Positions 1 through 64,000 of a stretch of DNA of 64,000 nt are shown here, one piece after another. The notes under the pieces are model-generated. The model was not told the DNA's origin. It did not search any database and saw only the letters and a list, made by a program, of their open reading frames with translations. Positions within the stretch are counted from its first letter, which is position 1. Every line of letters starts with the position of its first letter. Source of the stretch: an uncultured Flavobacteriales bacterium (GTDB lineage Bacteria > Bacteroidota > Bacteroidia > Flavobacteriales_D > Sanyastnellaceae); NCBI GenBank assembly GCA_938084585.1, contig CALKFF010000011.1, positions 1 through 64,000 on the forward strand. Reading direction: 5' to 3'. The translations under genes and the position numbers were made by a program.

Positions 1-1
1 G

Positions 2-283
2 GATGCGAATGGCGGCACATGGGAAGGCGATGGCAAGACCCTGCTGGGCAACTACATCACCGAAGAAGAGCTTTGGGCATGCACCTCCTGCCAGGCCTGC
101 GTGCAAGCTTGCCCCGTCAACATCTCCCCCATGGGCATCGTTCTCGACATGCGTCGCAGCTTGATCATGGAGGACAGCAAATCGCCAGAGTCCATCACGT
201 CTATGTTCAACAATATTGAAAACAACGGTGCGCCGTGGGCCTTCCCCGCAGCCAGCCGTGGAGATTGGACCCAAGAATCCTGA
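2..283 (+). CDS. 4Fe-4S ferredoxin / heterodisulfide-reductase subunit C-like protein (C-terminal part, 5' truncated by window)
   Basis: Open frame from base 2 to TGA at 281-283; translation has CTSCQACVQACPVNISPMG, a 4Fe-4S motif; directly followed by an HdrB-like gene. Confidence 0.85.
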   Translation, partial: DANGGTWEGDGKTLLGNYITEEELWACTSCQACVQACPVNISPMGIVLDMRRSLIMEDSKSPESITSMFNNIENNGAPWAFPAASRGDWTQES

Positions 284-286
284 ACC

Positions 287-1108
287 ATGAGCACGTTTCA
301 AGTTCCTACGTTGGCGGACATGACCGCCCAAGGCACGACACCTGAAGTGTTGTTTTGGGTGGGGTGCGCAGGCAGTTTTGACGACCGAGCCAAGCGCATC
401 ACCAAAGCCATTGCCCGCATCCTTCACCATTGCGAAGTGCCCTTTGCGGTGCTCGGCGCGGAAGAAAGCTGCACCGGCGATCCGGCCAAACGAGCCGGCA
501 ATGAATTCCTGTTCCAGATGCAGGCCGCCCAGAACATTGCGGTGCTCAACGGCTACGAAGTAAAACGCATCGTGACGGGTTGCCCACACTGCTTCAACGT
601 GCTCAAGAACGAGTACCCTGAGCTCGGAGGGAACTACGAAGTGATGCACCACACGCAATTCATCCGCGACTTGATCGACCAAGGCCGACTGAAGGTCGCC
701 GACGGCAACCCCTTCAAAGGACGGCGCATCACGTTCCACGACCCCTGCTACCTCGGACGGGGCAACGGCGAATACGCCGCGCCGCGCGAGGTGTTGAGCA
801 CCTTGGACGCAGAGCTCGTGGAGATGCGTCGCTGCAAGCAGAACGGCTTGTGTTGCGGAGCTGGCGGCGCCCAAATGTTCAAGGAAGCCGAGAAAGGCAA
901 CCGCGAAGTGAACCACGAACGCACAAACGACGTCCTGGACGCCAAGCCCCAAGTGGTGGCGACCGGATGCCCATTCTGCAACACCATGATGACCGACGGC
1001 GTGAAAAACGCCGAACGCGAGAGCTCGATCGACGTGAAAGACATCGCAGAACTCATCGCCGAGGCGGCCGATTTGGTACCCTCTTCCACCTCCCAAGACA
1101 CACCTTAA
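287..1108 (+). CDS. (Fe-S)-binding protein, CCG-domain (HdrB/GlpC-like)
   Basis: 273 aa; CCG-domain Cys motifs, e.g. GLCCGAGGAQMFKE...GCPFC and a paired upstream half-motif. Confidence 0.88.
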   Translation: MSTFQVPTLADMTAQGTTPEVLFWVGCAGSFDDRAKRITKAIARILHHCEVPFAVLGAEESCTGDPAKRAGNEFLFQMQAAQNIAVLNGYEVKRIVTGCPHCFNVLKNEYPELGGNYEVMHHTQFIRDLIDQGRLKVADGNPFKGRRITFHDPCYLGRGNGEYAAPREVLSTLDAELVEMRRCKQNGLCCGAGGAQMFKEAEKGNREVNHERTNDVLDAKPQVVATGCPFCNTMMTDGVKNAERESSIDVKDIAELIAEAADLVPSSTSQDTP

Positions 1109-1117
1109 TTTCATTTC

Positions 1118-1864
1118 ATGCTTCTTGAAGGAAAAGTCGCCATCGTGACAGGCGCTTCCCGCGGCATTGGCAAGGCCATTGCCCAACAGTTCATCGCCCA
1201 AGGCGCCAAAGTGGCGTTCACCTACCGCAGCTCGGCCGAAGCGGCCAAGGCCCTCGAAGACGAGCTCAGCGCAGGAGGTGGCACCGTGCAAGGCTTCCAA
1301 TCGGACGCCGCGAGCATGACCGACGCAGAACGCTTGGTGAAGGAGGTCGTGGAGGCCTTCGGCACCGTGGACATTGTCATCAACAACGCGGGCATCACCG
1401 ACGACACCCTGCTCATGCGCATGACTGAAGAGCAATGGGACCGCGTGATCAGCGTCAACCTGAAGAGCTGCTTCAACTTGACCAAGGCCGTGATGCGCAC
1501 CATGCTCAAGGCACGCGCCGGATCCATCGTGAACATCTCCTCTGTCGTCGGCGTCCAAGGCAACGCCGGCCAAGCCAATTACGCCGCCTCCAAAGCCGGC
1601 ATCCTCGGCTTCACGAAGTCCGTGGCCCTGGAGTTGGGCAGCCGCAACATCCGTTGCAACGCCATTGCCCCTGGGTTCATTGAAACCGAAATGACCGCAA
1701 AACTCGACGAGGACACCGTCCAAGGGTGGCGCGACGCCATTCCTTTGAAGCGGGGCGGCACGCCAGAGGACGTGGCCAACTTGTGCGTCTTCCTGGCGAG
1801 CGACATGAGCTCGTACATCACCGGCCAAACACTCAACGTGGATGGCGGCATGATCACCGCGTAA
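1118..1864 (+). CDS. fabG: 3-oxoacyl-[acyl-carrier-protein] reductase
   Basis: 248 aa SDR; TGASRGIG, NNAGIT, YAASKAG and C-terminal GQTLNVDGGM motifs. Confidence 0.93.
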   Translation: MLLEGKVAIVTGASRGIGKAIAQQFIAQGAKVAFTYRSSAEAAKALEDELSAGGGTVQGFQSDAASMTDAERLVKEVVEAFGTVDIVINNAGITDDTLLMRMTEEQWDRVISVNLKSCFNLTKAVMRTMLKARAGSIVNISSVVGVQGNAGQANYAASKAGILGFTKSVALELGSRNIRCNAIAPGFIETEMTAKLDEDTVQGWRDAIPLKRGGTPEDVANLCVFLASDMSSYITGQTLNVDGGMITA

Positions 1865-1883
1865 GGCTGCACGCACCGCCTTC

Positions 1884-4010
1884 ATGAACTGGTCAGACCT
1901 CATCGTGAACGCCGAACCCTGGCAAGGGGCGGTGCTTGGCGCGGGGTGTTTGATCTTGACCGCACTTCTGTACGGCTGGGGCACCGACCGCCCCAAACCC
2001 ACCTGGCTCCTGGCGCTGTTGCGCTTGGCCTCGCTGGGCGTGCTCGCCCTGTTGCTCCTCGAGCCCATGGTTCGACGCAACACCGAATCGGTGGAACGTC
2101 CCTTGCTGCCCGTCTTGGTGGACCAGTCGTCCTCCCAATGGACCGGCGCCGACAGCCTGACGCGCCGTGACGCTTTGGCGACGTTGGTCGACGCGTTGCC
2201 GAGATGGACGGAGACCGAAGGGTGGGACATGGCCTTGCTGGGCTTCGACCGAGATGTGGTTGAGTTGTCGACTGCCGGCTGGCAGCCCGACGGGAAACGC
2301 ACCGACCTCGGCGGCGCGCTTGAAACCGTGCGCAGCCGATTCGTCCACCGCAATGTCCCGGCCGTGGTCGTGGTGACAGACGGCCGGGTGAACCGTGGCC
2401 CCGACCCGGAGTACAGCGCCCGCAAGCTCGAAGTGCCGCACGTCTTTGTCGGCACAGGAGACACCGCCGTCGTGAAGGACCTGGACCTGACGGACCTGCG
2501 GATGAACGAAGTGGCCTACTTGGGCAACGCCTTCCCCGTCGAAGTGACGGTGCGGTCTCGAGGGTTTCAAGATGTTCCCCTCCTGGTTCAGCTGACTTCA
2601 GGAGGCCAAATCCTGGATTCCAAACCCTGGACCCCTGGCCAAGACTTGGCAAGCACCACATGGACCACCCAACTTGACGCGGACAAGGCGGGCTTGCGCA
2701 ACGTGACCGCGCGCATCCAGGTGCAAGGAGGCGCGTCCATCGCCGAAGCCACGTCGGCCAACAATTCAAGAAGCGCGTCCATTGAAGTCTTGGAGAGCCG
2801 CCGGAAAGTCTTGTTCGTGGCGCTGGCCCCACACCCCGATCTGGCGGCCCTCCGCGCGGCCGCGGAAACGAACCAGCACCAAGAAACCGACGTGCTTTGG
2901 CTGTCGGACGAACTGCCTGCCGAACTGCCCGAACACGACGTGCTGGTGCTTCATCACATCAACCCGCTGGAATGGCCCAGAAATTGGTCCGACGACGTGC
3001 AACGCAGCCCAGCCCTTTGGGTGCTCGGGCACGCCAACAGCACCTGGCGAGACTGGGGCATGGGACGGCTTGGATTCTCGCTTGACGCAGAGGACCTCAT
3101 CACCGAGGCCCAAGGGCAGGTGACCCGGCCGTTCGACGCATTCCCCTTGCCCGAGGCGCTGACCAGCATGACGGACATGTGGCCGCCGTTGGCTTGCCCC
3201 ACGGGGACGTACACGGTGTCGCCCACGCTGAATGCCGCCTTGACCCAACAAGTGGGTCCTGTCACCACCGACTGGCCCCTTTGGGCTGTCAGAAAAGAAG
3301 CCAACGCCCGCACCGCAGTGACGTTGGGCGAGGGATTGTGGCGGTGGCGGATCCAAGACGTCGCCCAGCACAACGGAGAAAGCGCGGCCTTTGACGCGTT
3401 GGTCAACGGCACCTTGCAATACCTGAGCAGCAGAACGGACGTGAACCGTTTGCGCATCCAAGCCCCGGAGCGGCTGGACGAAGACGTGCGCTGCACCTTC
3501 GTGGCCGAGTTGTACGACGCCTCACTAGCCCCAACCAAAGACGTCGACGTTCTCCTGTCCTTGACCCAACGAGGCGGTCTGGCCACCGAGCACAATTTCG
3601 CGGCGAATGCACGCGGCACCGACTTGACCGCAGACCTCGGCAACCTCCTTCCCGGCGTGTATGACTGGGAGGCACGGTGCACGCAAGGCGGAGAGTCCTT
3701 GAAAGAAACCGGCACCCTTGTGGTTCAGGAGGTTCAGGCTGAAGCGAGCCTCTCCCCTGCCAACCACCGCATGCTTCGGAGGATGGCCACAGCGACATCA
3801 GGGACTTTTTTGGGCACCTTGAACGCCCCAGAAGACGCCCCTGCACTCCAGCGCGCGTGGGACGCCTTCTCGGCCCAACTGTCCGCCCAAGACGTGGTGC
3901 ACATGAGCAGCGAACGGCAACCCCTGCATGCCGAAGTCTGGCTGCTGGTTGTCTTGCTCGCTTTGTTGACGACAGAGTGGGCCATCCGACGCTCAGCTGG
4001 CGCACGCTGA
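1884..4010 (+). CDS. Membrane-anchored VWA-like protein of unknown function
   Basis: 708 aa; N-terminal TM helices, MIDAS-like DQSSS, VVVVTDGRVNRG, C-terminal TM helix. Confidence 0.6.
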   Translation: MNWSDLIVNAEPWQGAVLGAGCLILTALLYGWGTDRPKPTWLLALLRLASLGVLALLLLEPMVRRNTESVERPLLPVLVDQSSSQWTGADSLTRRDALATLVDALPRWTETEGWDMALLGFDRDVVELSTAGWQPDGKRTDLGGALETVRSRFVHRNVPAVVVVTDGRVNRGPDPEYSARKLEVPHVFVGTGDTAVVKDLDLTDLRMNEVAYLGNAFPVEVTVRSRGFQDVPLLVQLTSGGQILDSKPWTPGQDLASTTWTTQLDADKAGLRNVTARIQVQGGASIAEATSANNSRSASIEVLESRRKVLFVALAPHPDLAALRAAAETNQHQETDVLWLSDELPAELPEHDVLVLHHINPLEWPRNWSDDVQRSPALWVLGHANSTWRDWGMGRLGFSLDAEDLITEAQGQVTRPFDAFPLPEALTSMTDMWPPLACPTGTYTVSPTLNAALTQQVGPVTTDWPLWAVRKEANARTAVTLGEGLWRWRIQDVAQHNGESAAFDALVNGTLQYLSSRTDVNRLRIQAPERLDEDVRCTFVAELYDASLAPTKDVDVLLSLTQRGGLATEHNFAANARGTDLTADLGNLLPGVYDWEARCTQGGESLKETGTLVVQEVQAEASLSPANHRMLRRMATATSGTFLGTLNAPEDAPALQRAWDAFSAQLSAQDVVHMSSERQPLHAEVWLLVVLLALLTTEWAIRRSAGAR

Positions 4011-4023
4011 TTAAATTCAGCCC

Positions 4024-4866
4024 ATGAACAACATGTCCGCCTCCCCGGAGGACCGCCGCAAGCTTCGCGGCATCCTCCTCGCCTTGATCGTCTTCCTCCC
4101 CGTCTTCATTCTGTGGGGATCCCTGACCGTGACCGTGCCCTCTGGTTATGCCGGTTTGACCTTCCACACGTTTGGAGAAGGCGTCGACCCTGAAGAAGCT
4201 CCACTCAAGAGCGGCTTCCACTTCAAGGCCCCCTGGAACAAGGTTTACGAGTACGAAATCCGTCAAACCGAGCAAATGGAAGCGCTGGAAGTCCTGAGCT
4301 CCAATTTGCTCAAGATCAACATGGACATGACGGTCTTCACCCAACCCCAATACGACAAGTTGGGCTACTTGGAAATTGAGCGCGGCCGCAACTACGAAGA
4401 GAAAGTCATCCGACCTGCCATGCGCTCGGTCGCCCGCGAGGTGATTGCGAAGTACCTGCCTGAAGAGTTCAACACCACCAAGCGTGAGCAAATCCAACTG
4501 GAGATCAAGGCACAACTGGCCAGCAAACTGGCCGAGAACTACGTCCAACTGAACGACGTGCTGATTCGCAACATCCAGTTGCCTGTGACCTTGGAGAAGG
4601 CCATCGAACGCAAGCTGCAGCAAGAGCAGGAATCGTTGGAGTACGAATTCCGCTTGGAGAAAGCCCAAAAAGAAGCCGACCGCCTCCGCATCGAGGCCGC
4701 GGGCATTCGGGACTTCGAGGAAATCATCTCGAAGGGCCTCAGCGACAAACTCTTGAAGTGGAAAGGCATCGAAGCCACCAAAGAGATCGCCAAGAGCAAC
4801 AACTCCAAGGTGGTCATCGTGGGAGGCGGCGAGGGCGGCCTGCCCATCATCCTCGGCAACGACTGA
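4024..4866 (+). CDS. Prohibitin / SPFH-domain protein
   Basis: 280 aa; N-terminal TM, SPFH-type body and coiled coil (QQEQESLEYEFRLEKAQKEADRLRIEAAGIRDF). Confidence 0.85.
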   Translation: MNNMSASPEDRRKLRGILLALIVFLPVFILWGSLTVTVPSGYAGLTFHTFGEGVDPEEAPLKSGFHFKAPWNKVYEYEIRQTEQMEALEVLSSNLLKINMDMTVFTQPQYDKLGYLEIERGRNYEEKVIRPAMRSVAREVIAKYLPEEFNTTKREQIQLEIKAQLASKLAENYVQLNDVLIRNIQLPVTLEKAIERKLQQEQESLEYEFRLEKAQKEADRLRIEAAGIRDFEEIISKGLSDKLLKWKGIEATKEIAKSNNSKVVIVGGGEGGLPIILGND

Positions 4867-4892
4867 GGGCCCAAATCCGAAACCTTTGAACA

Positions 4893-4924
4893 CAAAAAGA
4901 CCCGCCATCTGGCGGGTCTTTTTG
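4893..4924. terminator. Bidirectional rho-independent terminator
   Basis: AAAAAGACCCGCC-ATCT-GGCGGGTCTTTTT between convergent genes. Confidence 0.85.
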
Positions 4925-4955
4925 TTGCTGGAAGCTTCGCTTCCTGACGTTGGAC

Positions 4956-5198
4956 TTACTTGGCCTCGAGAACGCCGAGCTCCTCGCCGCGCTTCATGGC
5001 TGCGAGCACACCGATCTTGCTGATGGTGCGGATGGCCTTGGCCGAGACGCGCAACGTCACCCAACGGTCTTCCTCTGGAATGTAGAAGCGCTTGCGCTGG
5101 AGGTTGGGATAGAAACGACGCTTCGTCTTGCGCTGTGAGTGCGAGACGTTGTTTCCAACCATCACTTTCTTCCCGGTAATTTGACAGACGCGGCTCAT
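4956..5198 (-). CDS. rpmB: 50S ribosomal protein L28
   Basis: 80 aa [35 protein letters not shown]28 signature. Confidence 0.96.
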
Positions 5199-5237
5199 GG
5201 CTCTAAAATTTAGGACTGCAAAGAAACAACTTTTTGG

Positions 5238-6509
5238 TCATTCCTCCAACGCCGAAGCGCCCTGATTCTTGACTTCTTGGTGCAAGTGGGTCAAAATCCG
5301 ACGCGAGGCGCGTTGGACGATGCGGGCGCGCTGCGATCCAAAGCGGTGCACCCAGGCCTTCGAGCCGTGCGGACCGGCCACGGCCATCCAAACCATGCCC
5401 ACGGGCTTGTCTTCCGTCCCGCCGCTGGGCCCAGCGACTCCGGAGGTCGCCACACCCCAAGTCGTCCCAAGCCGTTGCCTCACCCCTTCCGCCATGGCCC
5501 GCACCACCGCCTCGCTCACCGCGCCCTGCGTCTCAAGCGCAGACGCAGGGACGCCCAGAACCTCTTGCTTCACCAGGTTGTCGTAGGCCACCACGGATCC
5601 CAAATAGGAAGCGCTGGCTCCCGGCACGGCCGTGAGCATTTGGGCGACGGTCCCTCCCGTGCATGACTCCGCCGTGGACACGGATTGCCCCTGCGATTCG
5701 AGCAGCTGGAGCACTGCGCCGGCAATGTCGATGTTGCCTCGCCCAACCACATGGGGTTCGATGAGCTCCAACAACGTGGCTGTTTCCGATGCGATCAAGA
5801 CTTCCAACTTCGCCCGATCGGACGCAGGACCGTGGACGCCCAGCCGCATTTTCACTTGCCCTGGAGACGGCAAATACGCCAAGGACACCCCTTTGGCCGG
5901 CAAGCCATCTTCCCACGACGCCACCAGTGCTGCGAGCGAGCTTTCTCCAATCCCTGCCGTGACCACCGTTTCGTACAACGTCGTGGGCAGCTCGAAGTGG
6001 CCCCTCAATCGCGGCAACACCTCTTGGGTCATCAACCCCTCCATCTCGTAAGGCACCCCTGGCATGCTCACGACCACTTTCCCGTCGCGTTCAAACCACA
6101 TCCCTGACGCCGTGCCCAGGGGGTTGGGCAACACCGTGCACGCCTCGGGCAACATGGCCTGAAGCCGGTTCACCTCCAAAAAAGGCACGTTCCGCGAATT
6201 GAACCACGCCTCGATGGCTTCGGCAATCGATTCATGCATGACCAGCGGGGTGTCGAAGTAGGACGCCAACACATGTTTTGTGACGTCGTCCTTGGTCGGC
6301 CCCAGTCCGCCTGTGATCAGGACGGCATCCGCGGAGGCCAGGCCCCGGTCGAGCGCATCGACGATGTCCTTGGGCTTGTCGGCGATGACCTCAGTTCCGG
6401 ACACCACCCACCCCTCCATGGTGAGTTCCTGCCCCATCCAGGCCGCGTTGGTGTTGACGGTTTGGCCGATCAACAACTCGTCTCCGATGGAAATCAAATG
6501 AATGCGCAT
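5238..6509 (-). CDS. cinA: CinA family nicotinamide-nucleotide amidohydrolase / competence-damage inducible protein
   Basis: MRIHLISIGDELLIGQTVN N-terminus; C-terminal ESCTGG...SGVAGPSGGTEDKPVG. Start set at 6509 because the longer ORF start (6533) lies inside a terminator. Confidence 0.93.
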   Translation of the reverse strand: MRIHLISIGDELLIGQTVNTNAAWMGQELTMEGWVVSGTEVIADKPKDIVDALDRGLASADAVLITGGLGPTKDDVTKHVLASYFDTPLVMHESIAEAIEAWFNSRNVPFLEVNRLQAMLPEACTVLPNPLGTASGMWFERDGKVVVSMPGVPYEMEGLMTQEVLPRLRGHFELPTTLYETVVTAGIGESSLAALVASWEDGLPAKGVSLAYLPSPGQVKMRLGVHGPASDRAKLEVLIASETATLLELIEPHVVGRGNIDIAGAVLQLLESQGQSVSTAESCTGGTVAQMLTAVPGASASYLGSVVAYDNLVKQEVLGVPASALETQGAVSEAVVRAMAEGVRQRLGTTWGVATSGVAGPSGGTEDKPVGMVWMAVAGPHGSKAWVHRFGSQRARIVQRASRRILTHLHQEVKNQGASALEE

Positions 6510-6521
6510 GGGCTTGAAATG

Positions 6522-6550
6522 AAAAAGCGGCACCCGCAGGCGCCGCTTTC
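6522..6550 (-). terminator. Rho-independent terminator of the T9SS-sorted protein gene
   Basis: AAAGCGGC...GCCGCTTT stem followed by a T-run on the minus strand. Confidence 0.7.
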
Positions 6551-6586
6551 AAAGGTCGGGACAACGTCCCTCAATTCAAGCATGCA

Positions 6587-8497
6587 TCACTGCACCGCAA
6601 GGCGCACAACTGTGCGGGCGGTGCCTTGGCTGAGCTCCACGAAGTACAAGCCTGCAGGCAAGGTGCGCACGTCGAGCTTCTCCACCAAACCTGTGGTGGT
6701 CCAAGCCATGTGCTCACGGCCTTCCACGTCCAACACGCGCACCTCATGCGCCCCGGGACGGTCAATCACGAGCTCCACCACGGTGTTGGCGGGGTTGGGG
6801 AACAACTGCACTTGGCCTGCTTGGAAGGCTTCTTCCAAGCCCACCCAATCTTCGAAGTCGATGTCCGCACACTCGCCCAAGTCGGCGATCGGCACGCGAA
6901 GGTGCACGATGTCGTTCACATCCATGGGGTCCTCGTCGCCGCGGATGTGCAATCCTGGCTCAAAGTCACGCTGGTAAATCAGCTCAATGTACTCGTCCAC
7001 GCGCGGGGGCATCGACGCGAACATGGCCTCGTACCCGTCGAAGTCGACGTCCGGGGTCAAGTCACACGCTTCCTCGGTGTTCCAAGAGTTTCCGTTGTCC
7101 TCCGAGTTCACCACGTAGACGTGGCGGAAGTTCTGCAGGCCTGAAGAGTAGTTCTCCATGATGGCGCTGTAGCTCACGTAGAGGTTGGCGTCCTCGTCCG
7201 ACGACATGCTGGGGATGCCCGCCAGGTTCACGAAGTAGGCGGCGATGTCGTCCTCCAAGTCCAACCCTCCACTCTCGTCGATGTCGTACGCGTAGGCGAT
7301 GGTCACGCTGCTGTCGGGACCAAAGTCCTCCCGCCAGTACTGCAAGCCATTCGTGCCTGGGAAGTAGCTGAATCCGTCGTCGGTGGTGTCGGCGTCGGCG
7401 TAGTACATGCCGCCGTACACGCAGTGCACCGTGCCTTCCACGTCGACGTGGACGTCACCTGCGCCGTCGGAGTTGAAGTACTCCTGGGCAATGCCGTCGC
7501 CGTCAAAATCGTAGCCGAGTGAATCGGGAAGTCCTGCGTTGACCTCGTAAAGGTCCACTGGGAAATCCGCCAAAATGTGGTACTCCCAGTTGTCGCCTGC
7601 GTCGTCCGAGATCATGATGAAACTGTCACTGATGTCGTTGAAGACAGCGAACGCCACCACACCGCCTTCGGCGTGAATGCTGTAAGCGTCTGCACTCATG
7701 TTCACGAAGTTCGAAGAGTCCAACTCGGGAAAGGTTTGCATTTCCCAAGTGTCTCCGGAGTCCATGGAGCGGTAGTACAGCAGCGCCCCGTCTTGACCTT
7801 GGTACTCCGCACCGCCGTTGGCGATGGGCGTGGAGATGCAGATGACGTGGAGGATTTCGTCGTTCAATCCGCCCACTGCGGCGCGGGGCCAGAGGTTGCC
7901 AACTGTGGTCACTCCGTCGTCGAGCACGGCGTAGTTGGGCAAGTCGGAGTCCTCCCATGTGCCTGTGCCGGCGTCGCGGCGCACCATGTGAAGGGGCGTG
8001 TCGATGCCTGCGTGGCTGATGACCACCTCACGGCCGTCTCCGAGGTGGTTGATGGAAGGCCAACCGATGCGCACGTTTTCAATGCGCTCGTACGGCTGCT
8101 CGTCCCACACCTCACCGTCGTAGAAATTGTAGCCTGTGCCGCGGTCTTCGAACGGCGTCACGTCCAAGGACATGGTCCAAGCTGCGCTGACGGCATCTCC
8201 GTTGCCGGCCATGCGGTCGTCGATGGCGGCGTTCGATTGCAAGTCGTATTGGGTGATCCCGATGACCTGACGCTCCACCACCAAGTCACGCACTTGCACG
8301 TGGTCGGCAGATGGGGTGTGCTCGGAAGAAACGGGCGTCTCTGGACGGTGGTCGATGTCGAGCACGGCATGCGTCGGCATGGGTGCTTTCACCCGCGCGT
8401 GGGCGGGAAGTTGAGGGGCTTGGCCCAGGTCGTGCTTCTGGGCGAGCGAGGGCGCCGCGGCCAACAGACCGAGCGCGAGAAAGGCAAATTGTTTCAT
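6587..8497 (-). CDS. Secreted T9SS type A sorting-domain protein (sialidase/BNR-like repeats)
   Basis: 636 aa; signal peptide MKQFAFLALGLLAAAPSLAQ; repeated S-x-D-x-G-x-x-W motifs (SMDSGDTWEMQ, SDDAGDNWEYH, SEDNGNSWN); C-terminal LFPNPANTVVELVI...GLYFVELSQG. Confidence 0.82.
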   Translation of the reverse strand: MKQFAFLALGLLAAAPSLAQKHDLGQAPQLPAHARVKAPMPTHAVLDIDHRPETPVSSEHTPSADHVQVRDLVVERQVIGITQYDLQSNAAIDDRMAGNGDAVSAAWTMSLDVTPFEDRGTGYNFYDGEVWDEQPYERIENVRIGWPSINHLGDGREVVISHAGIDTPLHMVRRDAGTGTWEDSDLPNYAVLDDGVTTVGNLWPRAAVGGLNDEILHVICISTPIANGGAEYQGQDGALLYYRSMDSGDTWEMQTFPELDSSNFVNMSADAYSIHAEGGVVAFAVFNDISDSFIMISDDAGDNWEYHILADFPVDLYEVNAGLPDSLGYDFDGDGIAQEYFNSDGAGDVHVDVEGTVHCVYGGMYYADADTTDDGFSYFPGTNGLQYWREDFGPDSSVTIAYAYDIDESGGLDLEDDIAAYFVNLAGIPSMSSDEDANLYVSYSAIMENYSSGLQNFRHVYVVNSEDNGNSWNTEEACDLTPDVDFDGYEAMFASMPPRVDEYIELIYQRDFEPGLHIRGDEDPMDVNDIVHLRVPIADLGECADIDFEDWVGLEEAFQAGQVQLFPNPANTVVELVIDRPGAHEVRVLDVEGREHMAWTTTGLVEKLDVRTLPAGLYFVELSQGTARTVVRLAVQ

Positions 8498-8559
8498 GAA
8501 TCAGGTGATTTGTCGCCAAAATACCTCCCGCACTTGGGAGAAGCAAACCACCTGTCCCT

Positions 8560-9219
8560 TCAGGACTTGGGCAACGTGGCCAGGACGGTTTCGCGCCCCT
8601 TCACTTTTTGGTCCAGGCCCACGTGGATTTCGGTCCCCAACGGCAGAAACACGTCAATCCGAGACCCAAACTTGATGAAGCCAACCTCCTCGCCCGGGAC
8701 CACGTTCTGGCCGGGCTCGATGTAGTGCTTGATGCGTCGCGCCACCGCCCCGGCAATTTGACGGAACAGCACCGGGCCACGGTCGCCTTCGATCACCAAG
8801 GTGGTGCGTTCGTTTTCTGTGCTGCTCTTGGGGTGCCATGCCACGAGGTATTTCCCAGCGTGGTAGATGGCGTGGGTCACTCTGCCCGCCATGGGGGCCC
8901 ATTGCACGTGCACGTTCAGCGGGCTCATGAAAATGCTCACCTGAATGCGCTTGTCCCCAAACACCTCCGGCTCGTCCACCTCCTCAATGACCACCACCTT
9001 GCCGTCGGAGGGACACAGGATTTGGCCTTCAGCCGCCACAGGGGTGCGCTTGGGAACCCGGAAAAACTGGGCCACCAAAGTGAAATCGATCAAGGCCAAC
9101 ACAGCGACCAACTGGACCACCCACGTCGCCGCGTCCAACTGCCACGCCAAGGCCACAGCCACTCCTCCCACGGCCGCGACAAAGGCCATGATTCCAAATC
9201 CTTCTCGGTGAAACGTCAT
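8560..9219 (-). CDS. psd: Phosphatidylserine decarboxylase family protein
   Basis: MTFHREGFGIMAF start; PSDGKVVVIEEV; IKFGSRIDVFLP, a PSD C-terminal GS site. Confidence 0.9.
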   Translation of the reverse strand: MTFHREGFGIMAFVAAVGGVAVALAWQLDAATWVVQLVAVLALIDFTLVAQFFRVPKRTPVAAEGQILCPSDGKVVVIEEVDEPEVFGDKRIQVSIFMSPLNVHVQWAPMAGRVTHAIYHAGKYLVAWHPKSSTENERTTLVIEGDRGPVLFRQIAGAVARRIKHYIEPGQNVVPGEEVGFIKFGSRIDVFLPLGTEIHVGLDQKVKGRETVLATLPKS

Positions 9220-9223
9220 GCTT

Positions 9224-9886
9224 TCAGATTTCAGGTGCGAAAATGCACCAAAGAACCACATAGGTCGGCGCCGCGATCAAAAATCCATCGAAACGGTCCA
9301 TCACGCCTCCGTGGCCAGGCAACAGGTTGCCCGAGTCTTTCAAGCCTCGCCGGCGTTTCCACGCGCTTTGAATCAAATCGCCCGTCGTGGACAACGCCCC
9401 CATGAGCGCGCCGAGCCACATCCACTCCAATCCCAACGACGCCCACGCCACACAAGCGGAAGCCAACACGCCGCCCAAGGTGCCTTCCCACGATTTGCCA
9501 GGCGACACGGTGGGTGCAAGCTTGTGCTTGCCGAAGGGCTTGCCCACCACGAATGCGCCCGTGTCGTTGGCCCAAATCATCCACAAGAAGGACAACACCG
9601 GCCAAGGGTCGTAGGGCTTGGCTTCGCCCAGCCACACCAAAGCAGCCAACGCCGGCACAGGAAAGAGGATGGAAAGCGCTTTGGGGAATTTGGCCTCCGG
9701 GCATGCAGGGGCCTTGGCCCATTCCACCCACGCCAAGGCCGCGACCAACGCCCAAAGTCCCGCGTTGGTCCAAGGCGACCAGGCCACGGCACCCATCACC
9801 ACGGCCACGAACACCACGCCAGTCAACCCACGGGTGACCCATTCGTTGGACGACTTGCCACTCACGACTGGAGGTTTTGAAGCCAA
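9224..9886 (-). CDS. cdsA: Phosphatidate cytidylyltransferase
   Basis: 220 aa; ANDTGAFVVGKPFGKHKLAPTVSPGKSWEG...LKDSGNLLPGHGGVMDRFDGFL signature. Confidence 0.93.
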   Translation of the reverse strand: MASKPPVVSGKSSNEWVTRGLTGVVFVAVVMGAVAWSPWTNAGLWALVAALAWVEWAKAPACPEAKFPKALSILFPVPALAALVWLGEAKPYDPWPVLSFLWMIWANDTGAFVVGKPFGKHKLAPTVSPGKSWEGTLGGVLASACVAWASLGLEWMWLGALMGALSTTGDLIQSAWKRRRGLKDSGNLLPGHGGVMDRFDGFLIAAPTYVVLWCIFAPEI

Positions 9887-10077
9887 ACCATGGCCTGCTT
9901 GCTGTGGGATTCAGGCACCCAAATCTCCACGGGGCGTGTGGCGAAGCACATGCCGACGTAGCTGGAATCTTGCTTGTTCATCAACACGGCCGGGATGCCT
10001 TCTGCTTCAAGACCGCCTTGAATCACCGGCGCCATGTTGGCGTCGTGGCAGTGCATGGCAAGCACCCATCCCTTCAT
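9862..10077 (-). CDS. DUF2007-like putative signal-transducing protein
   Basis: 71 aa; MALxxxxDxxxAxVIQGGLEAEGIPAVLMNKQDSSY pattern; overlaps neighbouring genes in the operon. Confidence 0.6.
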   Translation of the reverse strand: MKGWVLAMHCHDANMAPVIQGGLEAEGIPAVLMNKQDSSYVGMCFATRPVEIWVPESHSKQAMVWLQNLQS

Positions 10078-12092
10078 GCAGCAGGGTCTTCCGCAGGCCC
10101 CGCTTCCGGGGCGTCGGCCTCTGGCGCAACGTCAGGGGCAGCCTCCCCGGCAGCCTCCGCGACGGGGGCCGCGAGCTGCTTGTCTGTTCCGAAGGGACGC
10201 GCACCCAAGATGCGCTCCACGTCTTCCCGGAAGATGACCTCGTTTTGGAGCAAGGAATCCGCGAGCGCCTCCAACTTGTCGCGGTGGCTTGACAAGATTT
10301 CTTTGGCCCGGTCGTAGGCCCGTTCAATCACAGCGCTTACTTCTTCGTCGATGATGCGGGCGGTTTCCTCGCTGTACGGTTTGGTGAAGCTGTTCTCGCC
10401 GCGGCTGTCGTAATAGCTGCGGTTGCCCACACGCTCGTTCAAGCCGTAGACGCTCACCATGGCGTACGCCTGCTTCGTCACCTTCTCCAGGTCGCTGAGC
10501 GCCCCTGTGGAGATTTTGCCAAACATGATCTCCTCGGCGGCACGTCCGCCCAGGGTGGCGCACATTTCGTCGAGCATTTGCTCGGTGGTGGTGATGGCGC
10601 GCTCCTCGGGGAGGTACCACGCGGCACCCAGACTTTGGCCCCGTGGCACGATGCTCACCTTCACCAGCGGCGAGGCAAACTCGACCAACCAGCTGACCAC
10701 GGCGTGCCCGGCCTCGTGGAAGGCGATGGTGTTCTTCTCGTCTTCGCTGATGATCTTGGACTTCTTCTCCAGACCTCCCACAATGCGGTCGACCGCATCC
10801 AAGAAATCTTGGTGGGTCACCAACTTCCGGTCTTTGCGGGCGGCGAACAGGGCCGCCTCGTTGCAGACGTTGGCGATGTCCGCCCCGCTGAAGCCTGGCG
10901 TTTGCTTGGACAAGAACTCGATGTCCACCGACGTGTCCGTCTTGATCGGGCGAAGGTGCACCTCGAAGATGGATTTGCGCTCCACCACGTCGGGCATGTC
11001 GACGTAGATCTGGCGGTCGAAACGCCCGGCACGCATCAACGCGCTGTCCAGGATGTCCGCACGGTTGGTCGCCGCAATGATGATGACCCCACTGTTGGTG
11101 CCAAATCCGTCCATCTCTGTCAAGAGCTGGTTCAGGGTGTTTTCGCGCTCGTCGTTGGACCCGAAGCTTGCGTTCTTTCCGCGGGCCCGTCCAATTGCGT
11201 CAATCTCGTCGATGAAGATGATGGCCGGGGACTTCTCCTTCGCTTGCTTGAACAAGTCGCGGACGCGGGACGCCCCCACCCCGACGAACATCTCCACGAA
11301 ATCCGAGCCGCTCAGGCTGAAGAACGGCACTTGGGCCTCGCCGGCCACGGCCTTCGCCAACAACGTCTTGCCCGTGCCCGGAGGGCCCACAAGCAACGCG
11401 CCTTTCGGAATCTTGGCCCCGAGCTCGGTGTACTTGCCGGGCTTCTTCAGAAAGTCCACGATTTCGTGCAGCTCCTCCTTGGCGCCGTCCACCCCCGCCA
11501 CGTCCTTGAACGTCACGTTGGTGCCCTCGCCGTTTTCAAAGACCTGGGCCTTGGACTTGCCGATGTTGAAGATTTGTCCGCCACCCGCGGGCCCGCCGCC
11601 CAGCCTACGCATCAGGAACATCCACACCACGACCATCAAGCCGAGGAAAATGACCCAAGAGAGGATTTGGCCGCCCCATTCGTTGGGGGGCTCGTAACGC
11701 AGGTCAAAGCCTTGGCTTTCCTGCAGTTCCTTCAATTCAGTTTGGTACGCCTCCCCCTTCGGAATGTTCATGCTCGCGTCCGCGCCAGCGTACAGCGCCT
11801 GCAGCAGCTGAGGGTCGGACTTGCCGCCGGTCAAACTGTCTCGGACCGCTTCTGTGAAATAGAGGTTGGCGCGTGCGCCGTCGTGGCTGACACGCGTGAT
11901 TTGGCCTTTCTCCGCCATTTCCTTGAAATCGGGCCATTGCACCTGGCGCTGCGTGGAGGAATCCCCCACCATCACCATCGTGAGCAAGAACATGGCAACA
12001 ATGGCATACACCCAGTAGAAATTCATCTGGCGGCCAGGCTTGTTGCCTTGCTTCTTACCCTTGCCAGAAGGGGTTGTGTTCTTGTTGTCCAT
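10074..12092 (-). CDS. ftsH: ATP-dependent zinc metalloprotease FtsH
   Basis: Walker A GPPGTGKTLLAKA, SRH region, HEAGH zinc site; start MDNKNTTPSGKGKKQ at 12092. Confidence 0.97.
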   Translation of the reverse strand: MDNKNTTPSGKGKKQGNKPGRQMNFYWVYAIVAMFLLTMVMVGDSSTQRQVQWPDFKEMAEKGQITRVSHDGARANLYFTEAVRDSLTGGKSDPQLLQALYAGADASMNIPKGEAYQTELKELQESQGFDLRYEPPNEWGGQILSWVIFLGLMVVVWMFLMRRLGGGPAGGGQIFNIGKSKAQVFENGEGTNVTFKDVAGVDGAKEELHEIVDFLKKPGKYTELGAKIPKGALLVGPPGTGKTLLAKAVAGEAQVPFFSLSGSDFVEMFVGVGASRVRDLFKQAKEKSPAIIFIDEIDAIGRARGKNASFGSNDERENTLNQLLTEMDGFGTNSGVIIIAATNRADILDSALMRAGRFDRQIYVDMPDVVERKSIFEVHLRPIKTDTSVDIEFLSKQTPGFSGADIANVCNEAALFAARKDRKLVTHQDFLDAVDRIVGGLEKKSKIISEDEKNTIAFHEAGHAVVSWLVEFASPLVKVSIVPRGQSLGAAWYLPEERAITTTEQMLDEMCATLGGRAAEEIMFGKISTGALSDLEKVTKQAYAMVSVYGLNERVGNRSYYDSRGENSFTKPYSEETARIIDEEVSAVIERAYDRAKEILSSHRDKLEALADSLLQNEVIFREDVERILGARPFGTDKQLAAPVAEAAGEAAPDVAPEADAPEAGPAEDPAA

Positions 12093-12094
12093 TG

Positions 12095-12475
12095 TCAATC
12101 CGTTGTGTTGTGGTGCTCGGCAGGCGCATCGCCCCACAGTTCCTCCAGCGCGTAGTGCGACCGGGCTTCGCTGTGGAAGATGTGAACGACCACATCGCTG
12201 TAGTCCAAAATCACCCACTCTCCCCCTCTCAAACCATGAACCCCCCACGGACGTTCATTCAACACCTCACTTGTTGTGCGCTCCACCTCCCTGGCCAGCG
12301 CCTCCACCTGCGTTCTGCTTGTGGCCGACGCCACCACAAACGTGGAGGCAATGGCGTGGGTCAGGGGACGCAAATCCAAGGAAACAATGTCTTGGGCCTT
12401 GAGCGAGTCGAGGCCTTGAACCACACATTGGGTCAAGGCTTCGGTGGGAGGAGGTGCAGTTGATTTCATGCGCAA
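12095..12475 (-). CDS. rsfS: Ribosome silencing factor
   Basis: 126 aa; VQGLDSLKAQDIVSLDLR...ASATSRTQVEALA...GEWVILDYSDVVVHIFHSEAR. Confidence 0.92.
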   Translation of the reverse strand: MRMKSTAPPPTEALTQCVVQGLDSLKAQDIVSLDLRPLTHAIASTFVVASATSRTQVEALAREVERTTSEVLNERPWGVHGLRGGEWVILDYSDVVVHIFHSEARSHYALEELWGDAPAEHHNTTD

Positions 12476-12485
12476 GCAAGCCTGT

Positions 12486-12493
12486 CAAAGGTA
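12486..12493 (-). promoter_or_regulatory. Bacteroidota -7 box (TACCTTTG) for rsfS-ftsH operon
   Basis: TAnnTTTG match on the minus strand just upstream of rsfS. Confidence 0.6.
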
Positions 12494-12494
12494 C

Positions 12495-12502
12495 TACTTT
12501 TG
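12495..12502 (+). promoter_or_regulatory. Bacteroidota -7 box (TACTTTTG) for birA
   Basis: TAnnTTTG match on the plus strand upstream of birA, one base from the divergent rsfS box. Confidence 0.6.
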
Positions 12503-12546
12503 AGGAGCTTCCCTTGGCCAACGAAAGCCAAAAGCCCTGACCTTCC

Positions 12547-13323
12547 GTGACCTTCACCCACCTTCACCAACCCTCTGTGCCCAGCACCAACGTGTGGGCC
12601 TTGTCTTGGTTGAAGGAACACGGACTGAGCGGTCCCACGCTGTTCACCGCAGACGGCCAAACCGCCGGTCAAGGACAACGCCACAAAACGTGGAGCACCC
12701 ACCAAGGCGAAGACCTCAGCATGAGCCTGGCTTTGCCGGTGCAATCCGGCTGGACGCCCCCCATCTTCAACATGGCCGTGGCCCTGTCCTTCAGGGCTTC
12801 GTTGGAGCGCTTGCGCCCGCCTCATGCCGCCAAGACCAAGGTGCAGATCAAGTGGCCCAACGACATCCTCCTCACGCAAGAAGGATCAAGCCGCAAGTGC
12901 GCAGGCATGTTGGTCGAGAACGTCTGGCGCGGCGCCTCGTGGTCCGCCACCGTTGTGGGCCTGGGGGTGAACGTCAACTCCGAGCGGTTGGCGTCCCCAT
13001 TTCATGCCACGAGCTTGCACGACGCCTGGGGCATCACCCTGCACCCCGCAGATGTGGGTCAACGCTTGACCCGAGACCTCATGGAACAGTTGGCCCATCC
13101 CATGCACCCGACCTCCGTGTTGCGCGGGTTCAAGACCCACTTGTTTGGGCTGGGTGTGGAGCGCCACTTCGACGTGGGCGACCAAACGAGAAAGGGGGTG
13201 CTGTCCGACGTGGACGAGCAGGGGCGCGCGAAATTCACCTGGGCCCAGGGGCGCCAGGACGACTGGCTTCAATCCGGCGACGTGAAGTGGCGCTTCGAGG
13301 ACGCCGGTCAGAACCGAGACTGA
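12547..13323 (+). CDS. birA: Biotin--[acetyl-CoA-carboxylase] ligase (monofunctional)
   Basis: 258 aa; VPSTN, TAGQGQRHKTW, KWPNDIL, VVGLGVNVN motifs; no HTH domain. Confidence 0.9.
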   Translation: MTFTHLHQPSVPSTNVWALSWLKEHGLSGPTLFTADGQTAGQGQRHKTWSTHQGEDLSMSLALPVQSGWTPPIFNMAVALSFRASLERLRPPHAAKTKVQIKWPNDILLTQEGSSRKCAGMLVENVWRGASWSATVVGLGVNVNSERLASPFHATSLHDAWGITLHPADVGQRLTRDLMEQLAHPMHPTSVLRGFKTHLFGLGVERHFDVGDQTRKGVLSDVDEQGRAKFTWAQGRQDDWLQSGDVKWRFEDAGQNRD

Positions 13324-13715
13324 AGCGCCTCGGCCATCTTGCCAAACAACCCGTTCAAGGCTGGCTCCACCATCATTTTGGTGAAGGGGTTGAGCTCCGC
13401 ATCGCAGCCGACTTTGAAGGTGCACCCGTCGCCGTGGGGGGTCAACACCACGTCCAACGTGAATTTCACGGGCGTGGGCGCCTTGGTCGCCAAGGTGAGA
13501 ACGGTTCCTTCAGTGGCAGAGCCGTCCGAGGTGCGATCCAAGTGGATGCCCACACCGCCGGTGACTTTGAACGAACAGGATTCTCCTTCCCATTGGAAGT
13601 CCGTGACAGGGCCTTCGGAAAGCAAGGCTCCGAAGCCCTCCCACTGCTGGATGTCGCGGGCGACGGTCGCGCAATCGGCGTTCAGCGCCACCAAAGGTGA
13701 TTCAATGCGGGTCAT
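13308..13715 (-). CDS. SRPBCC-like protein
   Basis: About 135 aa (MTRIESPLVALNADCATVARDIQQ...); upstream of birA, coupled to pyrE by ATGA overlap. Confidence 0.65.
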   Translation of the reverse strand: MTRIESPLVALNADCATVARDIQQWEGFGALLSEGPVTDFQWEGESCSFKVTGGVGIHLDRTSDGSATEGTVLTLATKAPTPVKFTLDVVLTPHGDGCTFKVGCDAELNPFTKMMVEPALNGLFGKMAEALQSRF

Positions 13716-14368
13716 GACGGTTGGTTGGAGTCGCTCCAAGCCACTGGGTCCGAAGACCACCCTTGAAGGAGCGTGTTTTGTTCTTGTGTGATGTACCCCT
13801 CGGCCTGCGCCTGGGCCAACATGGTTGGGTAGTCCGTCAGCACCTCAAAGGGACACTTGGCATCTTCAAACCGCGCCACGGCGTCGCCAAATCCGTAGGA
13901 AAAAATGGCCACCAGGCCCTTCACCTCCAGGTCCACTTCGCGCAACGCTTGGACGGCGTTGAGGCTGCTCTTTCCCGTGGAAATCAAATCCTCAATGACC
14001 ACCACGTTCCGCATCACGCTCAAGTCGCCTTCCACCTGTTGGCCGGTGCCGTGGGCCTTGGCCGAGCTTCGAACGTAGCAAAAAGGAAGCCCCATTTCTT
14101 GGGCCACCAACGCGCCAAGGGCGATGCCTCCGGTGGCCACCCCCGCGATGCCGTCTGGCTTGCCGTAGCGGTCCTCAATCAGCTCGCTCGCAAGCTGGCG
14201 CACGAACGTGCGCACGGGGGGGTGAGACAAGATTTTGCGGTTGTCGCAGTAAATCGGTGAAAGACGACCGCTCGCCCACGTGAAGGGGTCGTTGGGTCGC
14301 AGCTGAATCGCTTTGATGCGGAGGAGGAATTCCGCTACCTTTCGGCGCTGGTCGGACGCAGTATCCAT
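13712..14368 (-). CDS. pyrE: Orotate phosphoribosyltransferase
   Basis: 218 aa; GIAGVATGGIALGALVA, PRPP loop VVVIEDLISTGKSS. Confidence 0.95.
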   Translation of the reverse strand: MDTASDQRRKVAEFLLRIKAIQLRPNDPFTWASGRLSPIYCDNRKILSHPPVRTFVRQLASELIEDRYGKPDGIAGVATGGIALGALVAQEMGLPFCYVRSSAKAHGTGQQVEGDLSVMRNVVVIEDLISTGKSSLNAVQALREVDLEVKGLVAIFSYGFGDAVARFEDAKCPFEVLTDYPTMLAQAQAEGYITQEQNTLLQGWSSDPVAWSDSNQPS

Positions 14369-15002
14369 GGGACAAATCTACGATGTATTCATGCTGAACA
14401 GGCGGGTGAAATTTCGCCCGATGTCAGCCCAAAAGACGGCCAACCCGCCGTCTGAAACCAACCCTGGATTGCACCTGGTGGATCCCACGGCGAAGATGCT
14501 TCGCGACCTCCCCACCCTCTTGAAGCAAGGCCCTGAATTGGAGGACATCGCCCTGTTTTGCAGCAACGTGGAATCCACCTGGATGACGTTCTGCGCGGGG
14601 TACACAGAATTGGCGGCGGCCGGCGGCGTGGTGAAAGATCACGGAGGCCGCGTGCTGTGGATTCAGCGAAATGGAAAATGGGACTTGCCCAAAGGCAAGC
14701 TGGAGCCTGGAGAGCGTCTTGAAGAAGCCGCGGTGCGGGAAGTGGAAGAGGAAACGGGCATCACCGACCTCACCATCGTGGGGGAGGCGTTCTGCACGTT
14801 CCACACGTACGAGGCTGGTGGCGTGGTGCATTTGAAAACCACCTTCTGGTACCCCATGACCCACAACGGCGACGCCACCCCAGGTGAACCCCAAGCCATC
14901 GAGGGCATCACCGACGTGACGTGGTTGAAGCCGCCGTTCCCCAAGACCACCCTGGACAACACGTTCTCGAGCATCCAACAGGTGCTGGACACGTTGCTTT
15001 GA
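14367..15002 (+). CDS. NUDIX hydrolase
   Basis: Nudix box GKLEPGERLEEAAVREVEEETGI. Confidence 0.9.
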   Translation: MGQIYDVFMLNRRVKFRPMSAQKTANPPSETNPGLHLVDPTAKMLRDLPTLLKQGPELEDIALFCSNVESTWMTFCAGYTELAAAGGVVKDHGGRVLWIQRNGKWDLPKGKLEPGERLEEAAVREVEEETGITDLTIVGEAFCTFHTYEAGGVVHLKTTFWYPMTHNGDATPGEPQAIEGITDVTWLKPPFPKTTLDNTFSSIQQVLDTLL

Positions 15003-15008
15003 CGTCGA

Positions 15009-16445
15009 TCACGGGCGGCGCGACCCAGACAGCTTTTGCCAGCGGCGCATTGCGGTGAAAAGGCCCTCGGAAGGAAGGGGCGCCTGGTGAGTTTGAATTT
15101 GACCATCCGGTCGCACGACCACAACTTGCGGCACGCCCAAGATGTCCAAACGGTCCCACCACCCCGGGTCGCGGCCCACCCATCGCACTTGTTCACGCAC
15201 GTTGGCGCGCTTCTTCAACGTGGCGTACAACCCTTCTTCGTCGCCGTCCACAGACAAGATCCCCCATGCAACGTCGGGCCCTGCCTCGTTCGTCGCCCAG
15301 TTTCGGAGCAGGACGAGCTCGCGGTCCCCAGCACTGGAACCGTCACGGGTGACAAGCCACACGCTCCAACTGCCGTCTCCGGCCCACGCAGGCTCCAAGT
15401 CTCCATTGGGCAACATCCACCGCATGTCGCCCCACGATTGGGCTGAAGCCAGGTGGGATTGGGTTTGGTCCGACAACCGCCGAATGTCCGCGACCTCACA
15501 TTGGTCGCGCCACCTGATTTCCCACCACGCCTCGGCCCATCGGGACCACGGTTGAGATTGCCCCAACCACATGGCCAAATGCACCTCATCCAAGGACCAA
15601 GACAAGGCCTGACAGAGGCTGTCCACCTCGCCTGTGGCCGCCCAACTGCGCCATGGTGCCCTCCGTTCCTCCAACGGTGTCCACCACGCTTCGTGCTCCA
15701 ACTCCCACGCTGAACACCAGCCTGGGGAAGCCAATTTTTGGGCCCAGGACCTGGGGTCGGAGGTCGCGTGTCCTGCCGAAAACGCGGTGTCTGACGCAGA
15801 GGCCCCGAGCCCCATGCGCCACTCCAAGACCTGAGCGCGCGCGAGGTCGCCCCACAGCGAATGTGGTGCGAAAGACCCGAGTCGATCCGCCTGCCAAGAG
15901 GCGGCGCTGTCCAACGCGCTGCGCAAGGCCGATTGGGCGCGCTCCACCCCTCCACCGACCAGCCCCAACCCCACAAGTTGGTCGAGGTCCAAGGAGTCTT
16001 GGGCCGCTTCCAATTCGCGGGTGAACGACGCCAGCCTGGCGCCAGGATGCCCTTCTGGATACACCAACGGAGCGGGGTTGCCCCGCAACTTCAAGGGCCT
16101 TCTGGAGGGCCAAACCAGGGTCAACGTGTCCCTTCTTCTTGGTTCCGCGTCGTCCACGACAAGGGTCCAGGCCCAGGGCAACGCCTCCAACGTGTAGACC
16201 CCACGGTCTGCCCCGTCCCAGGCACTGAGGCCGGAATCGTCGACCACCAAATCGGCCTCCTGAACCGCATGTTGGGCCACGCCGTCCATCCACGTGCTGA
16301 TGTGAAGGGTGTGTCCCGCGTCATCCATTTGGCACGCAGGTTCTCCAGCCTCGTCCACCCAACGGATGACGACGTCGGTTTGACCCCAGGCGCCCATCAC
16401 GTGCGCTTGGAAGAGCAACCACGCAACCCCCAGGAAACGACGCAT
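15009..16445 (-). CDS. Secreted Trp-rich protein of unknown function; C-terminus weakly thioredoxin-like without CxxC
   Basis: About 478 aa; signal peptide-like MRRFLGVAWLLFQAHVMGAWGQ; about 36 Trp counted by eye; C-terminal LGVPQVVVVRPDGQIQT. Confidence 0.6.
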   Translation of the reverse strand: MRRFLGVAWLLFQAHVMGAWGQTDVVIRWVDEAGEPACQMDDAGHTLHISTWMDGVAQHAVQEADLVVDDSGLSAWDGADRGVYTLEALPWAWTLVVDDAEPRRRDTLTLVWPSRRPLKLRGNPAPLVYPEGHPGARLASFTRELEAAQDSLDLDQLVGLGLVGGGVERAQSALRSALDSAASWQADRLGSFAPHSLWGDLARAQVLEWRMGLGASASDTAFSAGHATSDPRSWAQKLASPGWCSAWELEHEAWWTPLEERRAPWRSWAATGEVDSLCQALSWSLDEVHLAMWLGQSQPWSRWAEAWWEIRWRDQCEVADIRRLSDQTQSHLASAQSWGDMRWMLPNGDLEPAWAGDGSWSVWLVTRDGSSAGDRELVLLRNWATNEAGPDVAWGILSVDGDEEGLYATLKKRANVREQVRWVGRDPGWWDRLDILGVPQVVVVRPDGQIQTHQAPLPSEGLFTAMRRWQKLSGSRRP

Positions 16446-16924
16446 CAACCGGCCGAACTCCATGGGAAACGTGCTGCCAAAGCTTCAGGCACAAATGGCC
16501 GAATGTCTCCGCCGTGACTCAACACTTCCCTGACCACGGTGGAGTGGATCGCCGTGAAGGCAGGGTCGGTCAAGAGGACCACGGTGTCCAAATCGGGGTG
16601 CATTTGGCGGGTCATCTGCGCAATGGTCTTCTCGTAATCGAAGTCGGTGCTGTTGCGGACCCCACGCAGTTGGACCGTGGCCCCCACCTTGTGGCAAAAC
16701 TCGGAGGTCAACCCTGTGTAGGACATGACCTTGACCCTGGGCTGGTCTGTAAACGTTTCCCGCAACATCGCAAGCCGTTCTTCCACAGGGAATGCGCCCT
16801 TTTTGGTGCTGTGCTGGCCCACCGCCACGATGACCTCGTCGAACAAATTGAGCCCGCGGAGCACCACGTTTTCGTGGCCCCGTGTGACGGGGTCAAAGGA
16901 TCCAGGAAATACTGCGCGTCGCAT
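16445..16924 (-). CDS. coaD: Phosphopantetheine adenylyltransferase
   Basis: 159 aa; AVFPGSFDPVTRGHENV, RGVRNSTDFDYE, STVVREVLSHGGDI. Confidence 0.95.
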   Translation of the reverse strand: MRRAVFPGSFDPVTRGHENVVLRGLNLFDEVIVAVGQHSTKKGAFPVEERLAMLRETFTDQPRVKVMSYTGLTSEFCHKVGATVQLRGVRNSTDFDYEKTIAQMTRQMHPDLDTVVLLTDPAFTAIHSTVVREVLSHGGDIRPFVPEALAARFPWSSAG

Positions 16925-17461
16925 TCAATCGAAGGTAAACAAACTGAAATGGACGTGGCCATACTTCCTCGTCAGAACGTGGCCCTCTTCTTGGGAAAGG
17001 TCCACGCGCTCGCCGTGCTCCAGGACAAACCACCCGCCTGAAGCCAAGATGCCTGCCGACCGAACTGCAAAAGGCAGCTCCGTCAACTTGGGCAAATCGT
17101 AGGGCGGGTCCGCGAACACGAAATCAAACTGGGTCAGCGGCTTGGAAAGGAATCCCCACACGTCCGCACACACCGTATGCAAGTCGTCGCTGCCCAACTT
17201 CGAAGCTTGGGTTGTGGCGAAACGGCACCCCTTGGGTGTTTGTTCCACCGCGGTCACGGAGGCCGCGCCACGGCTCAGGAATTCCAAGGACACCATGCCG
17301 GTCCCCGCGAACAAATCCAGGACGTGGGCCCCGTCGAAATCAACCCGTGACGACATCAAGTTGAACAGCCCCTCGCGGCCAAAGTCAGTCGTGGGCCGTC
17401 CCTTGAAGCCCTTCAATTCAGGGACACGTCGTCCGCGCCAGGCGCCTCCAGTGATCCTCAT
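16925..17461 (-). CDS. rsmD: 16S rRNA (guanine966-N2)-methyltransferase RsmD
   Basis: 178 aa from MRITGGAWRGRRV; DLFAGTGMVSLEFLSRGA; FADPPY. Confidence 0.93.
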   Translation of the reverse strand: MRITGGAWRGRRVPELKGFKGRPTTDFGREGLFNLMSSRVDFDGAHVLDLFAGTGMVSLEFLSRGAASVTAVEQTPKGCRFATTQASKLGSDDLHTVCADVWGFLSKPLTQFDFVFADPPYDLPKLTELPFAVRSAGILASGGWFVLEHGERVDLSQEEGHVLTRKYGHVHFSLFTFD

Positions 17462-18195
17462 CCGCGCATCAAGTTCAACACCACGCCCCAACCGCCATCG
17501 GCAGCCTGAGGTTGGGCTTCGTTCAACGTCAAAAACCGGCTCCACCCTTGGGTGCGTTGGGCGTCGCCAGACCAAACCACCAAGGCGTCCTTCACCTCGG
17601 CACCGCTCCGGTGGCACGCATTCACCATCGCGTACAACGCATCTTCTGACGTGCATCCGGCCTGCACATGTTGCTCCCATTGCAACACCTGACCGGCTGC
17701 GGCCGCGGCGTGCATTCCTTGGTCGCCCATGTGAACCCGAAACACCCAAGCATCCTCGGGCTGAGTCTGGGACAGGCGGATGGCCTCGCGGGCCATGACC
17801 GAGGCCATGGACGTGACTTGGGCTTGCGGAAATACCTTCGAAATGTGGTTGGACCACATGGGGTCTCCGGACGTCACCATGTGGCACCGGGTGCCTCCCC
17901 GGTTGAACGCCTCCACCCTGACGCCCTCTTGGGACGTGGGGCCATGCTGCCTGGCATGTGCACCGACCAGCACATCTTGATGCTGGCCATCGTTCAATTC
18001 AGTGGGGACCAATGTCGTGGAAGCGCCCCACTCGGCGCACACCACGTCGCAGCCCGCCCCCACCTGGTTGCGCAGGGCGGTCAGCACTTCGGGCACCATG
18101 TCCGCCCGTGAAATTTCTCGTTGCCTCGCCTGGGACTCGTGCGGCATGGCCCACCTGAGCCATGCGCCATCCCAAAGCAAAGCCAACTTCCCCAT
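17458..18195 (-). CDS. DUF3822-like protein
   Basis: About 245 aa; position beside rsmD/coaD and the DNHFVMAEVRxxx-type tail VHMGDQGMHAAA are typical of the family. Confidence 0.6.
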   Translation of the reverse strand: MGKLALLWDGAWLRWAMPHESQARQREISRADMVPEVLTALRNQVGAGCDVVCAEWGASTTLVPTELNDGQHQDVLVGAHARQHGPTSQEGVRVEAFNRGGTRCHMVTSGDPMWSNHISKVFPQAQVTSMASVMAREAIRLSQTQPEDAWVFRVHMGDQGMHAAAAAGQVLQWEQHVQAGCTSEDALYAMVNACHRSGAEVKDALVVWSGDAQRTQGWSRFLTLNEAQPQAADGGWGVVLNLMRG

Positions 18196-18202
18196 CCGCG
18201 GA

Positions 18203-19093
18203 TCAGTTGCGCCAGTTGCCGTCCCGGTGCGCTTCAGAAAGCGACCCGAACCGCAGGGTGTCTTTTTTGACCTTGTCTCGGCCAAATGGTGAGGGGTCCT
18301 GGACCAGGATGGTGGGCTGCCATACACGACCAACCTCCACCGCACCGGTCTTCATCACAAAGCGCTCGCCCGTGTAGGGGTTGAACGGCAACGAATCGAG
18401 GCTCACCTGGGCCAAACGTTGGGCCTTCCGCACCTCAGGGGCGAAGTTCTCCGCGTAGAAGGTGGTGAACAGGGTGTCCCGGACCTTGTAGGGGCTGGCA
18501 TCCTCCATGATGAGGTCGAGCAAGCCTTGCTCGGTGAGCCCTTCACCTTCCGCCACCTCGGCGATTTGGTCGCGGGTCAACACGTAGCCTTCCTCGCGGC
18601 TTTTGGCCTCGGGCAAGGTGTCGTGGAACGACCCCATGTTGAACTCCACGGGAACCACAGGCTCTTGGACAAATTGGATGAGGCTGTCGAAGGTTTCTGC
18701 GAACGTCCCGTAGACCGAGAGGTGAGACTCTTGCGCGGCACGGATGTCCTTCAAACGCTGAATGGTCGTCGCGTTCACACGCTTTTTCGTGGCTTGGAAA
18801 CTGATCTCCTCGTCCACAGAGTAGAACACCGAGTAGGCCAACCCCACAGCGGACAATCCAGCCACCAAGAGCAGGACGCGGTACATGGTTTGGTTCAAAC
18901 GCTCGAGCACCACCGGCATCGCCAACACCCCGACCAAAATCATGGCCAACGAGGCCAGCAACATGGCCGTGGGCTGGCTCTCCAATTCATCTCCACTCAG
19001 GTACTTGGCGAGGAATCCAAACCCTCCCAGGAACAAGAGGATGCTGATGACGTACTTGTTGATTTCGTTGAAGAACTTGTCCATGTGTTCCAA
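18203..19093 (-). CDS. Hypothetical membrane protein
   Basis: 296 aa; three or so N-terminal TM helices. Confidence 0.6.
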   Translation of the reverse strand: MEHMDKFFNEINKYVISILLFLGGFGFLAKYLSGDELESQPTAMLLASLAMILVGVLAMPVVLERLNQTMYRVLLLVAGLSAVGLAYSVFYSVDEEISFQATKKRVNATTIQRLKDIRAAQESHLSVYGTFAETFDSLIQFVQEPVVPVEFNMGSFHDTLPEAKSREEGYVLTRDQIAEVAEGEGLTEQGLLDLIMEDASPYKVRDTLFTTFYAENFAPEVRKAQRLAQVSLDSLPFNPYTGERFVMKTGAVEVGRVWQPTILVQDPSPFGRDKVKKDTLRFGSLSEAHRDGNWRN

Positions 19094-19180
19094 TTAAGGC
19101 GAATCGTGGTTGGCGTCGCCAAAACTACAACACGCACCGCACCCTGCAACCCTTCCACACCTACCTTCGTCTGCCGAGCC

Positions 19181-20650
19181 ATGCCCCACGATTCGACACG
19201 CCCCTTGGACACCAGAAGAGCCTCTGAATTGGAGGCCCGCTTGCTGGGCCAAATGCCGTTCGAACCCACGGCATCTCAAGCGCGGTTTGCCTTCGTGTGG
19301 TCGAGGTTCATCGTCTCTGAAAAACCCCGGTGCGCCCTCATCTTGCGGGGCTACGCAGGCACCGGAAAGACCACCTCGGTGGGCGCTGTGGTCCGCACGT
19401 TGCGAGAGGTGCGTCAGCGTTGTGTGCTCCTGGCCCCCACGGGACGGGCGGCGAAGGTCTTGGCCAAGCATGCCGGCCAACCCGCGTCAACCATCCACCG
19501 GCACATCTACCGCCCCATGCGCACGCCAGACGGCGGCACGGGCTATGGGCTGATGACCAACAAGCGAACGGACACCCTGTTTGTGGTGGACGAAGCGTCC
19601 ATGATCGGCGAATCGTCGGGGCTCCCGGCCGGCGGCTTTCAGTACCGGAGCCTGCTCGACGACCTCGTGGAGTTTGTGTACTCTGGCCAGGGCTGCAGGT
19701 TGATGTTGATCGGGGACGACGCCCAGCTGCCTCCAGTAGGGGCTTCGCTGAGTCCTGCCCTGCAGGGAGATGCATTGAAGGTGGACTTTGGGCTGACGCT
19801 GGCTGAGGTCACCCTGGAAGACGTCGTTCGCCAAGAACTCGACAGCGCCATCCTCAGCAATGCCCATGACCTCCGCATGCTCATGGGCATGGCGGAACCC
19901 AAGGGGCCAGCGCCCCTGCCCCACTTCGAGCTTGGCACGGGCCTTCAGCGCGTGGGCGGCCAAGATTTGGAAGAGCTGCTTGTCGACCTGCACGCCAAGC
20001 ACGGGGAGGACAACATTGTGGTGATCACCCGGTCCAACAAGCGGGCGGTTCAATTCAACCAACACATTCGGGCGAGGGTGCTTTGGCAGGAGGACGGGCT
20101 CAACGCCGGCGACCGGCTCATGGTCGTGGCGAACAACTACCATTGGCTTGCAGACCATGAAGAGCTTCCCACCAACCTCATCGCCAACGGCGACACCTTG
20201 ATTGTCGACCGCATCCAGAAACGCTTTGAACGCTACGACACCCCGTTTGTGGAGGCTGAAGTTCGGCTGGCCGACCAACCGGAATACCCGGCTTTTTCAG
20301 TCCACATCAACCTGAGCGTGCTGACGTCCGACCAAGCGAGCCAAGGTCGTGCCGAGCGACGAGCCTTGTACGACGCCGTGGCGGCCGACCACAGCCATTT
20401 GGGCAGCAAGGCCAAAATCCATGAAGCCACCAACTCTGACTCCTGCTACCAAGCGCTGCAGGTGAAATTCGCCTACGCCCTGACCTGCCACAAAAGCCAG
20501 GGCGGACAATGGCAAGCCGTGGTGGTGGACCAAGGCTACATGACCCAGGAGCGCGTCGACTTGGAGTGGCTGCGCTGGTTGTACACCGCGCTGACCCGGG
20601 CGGAATCGGAGCTCTACTTGCTCAACTTCGCCGACACCTTCTTCGACTGA
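19181..20650 (+). CDS. RecD/Dda-like SF1 DNA helicase (AAA, UvrD-C)
   Basis: Walker A GYAGTGKTTS, VVDEASMIG, LIGDDAQLPPVG, ALTCHKSQGGQW, LYTALTRAE; start at MPHDSTRPLDTRR. Confidence 0.9.
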   Translation: MPHDSTRPLDTRRASELEARLLGQMPFEPTASQARFAFVWSRFIVSEKPRCALILRGYAGTGKTTSVGAVVRTLREVRQRCVLLAPTGRAAKVLAKHAGQPASTIHRHIYRPMRTPDGGTGYGLMTNKRTDTLFVVDEASMIGESSGLPAGGFQYRSLLDDLVEFVYSGQGCRLMLIGDDAQLPPVGASLSPALQGDALKVDFGLTLAEVTLEDVVRQELDSAILSNAHDLRMLMGMAEPKGPAPLPHFELGTGLQRVGGQDLEELLVDLHAKHGEDNIVVITRSNKRAVQFNQHIRARVLWQEDGLNAGDRLMVVANNYHWLADHEELPTNLIANGDTLIVDRIQKRFERYDTPFVEAEVRLADQPEYPAFSVHINLSVLTSDQASQGRAERRALYDAVAADHSHLGSKAKIHEATNSDSCYQALQVKFAYALTCHKSQGGQWQAVVVDQGYMTQERVDLEWLRWLYTALTRAESELYLLNFADTFFD

Positions 20651-20680
20651 GTGCACGCACCCCACTCTCGGCAAGGGCAC

Positions 20681-20709
20681 AAAAAAAGCGACCCGTGGGC
20701 CGCTTTTTT
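20681..20709. terminator. Bidirectional rho-independent terminator
   Basis: AAAAAAAGCG-ACCCGTGGGC-CGCTTTTTT between convergent genes. Confidence 0.8.
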
Positions 20710-20735
20710 CATGTCAAGTCTGACTTGAATTCTGC

Positions 20736-21155
20736 TCAAGCGAGCTCGCGCTCGCTGAAGTAGAACGCGCCTTCAATGGCGGCGTTTTCGTCGCTGTCAG
20801 AACCGTGCACCGCGTTGGCTGCAATGCTCTGCGCGAAGTCGGCACGGATGGTGCCTGGGGCAGCTTCTGCAGGGTTGGTGGCCCCGATCAAGGTGCGGAA
20901 GTCGGCCACGGCGTTGTCCTTTTCAAGGATGGCTGCCACGATGGGGCCGGACGTCATGTACTCGGTCAATTCACCGAAGAAAGGACGCTCCTTGTGAACG
21001 GCGTAGAAGGCAGCAGCGTCGTCCATGCTGAGTTGGGTCCACTTCATCGCTTTGATGGTGAAGCCGGCCTCAATGATGCGGTCGATGATTTTGCCAGTGT
21101 TGCCCGCGCCTGTGGCGTCGGGCTTGATCATGGTGAATGTGCGGTTGGTCGCCAT
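20736..21155 (-). CDS. ndk: Nucleoside-diphosphate kinase
   Basis: 139 aa; [29 protein letters not shown] active-site His region. Confidence 0.96.
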
Positions 21156-21189
21156 GGGTAAAAAGATTGGTTGTCTTGCTTTTGGGGTG

Positions 21190-21197
21190 CAAAAGTA
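21190..21197 (-). promoter_or_regulatory. -7 box TACTTTTG of ndk, with TTG 19 nt further upstream
   Basis: TAnnTTTG on minus strand; reverse-complement TTG at 21217-21219. Confidence 0.6.
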
Positions 21198-21254
21198 CGG
21201 TGTCCGTCTCCTCCCGCAATGCATCGAGCCCAAAGCGCACCCTATTTTCGTGGC

Positions 21255-22535
21255 ATGAACACGAACACCCCGCTCAGCTCCGCCGATTTGATGGCCCTGG
21301 AAGACGCGCACGGCGCGCACAACTACCACCCACTTCCCGTGGTGCTGGACCGTGGAGAAGGCGTGCATGTGTGGGACGTGGAAGGCAAGCAGTACTTCGA
21401 TTTCCTGAGCGCGTACAGCGCGGTGAACCAAGGGCATTGCCATCCGCGCATCGTCAAGGCGATGCAGGACCAAACCGCCAAGTTGACCTTGACCTCGCGC
21501 GCCTTCTACAACAGCATCCTCGGACCGTACGAGAAGTACGTCACGGAATACTTCGGCTACGACAAAGTCCTCCCGATGAACACGGGCGCGGAGGCAGTGG
21601 AAACGGCCATCAAGATTGCACGGAAGTGGGCCTACGACGTCAAAGGCGTGCCCGCAGGCGCCGCCAAGATTGTCACGTGCTCAGAGAACTTCCACGGCAG
21701 AACCACGACTATCGTCTCGTTCTCGACCGACTCGGACAGCACGGGCGGCTTTGGCCCATACACCCCTGGTTTTCAAGTGATTCCTTACAACGACGTGGAC
21801 GCCCTCGAAGCCGCCCTCCAAGACCCCCACGTGGCTGGATTCCTGGTGGAACCCATCCAAGGGGAAGCCGGGGTGAACGTTCCTGCAGACGATTACATGC
21901 GTCGCGCCCACACCCTGTGCAAGGCGGCCAACGTGTTGTTCATGGCCGACGAAGTTCAAACCGGCATCGCCCGCACCGGCGCGTTGCTCGCGACCTGCGG
22001 CAATTGCTCCTGCGAGGCCAAGTGCGAACGTCAAGACACCTACGTCAAGGCGGACCTCCTGATCTTGGGCAAGGCGATCAGCGGAGGCGCTTATCCTGTC
22101 TCTGCGGTGCTCGCTGACGACGACGTGATGGGGGTGATTCACCCTGGCCAGCACGGCTCCACCTTCGGCGGCAATCCCGTGGCGGGCGTGGTGGCGACCG
22201 AAGCCCTCGCGGTGGTGGCAGACGAACGCCTCGCCCAGAACGCCCGGACCTTGGGGGCCCGCTTCCGCGAAGCCATGCAAGATTTGGTCGACGAGAGCCC
22301 CTTGCTCAAAGGGGTGCGTGGACGCGGATTGCTGAACGCCGTGTTGATCAACGACACCCCGGAAAGCAGCACCGCCTGGGACTTGTGCGTGGCGTTGAAG
22401 GACAACGGATTGTTGGCCAAACCCACCCACGGGAACATCATCCGATTTGCCCCTCCCCTCGTCATGACCGCGGACCAACTCGAAGCTTGCATCGACATCA
22501 TCGCCAACACCGTTCGCACGTTCAAGAAAGCATGA
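21255..22535 (+). CDS. rocD: Ornithine--oxo-acid transaminase (with Cys-rich insertion)
   Basis: [31 protein letters not shown]; class III aminotransferase; [22 protein letters not shown] lysine. Confidence 0.93.
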
Positions 22536-23275
22536 CCCTCTCTGTGAAGCACCTCCTTTGGGCCGCACTGACGACCCTCGTGGCCTTGTCTGCACAAGGC
22601 CAGCAAGACTCCACCAGCCGCGAGGTGGCCGACCACCAACACACGTGGTACATGGCCTTCGGGAACCACCGATTGAACGAATCGCTCGCGCTCCACACCG
22701 AGTATCAATTCCGCCGCACCGGTCTGGGCCAAGATTGGCAACAGTCCCTCTTGCGGGTGGGCCTCGACTGGATCCGGGACGACCAGCACACCGCCACCGC
22801 CGGGTACGGTTGGATTAGGAGCTACCCGTACGGAGAGCAACCCATTGGCGAAGCCTTCGACGAGCACCGAATTTGGCAACAGCTCATCACCAAGTCGGTC
22901 ACCGGTTCCTTCAAATGGATGCACCGTTACCGGCTGGAACAGCGCTACATGGACCGCCCTTCAGGGGCGTCGTGGCAACATCGGGCCCGGTACTTCGTGC
23001 AAATCACCTGGCCCGTGCCCAACCATCCCGAGTGGTCACTGTCCGCCTACGAAGAGGCGTTTGTGGGGCTTCGTGCGTTGACCAACCCTGTGCAGAACCT
23101 GCTCCAGCAAAACCGCTTGTCTGTGGCGTTGAACCACAAACTCGCCAACGGCACCGCCCTGCAATTGGGCTACCTGCAACAAGCGCTCTGGAAAGGAGAC
23201 GGCCGTGCGGAGCGCAACCGCACCTTGCTGGTCGGCGTCCGGCACAACTTGGATTTCAGGTCCGCAGCGGACTGA
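22532..23275 (+). CDS. DUF2490-like outer-membrane protein
   Basis: 247 aa; signal peptide; HTWYMAFGNHRLNESLALHTEYQFRR, HRYRLEQRY; overlaps rocD stop (ATGA). Confidence 0.75.
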   Translation: MTLSVKHLLWAALTTLVALSAQGQQDSTSREVADHQHTWYMAFGNHRLNESLALHTEYQFRRTGLGQDWQQSLLRVGLDWIRDDQHTATAGYGWIRSYPYGEQPIGEAFDEHRIWQQLITKSVTGSFKWMHRYRLEQRYMDRPSGASWQHRARYFVQITWPVPNHPEWSLSAYEEAFVGLRALTNPVQNLLQQNRLSVALNHKLANGTALQLGYLQQALWKGDGRAERNRTLLVGVRHNLDFRSAAD

Positions 23276-23290
23276 CAGCCCCTGAATGGC

Positions 23291-24271
23291 TCACTTGAGC
23301 CACCCTTGGGCGCGCATCCAATCGTCGTTGTACACCTTGCCGGTGTAGCGTGAGCCGTGGTCGTGGAACAACACGACAGGCACGTCCGTGGGCTTCAATT
23401 GGTCTTTCAATTGGCGCAGCCCTTGGAAGGCGCTGCCGCAGCTGTACCCGAGCAAGAGGCCTTCCTGCTTGGCCAATTCCCGTGCGGCGTGGGCGCCGTC
23501 CTCGTCGGTGACCTTTTCGAAGTGGTCGATCAAGGAGAAGTCCACGTTCTTGGGCAAGATGTCTTCCCCAATGCCCTCGGTGATGTACGGGTAGATTTCA
23601 GCTTCGTCGAACTCGCCGGTTTCGTGGTATTTCTTGAACACGGAGCCGTACGAGTCGATGCCCCAAATCTGGATGTCCGGGTTTTGCTCTTTGAGGTACT
23701 TGGCGGTGCCGCTGATGGTGCCGCCCGTCCCCACACCGACGATGAAGTGGGTCACTTTGCCGTCGGTCTGCTTCCAAATCTCCGGCCCTGTGGTGCGGTA
23801 ATGGGCCGCGCGGTTCGCCAAGTTGTCGTATTGGTTGCACCACACGCTGTTGGGGATTTCCGCGTGCAGACGCTCCGCCACGCTGTAGTAGCTGTCCGGG
23901 TGGTCAGGCGCCACCGCGGTGGGGCACACGTGCACCTCTGCCCCCATCGCCCTCAACACATCGACCTTCTCCTTGCTCTGCTTGTCGTTAGTGGTGCAAA
24001 TCAACTTGTACCCTTTCACAATGCAGGCCAAGGCCAGCCCCATGCCGGTGTTGCCTGACGTGCACTCGATGATGGTGCCGCCGGGCTTCAACTTGCCACT
24101 CTCCTCGGCGGCCTCAATCATGGACAGCGCCATCCGGTCTTTGACGCTGTGTCCGGGGTTGAAGTACTCCACCTTGGCCCACACGGGGCAGGGAAAATCC
24201 GCCGTCACCTTGTTCAGCCGAATCATCGGCGTGTTGCCAATGGTGCCCAGGATGTTGTCATGCACGTTCAT
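23291..24271 (-). CDS. PLP-dependent cysteine synthase / cystathionine beta-synthase family protein
   Basis: MNVHDNILGTIGNTPMIRLNKV; SVKDRMA PLP lysine; TSGNTGMGLA; GVGTGGTISG. Start chosen downstream of the TACTTTTG box. Confidence 0.92.
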   Translation of the reverse strand: MNVHDNILGTIGNTPMIRLNKVTADFPCPVWAKVEYFNPGHSVKDRMALSMIEAAEESGKLKPGGTIIECTSGNTGMGLALACIVKGYKLICTTNDKQSKEKVDVLRAMGAEVHVCPTAVAPDHPDSYYSVAERLHAEIPNSVWCNQYDNLANRAAHYRTTGPEIWKQTDGKVTHFIVGVGTGGTISGTAKYLKEQNPDIQIWGIDSYGSVFKKYHETGEFDEAEIYPYITEGIGEDILPKNVDFSLIDHFEKVTDEDGAHAARELAKQEGLLLGYSCGSAFQGLRQLKDQLKPTDVPVVLFHDHGSRYTGKVYNDDWMRAQGWLK

Positions 24272-24276
24272 GCGTC

Positions 24277-24284
24277 CAAAAGTA
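24277..24284 (-). promoter_or_regulatory. -7 box TACTTTTG of the cysteine synthase-like gene
   Basis: TAnnTTTG ending 5 nt before the ATG at 24271. Confidence 0.5.
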
Positions 24285-24333
24285 GCGTGCACCCCCATGC
24301 AGACCGCCCCTCCAGGCCCTTACCTTTCAGGTT

Positions 24334-25806
24334 GTGAGCGTGGAAAGAATCTTGGCCAAACGCATGGCCCGCAGCAACCGCCACCTGAGCGCCAGGCCGG
24401 TGGTCCGCATTGCCACAGCCGGGGTGGCGTTGGGGGTGGCGCTCATGATTTTGGCTTCGGCCATTGTGCAAGGATTCCAGCATGAGGTCAAGCAACTGGT
24501 GGTGGGGTTCGACAGCCACATCCAAGTGGCGCCGAGCGACCCTTCGGCCGACGGCCTGGTGTGGTCACCTGGCATGCTCGACAGCCTTCGCCAACTTCCT
24601 GGGGTGGCCCAAGTCGCCTTGCGCCACGAGCGGGCGGGCATCCTTGAATCTCCGCACGCTCTGCAAGGTGTGATCGTCCGAGGGGTCGACAGCACCTCGG
24701 TGCTGGACCGCATCGAAGGCGGATTGCTTCGTGGCCGCACGCCCAAGGAGACCGCCCAGGGTCCACGAGATGTGTTGATTGGGGAGCCTTTGGCACGCGC
24801 TTTCGACGTGGACACGGGCGACAAGGTCACGTTGTACCTGATCTTGGGCCAGGAAGACATTCGCCCCCGCCCCATGACGGTGGCTGGCGTCTACCAAACT
24901 GGCCTTCAGGAATTCGACCAACGGCAAGTGTGGATTCCCGCCGCCCTGATGCAGGACGCCGCGGCGCGCGGCGCCGAAGCCCAAATCGTGTTCTCCGACG
25001 ACGACGCTGGACAACCATCCCGTGCCGTTGGGCAAGTCTTTGGTCGGGACCCGCGGGGGCTGGGCTGGCGAGGGCGTTGGGCCGAATCCAGCCATGGACG
25101 TCGCTCCCTTCCGCTTCAAGACGTGTCTCGCCAGGACACCCACGTTTGGATTGCAGGAACAGGAGCGCTGGCCGACACGGCCCGGCTTTGGTGGGCCGAG
25201 GGCCAATGGCAAACGTCCGTGTCCTCAGGGTCTCACCGAAAGGTGGCCGACGGGTACGACGTGTGGACGACCTCGCTTGCAGACGTTCCTGAAGTGCAGG
25301 AGTCCTTGTTTCGGACCATCCCCTACGACTGGTCGGCCACCCGCGTGGACCAGCAGCACCCCGAGATGTTCAGCTGGCTGCGTATGCTGGACCTCAACGT
25401 GGAGGTCATCGTGGGCCTCATGGTCCTCATTTCCATCGTCAACATGACCAGCGCCTTGCTCATCATCATGTTGGAGCGGCGATCGCAGGTGGGCGTTTGG
25501 AAAGCGCTGGGCATGACAGACCAAGCCGTGGTCAGGACGTTCATGTGGCACGCCACACGCATCCTCGGGCAGGGGTTTGCAGTGGGCAACGTCCTCGCCC
25601 TGACCCTCGTGGCCATTCAATCGACATGGCAATGCGTGCCCCTCGACCCCGAGGCCTATTACGTGGACGCCGTCCCCGTCTTGCTCGATGCACCACGCAT
25701 CGCAGGCATGGAATTGGTGGCCTTTGGGCTGTGCGTGGTGGCCATGCTCCTGCCCGCGCTCTGGAGCGCTCGCATCCGCCCCTCACGAACTTTGCGCATG
25801 TCATGA
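24334..25806 (+). CDS. ABC transporter permease, FtsX/LolC-like
   Basis: 490 aa; four-TM FtsX pattern; SIVNMTSALLIIMLERRSQVGVWKALGM. Confidence 0.85.
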   Translation: MSVERILAKRMARSNRHLSARPVVRIATAGVALGVALMILASAIVQGFQHEVKQLVVGFDSHIQVAPSDPSADGLVWSPGMLDSLRQLPGVAQVALRHERAGILESPHALQGVIVRGVDSTSVLDRIEGGLLRGRTPKETAQGPRDVLIGEPLARAFDVDTGDKVTLYLILGQEDIRPRPMTVAGVYQTGLQEFDQRQVWIPAALMQDAAARGAEAQIVFSDDDAGQPSRAVGQVFGRDPRGLGWRGRWAESSHGRRSLPLQDVSRQDTHVWIAGTGALADTARLWWAEGQWQTSVSSGSHRKVADGYDVWTTSLADVPEVQESLFRTIPYDWSATRVDQQHPEMFSWLRMLDLNVEVIVGLMVLISIVNMTSALLIIMLERRSQVGVWKALGMTDQAVVRTFMWHATRILGQGFAVGNVLALTLVAIQSTWQCVPLDPEAYYVDAVPVLLDAPRIAGMELVAFGLCVVAMLLPALWSARIRPSRTLRMS

Positions 25807-27470
25807 GCCAGCCCCCCACTTGGAGTTTCTCCGCCCAAATTGAACACTTTGACGTCGACGCTGCGTGGCATTTCCTCGCCATCCCTGCCGAGCACGTGGA
25901 CGCCGTGCGCGAGGCTGGCGACGGACGCTACGTCATCACCGTGAACGACGCCGTGACCTGGCATTGCGGCCTGTTGCCGACGGGCGATGGCCGGTGGTTC
26001 GTGGCGGTGTCCAAGGCCAAGATCAAGGCCGCCCAGACCACATTCGGCGGCTGGGTGCACGTGGATTTGGCCGTGGACACGAGCAAATACGGCATGCCGA
26101 TCCCAGACGATTTGCAAGACATGCTCGACGACGACCCTGAATTTTTGAAACGATTTGACGCCATGCTTCCAGGAAAACGACGCGGAATGATTCACCACAT
26201 CGCCAGCGCCAAGACCGATGCCACCGTCGCCAAGCGCATCCTCAAACTCATGCAAGAATTGGGGTTGGTGTGGGCGCTTTTGGGTTGGTGCCTCTCTGCC
26301 CAAGCCCAAACCTTGGGCCACGCCCGGACCGCCGACTACACCCCCCTGCTGGAGGACCGCGCCGTCGCTGTGGTGGCCAACCACACCAGCATGGTCGGCG
26401 GACCTGAAGGCACCCACCTTGTGGACACCTTGCTGTCGCTCGGGGTGGAGGTGAAACATGTCTTTGCGCCTGAGCACGGCTTTCGGGGCGACGCAGCCAA
26501 CGGCGCACACATCGAAGACGGGACAGACTCCACCACAGGCCTCGACATTTTCAGCCTGCATGGGTCCAACCGCAAGCCGCAACCGTCCCAGCTGAACGGC
26601 ATCGACGTGGTCGTCTTCGACATCCAAGATGTGGGGGCGCGGTTTTACACATACGTGAGCACACTCATGCTCGTCATGGAAGCCTGCGCAGAAGCCGAGG
26701 TCGACGTGCTGGTGTTGGACCGCCCCAACCCGCACGGCCACCACATGGCAGGCCCCATGCTGGACCCGGACTTCAAGTCGTTTGTGGGCTGGATCCCCAC
26801 GCCCATGGTCCATGGCTTGACCTTGGGGGAGTTGGCCAACATGGCGGTGGCAGAATCTTGGTTCCCGACACCAGCCGGCTGGAAGCCGACGGTGGTGGCT
26901 TGTCAAGGGTGGGAGCATGGCATGGACTACATACTCCCCATTCCGCCCAGCCCCAACTTGCCCACGGCGGCGTCCATCGACCTCTACCCCAGCTTGTGCC
27001 TGTTTGAACCCACCGACGTCAGCGTGGGACGGGGCACGTCGACGCCCTTCGAGTTGCTTGGGCACCCCAATTGTCCGTGGGGCTCGTACCGGTTCACGCC
27101 GGTGCCGACCCCAGGCGCCGCCCCCCACCCGAAACACGAGAACACCCCCTGCTCGGGACAGCGTTTGACCGGAATGTCCCAGTCGTGGCGCTCCCGGTCT
27201 AAGAACGGCTTGCCCGGATTCACGCTTGCGCCCCTGTGGACGTGGGCCGACATGTGGCGCACCATGCACCAACGGTCGCTGGACGGGTTCATCGTGTCGC
27301 CCTCGTTCTTCGACAAGTTGGCGGGCACGGACGAGGTGAGGTTGGCCTTGGAAAACCAGCGCCCTTTGGACCCACTGACCGAAGCGTGGGCCGTGGACCA
27401 GGCGGCGTTCTTCAAGCGGGCAGAACCCCACCTGCTCTACCCTTGGAATGCACCAAAACCTGGGCGTTGA
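25803..27470 (+). CDS. Predicted fusion: YdeI/OmdA-like (DUF1905) domain plus DUF1343 (NamZ-like exo-beta-N-acetylmuramidase)
   Basis: 555-aa uninterrupted frame; N-part SFSAQIEHFDVDAAWHFLAIPAEHV...KRILKL; then signal-peptide-like LGLVWALLGWCLSAQAQ; then VVANHTSMVGG...FAPEHGFRGDA...VVFDIQDVGARFYTYVSTL...LDRPNP. Confidence 0.75.
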   Translation: MSQPPTWSFSAQIEHFDVDAAWHFLAIPAEHVDAVREAGDGRYVITVNDAVTWHCGLLPTGDGRWFVAVSKAKIKAAQTTFGGWVHVDLAVDTSKYGMPIPDDLQDMLDDDPEFLKRFDAMLPGKRRGMIHHIASAKTDATVAKRILKLMQELGLVWALLGWCLSAQAQTLGHARTADYTPLLEDRAVAVVANHTSMVGGPEGTHLVDTLLSLGVEVKHVFAPEHGFRGDAANGAHIEDGTDSTTGLDIFSLHGSNRKPQPSQLNGIDVVVFDIQDVGARFYTYVSTLMLVMEACAEAEVDVLVLDRPNPHGHHMAGPMLDPDFKSFVGWIPTPMVHGLTLGELANMAVAESWFPTPAGWKPTVVACQGWEHGMDYILPIPPSPNLPTAASIDLYPSLCLFEPTDVSVGRGTSTPFELLGHPNCPWGSYRFTPVPTPGAAPHPKHENTPCSGQRLTGMSQSWRSRSKNGLPGFTLAPLWTWADMWRTMHQRSLDGFIVSPSFFDKLAGTDEVRLALENQRPLDPLTEAWAVDQAAFFKRAEPHLLYPWNAPKPGR

Positions 27471-27495
27471 GCGGGATTTGATGGTATACTTGCAC

Positions 27496-27999
27496 ATGCG
27501 TTTGTCCTTCACCCACATGTCCTTCTTGGCAGCCACCATGTCTGTGCTTGCGCTGGGCTGCACGCGTTACGACCCTTACGAGGGGGAGACGTTCGATTGC
27601 GAATGCGGAAACCTCAACTGGGGCGGACGTGAGTTGAACCTTCGCATGGCGGAAGTGGAAGCCTTGGACTCGACCCAATTCCGTTACCACATCGTGGCGG
27701 ACCTCCGCCAAGAGGAGGCCATCGTGGCCCGTGAGGAGCCCAGGGATGTCGTGCTGATGCTGACCACCGAATTGGGCGGCACCAGCGCGTTCCTGTCGTT
27801 CCTCGCCAACGACGAGAATTTCACGATCCAACAAGTCAACTCCCCGAATTCCACGACCCCTTGGACCATGGATGGGGCGAGCGTGAATGTGATGGTCGGT
27901 GCCGACATGCACACCATGACCATCAACGAGCTGAGTGCGCGTCAGGGCAACACCGTCCTGCCTGTCACGGGCACCCTCACCTTCGACCTCGTCGACTGA
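27496..27999 (+). CDS. Putative lipoprotein
   Basis: MRLSFTHMSFLAATMSVLALGCTRYD lipobox; about 167 aa. Confidence 0.65.
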   Translation: MRLSFTHMSFLAATMSVLALGCTRYDPYEGETFDCECGNLNWGGRELNLRMAEVEALDSTQFRYHIVADLRQEEAIVAREEPRDVVLMLTTELGGTSAFLSFLANDENFTIQQVNSPNSTTPWTMDGASVNVMVGADMHTMTINELSARQGNTVLPVTGTLTFDLVD

Positions 28000-28708
28000 A
28001 GCCCTTTCGTGAAGGCATCGACCTCACAGGGCCGATGACCTCGCGTTCAGTGACCAAGTACACTTCTTCCCCGCGCTTGGGCTCCACGGCGCGCATGCCG
28101 GTGAAGGCGCCAAACGCCGGCAGCGTCAACCTGTACCCCGCTTCGCACCCCGTCGACGACTGGGCATAACACGGCACCCGCTCGGACTGCCGTCCGACAC
28201 CGCGCATCACGGCGGCGGGATGGACGTGGCCACACAGGTGAAATCGGGTGCCCTTGGGGATGTCGTCGTCGGGTTCGTGCGTGAGCACAACGCCCTGCTT
28301 TTCCCACATGTCCACCACCTCCAACCCCATCGCCTCGTAAACCACATCGTGGGCTCGGTCGTGGTTGCCTCGAACCAAGATGCACGTGTCCAACCCGGCC
28401 GCTTTCTCCTCTTGAAGCCACGCCTCAAAATCTTCCCACGCCCGGTTGGGCGACGAGTGAAACAAATCCCCAAGCAGCACCAACGTCTTGGGTCGGCACG
28501 CTTTCATGGCCGAAGTCAACACGGACAGCGTTTGAAAATCGACGGTCGGAGGCACCGCAAGTCCCTGGGAACGAAAGTGCTCTGCCTTGGCCAAGTGCAG
28601 GTCGCTGACCACGAGCATCGACTCTGCAGGCCACCACACCGCCTTGGCTGGCAGCAACCACATCTCGACGCCGGGCACGCCCCATCGAATCACCCCAGGG
28701 ATTTTCAC
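27977..28708 (-). CDS. Metallophosphoesterase, PdeM-like (ligase-associated DNA damage response endonuclease type)
   Basis: 243 aa; VVSDLHLAKAEHFR, LGDLFHS, RGNHDRA, LTHEP, CGHVHPA. Confidence 0.8.
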   Translation of the reverse strand: MKIPGVIRWGVPGVEMWLLPAKAVWWPAESMLVVSDLHLAKAEHFRSQGLAVPPTVDFQTLSVLTSAMKACRPKTLVLLGDLFHSSPNRAWEDFEAWLQEEKAAGLDTCILVRGNHDRAHDVVYEAMGLEVVDMWEKQGVVLTHEPDDDIPKGTRFHLCGHVHPAAVMRGVGRQSERVPCYAQSSTGCEAGYRLTLPAFGAFTGMRAVEPKRGEEVYLVTEREVIGPVRSMPSRKGFSRRGRR

Positions 28709-28777
28709 CCTGCAAAGGTGGCGAAATCTGAGGCCTGGGCGGCGCTTGGGGTCCCTCGAGGTGTGTTTGGCTTTTCG

Positions 28778-28785
28778 TACTTTCG
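28778..28785 (+). promoter_or_regulatory. Putative -7 box TACTTTCG of acnB
   Basis: One mismatch to TAnnTTTG, 22 nt before ATG. Confidence 0.4.
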
Positions 28786-28807
28786 CTCTCCGAAAACCGA
28801 CTTTACG

Positions 28808-31606
28808 ATGAGCTTGTATTCAGCATATCTCCAAGAGATTGAAGACCGAAAGGGCGAAGGCCTCCATGCCAAACCCATCGACGACACGGCGTTGTTGTCC
28901 GAGGTCATTGACCATATCAAGGATCCCAACCACCCGGAGCGGGAGGCGTCGCTTCATTTTTTCGTGTACAACGTCCTGCCCGGCACCACCAGTGCGGCCG
29001 GCGTCAAGGCGCAGTTCTTGAAGTCCATCGTGCTCGGGGATGTGGAAGTGGCGGAAATCACCCGCACCGCAGCGTTTGAGCAGCTCTCGCACATGAAAGG
29101 GGGCCCATCCGTGGAGGTGCTTTTGGATTTGGCCTTGGGAGAAAATGCCGACATCGCAGCTGAAGCTGGCGACGTCCTGAAAACACAGGTGTTCCTCTAC
29201 GAAGCAGACACAGAGCGGCTCGAAGCGGCCCACAAGGCGGGCAACGCCGTGGCCACGAGCATCATCGAGAGCTACGCCCAGGCGGAGTTCTTCACCAAGC
29301 TGCCCGACGTGGAAGAAACGATCGACGTGGTGACCTACATCGCCGGGGTCGGCGACATCTCCACCGACTTGTTGTCTCCGGGGTCCGACGCGCACTCTCG
29401 CTCCGACCGCGAGTTGCACGGCAAGTCCATGTTCGAACACGACAGCGAGCGTCAGCAAGAATTGCTGGAACTCCAAAAGCAACACCCAGGCAAGCGCGTT
29501 ATGCTTGTGGCCGAAAAAGGCACCATGGGTGTGGGATCGTCTCGGATGTCTGGGGTGAACAACGTCGCCCTGTGGATCGGCAAGCAGGCCAGCCCGTACG
29601 TGCCCTTCATCAACATTGCCCCTGTGGTGGCCGGCACCAACGGCATCTCCCCCATTTTCTTGACCACTGTGGGCGTGACTGGCGGCATTGGGGTGGACTT
29701 GAAGAACTGGGTCAAAAAGACCGACGCCGACGGAAACGTCGTCATGGACGCCGAGGGGGAACCCGTCTTGGAGCAGGCCTACTCTGTGGAGACCGGCACG
29801 GTGTTGACCATCAACACCAAGACCAAAAAGCTTTACAAGGACGGCCAAGAGTTGATCGACATTTCGTCCTCGCTCACGCCGCAGAAAATGGAATTCATGC
29901 GTGCAGGCGGGTCGTACGCGATTGTGTTTGGCAAAAAGCTCCAAACCTTCGCAGCGAAGGTCCTTGGCATCGACGTGCCGCCGGTGTTCGCCACGTCCAA
30001 GGAGATCAGCCACGAGGGCCAAGGGTTCACCGCCGTGGAGAAGATCTTCAACAAGAACGCGGTGGGCACTTCTGGTCAACCGCTCCACGCCGGCTCGTAC
30101 GTGCGGGCTGAAGTCAACATTGTCGGTTCCCAGGACACCACAGGGTTGATGACTTCCCAGGAGTTGGAAATGATGGCCGCCACGACCATCTCCCCCATCG
30201 TGGACGGGGCCTACCAATCCGGTTGCCACACGGCGTCGGTTTGGGATTTGAAGGCCCAGGAGAACATCCCGCGGCTGATGCGTTTCATGAACGACTTTGG
30301 GCTCATCACCGGCCGCGACCCCAAGGGAGAGTACCACGCCATGACCGACGTCATTCACAAGGTCTTGAACGACTTGACGGTGGACGACTGGGCCATCATC
30401 ATCGGCGGCGACTCGCACACGCGCATGTCCAAGGGCGTGGCGTTTGGCGCAGACTCCGGCACGGTGGCGTTGGCGTTGGCCACCGGCGAGGCGTCGATGC
30501 CGATTCCCGAATCGGTCAAGGTGACGTTCAAAGGCGAGATGAAGGACCACATGGACTTCCGCGACGTCGTTCACGCCACCCAAGCCCAAATGCTCCAGCA
30601 TTTCGGCGGCGAGAACGTGTTCCAAGGCCGCGTCATCGAGGTCCACATCGGCACCTTGCCGTCAGACCAGGCATTCACGTTCACGGACTGGACGGCAGAA
30701 ATGAAGGCCAAGGCGTCGATTTGCATCTCCGAGCCTGAGACGTTGATCGAGTCGTTGGAAATTGCGAAAGGCCGCATCCAAATCATGATCGACAAGGGCA
30801 TGGACAACGAGCCGCAAGTCCTTCAAGGCCTGATCGACCGCGCCAACAAGCGCATTGAGGAAATTCGTTCTGGCAAGAAGCCACCCCTCATGCCTGACGA
30901 CAACGCGAAGTACCACGCGGAATTTGAGGTGGACTTGGACATCATCAGCCAGCCCATGATTGCGGACCCCGACGTCCACAACGAAGACGTCTCCAAGCGC
31001 TACACCCACGACACCATCCGCCCGCTCTCGTTCTACGGCGGCGAAAAGGAGGTCGACCTCGGGTTTGTGGGCTCTTGCATGGTGCACAAAGGCGATTTGA
31101 AGATCGTCGCGCGCATGTTGAAAAACCTCGAAAAGCAGCAAGGCGAAGTGACCTTCAAGGCCCCTCTCGTGGTGACCGCGCCGACCTACAACATCATCGA
31201 CGAGTTGAAAGAAGAAGGCGACTGGGACGTGCTCCAGAAGTACTCCGGATTCGAGTTCGACGACGACGCCCCCAAAACCTCAGCGCGCACCGAGTACGAC
31301 AACATGATGTACTTGGAACGCCCCGGCTGCAACCTCTGCATGGGCAACCAGGAGAAGGCCGCCAAAGGCGACACCGTCTTGGCGACCTCGACGCGTTTGT
31401 TCCAAGGCCGTGTGGTGAAAGACTCCGAGCGCAAGAAGGGCGAGTCCCTCTTGGCCTCCACGCCTGTGGTGGTCCTTTCGGCCATCTTGGGCCGGACGCC
31501 GACCATGGAGGAATACGAATCGGCTGTGGACGGCATCACGCTGACCAAGTTTGCGCCGCCTCTGAAGAAGATGAGCGCTGGACCTGGCCACCTGTTGTCG
31601 TACTGA
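28808..31606 (+). CDS. acnB: Bifunctional aconitate hydratase 2 / 2-methylisocitrate dehydratase
   Basis: 932 aa; AcnB HEAT-like N-terminus, MGVGSSRMSGVNNVALW, GGDSHTRMSKGVAFGADSGTVALALATGE, NLCMGNQEKA. Confidence 0.95.
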   Translation: MSLYSAYLQEIEDRKGEGLHAKPIDDTALLSEVIDHIKDPNHPEREASLHFFVYNVLPGTTSAAGVKAQFLKSIVLGDVEVAEITRTAAFEQLSHMKGGPSVEVLLDLALGENADIAAEAGDVLKTQVFLYEADTERLEAAHKAGNAVATSIIESYAQAEFFTKLPDVEETIDVVTYIAGVGDISTDLLSPGSDAHSRSDRELHGKSMFEHDSERQQELLELQKQHPGKRVMLVAEKGTMGVGSSRMSGVNNVALWIGKQASPYVPFINIAPVVAGTNGISPIFLTTVGVTGGIGVDLKNWVKKTDADGNVVMDAEGEPVLEQAYSVETGTVLTINTKTKKLYKDGQELIDISSSLTPQKMEFMRAGGSYAIVFGKKLQTFAAKVLGIDVPPVFATSKEISHEGQGFTAVEKIFNKNAVGTSGQPLHAGSYVRAEVNIVGSQDTTGLMTSQELEMMAATTISPIVDGAYQSGCHTASVWDLKAQENIPRLMRFMNDFGLITGRDPKGEYHAMTDVIHKVLNDLTVDDWAIIIGGDSHTRMSKGVAFGADSGTVALALATGEASMPIPESVKVTFKGEMKDHMDFRDVVHATQAQMLQHFGGENVFQGRVIEVHIGTLPSDQAFTFTDWTAEMKAKASICISEPETLIESLEIAKGRIQIMIDKGMDNEPQVLQGLIDRANKRIEEIRSGKKPPLMPDDNAKYHAEFEVDLDIISQPMIADPDVHNEDVSKRYTHDTIRPLSFYGGEKEVDLGFVGSCMVHKGDLKIVARMLKNLEKQQGEVTFKAPLVVTAPTYNIIDELKEEGDWDVLQKYSGFEFDDDAPKTSARTEYDNMMYLERPGCNLCMGNQEKAAKGDTVLATSTRLFQGRVVKDSERKKGESLLASTPVVVLSAILGRTPTMEEYESAVDGITLTKFAPPLKKMSAGPGHLLSY

Positions 31607-31643
31607 CCTGCCAGGGCTTCCTTCGTGAAGTAACTTGACCGCG

Positions 31644-32880
31644 ATGGCTTCGAATTCGACGTTGTGGCGGGACATGGTGCACGTGGCGTTGCGCTCCATC
31701 CGAGGGCAAGTGCTGCGCACCTCCTTGACGGTGGGCATCATTGGCATTGGCATCATGGCCCTCATCGCCATGGTCACCGCCACAGAGTCCCTCAAGGCCA
31801 ACGTGCGTCAAGAATTTTCCGCGCTGGGCACCCAGAGTTTCTCCATCGACCAGATGCGCAGTGGCGGCATGTTTGGCGGCAAACGCGTCTTGCCCAGCAG
31901 CCCCATCAACTTCAGGGAGGCCGTGCAATTCAAGGAGGAGGCCAGCGGGTCTTTTGAAGTCGCCACCTCGGTCTACGGCACCGGCATGGCCACCGTCACC
32001 CGAGGCAGCGAACGCACCGACCCCAACGTGAGCGTTCAAGGCGTGGACGACCTCTACTTGGGCGTCAGCGGCTTGGGCGTCTCGAAGGGCCGAAACTTCA
32101 CAGACCACGAAATCACCACGGGCGCCTCGGTGGTTATGGTCGGCCAGTCCATCGTGTCTCGTCTCTTCGAAGCGTGGGAAGACCCGGTGGGCCAACACGT
32201 GTTGGTGGGTGCGCAACGCTACAACGTCATTGGGGTCTTGGAGGCTCGGGGGACGTCGTTTGGCATGTCCCTAGACAACCAAATCCTGATGCCCATCCCT
32301 TGTGTGCGCCGCCAATACTCCGACGAAGGGCGGAGTTACAACCTCACCTGCACCGTGGAGAAGGCCGAGGACATGCCCGCTGCCGTGGACGTGGCCACCG
32401 GCCTCATGCGGGTGGTGCGCGGGGACGCACCGGGAGAACCCAACTCGTTCAGGGTGCGGCAAAGCAACCAACTCGTGGACACCCTGCTGGAAGCCACAGA
32501 CGGCATCACGTTGGCCGCGGTGTTCATCGGGCTCATCACCCTGTTTGGCGCGGGCATCGGCTTGATGAACATCATGCTCGTGTCTGTCAGCGAACGCACC
32601 CGCGAAATCGGCACCCGAAAAAGCCTGGGCGCTTCGAGCGCGGCCATCCGCACCCAGTTTTTGGTGGAGGTCATGGTCATTGGGCAATTGGGCGGGGTCT
32701 TGGGCATCGCCCTGGGCTTGTTGACCGGCAACCTCATTGCGGGGTACTTCGAAACGCCGTTTGTTGTGCCGTGGGGCTGGGTCACCGTGGGCGTCGTGTT
32801 GTGCTTGCTGACAAGCCTCGTCTCAGGCTACTACCCGGCCCGTTTGGCGGCGCGCTTGGACCCCATCGTCGCCTTGGGCC

Positions 32881-32888
<8 letters not shown>
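31644..32888 (+). CDS. ABC transporter permease, MacB-like
   Basis: MacB periplasmic core plus FtsX; LMNIMLVSVSERTREIGTRKSLGAS. Confidence 0.9.
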
Positions 32889-36194
<3,306 letters not shown>

Positions 36195-36280
36195 TCACAC
36201 AAGTTACGTGACAACCTAAAACCTCAGAGGCCTTCCATGCGTCAAACGGCGTTACATTCGTGAAAGCTGATTTTCAACCA

Positions 36281-37747
36281 ATGAAACATCCCATGATTTG
36301 GACTCTTTGCATGGCCGCGACACTTGCGGTCGGATGCGGAAACGCCTCTGAAGGAACCTCTTCTTCTGCAACTTCAACGCCTGCTTCAAGCACGCCGAAA
36401 GCCAGTGCGCCTGCCGCCTCTCAACAGCCTGACGTCACCGTCTCTGCCAAATGGAAAGACGGCGTGACCGACGCGAACCGCGGGGACAAAACCGGCAAGG
36501 TGCGCCTTCAGGGCACAGTGCCTGCCGCCAACGGCTCGGTCCTTTACCTCTACGAAACCGAGGGGCGCAACCTGACCTTGATGGACAGCGCCAAGGTCCA
36601 GAACCAGGCCTTTGATTTTGGCCAGGTGGAGGTGCACCGCGGGTTTTACCAGTTGGCCACCGACAACGCCAAGAACAATTGCCAGTTTGTGATGAACCCC
36701 GACGAGCCGCAGGTCAACTTGAAGTTCCGCTCCAAGCAACTGACCAGCAGCAAGACGGCGGAAGGCAGCCAGGAAAACGCGGCTTGGTTCACGTACCAAA
36801 ACTTCTCACGCGTCAACAACAACCAAATCCGTTCGCTCCGGAAGCAGCTCAAGGACAGCCCGTTCCGCGCTCAGGTGGAGAAGCAGATTGAAGACAAGGA
36901 AATGGAGTTGGTGGCCAAGCAACACGAGTTGATGGGCCAGTACCCCGACACGTACCTCGCCAAGTTTTTGGGCTGGCGCAACCCCAAGTACCCCAAGTCG
37001 CAGGGCAACTACTTCGACGACATGGACCCCATGGACAACAGCTTGGTGCGCAGCATGGCCATCAGCGACCGCATCCAAGGGTTCATGGTGGCGTACAGCA
37101 AGGGCAACGACCCAGGGTTCTTGGCCTGCATCGACTTGGTGAAGGCGCACTTCGAGCCCAACCCGGTCACCCTGGAAAGCGCGTTGTACTCCATGCTTGA
37201 AGGATTCTACAACACCGGCAAGGAGCACATCTGCCAGTACATCCTCGACAACTACATCTACGACGAAGATTGCGGCGCGGATTTGAGCGACGTCATTCGC
37301 CAGCGTGCACAAGGCATCATCAACCTTCAGGTGGGCAAGACCCCGCCCAACTTCACCATGGACAAATGGGACGGCGGCTCGTTGAACCTCATGGAAACGG
37401 CCAAAGCCAACAAGTACACCTTGGTCATGTTTTGGGCTTCGTGGTGTCACAAGTGTGAGCAGGAGATTCCCGTGTTGATTCCCGTCCATGCGAAGTACAA
37501 GAGCCAGGGCTTCGAAGCCATTGGCGTGAGCCTGGACCAGGCGCGCTCCACGTGGGTCGGCGTCATTGAACAGCGCGGCATGAGCTACCCCAACGTGAGC
37601 CAGCTGCAAGGCTGGGACTCGCCCATCGTCAAGGATTACAAGATCACGGCCACGCCAACGTACTTCTTGTTGGACAGCGAAGGCAAGATTGTGCTGAAGC
37701 CCAAGCGTGTGTACGAGGTCGACGCCTTCTTGGCCAAGAACCTCTAA
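36281..37747 (+). CDS. TlpA-family thioredoxin-like lipoprotein (DUF4369-like N-terminus)
   Basis: Lipobox LAVGCGN; FWASWCHKCEQEIPVLIPVHAKYKSQGFEAIGVSLD. Confidence 0.85.
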   Translation: MKHPMIWTLCMAATLAVGCGNASEGTSSSATSTPASSTPKASAPAASQQPDVTVSAKWKDGVTDANRGDKTGKVRLQGTVPAANGSVLYLYETEGRNLTLMDSAKVQNQAFDFGQVEVHRGFYQLATDNAKNNCQFVMNPDEPQVNLKFRSKQLTSSKTAEGSQENAAWFTYQNFSRVNNNQIRSLRKQLKDSPFRAQVEKQIEDKEMELVAKQHELMGQYPDTYLAKFLGWRNPKYPKSQGNYFDDMDPMDNSLVRSMAISDRIQGFMVAYSKGNDPGFLACIDLVKAHFEPNPVTLESALYSMLEGFYNTGKEHICQYILDNYIYDEDCGADLSDVIRQRAQGIINLQVGKTPPNFTMDKWDGGSLNLMETAKANKYTLVMFWASWCHKCEQEIPVLIPVHAKYKSQGFEAIGVSLDQARSTWVGVIEQRGMSYPNVSQLQGWDSPIVKDYKITATPTYFLLDSEGKIVLKPKRVYEVDAFLAKNL

Positions 37748-37749
37748 GG

Positions 37750-38640
37750 TCACCCCTTTTCGGAGGCCTTCCACGCTTTGTAGACGGCCAACACCATGCC
37801 GTCGCTGAGCCCCACCTTGGGCACGTGCATGTGGGTCGCTTGGGCCAATTGCATGACCCGGGTGTAGATGTCTGCAGCGGGCACGATGACTTCCGCGCGG
37901 TCTGGCTTCAAGTGGAACCGAGACATTCGCTCGTTGTGGCTGGCCGAAGCCAACGCATCCGACAGCTTGAGAAGCTTTTTCAGCGACACCGCGTCGTGCC
38001 TCGGCAACAGGGCAAGGCGTTGCAACCGGTTGGCGTTGCCCCCCGTCCCGATGGCGTAGAGAGGCCGTCCAGGCTCGGAGATTTCGCCGATGTACGCGTT
38101 CACGGCGTCCCATTCCCCGTCGGGGATTTGGTGCTGAAGGGCGCGCACCGTTCCCAGTTTGAAGCTCTTCCCTTTGATGCGTTTGCCGTGACGGATCAAG
38201 GTCAATTCCGTGCTGCCTCCCCCCACGTCGATGTACAAGTAATCCTTGTCTTGGTCAAAATCGGCCGCATTGAAGTTGGAGAAAATCAAATCCGCCTCTT
38301 CATCTCCGGAGATGACCTCGATGTTCACGTTGGCACGCTTCTTCACTTGCTTCACCACGTCTTTCACGTTGGTGGCTTCACGCATGGCGCTGGTGGCGCA
38401 TGCCCTGAACCAGTCGATGCCGTGCACGTCCATCAAGTGCCAAAACGCCTTCATGGCCTTGGTCAACTCCGACAAGCGCTTGTCGGACACGGCACCCGTG
38501 CTGAAGACGTCGGCGCCAAGTCGAATGGGGACGCGGTAGTAGGCCAGTTTTTGGGCTTGTGGGCGGCCATCCACTTCCTCCACGCGCGAGACCAGCAGCC
38601 TCACCGCGTTGGACCCGATGTCAATGGCGGCGCACTTCAT
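37750..38640 (-). CDS. ppx: Ppx/GppA exopolyphosphatase family protein
   Basis: 296 aa; AAIDIGSNAVRLLV; YIDVGGGSTELTLI; overlaps ppk1 stop. Confidence 0.9.
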   Translation of the reverse strand: MKCAAIDIGSNAVRLLVSRVEEVDGRPQAQKLAYYRVPIRLGADVFSTGAVSDKRLSELTKAMKAFWHLMDVHGIDWFRACATSAMREATNVKDVVKQVKKRANVNIEVISGDEEADLIFSNFNAADFDQDKDYLYIDVGGGSTELTLIRHGKRIKGKSFKLGTVRALQHQIPDGEWDAVNAYIGEISEPGRPLYAIGTGGNANRLQRLALLPRHDAVSLKKLLKLSDALASASHNERMSRFHLKPDRAEVIVPAADIYTRVMQLAQATHMHVPKVGLSDGMVLAVYKAWKASEKG

Positions 38641-40691
38641 CCTTGAGCTGCGTGGTATGCGTACAGGCGCTCTTGGGCCAAAAAGGGCGCTCCCCCCACC
38701 TCCCCAGCCGGGAGATTGTCGCCGTCCTCCGTCACACGTCTGGCCTTTTGGTTGTCGCGCCAAAGGTGGTCGAACAAATCCACGAGTTGGTTCTTCAACC
38801 CAGGGTCCAACACAGGCGTGGTGACTTCCACGCGGCGGTCCAGGTTCCTGGTCATCCAATCGGCGCTGCTGAGGTACACCTGGGTGTCTCCGCCGCCCGC
38901 GAACACCGCAAACCTGCTGTGCTCCAAGTAGCGTCCCACGACCGACCTCACCTCGATGTTGTCGCTCAGGCCGGGCACCCCAGCTTTCAGCGCGCAAATG
39001 CCCCGCACCACGAGTTGAATGCGGACACCAGCCGCCGAGGCCCTGTACAATTTGTCAATCATCCCGGTGTCCACCAGGTTGTTCAACTTGAGCCGGATCC
39101 ACGCCTCTTTCCCCGCCTTCGCCCGTTTCATCTCCTCGTTGATGAGGTTCATGAACCGCCGGCGGTTCGTGAAGGGACTCACAAACAACAGCTTGTACTG
39201 CTTGCGCTCGAAGCTGCTTTCAAAAAAATCGAAAATCTTGGCCACTTCTTTCGTAAGGTCCGAGTGCGCGGTCAGCAAGCTCAGGTCCTCGTACACCCCG
39301 GCCGTCTTCTCGTGGAAATTGCCTGTACCGATGTGGGCGTAACGTCGCACGCGGCCTTGGTGTTTCCGGGTGATGAGGATGAGCTTGGCGTGCACCTTCA
39401 ACTTGGGAATCCCAAAACGGACCACCACCCCTGCCTCCTTCAGCATGTTGCTGATGCGGATGTTCTGTTGTTCGTCGAAGCGCGCCGCCAATTCCACCAC
39501 GACCTCCACGTGCTTTCCGTTGCGGGCGGCGTTCACCAGCGCGTTGATCACCAAGCTGTTCTTGGCGACACGGTACAGGTTGATCTGAATGGTTCGGACG
39601 CTCGGGTCGATGGCGGCTTCACGCAACAAATCCACCACATGCACAAACTTGTGGTACGGGTAGTGCAACAGGATGTCGCCCTCGTCGATGGCATTCATCA
39701 CGCTTGTGGCGGCCTTCAAGCGTGGATGGGTCAAGGGCTTCTGGGCAGGGTGCACCAACTCGGACCGGCCGAAGTCGGGGAACCCCATCAAGTCCCGGCG
39801 GTTGTGGTAGCGCTCGCCGGGAATGACGCTTGCTTCCGATTGCAATTCCAGCTTGCGAAGCAAGGCCTGGAGCATGTCCTTGGGCATCTGACGGTCATAC
39901 AGGAAACGGACGACCTCGCCCGAACTCCGCCGCTTGAGACCACGCTCCATCTTGGCCATCACCGACCGGGTCAAATCGTCGTCCATGTCGATGGCCGCGT
40001 CTCGGGTCGCCTTGATGGCAAACGCCTCGATGTGCACTGCCTCGAACAACTTGAAGATCCTGGGCAAGGCCTCTCGAATGACGTCGTCCAGGAACATGAC
40101 GCGCTTCAGACCTTGGTCGGCCGGCAGCGTCAAGAACCGGGGCAAGTGGCTCGGCAGCTGGATCAAGGCCAACTTCTTTTTGCCCTCGGCCGAGGTGAGA
40201 CGGATGGCCAAGTACCCCTCCCCGTCCACCAACTCTGGCATTTCCACCCCCCGTCCCAACATGATGGGCACCAAGGATGGGCGAACCGTCTTGCGGAAGT
40301 AATCGTCCACAAATTCCGCATCTCCTGGCGCAAGGTGGGCCTCGTCCACCATGGCGATGCCCTCGCGCCTCAACTCATGCTGAAGGGCCACGAAGGTGTC
40401 GTCAAACTCGCCTTGAAGCCGGGTGATTTGGGCTTCAATTTCCTTCAACGTGCGCACAACCGAGAATCCCAGGGTGGTTTTCGCCTTGGCATCCACGGAC
40501 GCCATGCGTTGCAAATACGCCACGCGCACCCGGTAGAACTCGTCGAGGTTGTTGGAGAAGATGCCCAGGAAGCGCATGCGTTCCACCAGCGGATTGTCGG
40601 CGGATTGCGCCTCCTGAAGCACCCGGTGGTTGAAGGACAGCCAACTGAGTTCTCGGTTGATGTAACGGTCGGTGTCGCCCCCCTTCTTCAT
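38637..40691 (-). CDS. ppk1: Polyphosphate kinase 1
   Basis: RYINRELSWLSFNHRVLQEA; LHYPYHKFVHVVDLLREAAIDPSVRTIQINLYRVA; IGTGNFHEKTAGVYEDLSLLT. Confidence 0.96.
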   Translation of the reverse strand: MKKGGDTDRYINRELSWLSFNHRVLQEAQSADNPLVERMRFLGIFSNNLDEFYRVRVAYLQRMASVDAKAKTTLGFSVVRTLKEIEAQITRLQGEFDDTFVALQHELRREGIAMVDEAHLAPGDAEFVDDYFRKTVRPSLVPIMLGRGVEMPELVDGEGYLAIRLTSAEGKKKLALIQLPSHLPRFLTLPADQGLKRVMFLDDVIREALPRIFKLFEAVHIEAFAIKATRDAAIDMDDDLTRSVMAKMERGLKRRSSGEVVRFLYDRQMPKDMLQALLRKLELQSEASVIPGERYHNRRDLMGFPDFGRSELVHPAQKPLTHPRLKAATSVMNAIDEGDILLHYPYHKFVHVVDLLREAAIDPSVRTIQINLYRVAKNSLVINALVNAARNGKHVEVVVELAARFDEQQNIRISNMLKEAGVVVRFGIPKLKVHAKLILITRKHQGRVRRYAHIGTGNFHEKTAGVYEDLSLLTAHSDLTKEVAKIFDFFESSFERKQYKLLFVSPFTNRRRFMNLINEEMKRAKAGKEAWIRLKLNNLVDTGMIDKLYRASAAGVRIQLVVRGICALKAGVPGLSDNIEVRSVVGRYLEHSRFAVFAGGGDTQVYLSSADWMTRNLDRRVEVTTPVLDPGLKNQLVDLFDHLWRDNQKARRVTEDGDNLPAGEVGGAPFLAQERLYAYHAAQG

Positions 40692-40773
40692 GACACAAAG
40701 ATGAGGCGCTGAAATGTGACTTCCGTGACAATTCTTGGCGGTCCTTCGCTGAACTCCCACCGGAGGCCGTTGT

Positions 40774-40781
40774 TACCTTTG
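40774..40781 (+). promoter_or_regulatory. -7 box TACCTTTG of the peroxiredoxin gene
   Basis: TAnnTTTG match 35 nt before ATG. Confidence 0.55.
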
Positions 40782-40816
40782 CCCCACATCATTCAAACCA
40801 AAAATTCTCAAGAACC

Positions 40817-41449
40817 ATGGCAGTTCTCGTCGGCCGCAAGGCCCCCCACTTCAGCGAAACCGCAGTTGTCAATGGAAAGGACATCGTCGACGGCTTCTCG
40901 CTTGACCAGTACCTCGGCAACAAGTACGTGATCTTGTTCTTCTACCCCAAGGACTTCACCTTCGTGTGCCCCACTGAAATTCACGCCTTCCAGGAGAAGC
41001 TCGGTGAATTTGACGCGCGCAACTGCGCGGTCGTGGGTGTGTCCACCGACACCGCGGAGACCCACCAGGCCTACCTCCGTGTGGCCAAGGACCAAGGCGG
41101 CATTGAAGGCGTGACGTACCCCCTCGTCGCAGACACCAACAAGACCATCTCCACCAACTACGACGTGTTGGCCGGGGAATACGACTACGACGAGGAAGGC
41201 AACTTGACCGCTGAAGGCGAAATGATCGCGTACCGCGGTTTGTTCCTCATCGACAAGGAAGGCATCGTGCGTCACCAGCTCGTGAACTTCTTCCCCATCG
41301 GGCGGAACGTGGACGAAGCCATCCGCGTGTTGGATGCGTGGATCCACAACGAGACCCACGGCGAAGTTTGCCCAGCCAACTGGGAGAAAGGCAAGGACGC
41401 CATGAGCGCCACCAACGACGGCGTGGCCGCCTACCTCGCCAGCCACTGA
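40817..41449 (+). CDS. Peroxiredoxin (2-Cys, AhpC/Prx1 type)
   Basis: 210 aa; YPKDFTFVCPTEIHAFQEK; HGEVCPANWEKGKDAM. Confidence 0.95.
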   Translation: MAVLVGRKAPHFSETAVVNGKDIVDGFSLDQYLGNKYVILFFYPKDFTFVCPTEIHAFQEKLGEFDARNCAVVGVSTDTAETHQAYLRVAKDQGGIEGVTYPLVADTNKTISTNYDVLAGEYDYDEEGNLTAEGEMIAYRGLFLIDKEGIVRHQLVNFFPIGRNVDEAIRVLDAWIHNETHGEVCPANWEKGKDAMSATNDGVAAYLASH

Positions 41450-41467
41450 TCCTGATTCCTCAGGATG

Positions 41468-41503
41468 CAAAAAGCCCCGGCTCTCTCGAGTCGGGGCTTT
41501 TTT
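41468..41503. terminator. Bidirectional rho-independent terminator
   Basis: AAAAAGCCCCG...CGGGGCTTTTTT between convergent genes. Confidence 0.85.
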
Positions 41504-41524
41504 GTGGTCGGTTTGGCAAGGTGC

Positions 41525-41818
41525 TCAGACGCGGTGCTTCTTGCGCCGCACGTGGTGCACCTTCTCGCCGTTCGCCGCCACGAAGGGCTCAGCGTGCTGG
41601 TCAAAGTGGCTGAACAGCTCTTGGGCCGACCACTCAGGACGTGCCTGAATCAGGCAGGCCACGTCGTCGCACGCCACCGCAGGGTTTCCGTCCTCGTCCA
41701 TGATCACGTAGATGTCTCCCACCAACCGCTGGGCCATCTTTTCTTGGTGAGACATGGGCGGGGTGTACACGGCGTCGCGTGTTTGACGGAGTTCATTCAG
41801 GGTGCGTGTCTTGCTCAT
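41525..41818 (-). CDS. Hypothetical protein
   Basis: About 97 aa MSKTRTLNELRQTRDAVYTPPMSHQEKMAQRLVGDIYVI; last gene before terminator. Confidence 0.5.
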   Translation of the reverse strand: MSKTRTLNELRQTRDAVYTPPMSHQEKMAQRLVGDIYVIMDEDGNPAVACDDVACLIQARPEWSAQELFSHFDQHAEPFVAANGEKVHHVRRKKHRV

Positions 41819-41892
41819 TTTCCAAATTCTTTCGAGGATGCAATATACACGCAATCAACAAATTGTGCGTGTACGTTGGACACGGTTTGAGG

Positions 41893-42288
41893 TCAAGCCG
41901 ACCCAAATGCATCGCGGACAAAGGCTTGCACAGCCTTGAGTTGCCCTGGAGCGAATGCGAGCGTCACGTTTTGGTCCTTGGAGCGCAGATGCAAGGTGCC
42001 GTCTTGGTCACAAGCCGACAACTCCACGTGGATGTCCCCTCGGTTCCAAGGCACACCGTAGACCTCAAGGCGGACCCGGAAATACAAGATGGCACCCGAT
42101 TGGGTGCGTTGCAGGTTGGCCCACTTCACGTCGGCCGTTTCGTCGACGAGGGCCTTCAACTCGGCCGAACCGTCGCGCAGACGAAACCGGGGGCTCCCGG
42201 ACTTCTTCCACCAGGGAAGCGGTTTGCCGGAAATGGCGTAGACCTCGGCCCAGCGGTCCGGATCAGCGTACGTCAAGTTCCAAAGCAT
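41893..42288 (-). CDS. Hypothetical protein in photolyase operon
   Basis: About 131 aa MLWNLTYADPDRWAEVYAISGKPLPWWKKSG; start overlaps end of CRY-DASH gene by 26 bp. Confidence 0.55.
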   Translation of the reverse strand: MLWNLTYADPDRWAEVYAISGKPLPWWKKSGSPRFRLRDGSAELKALVDETADVKWANLQRTQSGAILYFRVRLEVYGVPWNRGDIHVELSACDQDGTLHLRSKDQNVTLAFAPGQLKAVQAFVRDAFGSA

Positions 42289-43582
42289 CTCCGCTCCAGA
42301 GGGTTTGGTATTTGCCGTCGCCGTCGTACATCTCGGCCTGACGCCGGGTGTTGAATTTCCGGTTGGGACGGGGGTCGTTGCCCACGCCCGCGACGTAGAT
42401 CCAGTTGCCGGTGTTGCTCGCAGGGTCGTGGTCCAGGAGAAGGTGCTCGAACCACGATGCCCCAAGGCGCCAGTCGATGCCCAAATCGTGGACGAGGTAC
42501 GACGCCACGTTTTGGCGTCCCCGGTTGCTCATGAACCCCGTGCGGGCCAACTCCCGCATGTTGGCATTCACAAAGGAGTCTTTCGTGCGTCCCTCCTTCC
42601 ACGCTTCGAAAGCGTGACGTTGGGTGCCGCGGTTGGGGCTGTCCGGCTTGAGGGCCTTCTTGTGAAAGATTTTGGCCCCATATTTCATGGCTACGAATCG
42701 GAAGTAATCGCGCCAAATCAACTCGAAGACCAGCCAATATGTGCTGTCGTTGGCTTCCACAGTGTCCTCAAAACGGGCCACCTCGCTGGCGATTCGACGG
42801 GGGCTGATGCATCCGTTGGCCAGCCACGGGCTGAACTTGCTGCTGTAGTCCGCCCCCACCAACCCGTTGCGGGTCTTCTTGTACACGGCCAGTTTCTCGG
42901 TGTCCCAGAAGTAATGCTTGAGCCTGGCGCGGGCCTCGCTTGCGCCCCCACGGAATGGCAACACCGCGCGCGCGTCGTCCACCGGAAGCGCCATGCCGTG
43001 ACGTTTGAGGAACGACGCCAAATCCGGCAACTCCCCCAAGTCGTCTGCCTCCAAACACGTCATGGATTCTGGGGCGGGATGAGGCATGCGAACCTCGCTG
43101 CCTTTCTCCACTTTTTTCCGGAATTGGGTGAAGATGTCAGGCAACGCGTCCAGGGACATCGGGATGTCCTCAAGGTGGTACAACGTGAGACCTTCCACCC
43201 AGCGGCAATGTCCGCCCAACGACGCGACTGCGCGATCCACCGCCAACTCTGCGTCAAGCTCCTCTGGGGTGTGCTCGGCCTGTGCTGTCAAGACCTGGCA
43301 TCCCAAATCGGACATCAAGGTTGGAAGCACGTCATGGGGTGCACCTTCCAAGATGTGCAGGCAGCCGCCCACATCTTCAATGGCGCGTTGCAAATCGGCC
43401 ACGCTTTCCCACAGGAAACGGGTGCGGAAGGGGCCGGTTTTGCGGTGGCCCCACCGGTCTTCCTGCCAAAACGCGGGGTCAATCACATACGCGAGCGCCA
43501 ATTCACCTCCTTGGAGGGCCTCCTGCAAGGCGGGGTTGTCGTCGAGGCGAAGGTCGTTTCGGAACCAATGAAGGGTGGCCAT
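42263..43582 (-). CDS. DASH-family cryptochrome / photolyase
   Basis: 439 aa; MATLHWFRNDLRLDDNPALQEAL; FELIWRDYFRFVAMKYG; GFMSNRGRQNVASYLVHDLGIDWRLGASWFEHLLLDHDPASNTGNWIYVAGVGNDPR. Confidence 0.93.
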   Translation of the reverse strand: MATLHWFRNDLRLDDNPALQEALQGGELALAYVIDPAFWQEDRWGHRKTGPFRTRFLWESVADLQRAIEDVGGCLHILEGAPHDVLPTLMSDLGCQVLTAQAEHTPEELDAELAVDRAVASLGGHCRWVEGLTLYHLEDIPMSLDALPDIFTQFRKKVEKGSEVRMPHPAPESMTCLEADDLGELPDLASFLKRHGMALPVDDARAVLPFRGGASEARARLKHYFWDTEKLAVYKKTRNGLVGADYSSKFSPWLANGCISPRRIASEVARFEDTVEANDSTYWLVFELIWRDYFRFVAMKYGAKIFHKKALKPDSPNRGTQRHAFEAWKEGRTKDSFVNANMRELARTGFMSNRGRQNVASYLVHDLGIDWRLGASWFEHLLLDHDPASNTGNWIYVAGVGNDPRPNRKFNTRRQAEMYDGDGKYQTLWSGDALELDVR

Positions 43583-43583
43583 G

Positions 43584-45176
43584 TCAAAGTTGTTCAAGGT
43601 TGTGAAGGACCGCGTCCCCGCGGTCGAGAAGGGCTTGCTGCTTGGCAGGGTCCATCTTGTCCCATGTCCGGTACACCATGCCAATGCGTGGATTTTTCTC
43701 CAGCAGGTGTCGGTTCCGTGCGTGGAAGTGCCAATAGAGGCTGTTGAAGGGGCAGGCCTCGTCCTCGGTTTTGCCCTGGCGGTTGTACCGACACGCCGCG
43801 CAGTGAGGGCCCATTTTGTGCATGTAGTTCGCGGAAGACACGTAAGGCTTGGTGCCCACAATGCCGCCGTCGGCGAACTGACTCATGCCCCGCGTGTTGG
43901 TGATCTCCACCCACTCGATGGCGTCGATGTACACCCCCAAATACCAACCGTCGACTTCGTCGGGGTCGATGCCGGCCAGCAAGGCGAAGTTGCCGGTCAC
44001 CATGAGGCGCTGGATGTGGTGGGCGTAAGCGTGGTCCAAGCTTTGGGTGATGGCGTGCTGCAAGCAGCGCATGCCGGTCTCTCCCGTCCAAAACCACCCC
44101 GGCAGCGGACGGTCGTGCTCGAAGAAATTCTTCTCTGCGTATTCAGGCATGTGGGCCCAATAGACGCCCCGCATGTACTCTCGCCACCCAAGGATTTGAC
44201 GGATGAAGCCTTCCACTTGCTCGATGCTTGCATGGGACGGCGCCTCCCGCCACTTGCGTTCCACCGCCTCGATGACTTCGCGCGGCGACAGCATTTTGAC
44301 GTTCATCGCGAAGCTCAAGCGGCTGTGGTACACCGTCCAGCTGTCCTCCGTGAGCGCGTCCTGAAAATCCCCAAACAGCGGGAGCAACTCGTCGACAAAC
44401 ACCCCCAACAACTCCACACTCTCCTCCCGGGTCACCGGCCATCCGAAGGCGGTCGGATCCACATGGCCCACGGTTTGGACCCCGGCATCCTCGAGCTGGG
44501 CAACCAACCCCGCCACGTCGCGCGGCCAAAGCTTGGGCTGAGGCGGCACATGGCCCTTGGGCAGCTTCTTCCGGTTGTTGGCGTCGTAATTCCACTTCCC
44601 CCCTTCTGGCTGTCCGGCGCCGTCGAGCAACACGGCGTGGCGCTTCCGCATCATCCGGTAAAACGACTCCATCAAGTACTGCTTCTTGCCCTTGAAATGG
44701 GTCGCGAGGTCGTCGCGTTGGGTCAAAAAATGGTGGGTGTCGCAAGGCACCACTTCAACGCCCCAGTCTGCCGTGCCCGTGCGCAGCAAATCATCCAGCC
44801 GCCACTCGTCCGGAAGTTGGTGCTCGAAGCGCGTGGCCCCGGTGGCCGCGATCACGTCGTGCACCACATCGAGCATGGGACGCAATGCGTCAGGCTGATC
44901 GATGGTCACGTGGTGCATGCGGTGCCCCTCCTCGGCCCGGGCCGAGGAAAACCCACGCATGGCGAGAAAGAACGCCAGCACTTTTTGAATGTGATGCCGG
45001 GCGTAGTCCGTCTCCTGGCGGCACTCCACGAGCACCGTGACCACACCCGCGTCCACGTCCGACCACCAAGGATGCGCCGCATTCAGTTGGTCACCAAGGA
45101 TCAGACGCACCGTGTGCGCGGACCCCAAAGCGTCGGTTGGAGGGAGTGCTGGCATGAGGAAAAACCAACACCCCAC
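43584..45176 (-). CDS. Cryptochrome/photolyase family protein, PhrB / FeS-BCP-like
   Basis: 530 aa; LRLILGDQLN-type start (VRLILGDQLNAAHPWW), QILGWREYMRGVYW, C-terminal HCAACRYN...ACPFNSLYWHF. Confidence 0.9.
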   Translation of the reverse strand: MGCWFFLMPALPPTDALGSAHTVRLILGDQLNAAHPWWSDVDAGVVTVLVECRQETDYARHHIQKVLAFFLAMRGFSSARAEEGHRMHHVTIDQPDALRPMLDVVHDVIAATGATRFEHQLPDEWRLDDLLRTGTADWGVEVVPCDTHHFLTQRDDLATHFKGKKQYLMESFYRMMRKRHAVLLDGAGQPEGGKWNYDANNRKKLPKGHVPPQPKLWPRDVAGLVAQLEDAGVQTVGHVDPTAFGWPVTREESVELLGVFVDELLPLFGDFQDALTEDSWTVYHSRLSFAMNVKMLSPREVIEAVERKWREAPSHASIEQVEGFIRQILGWREYMRGVYWAHMPEYAEKNFFEHDRPLPGWFWTGETGMRCLQHAITQSLDHAYAHHIQRLMVTGNFALLAGIDPDEVDGWYLGVYIDAIEWVEITNTRGMSQFADGGIVGTKPYVSSANYMHKMGPHCAACRYNRQGKTEDEACPFNSLYWHFHARNRHLLEKNPRIGMVYRTWDKMDPAKQQALLDRGDAVLHNLEQL

Positions 45177-45182
45177 CGCCTG

Positions 45183-45326
45183 TCATGTTCTCTGCTTTTG
45201 CCGACGGCAGCGCTCGCTGCAATGTTTCACCTCGTCCCAACAGCGGGCCCATTTTTTGCGCCACGAAAACGGCCTTCCGCATGTCGCGCAGTCCTTCTCC
45301 GGCAAATCTGGCTTTTTGTGGGCCAC
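45183..45326 (-). CDS. DUF2256-like small Cys-rich protein
   Basis: Not in ORF track (47 aa, GTG start). Manual translation VAHKKPDLPEKDCATCGRPFSWRKKWARCWDEVKHCSERCRRQKQRT; 1 nt after the hydrolase stop. Confidence 0.85.
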   Translation of the reverse strand: MAHKKPDLPEKDCATCGRPFSWRKKWARCWDEVKHCSERCRRQKQRT

Positions 45327-45327
45327 C

Positions 45328-46194
45328 TCAGGCCTTGGGTTGTTGGAGCGCCTTCAGCTCAGACCAAGACATGGGCACCGGGGTGGCGGTCACGCGTTGC
45401 GGAAACTCTGCCCCTTCCAGGAACTTGAGCACCAACTCGTTGAAGAGCTCCGGCGCCTCAATGCTGCACACGTGGCCGCAATTCTCAATCACGCTCAACC
45501 GCACATTCCGGTGCACTTCTGCAAACTGCTGGGCCGCCTTGAAGAAGATGTGGTCTTGGTCGCCCATGACCACGAGGGAAGGCTTCGCCACATGGCGCGA
45601 CATCACGTCTTTCACCAGCTTGAAAAACGGCTTGTACAGCTCCACCCATTTCAAGTACTCCAACTGCGTCAAACGCCGACTCTGTCGTCTGAAAATCCAC
45701 CGACTCATGCGGTGGTTCCTCCTTGGCAGCACGATGAATGAAAACATCCAGTAAATCGCCTGGAAAGGCAAGATGTGGTTCAACACGCGAGCGCTGTGCA
45801 CAAACAAGTGCATCACCCAACTCCCGTCGAAAATGGCACCCGCCATCACCATGCGGTCGACCAATTCTGGCCGCAGCATGTCGATTTTTTGAAGAATCAC
45901 ACTGCCAATGCTCAAGCTGACAAAGTGGGCTTTCTCGATGCCCAAGTGGTCCAACACCTTCAGGATGTCTTTCGCCACGATGTCGAAGTCGTAGGCCGGG
46001 AATTCGGGGAGGATGTCCTTGCTCAATCCGTGGTCGCGCAAGTCGAGCAAAAGCAACCGATAGTGAGGCGCGAAGGCGTCGGTCTGAAACTTCCACGTGC
46101 GGATCGACCCTCCTGCGCCGTGGATGAAGACCATCCAAGGCAGGTCGGGGTTGTCGCCCACAATTTCGTGGTGAAGCAAGTTCGTCTCAGCCAT
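45328..46194 (-). CDS. Alpha/beta hydrolase
   Basis: 288 aa; VFIHGAGGS, LLDLRDHGLS, SLSIGS nucleophile elbow, ENCGHVCSIEAP His. Confidence 0.85.
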   Translation of the reverse strand: MAETNLLHHEIVGDNPDLPWMVFIHGAGGSIRTWKFQTDAFAPHYRLLLLDLRDHGLSKDILPEFPAYDFDIVAKDILKVLDHLGIEKAHFVSLSIGSVILQKIDMLRPELVDRMVMAGAIFDGSWVMHLFVHSARVLNHILPFQAIYWMFSFIVLPRRNHRMSRWIFRRQSRRLTQLEYLKWVELYKPFFKLVKDVMSRHVAKPSLVVMGDQDHIFFKAAQQFAEVHRNVRLSVIENCGHVCSIEAPELFNELVLKFLEGAEFPQRVTATPVPMSWSELKALQQPKA

Positions 46195-46197
46195 GGG

Positions 46198-47727
46198 TCA
46201 AAGTTCGCGCATTCGGCCTTTTGTTTGAGCGGCGGGCGGCACCACGTGGCGGGCCAAAATCCTCCGCCCTTCCGCCTTGGCTTCCGGGCGCTTGCGGAAC
46301 GCCCACATCCGATCTCGGGCCGCACGGGCCGCCTCGTTCACGTCGACCACGGGGTCCGGATAAGCCTCCGTCCCCCACCCGGCCATGGCGGCTTCCATCG
46401 GCGGGGCCGTCCACGGGGCGTGGATGCAATTGTTGGGGACCTGGGCCAATTCTGGCACCCATTTCCGGATGAACGACCCGTCCGGGTCGTGGTCTTCCCC
46501 TTGCTTCACGGGGTTGTAAATGCGGACAGTGTTGATGCCGGTAACGCCAGCTTGCATTTGGAACTGAGGAAAGTGAATGCCGGGCTCGAAGTCCAAAAAA
46601 CAGCGCGCCAAATGCGTCACCCCATCTTGCCATCGGTGGTTCATGTGGTGGGTCAAAAAGCTGACCAACATCGCACGCATCCGGAAATTCAGGTACCCCG
46701 TTTCCCGCACTGCACGCATGCACGCGTCCACCAACGGCACCCCCGTCTGGCCCTCCTGCCACCGAGACAGCGCGTCCGGGTCGTGCACCGTGGGCAAGGC
46801 GTCGTACGCGCGGTTCAAGTTGCGCCACTCCAGGGCGTGCTCCGCCTCAAATTTTTGGATGAAATGGCAATGCCACCTGAGCCGGCTGCCAAACGCATGG
46901 TGGTTCCTCCCATGGCGCGGCTTGGCCTCCAAGGCTTGGTAGACTTGCCTGACGCTCAGCGCACCCCACGCCAGATAAGGAGACAAGCGACTGCAGGACG
47001 TGCGGCTGGCTTCCGGCTTGCTGATGTGCCGTTGGTAGGTGTGCACCCGCCCTTCGTCGAGGAACGACCCCAAATACTTGTGCCCCGCACGTTCGCCCCC
47101 CGGCTGAAACGGGCCCGTCCCAACGAGGTCGTCGGCATGGGTGACCACGGGTGGAGAAGCGCACCGCCAAGCCTCGGGCCACTGCCACGCAGGCATCTGA
47201 CTCGGCTGGATGTGTTGCAATGCTTTGAGGTCTGGATGCGCCAAAGGACGCGCCATGTTCACGTGCCAGGTTCTCACCCAACCCCGTCGGTGGGTGCGTC
47301 CTCGCTGCACCCCGAGTTGAGGTTCTTCGAACCAAGACACCCGATTGAGCGTGCACCAAGCCGCCACCGCCTTGTCCCGCTCGAAGGTCCACGCCACCCC
47401 TGTTTCCTCATGAGAGTGCAGCGATTGGATGGGGGTTTGGGCGTGCAAACGGTCCAAGACGTCCAACATCGGGGCATGCAACCGCACGAAGGACACGGGC
47501 CACGCTTCTTGGTCAAAGGTGCCTGCCATGTCTTCCAAACACTGCCATTGGAATTGAACGTGGCGAGACGAGGTGGTGGGGTGGCTCAACAATCCAGGCT
47601 CGAAGACATGCAGCACCACGACCTGGTGGCCGTCGGCAGCCGCCTGCTGCATGGCCCGGGCCAACGGCGCGTGGTCCCTCGTTCGGAGGTCACGCTTGAG
47701 CCACACGACATGCACCCCAGCAGACAT
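46198..47727 (-). CDS. FAD-binding photolyase/cryptochrome-like protein
   Basis: 509 aa; [77 protein letters not shown]. Confidence 0.9.
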
Positions 47728-47730
47728 GAC

Positions 47731-48417
47731 TCAGTTTGAGACGTCTTCCCAACCTCGGGCAGGGTCGCCAAGGACGGAGACCTCACGGTCCGTCTTGGCG
47801 TACGACCAACGCCCCAGGGATTGGGTCGTGTGGTATCCGTCCAGGCCCGAGATGGCCACCGTTTCCGCGGCCTCCAAATCCACATACCCGTCGCCCCGAA
47901 CCACATCTGAAGGGACGTCGGCCCACTCCACTTGCATCACCATGAAGCGGCATGCGTTGGGGAGCTCGAGGTCTTTCAGCAGGGTCAAGCCCATGCGCAC
48001 CGCAGCTTCCTCCACCGCGGGGGCCTGCCAATCTGGGCCGACTTGGTTGGGGAACGACGGGGTCAGGCCCGTGGCCTCGAATTCCGACACGTCGGCTGGG
48101 TACCGCGCACTGCACTGGTGGGCTTGCTGGAACCAAGCCGCCCCCACATGGTTGAAGGTGCACTGGCCTGTGGCCATGATGTTCTTGTACGTGTGGGCGT
48201 CTGCCCCGGGCGGGCGCAACACCACCCCCATTTGGGCGGGGGACGACCCGAGGTGCACCACGGAGCTCACGACGCTCAAATTGTGAACGCCTTGCGCATC
48301 TGCAGTGCCGATGACGTTCGCGCTTTTGAATCCGCTGAGGCTGTTGACAGTCCGGGCACGCTTGCGCGACGGCCAGGCCATCCACTCCTCGGCCGTCCAA
48401 AACGACCGCCCGCTCAT
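47731..48417 (-). CDS. Flavin reductase-like (FMN-binding split-barrel) protein
   Basis: 228 aa; SANVIGTADAQGVHNLSVVSSVVHLGSSPAQMGVVLRP; DAHTYKNIMATGQCTFNHV. Confidence 0.7.
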   Translation of the reverse strand: MSGRSFWTAEEWMAWPSRKRARTVNSLSGFKSANVIGTADAQGVHNLSVVSSVVHLGSSPAQMGVVLRPPGADAHTYKNIMATGQCTFNHVGAAWFQQAHQCSARYPADVSEFEATGLTPSFPNQVGPDWQAPAVEEAAVRMGLTLLKDLELPNACRFMVMQVEWADVPSDVVRGDGYVDLEAAETVAISGLDGYHTTQSLGRWSYAKTDREVSVLGDPARGWEDVSN

Positions 48418-49115
48418 CGCACAGAACCCATCCCGGCGTCCACCTGCATGACTTGGCCGGTCACCCCGGCGGCGTGCGGACTCAGAAGGTACGCGGCGGC
48501 CGAAGCCACCTCGTCGGCTGTCAAGACGCGCTTGAGCGGGTGCCGTTCGGCCGCGGCCTCACGTTTGGCGTCGTTGCCGAGCAAGGAGGCCGCGAGGCTG
48601 GTGTCGGTCAACGTGGGCGCCACCGCATTCACACGAATGTCCGGGGCCCACTCGGAGGCCAACGTCCGGGTCAACCCTTCCACAGCCCCCTTGGAGGCGG
48701 CGATGCTTGCGTGGTAAGCCATGCCGGTTTGGACGGCCACCGTGCTGAACAACACCACAGCCGGGGCATCGCCCTTTTTGAGGAGCCCGTGGTTCGCCTG
48801 AAGCGTTTGCACGGCCCCCATCACGTTGACTTCGAAGTCGGACAAAAACTGGTCTTTCTTCAATCCTCGAAGCGGCTTCAGCTTGATGGTGCCTGGGCAG
48901 TACACCAGCCCGTCGAGCTGCTCGGTGAAGCCTGACAAATCGCAAGGGTGCACCACCGCATCGAACACCAGACTTTGGTACAGCTCGTGGGCGCCGCCTT
49001 CCCGTTGCACCCCTGTTCGAGACACGCCAATCACCCGGTGCCCCGCGTCAAGCAATTGTTCGCGCAACGCCGCACCGATGCCACGGCTGTCCCCCACCAC
49101 GGCCACGGTCCTCAT
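48414..49115 (-). CDS. SDR family NAD(P)-dependent oxidoreductase
   Basis: 233 aa; MRTVAVVGDSRGIGAALRE; YHASIAASKGAVEGLTRTLASEWAP; GQVMQVDAGM. Confidence 0.88.
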   Translation of the reverse strand: MRTVAVVGDSRGIGAALREQLLDAGHRVIGVSRTGVQREGGAHELYQSLVFDAVVHPCDLSGFTEQLDGLVYCPGTIKLKPLRGLKKDQFLSDFEVNVMGAVQTLQANHGLLKKGDAPAVVLFSTVAVQTGMAYHASIAASKGAVEGLTRTLASEWAPDIRVNAVAPTLTDTSLAASLLGNDAKREAAAERHPLKRVLTADEVASAAAYLLSPHAAGVTGQVMQVDAGMGSVR

Positions 49116-49285
49116 GACGCCTGGTTTTGAAGTTCCACAATGCGCGCCTCCACTTTCGCAGCCTCGGCCACCAACGCGTCCGACTTGGTGCGGTCCACTG
49201 TGCTCATTTTGTGGGCGCGGGCCAGCAGGTCCGCATGCTCCTTCTGAAGCTTGTCCAGCGGGTTCTTCTTGAAAAGTCCAAACAT
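49112..49285 (-). CDS. Lacal_2735-like small protein
   Basis: Not in ORF track (57 aa). Manual translation MFGLFKKNPLDKLQKEHADLLARAHKMSTVDRTKSDALVAEAAKVEARIVELQNQAS; overlaps SDR start by ATGA. Confidence 0.75.
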   Translation of the reverse strand: MFGLFKKNPLDKLQKEHADLLARAHKMSTVDRTKSDALVAEAAKVEARIVELQNQAS

Positions 49286-49342
49286 GCGAACACAACACCC
49301 CAGCCGGGTGGAGTGTTCGACACCAGCTGGGTCATTTCAACC

Positions 49343-51973
49343 TCAAGCGAGGTCGGCAAGCTTCTCTTCGAGGATTGCGATTTTCGCCAAGGCGTCGGCC
49401 TCCTTTTTGCGCTCGTTGTGGACCACCGCCTCGGGGGCCCCTTGGACAAACTTCTCGTTGGACAACTTGCCGCGCACGCTGCGCAAGAACCCTTGCTGGT
49501 ACTCCAGGTCCTTTTGGACTTTCGCGCGCTCCGCCTCCACATCGAAGCCCTCGCCAAAGGGCACGCTGAAGCGGTGCGTTCCAATCACGAACCCAAAGGC
49601 GCCTTTCACCTTGTCCGTCACGTGCTCGATGGCCTCGAGGTTGGTCAGGTGCGCGATCCACGGCTCCAGATGCATGGGGTAACCCTCGCCCTCCTGAACC
49701 TTCAATACAAGCTTCTCCTTGTTGGGGATGCCGTTGTCGTTCCGAATGTTGCGGATGCCGGTGACGACTTCCTTCGCCAATTCCACGTCCGCCAGGATCG
49801 CGCCGTCGTACGCCTCACGCTCTGGCCAAGCGGCCACACACAGGTCGTCCTCAAAGCCTTGGCGCTCCCCGGTCCAATGCCACACTTCCTCAGTGAGGAA
49901 CGGCATGAACGGATGGAGCAACTTCAGCATGCGCTCGAACAACGCCAGTGTCGCACGCCTGGTCTCCCCATCGATGGGCGTCCCAAACGGCGGCTTGATG
50001 CTCTCGAGGTACCAGCTGCAGTACTCCTCCCACACGAGGCGGTAGGTGGTCATCAAGGCTTCGCTCAGCTTGAAGTTGGCGAATTGCGCGTCGAGTTCCT
50101 CCATCGCCTGCTGGCTCCGGGCGTCCATCCACTTCACGGCCGTGGCCGCGGCGGCGGGTTGGGGCTTGGCCTCGTCGACCTCCCAGCCTTGCACCAAGCG
50201 GAAGGCGTTCCAAATCTTGTTGGCGAAGTTTCGGCCCTGCTCGCAGAGCTTGTCGTCGAACGGCAAGTCGTTCCCCGCGGGCGACGTCAACAGCATGCCC
50301 ACACGCACCCCGTCCGCCCCGTATTGCTTCATCAGCTCGATGGGGTCGGGGCTGTTGCCCAAGCTCTTGGACATCTTCCTGCCCTTCTTGTCGCGGACAA
50401 TTCCTGTGTAGTACACGTTCTTGAAAGGCGCCTCCCCGCGGTAGTGGTATCCGCTGATGATCATGCGGGCCACCCAGAAGAACATGATTTCAGGCGCGGT
50501 GACCAAGTCGTTTGTGGGGTAGTAGTACGCCACTTCCTCCTCCTTGTGCAATCCGTCGAACACCTGAATGGGCCAAATCCAAGAGCTGAACCACGTGTCC
50601 ATCACGTCCTCGTCCTGCTTCAGCTCGGACGCCGCCATGTCAGGACGGCCCGACTTCTCCTGGGCCTTGACCAGGGCCTCTTCCGCAGTCTTGGCCACCA
50701 CGTAGTCCTCCTCGCCTTCGCCGTAGAACCACGCAGGGATTTGGTGACCCCACCACAATTGGCGGCTGATGCACCAATCCTTGACGTTCTCCATCCAGTG
50801 GCGGTAGCTGTTCTTGAACTTGGGCGGGTGGAATTGAACGGTGTCGTTCATCACAGCGTCCAAGGCTGGCTTGGACAACTCCTCCATGGACAAGAACCAT
50901 TGGAGGCTCAGGCGCGGCTCAATCACGGCGTTGGTGCGCTCGCTTCGCCCCACCTTGTTGGTGTAATCCTCCACCTTCACCAAATTCCCGAGGCCGTCGA
51001 GTTCCTTGGGGAACGCCTTGCGGCATTCAAACCGGTCCATGCCCTCGTAGGTCCCTGCCTCCGCAGACATGGTGCCGTCGGCGTTGATCGTGTTGATCGT
51101 CTTGAGGTTGTGCTTTTGCCCAAGCTCGTAGTCGTTGACGTCGTGCGCAGGGGTCACCTTCAAACACCCGGTGCCAAACTCGATGTCGATGTAATCGTCG
51201 GCGATGATGGGGATTTCTCGGTTGACCACCGGCACCACGGCCTTCTTGCCCACCAAGTCCTTGTACCGCTCGTCGTCCGGGTGGACGCAGATGGCGGTGT
51301 CGCCCATGATGGTCTCGGGACGGGTGGTCGCCACCGTCACCCAGCGGTCCACCTCTCCCACGATGGCGTATCGCACGTAGTACAGCTTGCCGTGCTCCTC
51401 GGTGTGGATGACCTCTTCGTCGCTCAACGCCGTCAGGGCGGAGGGGTCCCAATTCACCATGCGCACGCCTCGGTAGATCAACCCACGCTCGTGAAGTTGC
51501 ACAAAGGTGTCGATGACCCCTTCGTAGTAGCCATCGTCCATCGTGAACCGCGTGCGGTTCCAATCGCAACTCGCGCCAAGTTTCTTCAGCTGCTCGAGGA
51601 TGATGCCCCCGTGCTCGTGGGTCCACTCCCATGCATGCTCCAAAAACGCTTCCCGAGACAGGTCCGATTTCTTGATGCCTTGGTCGCGCAACCGGCGAAC
51701 AACCTTGGCTTCGGTGGCAATTGACGCGTGGTCCGTGCCTGGCACCCAACACGCGTTTTTGCCCTGCATCCGTGCACGACGCACCAACACGTCCTGGATG
51801 GTGTTGTTGAGCATGTGCCCCATGTGCAACACCCCCGTCACGTTGGGCGGCGGGATGACCACAGTGTAAGGCTCGCGGTCGTCGGGCACCGAGTGAAAGT
51901 GCCCCGCTTCAAGCCAGTGGGCGTACCATTTGTCCTCCTTGGTGGTGGGGTCGTATTGCGCAGGAATGTTCAT
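49343..51973 (-). CDS. valS: Valine--tRNA ligase
   Basis: MNIPAQYDPTTKEDKWYAHWLEAGHF; PPPNVTGVLHMGHM; GRKMSKSLGNSPDP; C-terminal coiled coil. Confidence 0.97.
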   Translation of the reverse strand: MNIPAQYDPTTKEDKWYAHWLEAGHFHSVPDDREPYTVVIPPPNVTGVLHMGHMLNNTIQDVLVRRARMQGKNACWVPGTDHASIATEAKVVRRLRDQGIKKSDLSREAFLEHAWEWTHEHGGIILEQLKKLGASCDWNRTRFTMDDGYYEGVIDTFVQLHERGLIYRGVRMVNWDPSALTALSDEEVIHTEEHGKLYYVRYAIVGEVDRWVTVATTRPETIMGDTAICVHPDDERYKDLVGKKAVVPVVNREIPIIADDYIDIEFGTGCLKVTPAHDVNDYELGQKHNLKTINTINADGTMSAEAGTYEGMDRFECRKAFPKELDGLGNLVKVEDYTNKVGRSERTNAVIEPRLSLQWFLSMEELSKPALDAVMNDTVQFHPPKFKNSYRHWMENVKDWCISRQLWWGHQIPAWFYGEGEEDYVVAKTAEEALVKAQEKSGRPDMAASELKQDEDVMDTWFSSWIWPIQVFDGLHKEEEVAYYYPTNDLVTAPEIMFFWVARMIISGYHYRGEAPFKNVYYTGIVRDKKGRKMSKSLGNSPDPIELMKQYGADGVRVGMLLTSPAGNDLPFDDKLCEQGRNFANKIWNAFRLVQGWEVDEAKPQPAAAATAVKWMDARSQQAMEELDAQFANFKLSEALMTTYRLVWEEYCSWYLESIKPPFGTPIDGETRRATLALFERMLKLLHPFMPFLTEEVWHWTGERQGFEDDLCVAAWPEREAYDGAILADVELAKEVVTGIRNIRNDNGIPNKEKLVLKVQEGEGYPMHLEPWIAHLTNLEAIEHVTDKVKGAFGFVIGTHRFSVPFGEGFDVEAERAKVQKDLEYQQGFLRSVRGKLSNEKFVQGAPEAVVHNERKKEADALAKIAILEEKLADLA

Positions 51974-52002
51974 GGCGATGGGATGCGTCGTTGCGTGGGT
52001 GA

Positions 52003-52010
52003 CAAAAGTA
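52003..52010 (-). promoter_or_regulatory. -7 box TACTTTTG of valS
   Basis: TAnnTTTG on minus strand, 29 nt from ATG 51973. Confidence 0.55.
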
Positions 52011-52025
52011 CTTTTCATCACACGA

Positions 52026-52051
52026 CAAAGCCACCCCGAGGGGTGGCTTTG
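52026..52051 (-). terminator. Hairpin terminator downstream of the DUF1573 gene
   Basis: AAAGCCACCCC-GA-GGGGTGGCTTT. Confidence 0.65.
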
Positions 52052-52080
52052 CTGTGCTTGTTCTGTTCAGAAGGTCCAGC

Positions 52081-52560
52081 TTACTGCTTGCCCGACGTTG
52101 GGGCGCCAGCCGCAGGCTGCTTCACGGGAACGCCGCCTGTGTTGCCCAGGTCCGACGCTTCCACTTTGCCTTTGATGCGAATCACCTTGGTGGGCTCGTT
52201 GCCCGCGTTGGAGGTGATGGTCACGGACTTGTTGATTGGGCCAATGCGCTTGGTGTCGTACTTCACCTTGATGGATGACGTGGCGCCTGGTGCAATCGGA
52301 GACTTCTCGCACTGGGGAACGGTGCAACCGCAAGACCCCTTGCAACGAGAAATGATGAGTGGCTCAGTGCCGCTGTTGGTCACGGTGAACAGACAGTTGC
52401 CGTCGGCACCCTGCTGGATGGTTCCGTAATCGTGCACATCCTTGTCCAAGGTGATGGAAGGACCGTTCACGACTTCCTGGGCCAAGCCCATGGTGGCGAT
52501 GCCGAGCATCAGCGCACACGCTGCAAAAAACTGCTTCATGATGTTGTTGGTGTTGTTCAT
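52081..52560 (-). CDS. DUF1573 domain-containing protein
   Basis: HDYGTIQQGADGNCLFTVTNSGTEPLIISRCKGSCGCTVP signature; signal peptide. Confidence 0.88.
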   Translation of the reverse strand: MNNTNNIMKQFFAACALMLGIATMGLAQEVVNGPSITLDKDVHDYGTIQQGADGNCLFTVTNSGTEPLIISRCKGSCGCTVPQCEKSPIAPGATSSIKVKYDTKRIGPINKSVTITSNAGNEPTKVIRIKGKVEASDLGNTGGVPVKQPAAGAPTSGKQ

Positions 52561-52658
52561 TGTTTGAGGCAACAAGATAACACAGAATCCAAACCCGAAA
52601 TGCCACTCAGGTGCCGGAGTGCCGTCCTTTCACATCCTTTTGAGGTGCTGCAAGAAAA

Positions 52659-52690
52659 AAGGGCCGCCCCAGAGGACAGCCCTTTCGTCA
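52659..52690 (-). terminator. Probable rho-independent terminator of the modular secreted protein gene
   Basis: Minus-strand GGGCTGTCC...GGGGCGGCCC stem (mismatched) followed by TTTTTTC. Confidence 0.6.
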
Positions 52691-52707
52691 GGATGAAACC
52701 CTTCAGA

Positions 52708-55263
52708 TCAGTTGCAAGACTGGCCGAATCCGCTCAAGAAGAGCAACAAGTCAGCCGTGGCCACGGTGCCGTCCTGGTCGAGGTCGGCTGGGCAGTCGTT
52801 GTTGCCACCGTCCTCAAACTCACAAGAACCGTCGTCGTCGTTGGCCAAGGGGTTGAAGTTGGTCGCCGCTTCGTACACGCAGCCTGCCACCACGAGGTTC
52901 TGGCAAGAACCGTCGTCGATGCCTGCGTAAGGATCAAATTCAGCGAACGCTGGGTCGGTGCAACCAGCAGCTGGACACGCTTCACAACTGTTGTAGCACA
53001 CCGCGTCCACACTCATGGCACCGGTCACGGTCACCACACGGTTCACGAACTCTGCGGGAGGTGTGGTGCAAGACTCAGAGCCGTTGAACGCCTCTGCCAA
53101 TCCCCAATCTGCGTTCTGGATGAACTTGTACTCGTGTGAACCAGCTGGCAACGAGATGGTCACCTCGTACACACCGTCCATGTCGCCGTCGGACATGGGG
53201 TTGGACGTGTTGTCCCATGCGTTGGCGGTGCCAGCCCATGCCACACCGGTCGTGCCTTCCGTGGTGTTCATGTCCACAGAGAAGACCACGTCGTAGGTGC
53301 AAGCCAGGCTCAAGTCGCAAGGGCTTGAGAAGTTGTTGGCCGCAGGGTCGGCGCAGCCTACTGCGAAGTTGGCCATGGGCGCAGCCCACAGGTATTGACC
53401 GTCTTCGTTCACTGGAATGGGGGACTGCCAGAACTGGCCGTTGCCCACCATGGGGATGATGTTGCCCAGGGCTGCGACGGTCATGTTGTCGCCACAGATG
53501 CCGAAGGACACCGTCGAAGCCAGCGCAGCCAAATCTCCGAGGAGTCCGGTAGGATCCGTAATGCCTGCCATGGTCAATGGTGCCGAGCCGTCGCCGACAA
53601 TCACCCCGTTGATGCTCACGTTGGGGTTCACGCCCCCAGCATCTTCACAACCCCCAGCCATCATCTCGAATGGTGTTCCTGTAAGCGTCAAACCCACCAA
53701 CCAAACGTCAGTTTCAGACGTGGGAATGGTGCTTGTCTCAAGGTAATCGCAAGAACCGTCGTCGGTCTGCGCCATGTTGTCGTAGTTGCAAGCCATGGGG
53801 TCGGTGCAACCTGGGGCGATGGCGTTGCCAGCGCAGTCGAAACCGGCCTCCGCGTAGGTGCAAGAACCGTCATCTGAAGTCGCCAACGTGTTGTAGTTGC
53901 ACGCGTCAGAATCGGTGCAGCCTGGGCCTGCAGACGCAAGGTTCAGCAATGCAGCCAAACGAGGCGCAGAGTATCCCACAATCGTATCGCAGTACGCGCG
54001 ACCTTCGAGAGGCCCCATGTTTGGGTTCAAGGTGAGCTGAGTCTGGGCGATGGTGGTGCCGTTTGCGGCATCCACAAGTTCAGTGTAGGCCACATCCCAC
54101 CACTGCCAAGGCGCGCCATCGAAAGGTTGTGTTGCAACACCACCCACGTTGTCGTTTTTCACGGGATACAAACCGTCCCATCCCATGTTGCCGTTCGCGA
54201 CAGCTTGGGTGGAGAACACGTCCGACAAACCAAGCGCCTGGTAAAGTGCATTGTTGTTGGGGGCGGCTTGAGCGTTGATTTCTGCGTGGATATCGTAAGC
54301 GCCGCTCACTTCCACCACGTTCTCGTTGGTGGTGGGCACCACGAGCACACCTGTGGTGTAAGGTGCAAACTGGTCCACAGGAGACTGGAAGCTGATCATG
54401 GCGGGGTCACCGGCGTCCAACCAGTTGAGGTCACCCAAGGCCCCTCCCAAGTTCACTTGGAAAGACACGTCAGAGCTGTAGCCCACGTGGTTGGCGATGC
54501 ACAACTGCACAGGCTCAGGACCAAACACACCCGCCGGCGCGTAACCGTCGGTGATGGCTTCAGGGTCGCCGTTCACCGCCTCAATCACCATGGGGATGTA
54601 GTCCTCCGCACCGGGCGTTCCAGTCCAGAACTTGGCGATGGGCAATCCGTTGTCGTCGAGGATGATGTCGTTGTAGTCGCTGATGGTCGACGCTGCATAG
54701 CTCACGTAACCGCCAGTGCCTTCTCCGAGATAGCCGATTTTGGCGGGGTCGATGCCGTAAGGATCGCCGCCTTCAGCCTCCGACTTCCGGAAAAAGCGGA
54801 CCGCCGTGCGCGCATCTTGAACACCACGGTACGCCGCGTTGATCAATTGGTAGGTGCGCTCAGACTGGGTGGCCGCAAGTGGGTTCCAACCCAGACGGTA
54901 GTCGATGGAAGCCACCACGTAGCCCATCTTGGCGTAACGAGAGCACAATTCAACGGCGACAGAGTCGCTCTTGGTGCCGACTGCGCTGCCGTTCAAGTAT
55001 TGGGGCAAAAAGTTTCCAGTGTGGATGTAGATCATCAAAGGACGATCGGATTCGGTGTCGCCTGCGGGCTCGTAGATGTCGCACACCAACGGCTGGGCCG
55101 CAGGGGGAGCACCTTGGAGAAGGGGCAACACAGTGACGTTTTGGCCGTACAGCACATCCGTCGTGACGTTCACGTCTGTGAACACCTCGTTGAGGTAACG
55201 CACCTGGGCGTCCATCTGACAGATGGCCATGAGCCCAAGGGCAAGGGTCAAAAATTTCTTCAT
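52708..55263 (-). CDS. Secreted modular protein: esterase-like alpha/beta hydrolase domain, GCTDxxACNY/DDGSC repeats, glycogen-binding-like E-set, dockerin-like C-terminus
   Basis: 851 aa; signal peptide; IDYRLGWN, IGYLGEGTGGY; GCTDSDACNYNTLATSDDGSC repeats; C-terminal DCPADLDQDGTVATADLLLFLSGFGQSCN. Confidence 0.75.
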   Translation of the reverse strand: MKKFLTLALGLMAICQMDAQVRYLNEVFTDVNVTTDVLYGQNVTVLPLLQGAPPAAQPLVCDIYEPAGDTESDRPLMIYIHTGNFLPQYLNGSAVGTKSDSVAVELCSRYAKMGYVVASIDYRLGWNPLAATQSERTYQLINAAYRGVQDARTAVRFFRKSEAEGGDPYGIDPAKIGYLGEGTGGYVSYAASTISDYNDIILDDNGLPIAKFWTGTPGAEDYIPMVIEAVNGDPEAITDGYAPAGVFGPEPVQLCIANHVGYSSDVSFQVNLGGALGDLNWLDAGDPAMISFQSPVDQFAPYTTGVLVVPTTNENVVEVSGAYDIHAEINAQAAPNNNALYQALGLSDVFSTQAVANGNMGWDGLYPVKNDNVGGVATQPFDGAPWQWWDVAYTELVDAANGTTIAQTQLTLNPNMGPLEGRAYCDTIVGYSAPRLAALLNLASAGPGCTDSDACNYNTLATSDDGSCTYAEAGFDCAGNAIAPGCTDPMACNYDNMAQTDDGSCDYLETSTIPTSETDVWLVGLTLTGTPFEMMAGGCEDAGGVNPNVSINGVIVGDGSAPLTMAGITDPTGLLGDLAALASTVSFGICGDNMTVAALGNIIPMVGNGQFWQSPIPVNEDGQYLWAAPMANFAVGCADPAANNFSSPCDLSLACTYDVVFSVDMNTTEGTTGVAWAGTANAWDNTSNPMSDGDMDGVYEVTISLPAGSHEYKFIQNADWGLAEAFNGSESCTTPPAEFVNRVVTVTGAMSVDAVCYNSCEACPAAGCTDPAFAEFDPYAGIDDGSCQNLVVAGCVYEAATNFNPLANDDDGSCEFEDGGNNDCPADLDQDGTVATADLLLFLSGFGQSCN

Positions 55264-55364
55264 GTTGTAAAGAATTGGTTTTTCGTAAAACTAAGCCAAA
55301 CCCGCTGATTTCGTGTCTCAAACACACATTTTCATCGACGGATCGAAATATTCCAGGATAAAAT

Positions 55365-58256
55365 TCAGAGGTCCATGGCGAAGCTGATGTACGCCAACCG
55401 CCCCACTGTAGGGCCGCCATAGGTCTCGATGTGTTCGTTTTTCAAGAGGTTGCTCGCCCCGGCCTTCACGGTCAATCCCTGGGCGTCAAACTTGTAATTC
55501 ACCTGTCCGTCCAGGAGGTCGTAGGCCGGCACAAAGCCCGTGAACTGTGGGGAACCTTCAAACACGAAGCCCTGAACCCAGCGGTAGTTCAAGCTGAAAC
55601 CCCAGTTGTCCTTGCCTTTCGCCTCCAAGCCTCGGGCGGTCAACCCCAAGTTGTACTTGTGCTCGGGGGTGTTGAACGCGGGGATGATGGGGTCGTCTTC
55701 GTTCGTCTTGACCAGCTTGTTCCAGCTGTAGTTCCCGTTCAGGGTGAATTTGTCGTCGAGGAAGTAATTGAAGCCGAGTGAGGCGCCCTGGGTTTGGACT
55801 TGGTTCAAACTGTTGGCGGCGTAACGGTACACGTCCACCCCGGTGATGAATTCAGGGAACGACGGGTTCTCGAACAGCACGTCCAAGCCCAGGTTGTACC
55901 CGATGAAATGGGTGTACCAGCTGAAGTAATAGTTCGCGTCCAAGTACAACTTCTCCCCCACCGTGGTGCGGTAGCCCGCTTCCACCGTCCGAACCTGCTC
56001 AGGACGCAGCGACGCAATGTCGAAGTACTTCAACGTGTCCAAATTGAAGCCAATGTTGGAGCCTGTGGAGCTGTTTCGGTAATCGATGAAGCTCTGCACG
56101 GTGACCAAATCCTGCGCCCCATCCAGGTTGCCCACGAGCGTCGCAGGCCCCACGTCCAAGAAGAGGTACTGGTCGGCCAACGTGGGGTTGCGAAGCGCCG
56201 AGCTGAAGCTCAACCGCACGAAGTCCGTGGGCGTCGGCGTCCACACAAGCGAAGCCGCAGGCGAGACCACGAGGTTGAAGTTTTGGTTTTTGTCGGCGCG
56301 CATGGTCGCCGTCGCGATCAACTTGTCCTCGAGGAAGTGACGCTTGATGCCGGTGTACAAGCCCACCTCCTGGTTGGTGATCACGCGGCCATTCGTGTCG
56401 GAGAAGATGGTGCCGTCGGAATCCGGGGTGTAACGACGCATGTTGGCGCCAAAGCGAATCTCGTCGGCCCACCACGGTTTGAAAATTTTCTCGGCATGGA
56501 CATGCACCAGCGAGCTGCGGTCGAAGAACCGCGTCCCACCCTCGGTTTCGTTGTTCTTCTTGCCGACCAAGTCGTTGAACAAGGTGTTGAACCGTTCGGA
56601 ACCGGGCTGTGCAAAGCCTTGCGGATCCGTCGCGACGTCCGCCAATCCCGCGTATCCGTTGTTGGTCCACTGCTCCACTTGAGAATGCCAATTCGCCAAG
56701 TTCTCGCCGTTCTCGTCGTACCACGCATCCTCCGCCCCTTCCGGGTATCCAGCCACTGGCACCAGGGTGAAGATGTCCGGCGGCACGATCCACAGGGTGT
56801 CGTAGCGAACGATCTCCAACGTGGGGTAGGTCGCGTTGATCTGGGGTGCGATGCTGTCGATCCAGTAGGCGTAGTAGACCTTGGACCAATCGTAGTCGCT
56901 GCGCAAGCTGTCCTGCATGCGCAGGGCTGTGGCGTAAGGGTCGTAGCTGTTTCCTGCGTCCTCGCTGGTGCGGTAGGCGCGGATGAACCAGTCTCCTTTT
57001 TTGCGCAGCTCCACCTTGTGCTGGTAGAATTCGATGTCGCGCAGGCTGAAGCGGTTGTCCCCTTGGTACACCGTAGTGCCACGCCCCATGTTGAAGCCGT
57101 AGATCAGCTCGGGGCTTTCGTACGTCTTATCTGGCTGCAAGCGCCAGTGCCCGCTCAAGCTCACCTTGAGGTTGTCGGTGTTGTAATCCACCAAATCCAC
57201 CTCCTTGTACCCCGTGCGGTAGATCGTGCCGAGGCCCCGCGCGTTGGTGCTGTTGTCCCCCCCGTAATCCAGAGGCGAACTGTACTCGTCCCCGTAGATG
57301 TTCACGGCGTCGTACCGTCCGGGATTGGAAGCGTTCACAAGCGACCCGTCGACGGGTCCATAGTTGGTGGCTTCCCAATCGTAGGCCGAGAATGAGAAGG
57401 CGTTGACCTTGTAGGCAAACACCGGGTCGCCGTCCTCGTTGTCGAACGATTCCGCCCAACGGAATCCCCACTCGCTCAAGTTCCGCTCGCCCGTCCGGTA
57501 GGATGCGCTCAGGCCGTCGAACACAAACGGGTCTTTGGTTTCCATGTTGATCACGCCGTTGAACGCCCCCGGACCGTAGTACGCCGAGCTCGCGCCCGCC
57601 ACAATCTCCACCGTCTTGACGTCCAAATCGGGTGCCCCGAGGAAGTTCCCCAGGGAGAAGTTCAACCCGGGGCTTTGGTTGTCCACCCCGTCGATCAACT
57701 GCAAGGAACGCACGGGCGACGTGCTGTTGAAGCCGCGCGTGTTCACAATCTTGAAGCCCAACGACGCGGACGTCAAATCCACACCCTTCAGGTTGCCCAA
57801 GCCTTCGTAGAAGCTCCCGGTGGGCGCCTCTTTGATGGCCAACGCGTCCATGGTTTCCACAGTCAATGGGGCTTGCTTTTGTTTGTCGCTGATGCGCTCC
57901 CCGACGACCTCAGCCTCTTCAATCAGGACTTGGTCGGGCATGAGCTTGACTTCGATGCGCTGGTTGGCCTTGGTCACCGACACCTGCTTTAGGGAGTATC
58001 CGATGAAGCTGACGTTCAACGTCACAGGCAGGGAAGCCACGCCGATGTTGAAACGGCCGTCGAAGTCGGTCATGACACCCTTCGTCGTGCCGTCGACCGT
58101 CACGCTCGCCGAGAACATCGGTTCGCCGGTCTCGCCGTCCACCACGTTGCCAACCAACTGAATTTGGGCTTGTGCGCCCAAGGCCAAGGCCGACAGGATC
58201 AGGAGGGCCCACGTCCGCTTCAGCGGATGGGCGGAAAAGAGTGTAAAACGTGCCAT
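55365..58256 (-). CDS. TonB-dependent receptor with CarboxypepD_reg-like N-terminal domain
   Basis: Signal peptide; VVDGETGEPMFSASVTVDGTTKGVMTDFDGRFNI; plug AGASSAYYGPGAFNGVINMETKDPF; beta-barrel C-terminus. Confidence 0.92.
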   Translation of the reverse strand: MARFTLFSAHPLKRTWALLILSALALGAQAQIQLVGNVVDGETGEPMFSASVTVDGTTKGVMTDFDGRFNIGVASLPVTLNVSFIGYSLKQVSVTKANQRIEVKLMPDQVLIEEAEVVGERISDKQKQAPLTVETMDALAIKEAPTGSFYEGLGNLKGVDLTSASLGFKIVNTRGFNSTSPVRSLQLIDGVDNQSPGLNFSLGNFLGAPDLDVKTVEIVAGASSAYYGPGAFNGVINMETKDPFVFDGLSASYRTGERNLSEWGFRWAESFDNEDGDPVFAYKVNAFSFSAYDWEATNYGPVDGSLVNASNPGRYDAVNIYGDEYSSPLDYGGDNSTNARGLGTIYRTGYKEVDLVDYNTDNLKVSLSGHWRLQPDKTYESPELIYGFNMGRGTTVYQGDNRFSLRDIEFYQHKVELRKKGDWFIRAYRTSEDAGNSYDPYATALRMQDSLRSDYDWSKVYYAYWIDSIAPQINATYPTLEIVRYDTLWIVPPDIFTLVPVAGYPEGAEDAWYDENGENLANWHSQVEQWTNNGYAGLADVATDPQGFAQPGSERFNTLFNDLVGKKNNETEGGTRFFDRSSLVHVHAEKIFKPWWADEIRFGANMRRYTPDSDGTIFSDTNGRVITNQEVGLYTGIKRHFLEDKLIATATMRADKNQNFNLVVSPAASLVWTPTPTDFVRLSFSSALRNPTLADQYLFLDVGPATLVGNLDGAQDLVTVQSFIDYRNSSTGSNIGFNLDTLKYFDIASLRPEQVRTVEAGYRTTVGEKLYLDANYYFSWYTHFIGYNLGLDVLFENPSFPEFITGVDVYRYAANSLNQVQTQGASLGFNYFLDDKFTLNGNYSWNKLVKTNEDDPIIPAFNTPEHKYNLGLTARGLEAKGKDNWGFSLNYRWVQGFVFEGSPQFTGFVPAYDLLDGQVNYKFDAQGLTVKAGASNLLKNEHIETYGGPTVGRLAYISFAMDL

Positions 58257-58355
58257 GGCTGGAGTTTGACTCGCAAGATGAGGCAAGACCCCCGACGTTG
58301 GACCTTCACCCGGGCGAAGGTTGTCCACGCGACACGTGCGAAATGTTGTGGGAAT

Positions 58356-58595
58356 TCAGGCTTCCTGTTCCGAGATGACCCAAGCCTCCGCTGGATCCAG
58401 GGCCAAATCCAAGACGTCCCCAGGGCGCAACTTTCGACGCCGGCGAGATTCCTGCTCGCCGTTGACGGTGACCAGGCCTTCGTCAACGATGGCCTTGGCT
58501 TCCCCTCCTGTGGCCGCGATGCCCGTGGCCTTCAGGAATTGAAGCAGGTCGATGTACTCGGTGTGGATGCCGAAAGTCTGCCGCGCCTCGCTCAT
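58356..58595 (-). CDS. RNA-binding S4 domain protein (YbcJ-like)
   Basis: 79 aa; EYIDLLQFLKATGIAATGGEAKAIVDEGLVTVNGEQESRRRRKLRPGDVL. Confidence 0.85.
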   Translation of the reverse strand: MSEARQTFGIHTEYIDLLQFLKATGIAATGGEAKAIVDEGLVTVNGEQESRRRRKLRPGDVLDLALDPAEAWVISEQEA

Positions 58596-60982
58596 CGTAA
58601 CGACGGGTGGTTTGTGGGATCCACTTCGCGCATGACGTTGTACGCCGTCTCCACAATGTCCTCCACGCTGGGCTTGGAGAAGTAATCGCCGTCGCTCCCG
58701 TAGGCCGGCAGGTGTGGCTTCGCGGTCAAGGTTTGGGCTTGGCCGTCCAACATGTTCCACGCGCCCTGGCCGTTCAACACCGCATCCAACAAATAGGCTG
58801 CAGCACCCCCCGGCACGTCTTCGTCCACCACCAACAACCGGTTCGTTTTGGCGACAGATTGGGCCGTGGCGCCGTCCAAATCGAAGGGCAGCAAGGTCTG
58901 GGCGTCGATGAGTTCCACCTCCACGCCCAAATCGGACAACCGCTCGCACGCCTCTTGGCACAGGTGAAGCGTCGACCCGTAGGACAGCATGGTCAAATCT
59001 GTGCCTTCCCTCAACACCTCCACTTGGCCGAGGGGCACACGGAAGTCTCCGAGGTTGTTGGGGCAAGGTTCTTTCTTTCTGTAGCCGTTGAGGCACTCCA
59101 CCACCAACGCCGGCTCGTCGGCCGCCATCAAGGTGTTGTACATCCCAGCCGCTTGGGTCATGTTGCGTGGCACGCACACGCGCATGCCGCGCACCGAGTG
59201 CACGATGGCGCCCATGGGCGATCCGCTGTGCCAAATGCCCTCCAAACGGTGTCCGCGCGTCCGAACAATGAGCGGCGCCTTCTGCCCGCCCGCCGTGCGG
59301 TAACGGACCGTGGCCAAGTCGTCGCGCATCAATTGCAAGGCGTAGTACAGGTAATCCAAGTACTGAATCTCCGCGATGGGCCTCAACCCACGCATGGCCA
59401 TCCCAATGCCTTGCCCGAGGATGGTGCATTCCCGGATGCCGGTGTCGCTGACGCGTATGGCGCCAAACTTCTCCTGCATGCCTTCCATCACCTGGTTCAC
59501 CCCCCCGATGCCGCCGGTGTCCTCCCCGAAGGTCAACACCCTGGAGTCGCGATCGAACATCACTTCAAAATTGCGCTGAAGCACTTGACGGCCGTCGAGC
59601 ACTTCAGGGTCGGCGTCGTACGTGGCGGGCACAGGCTCCACGTCCAAGGCGTTGTCGTTCCCCTCGCTGTAGAGGTGGGCGTTGTACCGCTGAACGTTGT
59701 CCTTCTCAAACGCCGACAACCACCCGGTGAGGTGGCTGCGCGCCGTCGACCCGTCTCCTGCAGTGTCGACAAGCGCTTGCCTGACCGCTTGCGCGACTTC
59801 GGCGCGGCCCGCGTCGGGGTTGTTGCGGAGCGCTTCGGCCCGGGCGGCGTCCACCGGCTGGAGCACATCGCTTGCGGAGAGACGCTCCTCGTCGATGGCG
59901 GCGCGGAAAGCAGACCAAGCCGCCTTTTGCTGCGCCCGAACGTCTTTTTTGACCTCCTTCCGGAGCGCCTGCAACTCGTCCTCTGTGGCCGCCCCTTCGT
60001 GAATCAAGAACTCGGACATCTTTTGGATGCAATCGAATTCCTTGGCCCACGCGAGCCGCTCTTCAGATTTGTAACGCTCGTGCGACCCAGAGGTGCTGTG
60101 TCCTTGCGGTTGGGTCACCTCTTCCACGTGCACCAACACGGGCACATGGTCCTCACGACAGCGCTTCGCCGCCTCTTCGTAGGTCGCGACCAAAGACGGG
60201 TAATCCCACCCCTTGACGCGGTAGATGACCAGCCCGTTGGTGGCCTCTTCACGCTGGAAACCGGACAACGCGGTCGAGATGCTTTCCTTGACGGTTTGGT
60301 ACTTCTTGGGAACGGAAATGCCGTAACCGTCGTCCCACACGCTCATCAACATGGGGACTTCCAACACGCATGCCGCGTTCATGGATTCCCAAAACATGCC
60401 TTCCGAGGTGCTCGCGTCCCCGATGGTGCCTATGGCGATTTCGTTGCCGCCTGAGGTGAAGGTCTCCATGGAGGAGGCCAATTCGGGCAACGCCCGGAAC
60501 ACCTTGCTCGCTTGGGCGAGCCCCACCAAACGCGGCATTTGCGCCCCTGTCGGCGACACGTCGGGCGAGCTGTTGAATCCCGCCATCAAGTCCTTCCAAC
60601 TTCCGTCGTCTTCCAAGGTTCGGGTGGCGAAGTGCCCGCCCATCTGACGACCTCCTGAGGTGGGGTCGGCCGCCACGTCGGCGTGGGCGTACAACGCCGC
60701 GAAGTATTGCTGCACACTCAGCAGGCCCTTGGCCATCATGAGCGTTTGGTCCCGGTAGTACCCGGAACGCCAATCGCCTGGCTGCAACACCTTGGCGAGT
60801 GCCACTTGCGCCATCTCCTTCCCGTCCCCAAAAATCCCAAACTTCGCCTTTCCTGTGAGCACTTCTTTGCGGCCGAGAAGCGAGGCTTCACGGCTGAGGC
60901 ACATCAATTTGAAATCTGCGAGAAGCGTCTCTCGAAACGCTTGAACATCTTGGTTCGTGGGGGTGGTGGAAGTTGCCGCCAT
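58592..60982 (-). CDS. 2-oxoacid dehydrogenase E1 component (alpha-beta fusion, thiamine-dependent)
   Basis: About 796 aa; E1-alpha half (GNEIAIGTIGDASTSEGMFWESMNAA) and E1-beta half (TFGEDTGGIGGVNQVMEGMQEKFGAIRVSDTGIRE) in one ORF. Confidence 0.92.
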   Translation of the reverse strand: MAATSTTPTNQDVQAFRETLLADFKLMCLSREASLLGRKEVLTGKAKFGIFGDGKEMAQVALAKVLQPGDWRSGYYRDQTLMMAKGLLSVQQYFAALYAHADVAADPTSGGRQMGGHFATRTLEDDGSWKDLMAGFNSSPDVSPTGAQMPRLVGLAQASKVFRALPELASSMETFTSGGNEIAIGTIGDASTSEGMFWESMNAACVLEVPMLMSVWDDGYGISVPKKYQTVKESISTALSGFQREEATNGLVIYRVKGWDYPSLVATYEEAAKRCREDHVPVLVHVEEVTQPQGHSTSGSHERYKSEERLAWAKEFDCIQKMSEFLIHEGAATEDELQALRKEVKKDVRAQQKAAWSAFRAAIDEERLSASDVLQPVDAARAEALRNNPDAGRAEVAQAVRQALVDTAGDGSTARSHLTGWLSAFEKDNVQRYNAHLYSEGNDNALDVEPVPATYDADPEVLDGRQVLQRNFEVMFDRDSRVLTFGEDTGGIGGVNQVMEGMQEKFGAIRVSDTGIRECTILGQGIGMAMRGLRPIAEIQYLDYLYYALQLMRDDLATVRYRTAGGQKAPLIVRTRGHRLEGIWHSGSPMGAIVHSVRGMRVCVPRNMTQAAGMYNTLMAADEPALVVECLNGYRKKEPCPNNLGDFRVPLGQVEVLREGTDLTMLSYGSTLHLCQEACERLSDLGVEVELIDAQTLLPFDLDGATAQSVAKTNRLLVVDEDVPGGAAAYLLDAVLNGQGAWNMLDGQAQTLTAKPHLPAYGSDGDYFSKPSVEDIVETAYNVMREVDPTNHPSLR

Positions 60983-60988
60983 GGAGTG

Positions 60989-60996
60989 CAAAAGTA
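60989..60996 (-). promoter_or_regulatory. -7 box TACTTTTG of the E1 fusion gene
   Basis: TAnnTTTG ending 6 nt before ATG 60982. Confidence 0.5.
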
Positions 60997-61023
60997 CGCA
61001 GACCCTCGCCTCCTTGGGAGGAC

Positions 61024-61935
61024 TCAACCCAAGGCCGCGTAGGCCTTGGCGATTTGGCCTCCGACCATGGCGTTGTGCTTCACCAAAGCCACATTCGCCG
61101 CCAAGCTCTTCCCCACCGTCGCCTCGGCGATGAATTTGAGCAAAAACGGCGTCAGCGCCTTGCCTTCCACACCCTGGCGATCGGCCGCAGCCAAAGCCTC
61201 TTCCGTGGCGCCGGCCGCGTCAAAACCGGCCGCGTCGGGCACGGGGTTGGCGACCAGCACGCCCCCAGTGAGTCCAAGGCCCCACTTGGCATGCATGGTG
61301 CGCGCCACGTCCTCCGGAGAATCTGCGCGGTGGGCCACCGCGAGTCCACTTCGAGGCGTGAAAAACGCTGGAAATTCGTCTGTGCCATACCCCAGCACCG
61401 TAATGCCTTGGGTCTCGAGGACCTCCAAGGTCTTAGGCAAATCCAAAATCGACTTCGCCCCTGCGCTGACCACGGCCACGTTGTGTTGGGCGAGTTCCCC
61501 GAGGTCCGCACTGATGTCCCAGGTGTCCGCGACGCCGCGGTGCACCCCGCCAATGCCACCCGTCACGAACACCCCAATCCCTGCCAAACCGGCGCCGATC
61601 AAGGTGCCGCTGACCGTCGTGGCCCCCAAGCTGCCTTGGGCGAGCACCACGGGGAGGTCGCGACGGGACACTTTGGACACGTCAGGCTCGGAGGCCAGGC
61701 GATGAAGAATGTCTTCCGTGCAGCCCACCTTCAACTTGCCGTCCACCACCGCGACGGTGGCCGGAACAGCGCCCTCAGCACGCACAATAGACTCCACCTC
61801 ACGGGCGGTGTCCAGGTTGGCAGGGAAAGGCATGCCGTGGGCCACAATGGTGGACTCCAACGCCACGACCGGCCGCCCTTCAGTAAGGGCATCCTGCACC
61901 TCTTCGGCCACCGCCAACCAGGGCGATTTGCTCAT
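61024..61935 (-). CDS. psuG: Pseudouridine-5'-phosphate glycosidase
   Basis: [49 protein letters not shown]. Confidence 0.93.
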
Positions 61936-62963
61936 TGGAAATGGGGGTTGTGGAGCAACGGGTTGGCCTGCACGATGGCGTTCCACACCGCGTCTTTGAG
62001 CGGTTGAAGGCCCTGCTGCGCCACGCTGCTGAAAAACAACGGCGGTACCTCCAAGTGTTGGGCCAATTCCGCACGCAACTCCCGCTCCAACTCGTCGTCA
62101 AGCATGTCGCATTTGCTGACCGCGAGGATGTGCTGCTTCTCCATCAAATCCGGGTTGTACTTCTCGAGTTCCCGGCGCAGGGTGGCGTATTCCGCAGGGA
62201 TGTCGTCCGCGTCCGCAGGGACCAAAAACAACAACACCGGGTTGCGCTCGATGTGACGCAAGAACCGCAGGCCCAGTCCCTTTCCTTCCGCCGCCCCTTC
62301 AATGATGCCGGGGATGTCGGCCATGACAAAACTCTTGTTGTTGCGGTGGGCCACCATGCCCAGGTTGGGACGGAGGGTGGTGAACGGGTAGTCGGCGATC
62401 TCGGGTTTGGCCGCGCTCACGACGCTCAAAAGCGTGGACTTCCCAGCGTTGGGGAACCCCACGAGTCCGACGTCGGCAAGAAGCTTGAGCTCCAGGATTT
62501 TCCACTCCTCGCGGCCGTCCTCCCCGGGCTGGGCGTAGCGCGGGGCTTGGTTGGTGGGCGACTTGAAGTGGTCGTTCCCCAACCCGCCGCGTCCTCCAGG
62601 TGTGGCCACCACGGTTTGTCCGTGCTCGGTGATTTCAAATTGGGTCTCCCCCGTTTCGGGGTCTTTGACCAGGGTGCCCAACGGGACTTCGATCACAGCG
62701 TCCTTGCCGTCGGCGCCATGCTTGCGGTTGCCAGAACCTCCTTCGCCGTGGTCCGCGATCACGTGACGCTGGTACTTCAAATGAAGGAGCGTCCACAGCT
62801 GGTCGTTGCCACGGATGATGACGTGACCGCCACGTCCGCCGTCGCCGCCGTCAGGACCGCCTTTGGAGGTGGTCTTGTCGCGGTGCATATGCGTCGAGCC
62901 CTGCCCGCCCTTTCCAGAACGGCAGCAGATCTTGACGTAGTCGACGAAGTTTTGGCTGGCCAT
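61932..62963 (-). CDS. obgE: GTPase ObgE/CgtA
   Basis: 343 aa; Gly-rich Obg domain [49 protein letters not shown]. Confidence 0.96.
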
Positions 62964-62966
62964 GCC

Positions 62967-63536
62967 TCAGGCGCCAATCGCGCCGGTGAGCCGCTCGGTG
63001 ATGTCCTCGATGGAACCCACCCCGTCGATGCCCTGATACTTGCCCGCGGCGCGGTAGTGGTCGGCCACAGGGGCGGTCTCGGCGTTGTACACGTCGATGC
63101 GCTTTTGGATGACGGCCGGGTCGGCGTCGTCGGCGCGGCCGGAGGTGGCCGCACGTGCAAGCAGGCGCTGCTTCAATTCCTCCTCGGGAACTTCGAGGGC
63201 GAGCATGGAGGAGATGGTTTGGCCTTTCCCTTCGAGGAAGGCGTCCAACGCCGCGGCTTGCGCCGTGGTGCGTGGGAATCCGTCAAAAATGAATCCGGCG
63301 GCCTCGGGGTGCTTGTTCACCTCCGATTCCAGCATGCGGATGGTCACGTCGTCGGGAACGAGTTGACCTTGGTCCATGTAGCTTTTGGCCAAGTTCCCCA
63401 ACTCCGTTTCTCCCTTGATGTTGGCGCGGAAAATGTCTCCAGTGCTGAGGTGAACCAAGCTGTAGTGCTTCACCAAAAAAGCACTTTGGGTGCCCTTCCC
63501 TGCCCCTGGAGGGCCAAACAAAATCAAGTTCCTCAT
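62967..63536 (-). CDS. adk: Adenylate kinase
   Basis: 189 aa; ILFGPPGAGKGTQS; GFIFDGFPRTTAQA. Confidence 0.96.
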   Translation of the reverse strand: MRNLILFGPPGAGKGTQSAFLVKHYSLVHLSTGDIFRANIKGETELGNLAKSYMDQGQLVPDDVTIRMLESEVNKHPEAAGFIFDGFPRTTAQAAALDAFLEGKGQTISSMLALEVPEEELKQRLLARAATSGRADDADPAVIQKRIDVYNAETAPVADHYRAAGKYQGIDGVGSIEDITERLTGAIGA

Positions 63537-63599
63537 CGCTGTGTTCCTTTCGTGGATTCTTTGGGGAAAATGCGAAGATAGTTGAATGCTTCAAGGCAG

Positions 63600-63607
63600 T
63601 ACCTTCG
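63600..63607 (+). promoter_or_regulatory. Putative -7 box TACCTTCG of lpd
   Basis: One mismatch to TAnnTTTG; 4 nt before ATG. Confidence 0.4.
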
Positions 63608-63611
63608 CGGC

Positions 63612-64000
63612 ATGAAGTACGACGTGATTGTTCTTGGAAGCGGGCCTGGCGGATATGTGACCGCCATCCGTGCATCGCAATTGGGTTTGAAAACCGCCGT
63701 GGTGGAGCGTGAGGCGCTGGGCGGCATTTGTTTGAACTGGGGGTGCATCCCCACCAAGGCGCTTTTGAAGAGCGCCAACGTGTTTGAGTACATCGAGCAC
63801 GCCGAGGATTACGGCATCCAAGTCGGCGCCCCCAAGGTGGACTTTGAAGGCATGGTGAAGCGCAGCCGCGGCGTTGCGGAGGGCATGAGCGGAGGCGTGA
63901 CGTTCCTCATGAAGAAGAACAACATCGACGTGATCATGGGCAACGGAAAGTTGCTCCCCGGCAAGAAGCTCGAGGTGACTGCCGCCGACGGCGCGGTGTC
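63612..64000 (+). CDS. lpdA: Dihydrolipoyl dehydrogenase (3' truncated by window)
   Basis: Manual translation MKYDVIVLGSGPGGYVTAIRASQLGLKTAVVEREALGGICLNWGCIPTKALLKSA: FAD GxGxxG and redox CxxxxC. Confidence 0.93.
   Translation, partial: MKYDVIVLGSGPGGYVTAIRASQLGLKTAVVEREALGGICLNWGCIPTKALLKSANVFEYIEHAEDYGIQVGAPKVDFEGMVKRSRGVAEGMSGGVTFLMKKNNIDVIMGNGKLLPGKKLEVTAADGAV

Follow-up and report, generated by a model that had tools for sequence, protein, structure and literature searches.

An in-frame DUF1905-OmdA/NamZ fusion with a predicted internal signal peptide, conserved in a genus of uncultured Flavobacteriales

Introduction

Does an open reading frame that runs without interruption from a DUF1905-OmdA protein into a NamZ-type cell wall glycosidase encode one protein or two, and how would the enzyme be exported? 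The question is raised by a frame in a 64,000-nucleotide stretch of DNA from an uncultured Flavobacteriales bacterium (the window), which is part of a 1.94-Mb MAG that is 78% complete. The frame and its two halves are the following.

25803-27470, plus strand: fused ORF, ATG at 25803 to stop at 27468-27470, 555 codons, 555 amino acids, unbroken
25803-26270, plus strand: DUF1905-OmdA half, complete (Pfam; end set by the stops of standalone copies)
26307-27467, plus strand: predicted mature NamZ domain, exo-beta-N-acetylmuramidase family (Pfam NamZ_N/NamZ_C; PDB 4jja)

Results

Domain content of the fused frame

All four Pfam domains called on the fused protein exceed their curated cut-offs, in the order DUF1905 (residues 9-89; 43.7 bits, cut-off 24), OmdA (98-153; 55.4 bits, cut-off 25.6), NamZ_N (188-389; 246 bits, profile positions 1-202 of 203), and NamZ_C (394-546; 79 bits, positions 2-152 of 152). 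The sequence-only reading of this DNA had proposed an in-frame fusion of a DUF1905-type protein with a DUF1343 (NamZ-like) glycosidase, both halves being full length with no stop between them. The single 555-codon frame and the Pfam coverage bear this out.

The N-terminal half shares with the DUF1905-OmdA ("YdeI/OmpD-associated") proteins both PF08922 and PF13376, above cut-off and in that order. Standalone members from the same family of bacteria have the same length as this half (the one in G121 is 54% identical) and end after OmdA, whereas the window protein goes on without a stop into a signal core and NamZ. The unfused copies of two relatives (copy A, see below) end in KRIAALMNELKLT (G001) and KRIAALMDELNMT (G008) and that of G121 in KRIMKLMEFLGV, each followed by a stop; at the same place the window fusion reads KRILKLMQELGL and continues directly into VWALLGWCLSAQAQ. 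Since the standalone copies stop at the residue matching 155/156, the N-terminal half is complete and the signal core starts at its last residues. A PDB sequence search with this half returned no significant match to a solved structure. The full-length structure model had a pLDDT of 69.5, with the N-terminal half mostly under 50, and that half modelled alone reached 51.5; these models are too weak for a fold search.

In the C-terminal half, both NamZ domains (PF07075 and PF20732, formerly DUF1343) are complete, with approximately 45 to 57% identity to NamZ of the family's other genera. Its closest solved relative is PDB 4jja (E = 5e-93, near full length), and invariant columns common to 13 relatives include A222-P-E-H-G-F-R-G229 and D306-R-P-N-P310. 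A standard NamZ carries a signal peptide or lipoprotein signal at its N terminus, while the signal of the window protein lies about 150 residues into the DUF1905-OmdA frame. Going by its family, the NamZ half should remove MurNAc from the ends of wall glycans. MurQ acts at a downstream step, on MurNAc-6-phosphate, and its presence in the same genome (304 bits, cut-off 302) fits the use of released MurNAc. The G001 fusion, and no other, carries an added low-complexity tail, SLKPNLKADPESDPESNPKPDPAQD, at the NamZ C terminus.

The same junction in other species of the genus

The junction was searched for in relatives, as the sequence-only reading had suggested, and the whole fusion with the same junction was found in five further species of the genus: G004 (92% identity to the window fusion), G008 (71%), and G001, G009, and G010 (68% each). 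A stop between OmdA and NamZ is absent from all six species with an intact fusion, and two deletion variants, G002 and G005, also retain the junction; in G006 only the start of the fusion is visible, a contig end cutting off the rest. Recurrence in five species and two deletion variants makes the junction neither a chance event nor an artifact, and by comparison of these sequences the fused arrangement is real and conserved. The near relatives of the window genome are labelled Crocinitomicaceae or Flavobacteriales MAGs. Among 395 other, evenly sampled Bacteroidota the fusion was found in none although 378 gave a NamZ match, and homologue searches found it in no other genus of the family; the fusion therefore looks confined to one genus.

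Sequence features at the junction

26229-26306, plus strand: predicted internal signal sequence, comprising the basic part AKRILK (OmdA C-terminal helix) and the core LGLVWALLGWCLS (sequence, alignment, and hydrophobicity)

By alignment and hydrophobicity, a signal core with an AxA/Q motif (the slash marks the predicted cut) sits directly before NamZ, internal to the frame. A signal peptidase I site, AQA/Q, is predicted from the sequence after residue 168. No other 15-mer of the protein is as hydrophobic as the junction segment, either in the six intact fusions or in the two deletion variants. Across species the core ends in AQAQ, AHAQ, TQAQ, THAQ, or AHGQ, and in G001 and G008 in an LSGC lipobox. 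Such swapping between signal peptidase I and II sites would be expected if the segment works as a signal peptide, but not if it links two domains; the junction is thus predicted to evolve as a signal peptide, and the earlier impression of a secretion signal some 150 residues into the ORF gains from both the hydrophobic core and the AxA/Q or lipobox endings. The low-confidence structure model places one continuous helix (residues 133-165) across the junction.

Gene neighbourhood

24334-25806, plus strand: MacB/FtsX-type permease gene (Pfam MacB_PCD and FtsX), directly upstream of the fusion
25803-25806, plus strand: ATGA, in which the permease stop overlaps the start codon of DUF1905
27496-27999, plus strand: small lipoprotein-like gene just 3' of the fusion, matching no Pfam family

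By synteny, the permease is the upstream neighbour in all genus members whose contig reaches that far, and the order of fusion and lipoprotein-like gene is kept in relatives. The ATGA overlap recurs in G004 and G002 and probably couples translation of DUF1905 to that of the permease. Two genomes hold an extra DUF1905-OmdA copy with its own stop, copy A, between the permease and the fusion (G001, C19:65233-65709; G008, C7:4528-5007), and in both the TGA of copy A and the start codon of the fused copy overlap, again as ATGA. Copy A is 47% identical to the N-terminal half of the window protein, the fused copies 76 to 78%.

Damage to and loss of the N-terminal half

A tree built from flanking genes places G003, G010, and G005 together (100% support), adjoining G009. 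The fusion is whole in G010 and G009, and G003 lacks DUF1905 and has a new N terminus on NamZ. G005 has lost most of DUF1905-OmdA, including Met121, through an in-frame deletion between two GCCAAGCGC repeats, and has kept the DUF1905 frame, ARRVLKLMNELGL (RRVLK), and the signal core; the contig (C97) ends a few codons upstream of the deletion, so that the start of this gene is out of view. G002, near the window's lineage, has a deletion that by direct count measures 316 bp, one base more than a multiple of three. Reading from the DUF1905 start now gives MSHEPTWNF followed by a stop, and this frame cannot reach NamZ. NamZ, otherwise intact (87% identity), is open in its own frame, in which Met121 is the first ATG after the new stop, about 15 bases on. 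As read from these MAG contigs (for G002, one contig of one MAG), NamZ outlives DUF1905-OmdA through a frame-shifting deletion, an in-frame deletion, and a loss.

Selection on both halves and synonymous constraint within the first

26073-26252, plus strand: stretch of low synonymous divergence, codons 91-150 (species-pair comparison)

Purifying selection acts on both halves. Three species pairs gave dN/dS values of 0.08, 0.08, and 0.12 for the N-terminal half, and for NamZ the ratio was 0.11 to 0.14 where computable. In each pair dN was lower in the N-terminal half than in NamZ; the N-terminal half is therefore a maintained protein and not a passenger.

Counted among identical amino acids only, synonymous differences in codons 91-150 versus the rest of the gene were 2/52 versus 93/427 (22%) for G000-G004, 15/54 versus 183/351 (52%) for G001-G008, and 12/47 versus 188/340 (55%) for G009-G010. 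Because codons 91-150 were picked after a first profile, the P values for that single window, and the 1e-8 obtained by combining them, err on the optimistic side. A shuffled-flag permutation scanning every window gave 0 of 1,000 results as extreme, with the minimum at codon 91; the constraint persists when any one pair is dropped, and seven neighbour genes gave P values of 0.03 to 0.94. Among degenerate codons whose amino acid is invariant in six species, 37% are fully invariant in codons 91-120, 22% in 121-150, and 0 to 14% elsewhere, i.e., the constraint is mostly concentrated just upstream of Met121. The matching stretch of the unfused copy A shows no depression (24 of 48 synonymous differences, G001-G008). 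Depressed synonymous divergence in the fused pairs and its absence from copy A point to an embedded expression signal, which codons 91-150 probably contain; the constraint could instead come from another embedded element, e.g., a promoter or an RNA structure. A search for an internal Bacteroidota -7 box (TANNTTTG) gave one-mismatch matches only, none of them common to all species.

An overlapping gene was also considered for codons 85-155. Stops interrupt the two other sense frames in each of the six species. None interrupts the codon-aligned antisense frame in any of them, and we discount this frame because GC-rich codon usage alone would keep it open.

Candidate internal starts

26163-26165, plus strand: ATG of Met121, best candidate start of a NamZ precursor (structure and GC minimum; G002)
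26187-26189, plus strand: ATG of Met129, unconserved in the alignment
26250-26252, plus strand: ATG of Met150, conserved, yet also present in unfused DUF1905 copies

A separate exported NamZ nested in the frame had been suggested to start at 26187 or 26250. Both in-frame ATGs exist, but neither is the best candidate. Other species have Gln, Arg, Ala, or Val in place of Met129. With a start at Met150 the n-region would be acidic (MQELG, MTDLG, MNELG) and devoid of basic residues; its RNA structure is ordinary in the window species, it has A at -6 and -12, and the residue is also Met in standalone DUF1905 copies, where nothing starts.

A third in-frame ATG that the earlier reading had missed, at 26163 (Met121), most likely fits best as an internal NamZ start. 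Flavobacterium lacks Shine-Dalgarno sites, and low structure together with upstream A residues favours initiation there (PMC6847099). In G000 and G004, the 45-nt window that holds Met121 is the least structured of the gene (-0.2 kcal/mol; percentiles 0.00 and 0.01), and the 36-nt GC minimum falls there too. The percentile is 0.05 in G001 and 0.14 in G009 and rises to 0.24 in G008, where the structure dip is weaker, and 0.43 in G010, which has no such dip, so the low-structure trend fades; G009 and G010 also have no GC3 dip, and position -3 of Met121 is G, as opposed to the favoured A. Met121 is also present in unfused copies, and its conservation alone therefore proves nothing.

Discussion

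How NamZ may be produced

From the sequence evidence, NamZ is probably either cut free from the joint frame or started separately within it. The reading we favour, to which we give about an even chance, combines the two: a polyprotein split by signal peptidase, with NamZ also made from an internal start, most likely 26163. The open frame argues for the polyprotein route; the synonymous constraint, the RNA profile, and G002 argue for the internal start. Translation begun at 25803, and tied by the ATGA to the permease stop, would yield DUF1905-OmdA joined to NamZ, and the basic C-terminal OmdA helix would supply the n-region for an internal Sec signal. NamZ would be exported and then released by signal peptidase I (in G001 and G008 by signal peptidase II, with lipidation), and DUF1905-OmdA would stay on the cytosolic side after cleavage. 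A NamZ precursor would also be begun internally at ATG 26163 with a predicted 48-residue extended signal peptide, a length that counts against a start there. Export, cleavage, internal initiation, and the release of MurNAc from wall fragments are all steps that we infer. Somewhat short of an even chance, and more tentatively, we propose that the arrangement is a genus-wide in-frame nested gene, i.e., an exported NamZ with its own start inside the frame of a cytosol-type DUF1905-OmdA protein, whose end doubles as the signal peptide n-region. Because this n-region would be built from the end of DUF1905-OmdA, any stop that the upstream protein regained would kill the exported NamZ.

It is possible, though we think unlikely, that there is a single start and that all NamZ derives from 25803 as an N-in/C-out precursor with a cleaved internal signal. 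OmdA, upstream of Met150, holds the basic residues that export would require, and G005, lacking Met121, keeps the DUF1905 frame with RRVLK and the signal core; the ATGA overlap likewise ties 25803 to the permease. Such a scheme nevertheless leaves the synonymous constraint on codons 91-150 unpredicted, and in G002 the equivalent of the 25803 start cannot reach NamZ.

An uncleaved, membrane-anchored fusion, in which a cytosolic DUF1905-OmdA would be permanently tethered to a periplasmic NamZ, had also been suggested and appears improbable. It would agree with the single frame conserved in six species, with purifying selection on both halves, and with the modelled helix through the junction. However, the AxA/Q sites and lipoboxes predict cleavage, NamZ was retained in all three cases in which the N-terminal half was damaged or lost, and a standalone NamZ is the rule in Bacteroidota. 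We hold it very improbable that the fusion is a tolerated accident, a stop lost in the genus ancestor with an N-terminal half that no longer works: repeated loss of that half (G002, G005, and G003) and restriction to one genus would suit this, but its low dN/dS, with dN below that of NamZ, would not. The chance that an assembly or sequencing error merged two genes, as an incomplete source MAG might lead one to suspect, is practically nil, as independent MAGs of five other species have the same junction.

Comparison with genes that have internal starts

Bacterial genes with in-frame internal starts, the second product of which resides in another compartment, form a general class. The locus likewise has one frame, a candidate internal start, and differing predicted locations. 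It departs from that class in that the product of the predicted internal start would be a whole enzyme, with a signal built out of the tail of the preceding domain. If the favoured reading is true, this is a clean case of one bacterial frame serving two compartments, and automatic annotation would give a 555-aa fusion with the signal peptide hidden. The fusion offers the DUF1905-OmdA family a testable partner in peptidoglycan MurNAc recycling, and the repeated loss of the N-terminal half in relatives is a natural experiment on fused genes separating again.

Other observations

A plasmid tblastn search gave no match. An antisense ORF of 634 codons (25659-27563, minus strand) spans nearly all of the fusion and is probably a by-product of GC-rich codon usage. 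In G328 (C6) and G222 (C23), NamZ matches lie within open frames of more than 700 codons, possibly other NamZ fusions or merely long open frames. In Riemerella anatipestifer, a transposon mutant of a DUF1343 (NamZ family) gene was no longer naturally transformable (PMC8459023), and a second role of NamZ relatives in this process is possible in Flavobacteriales.
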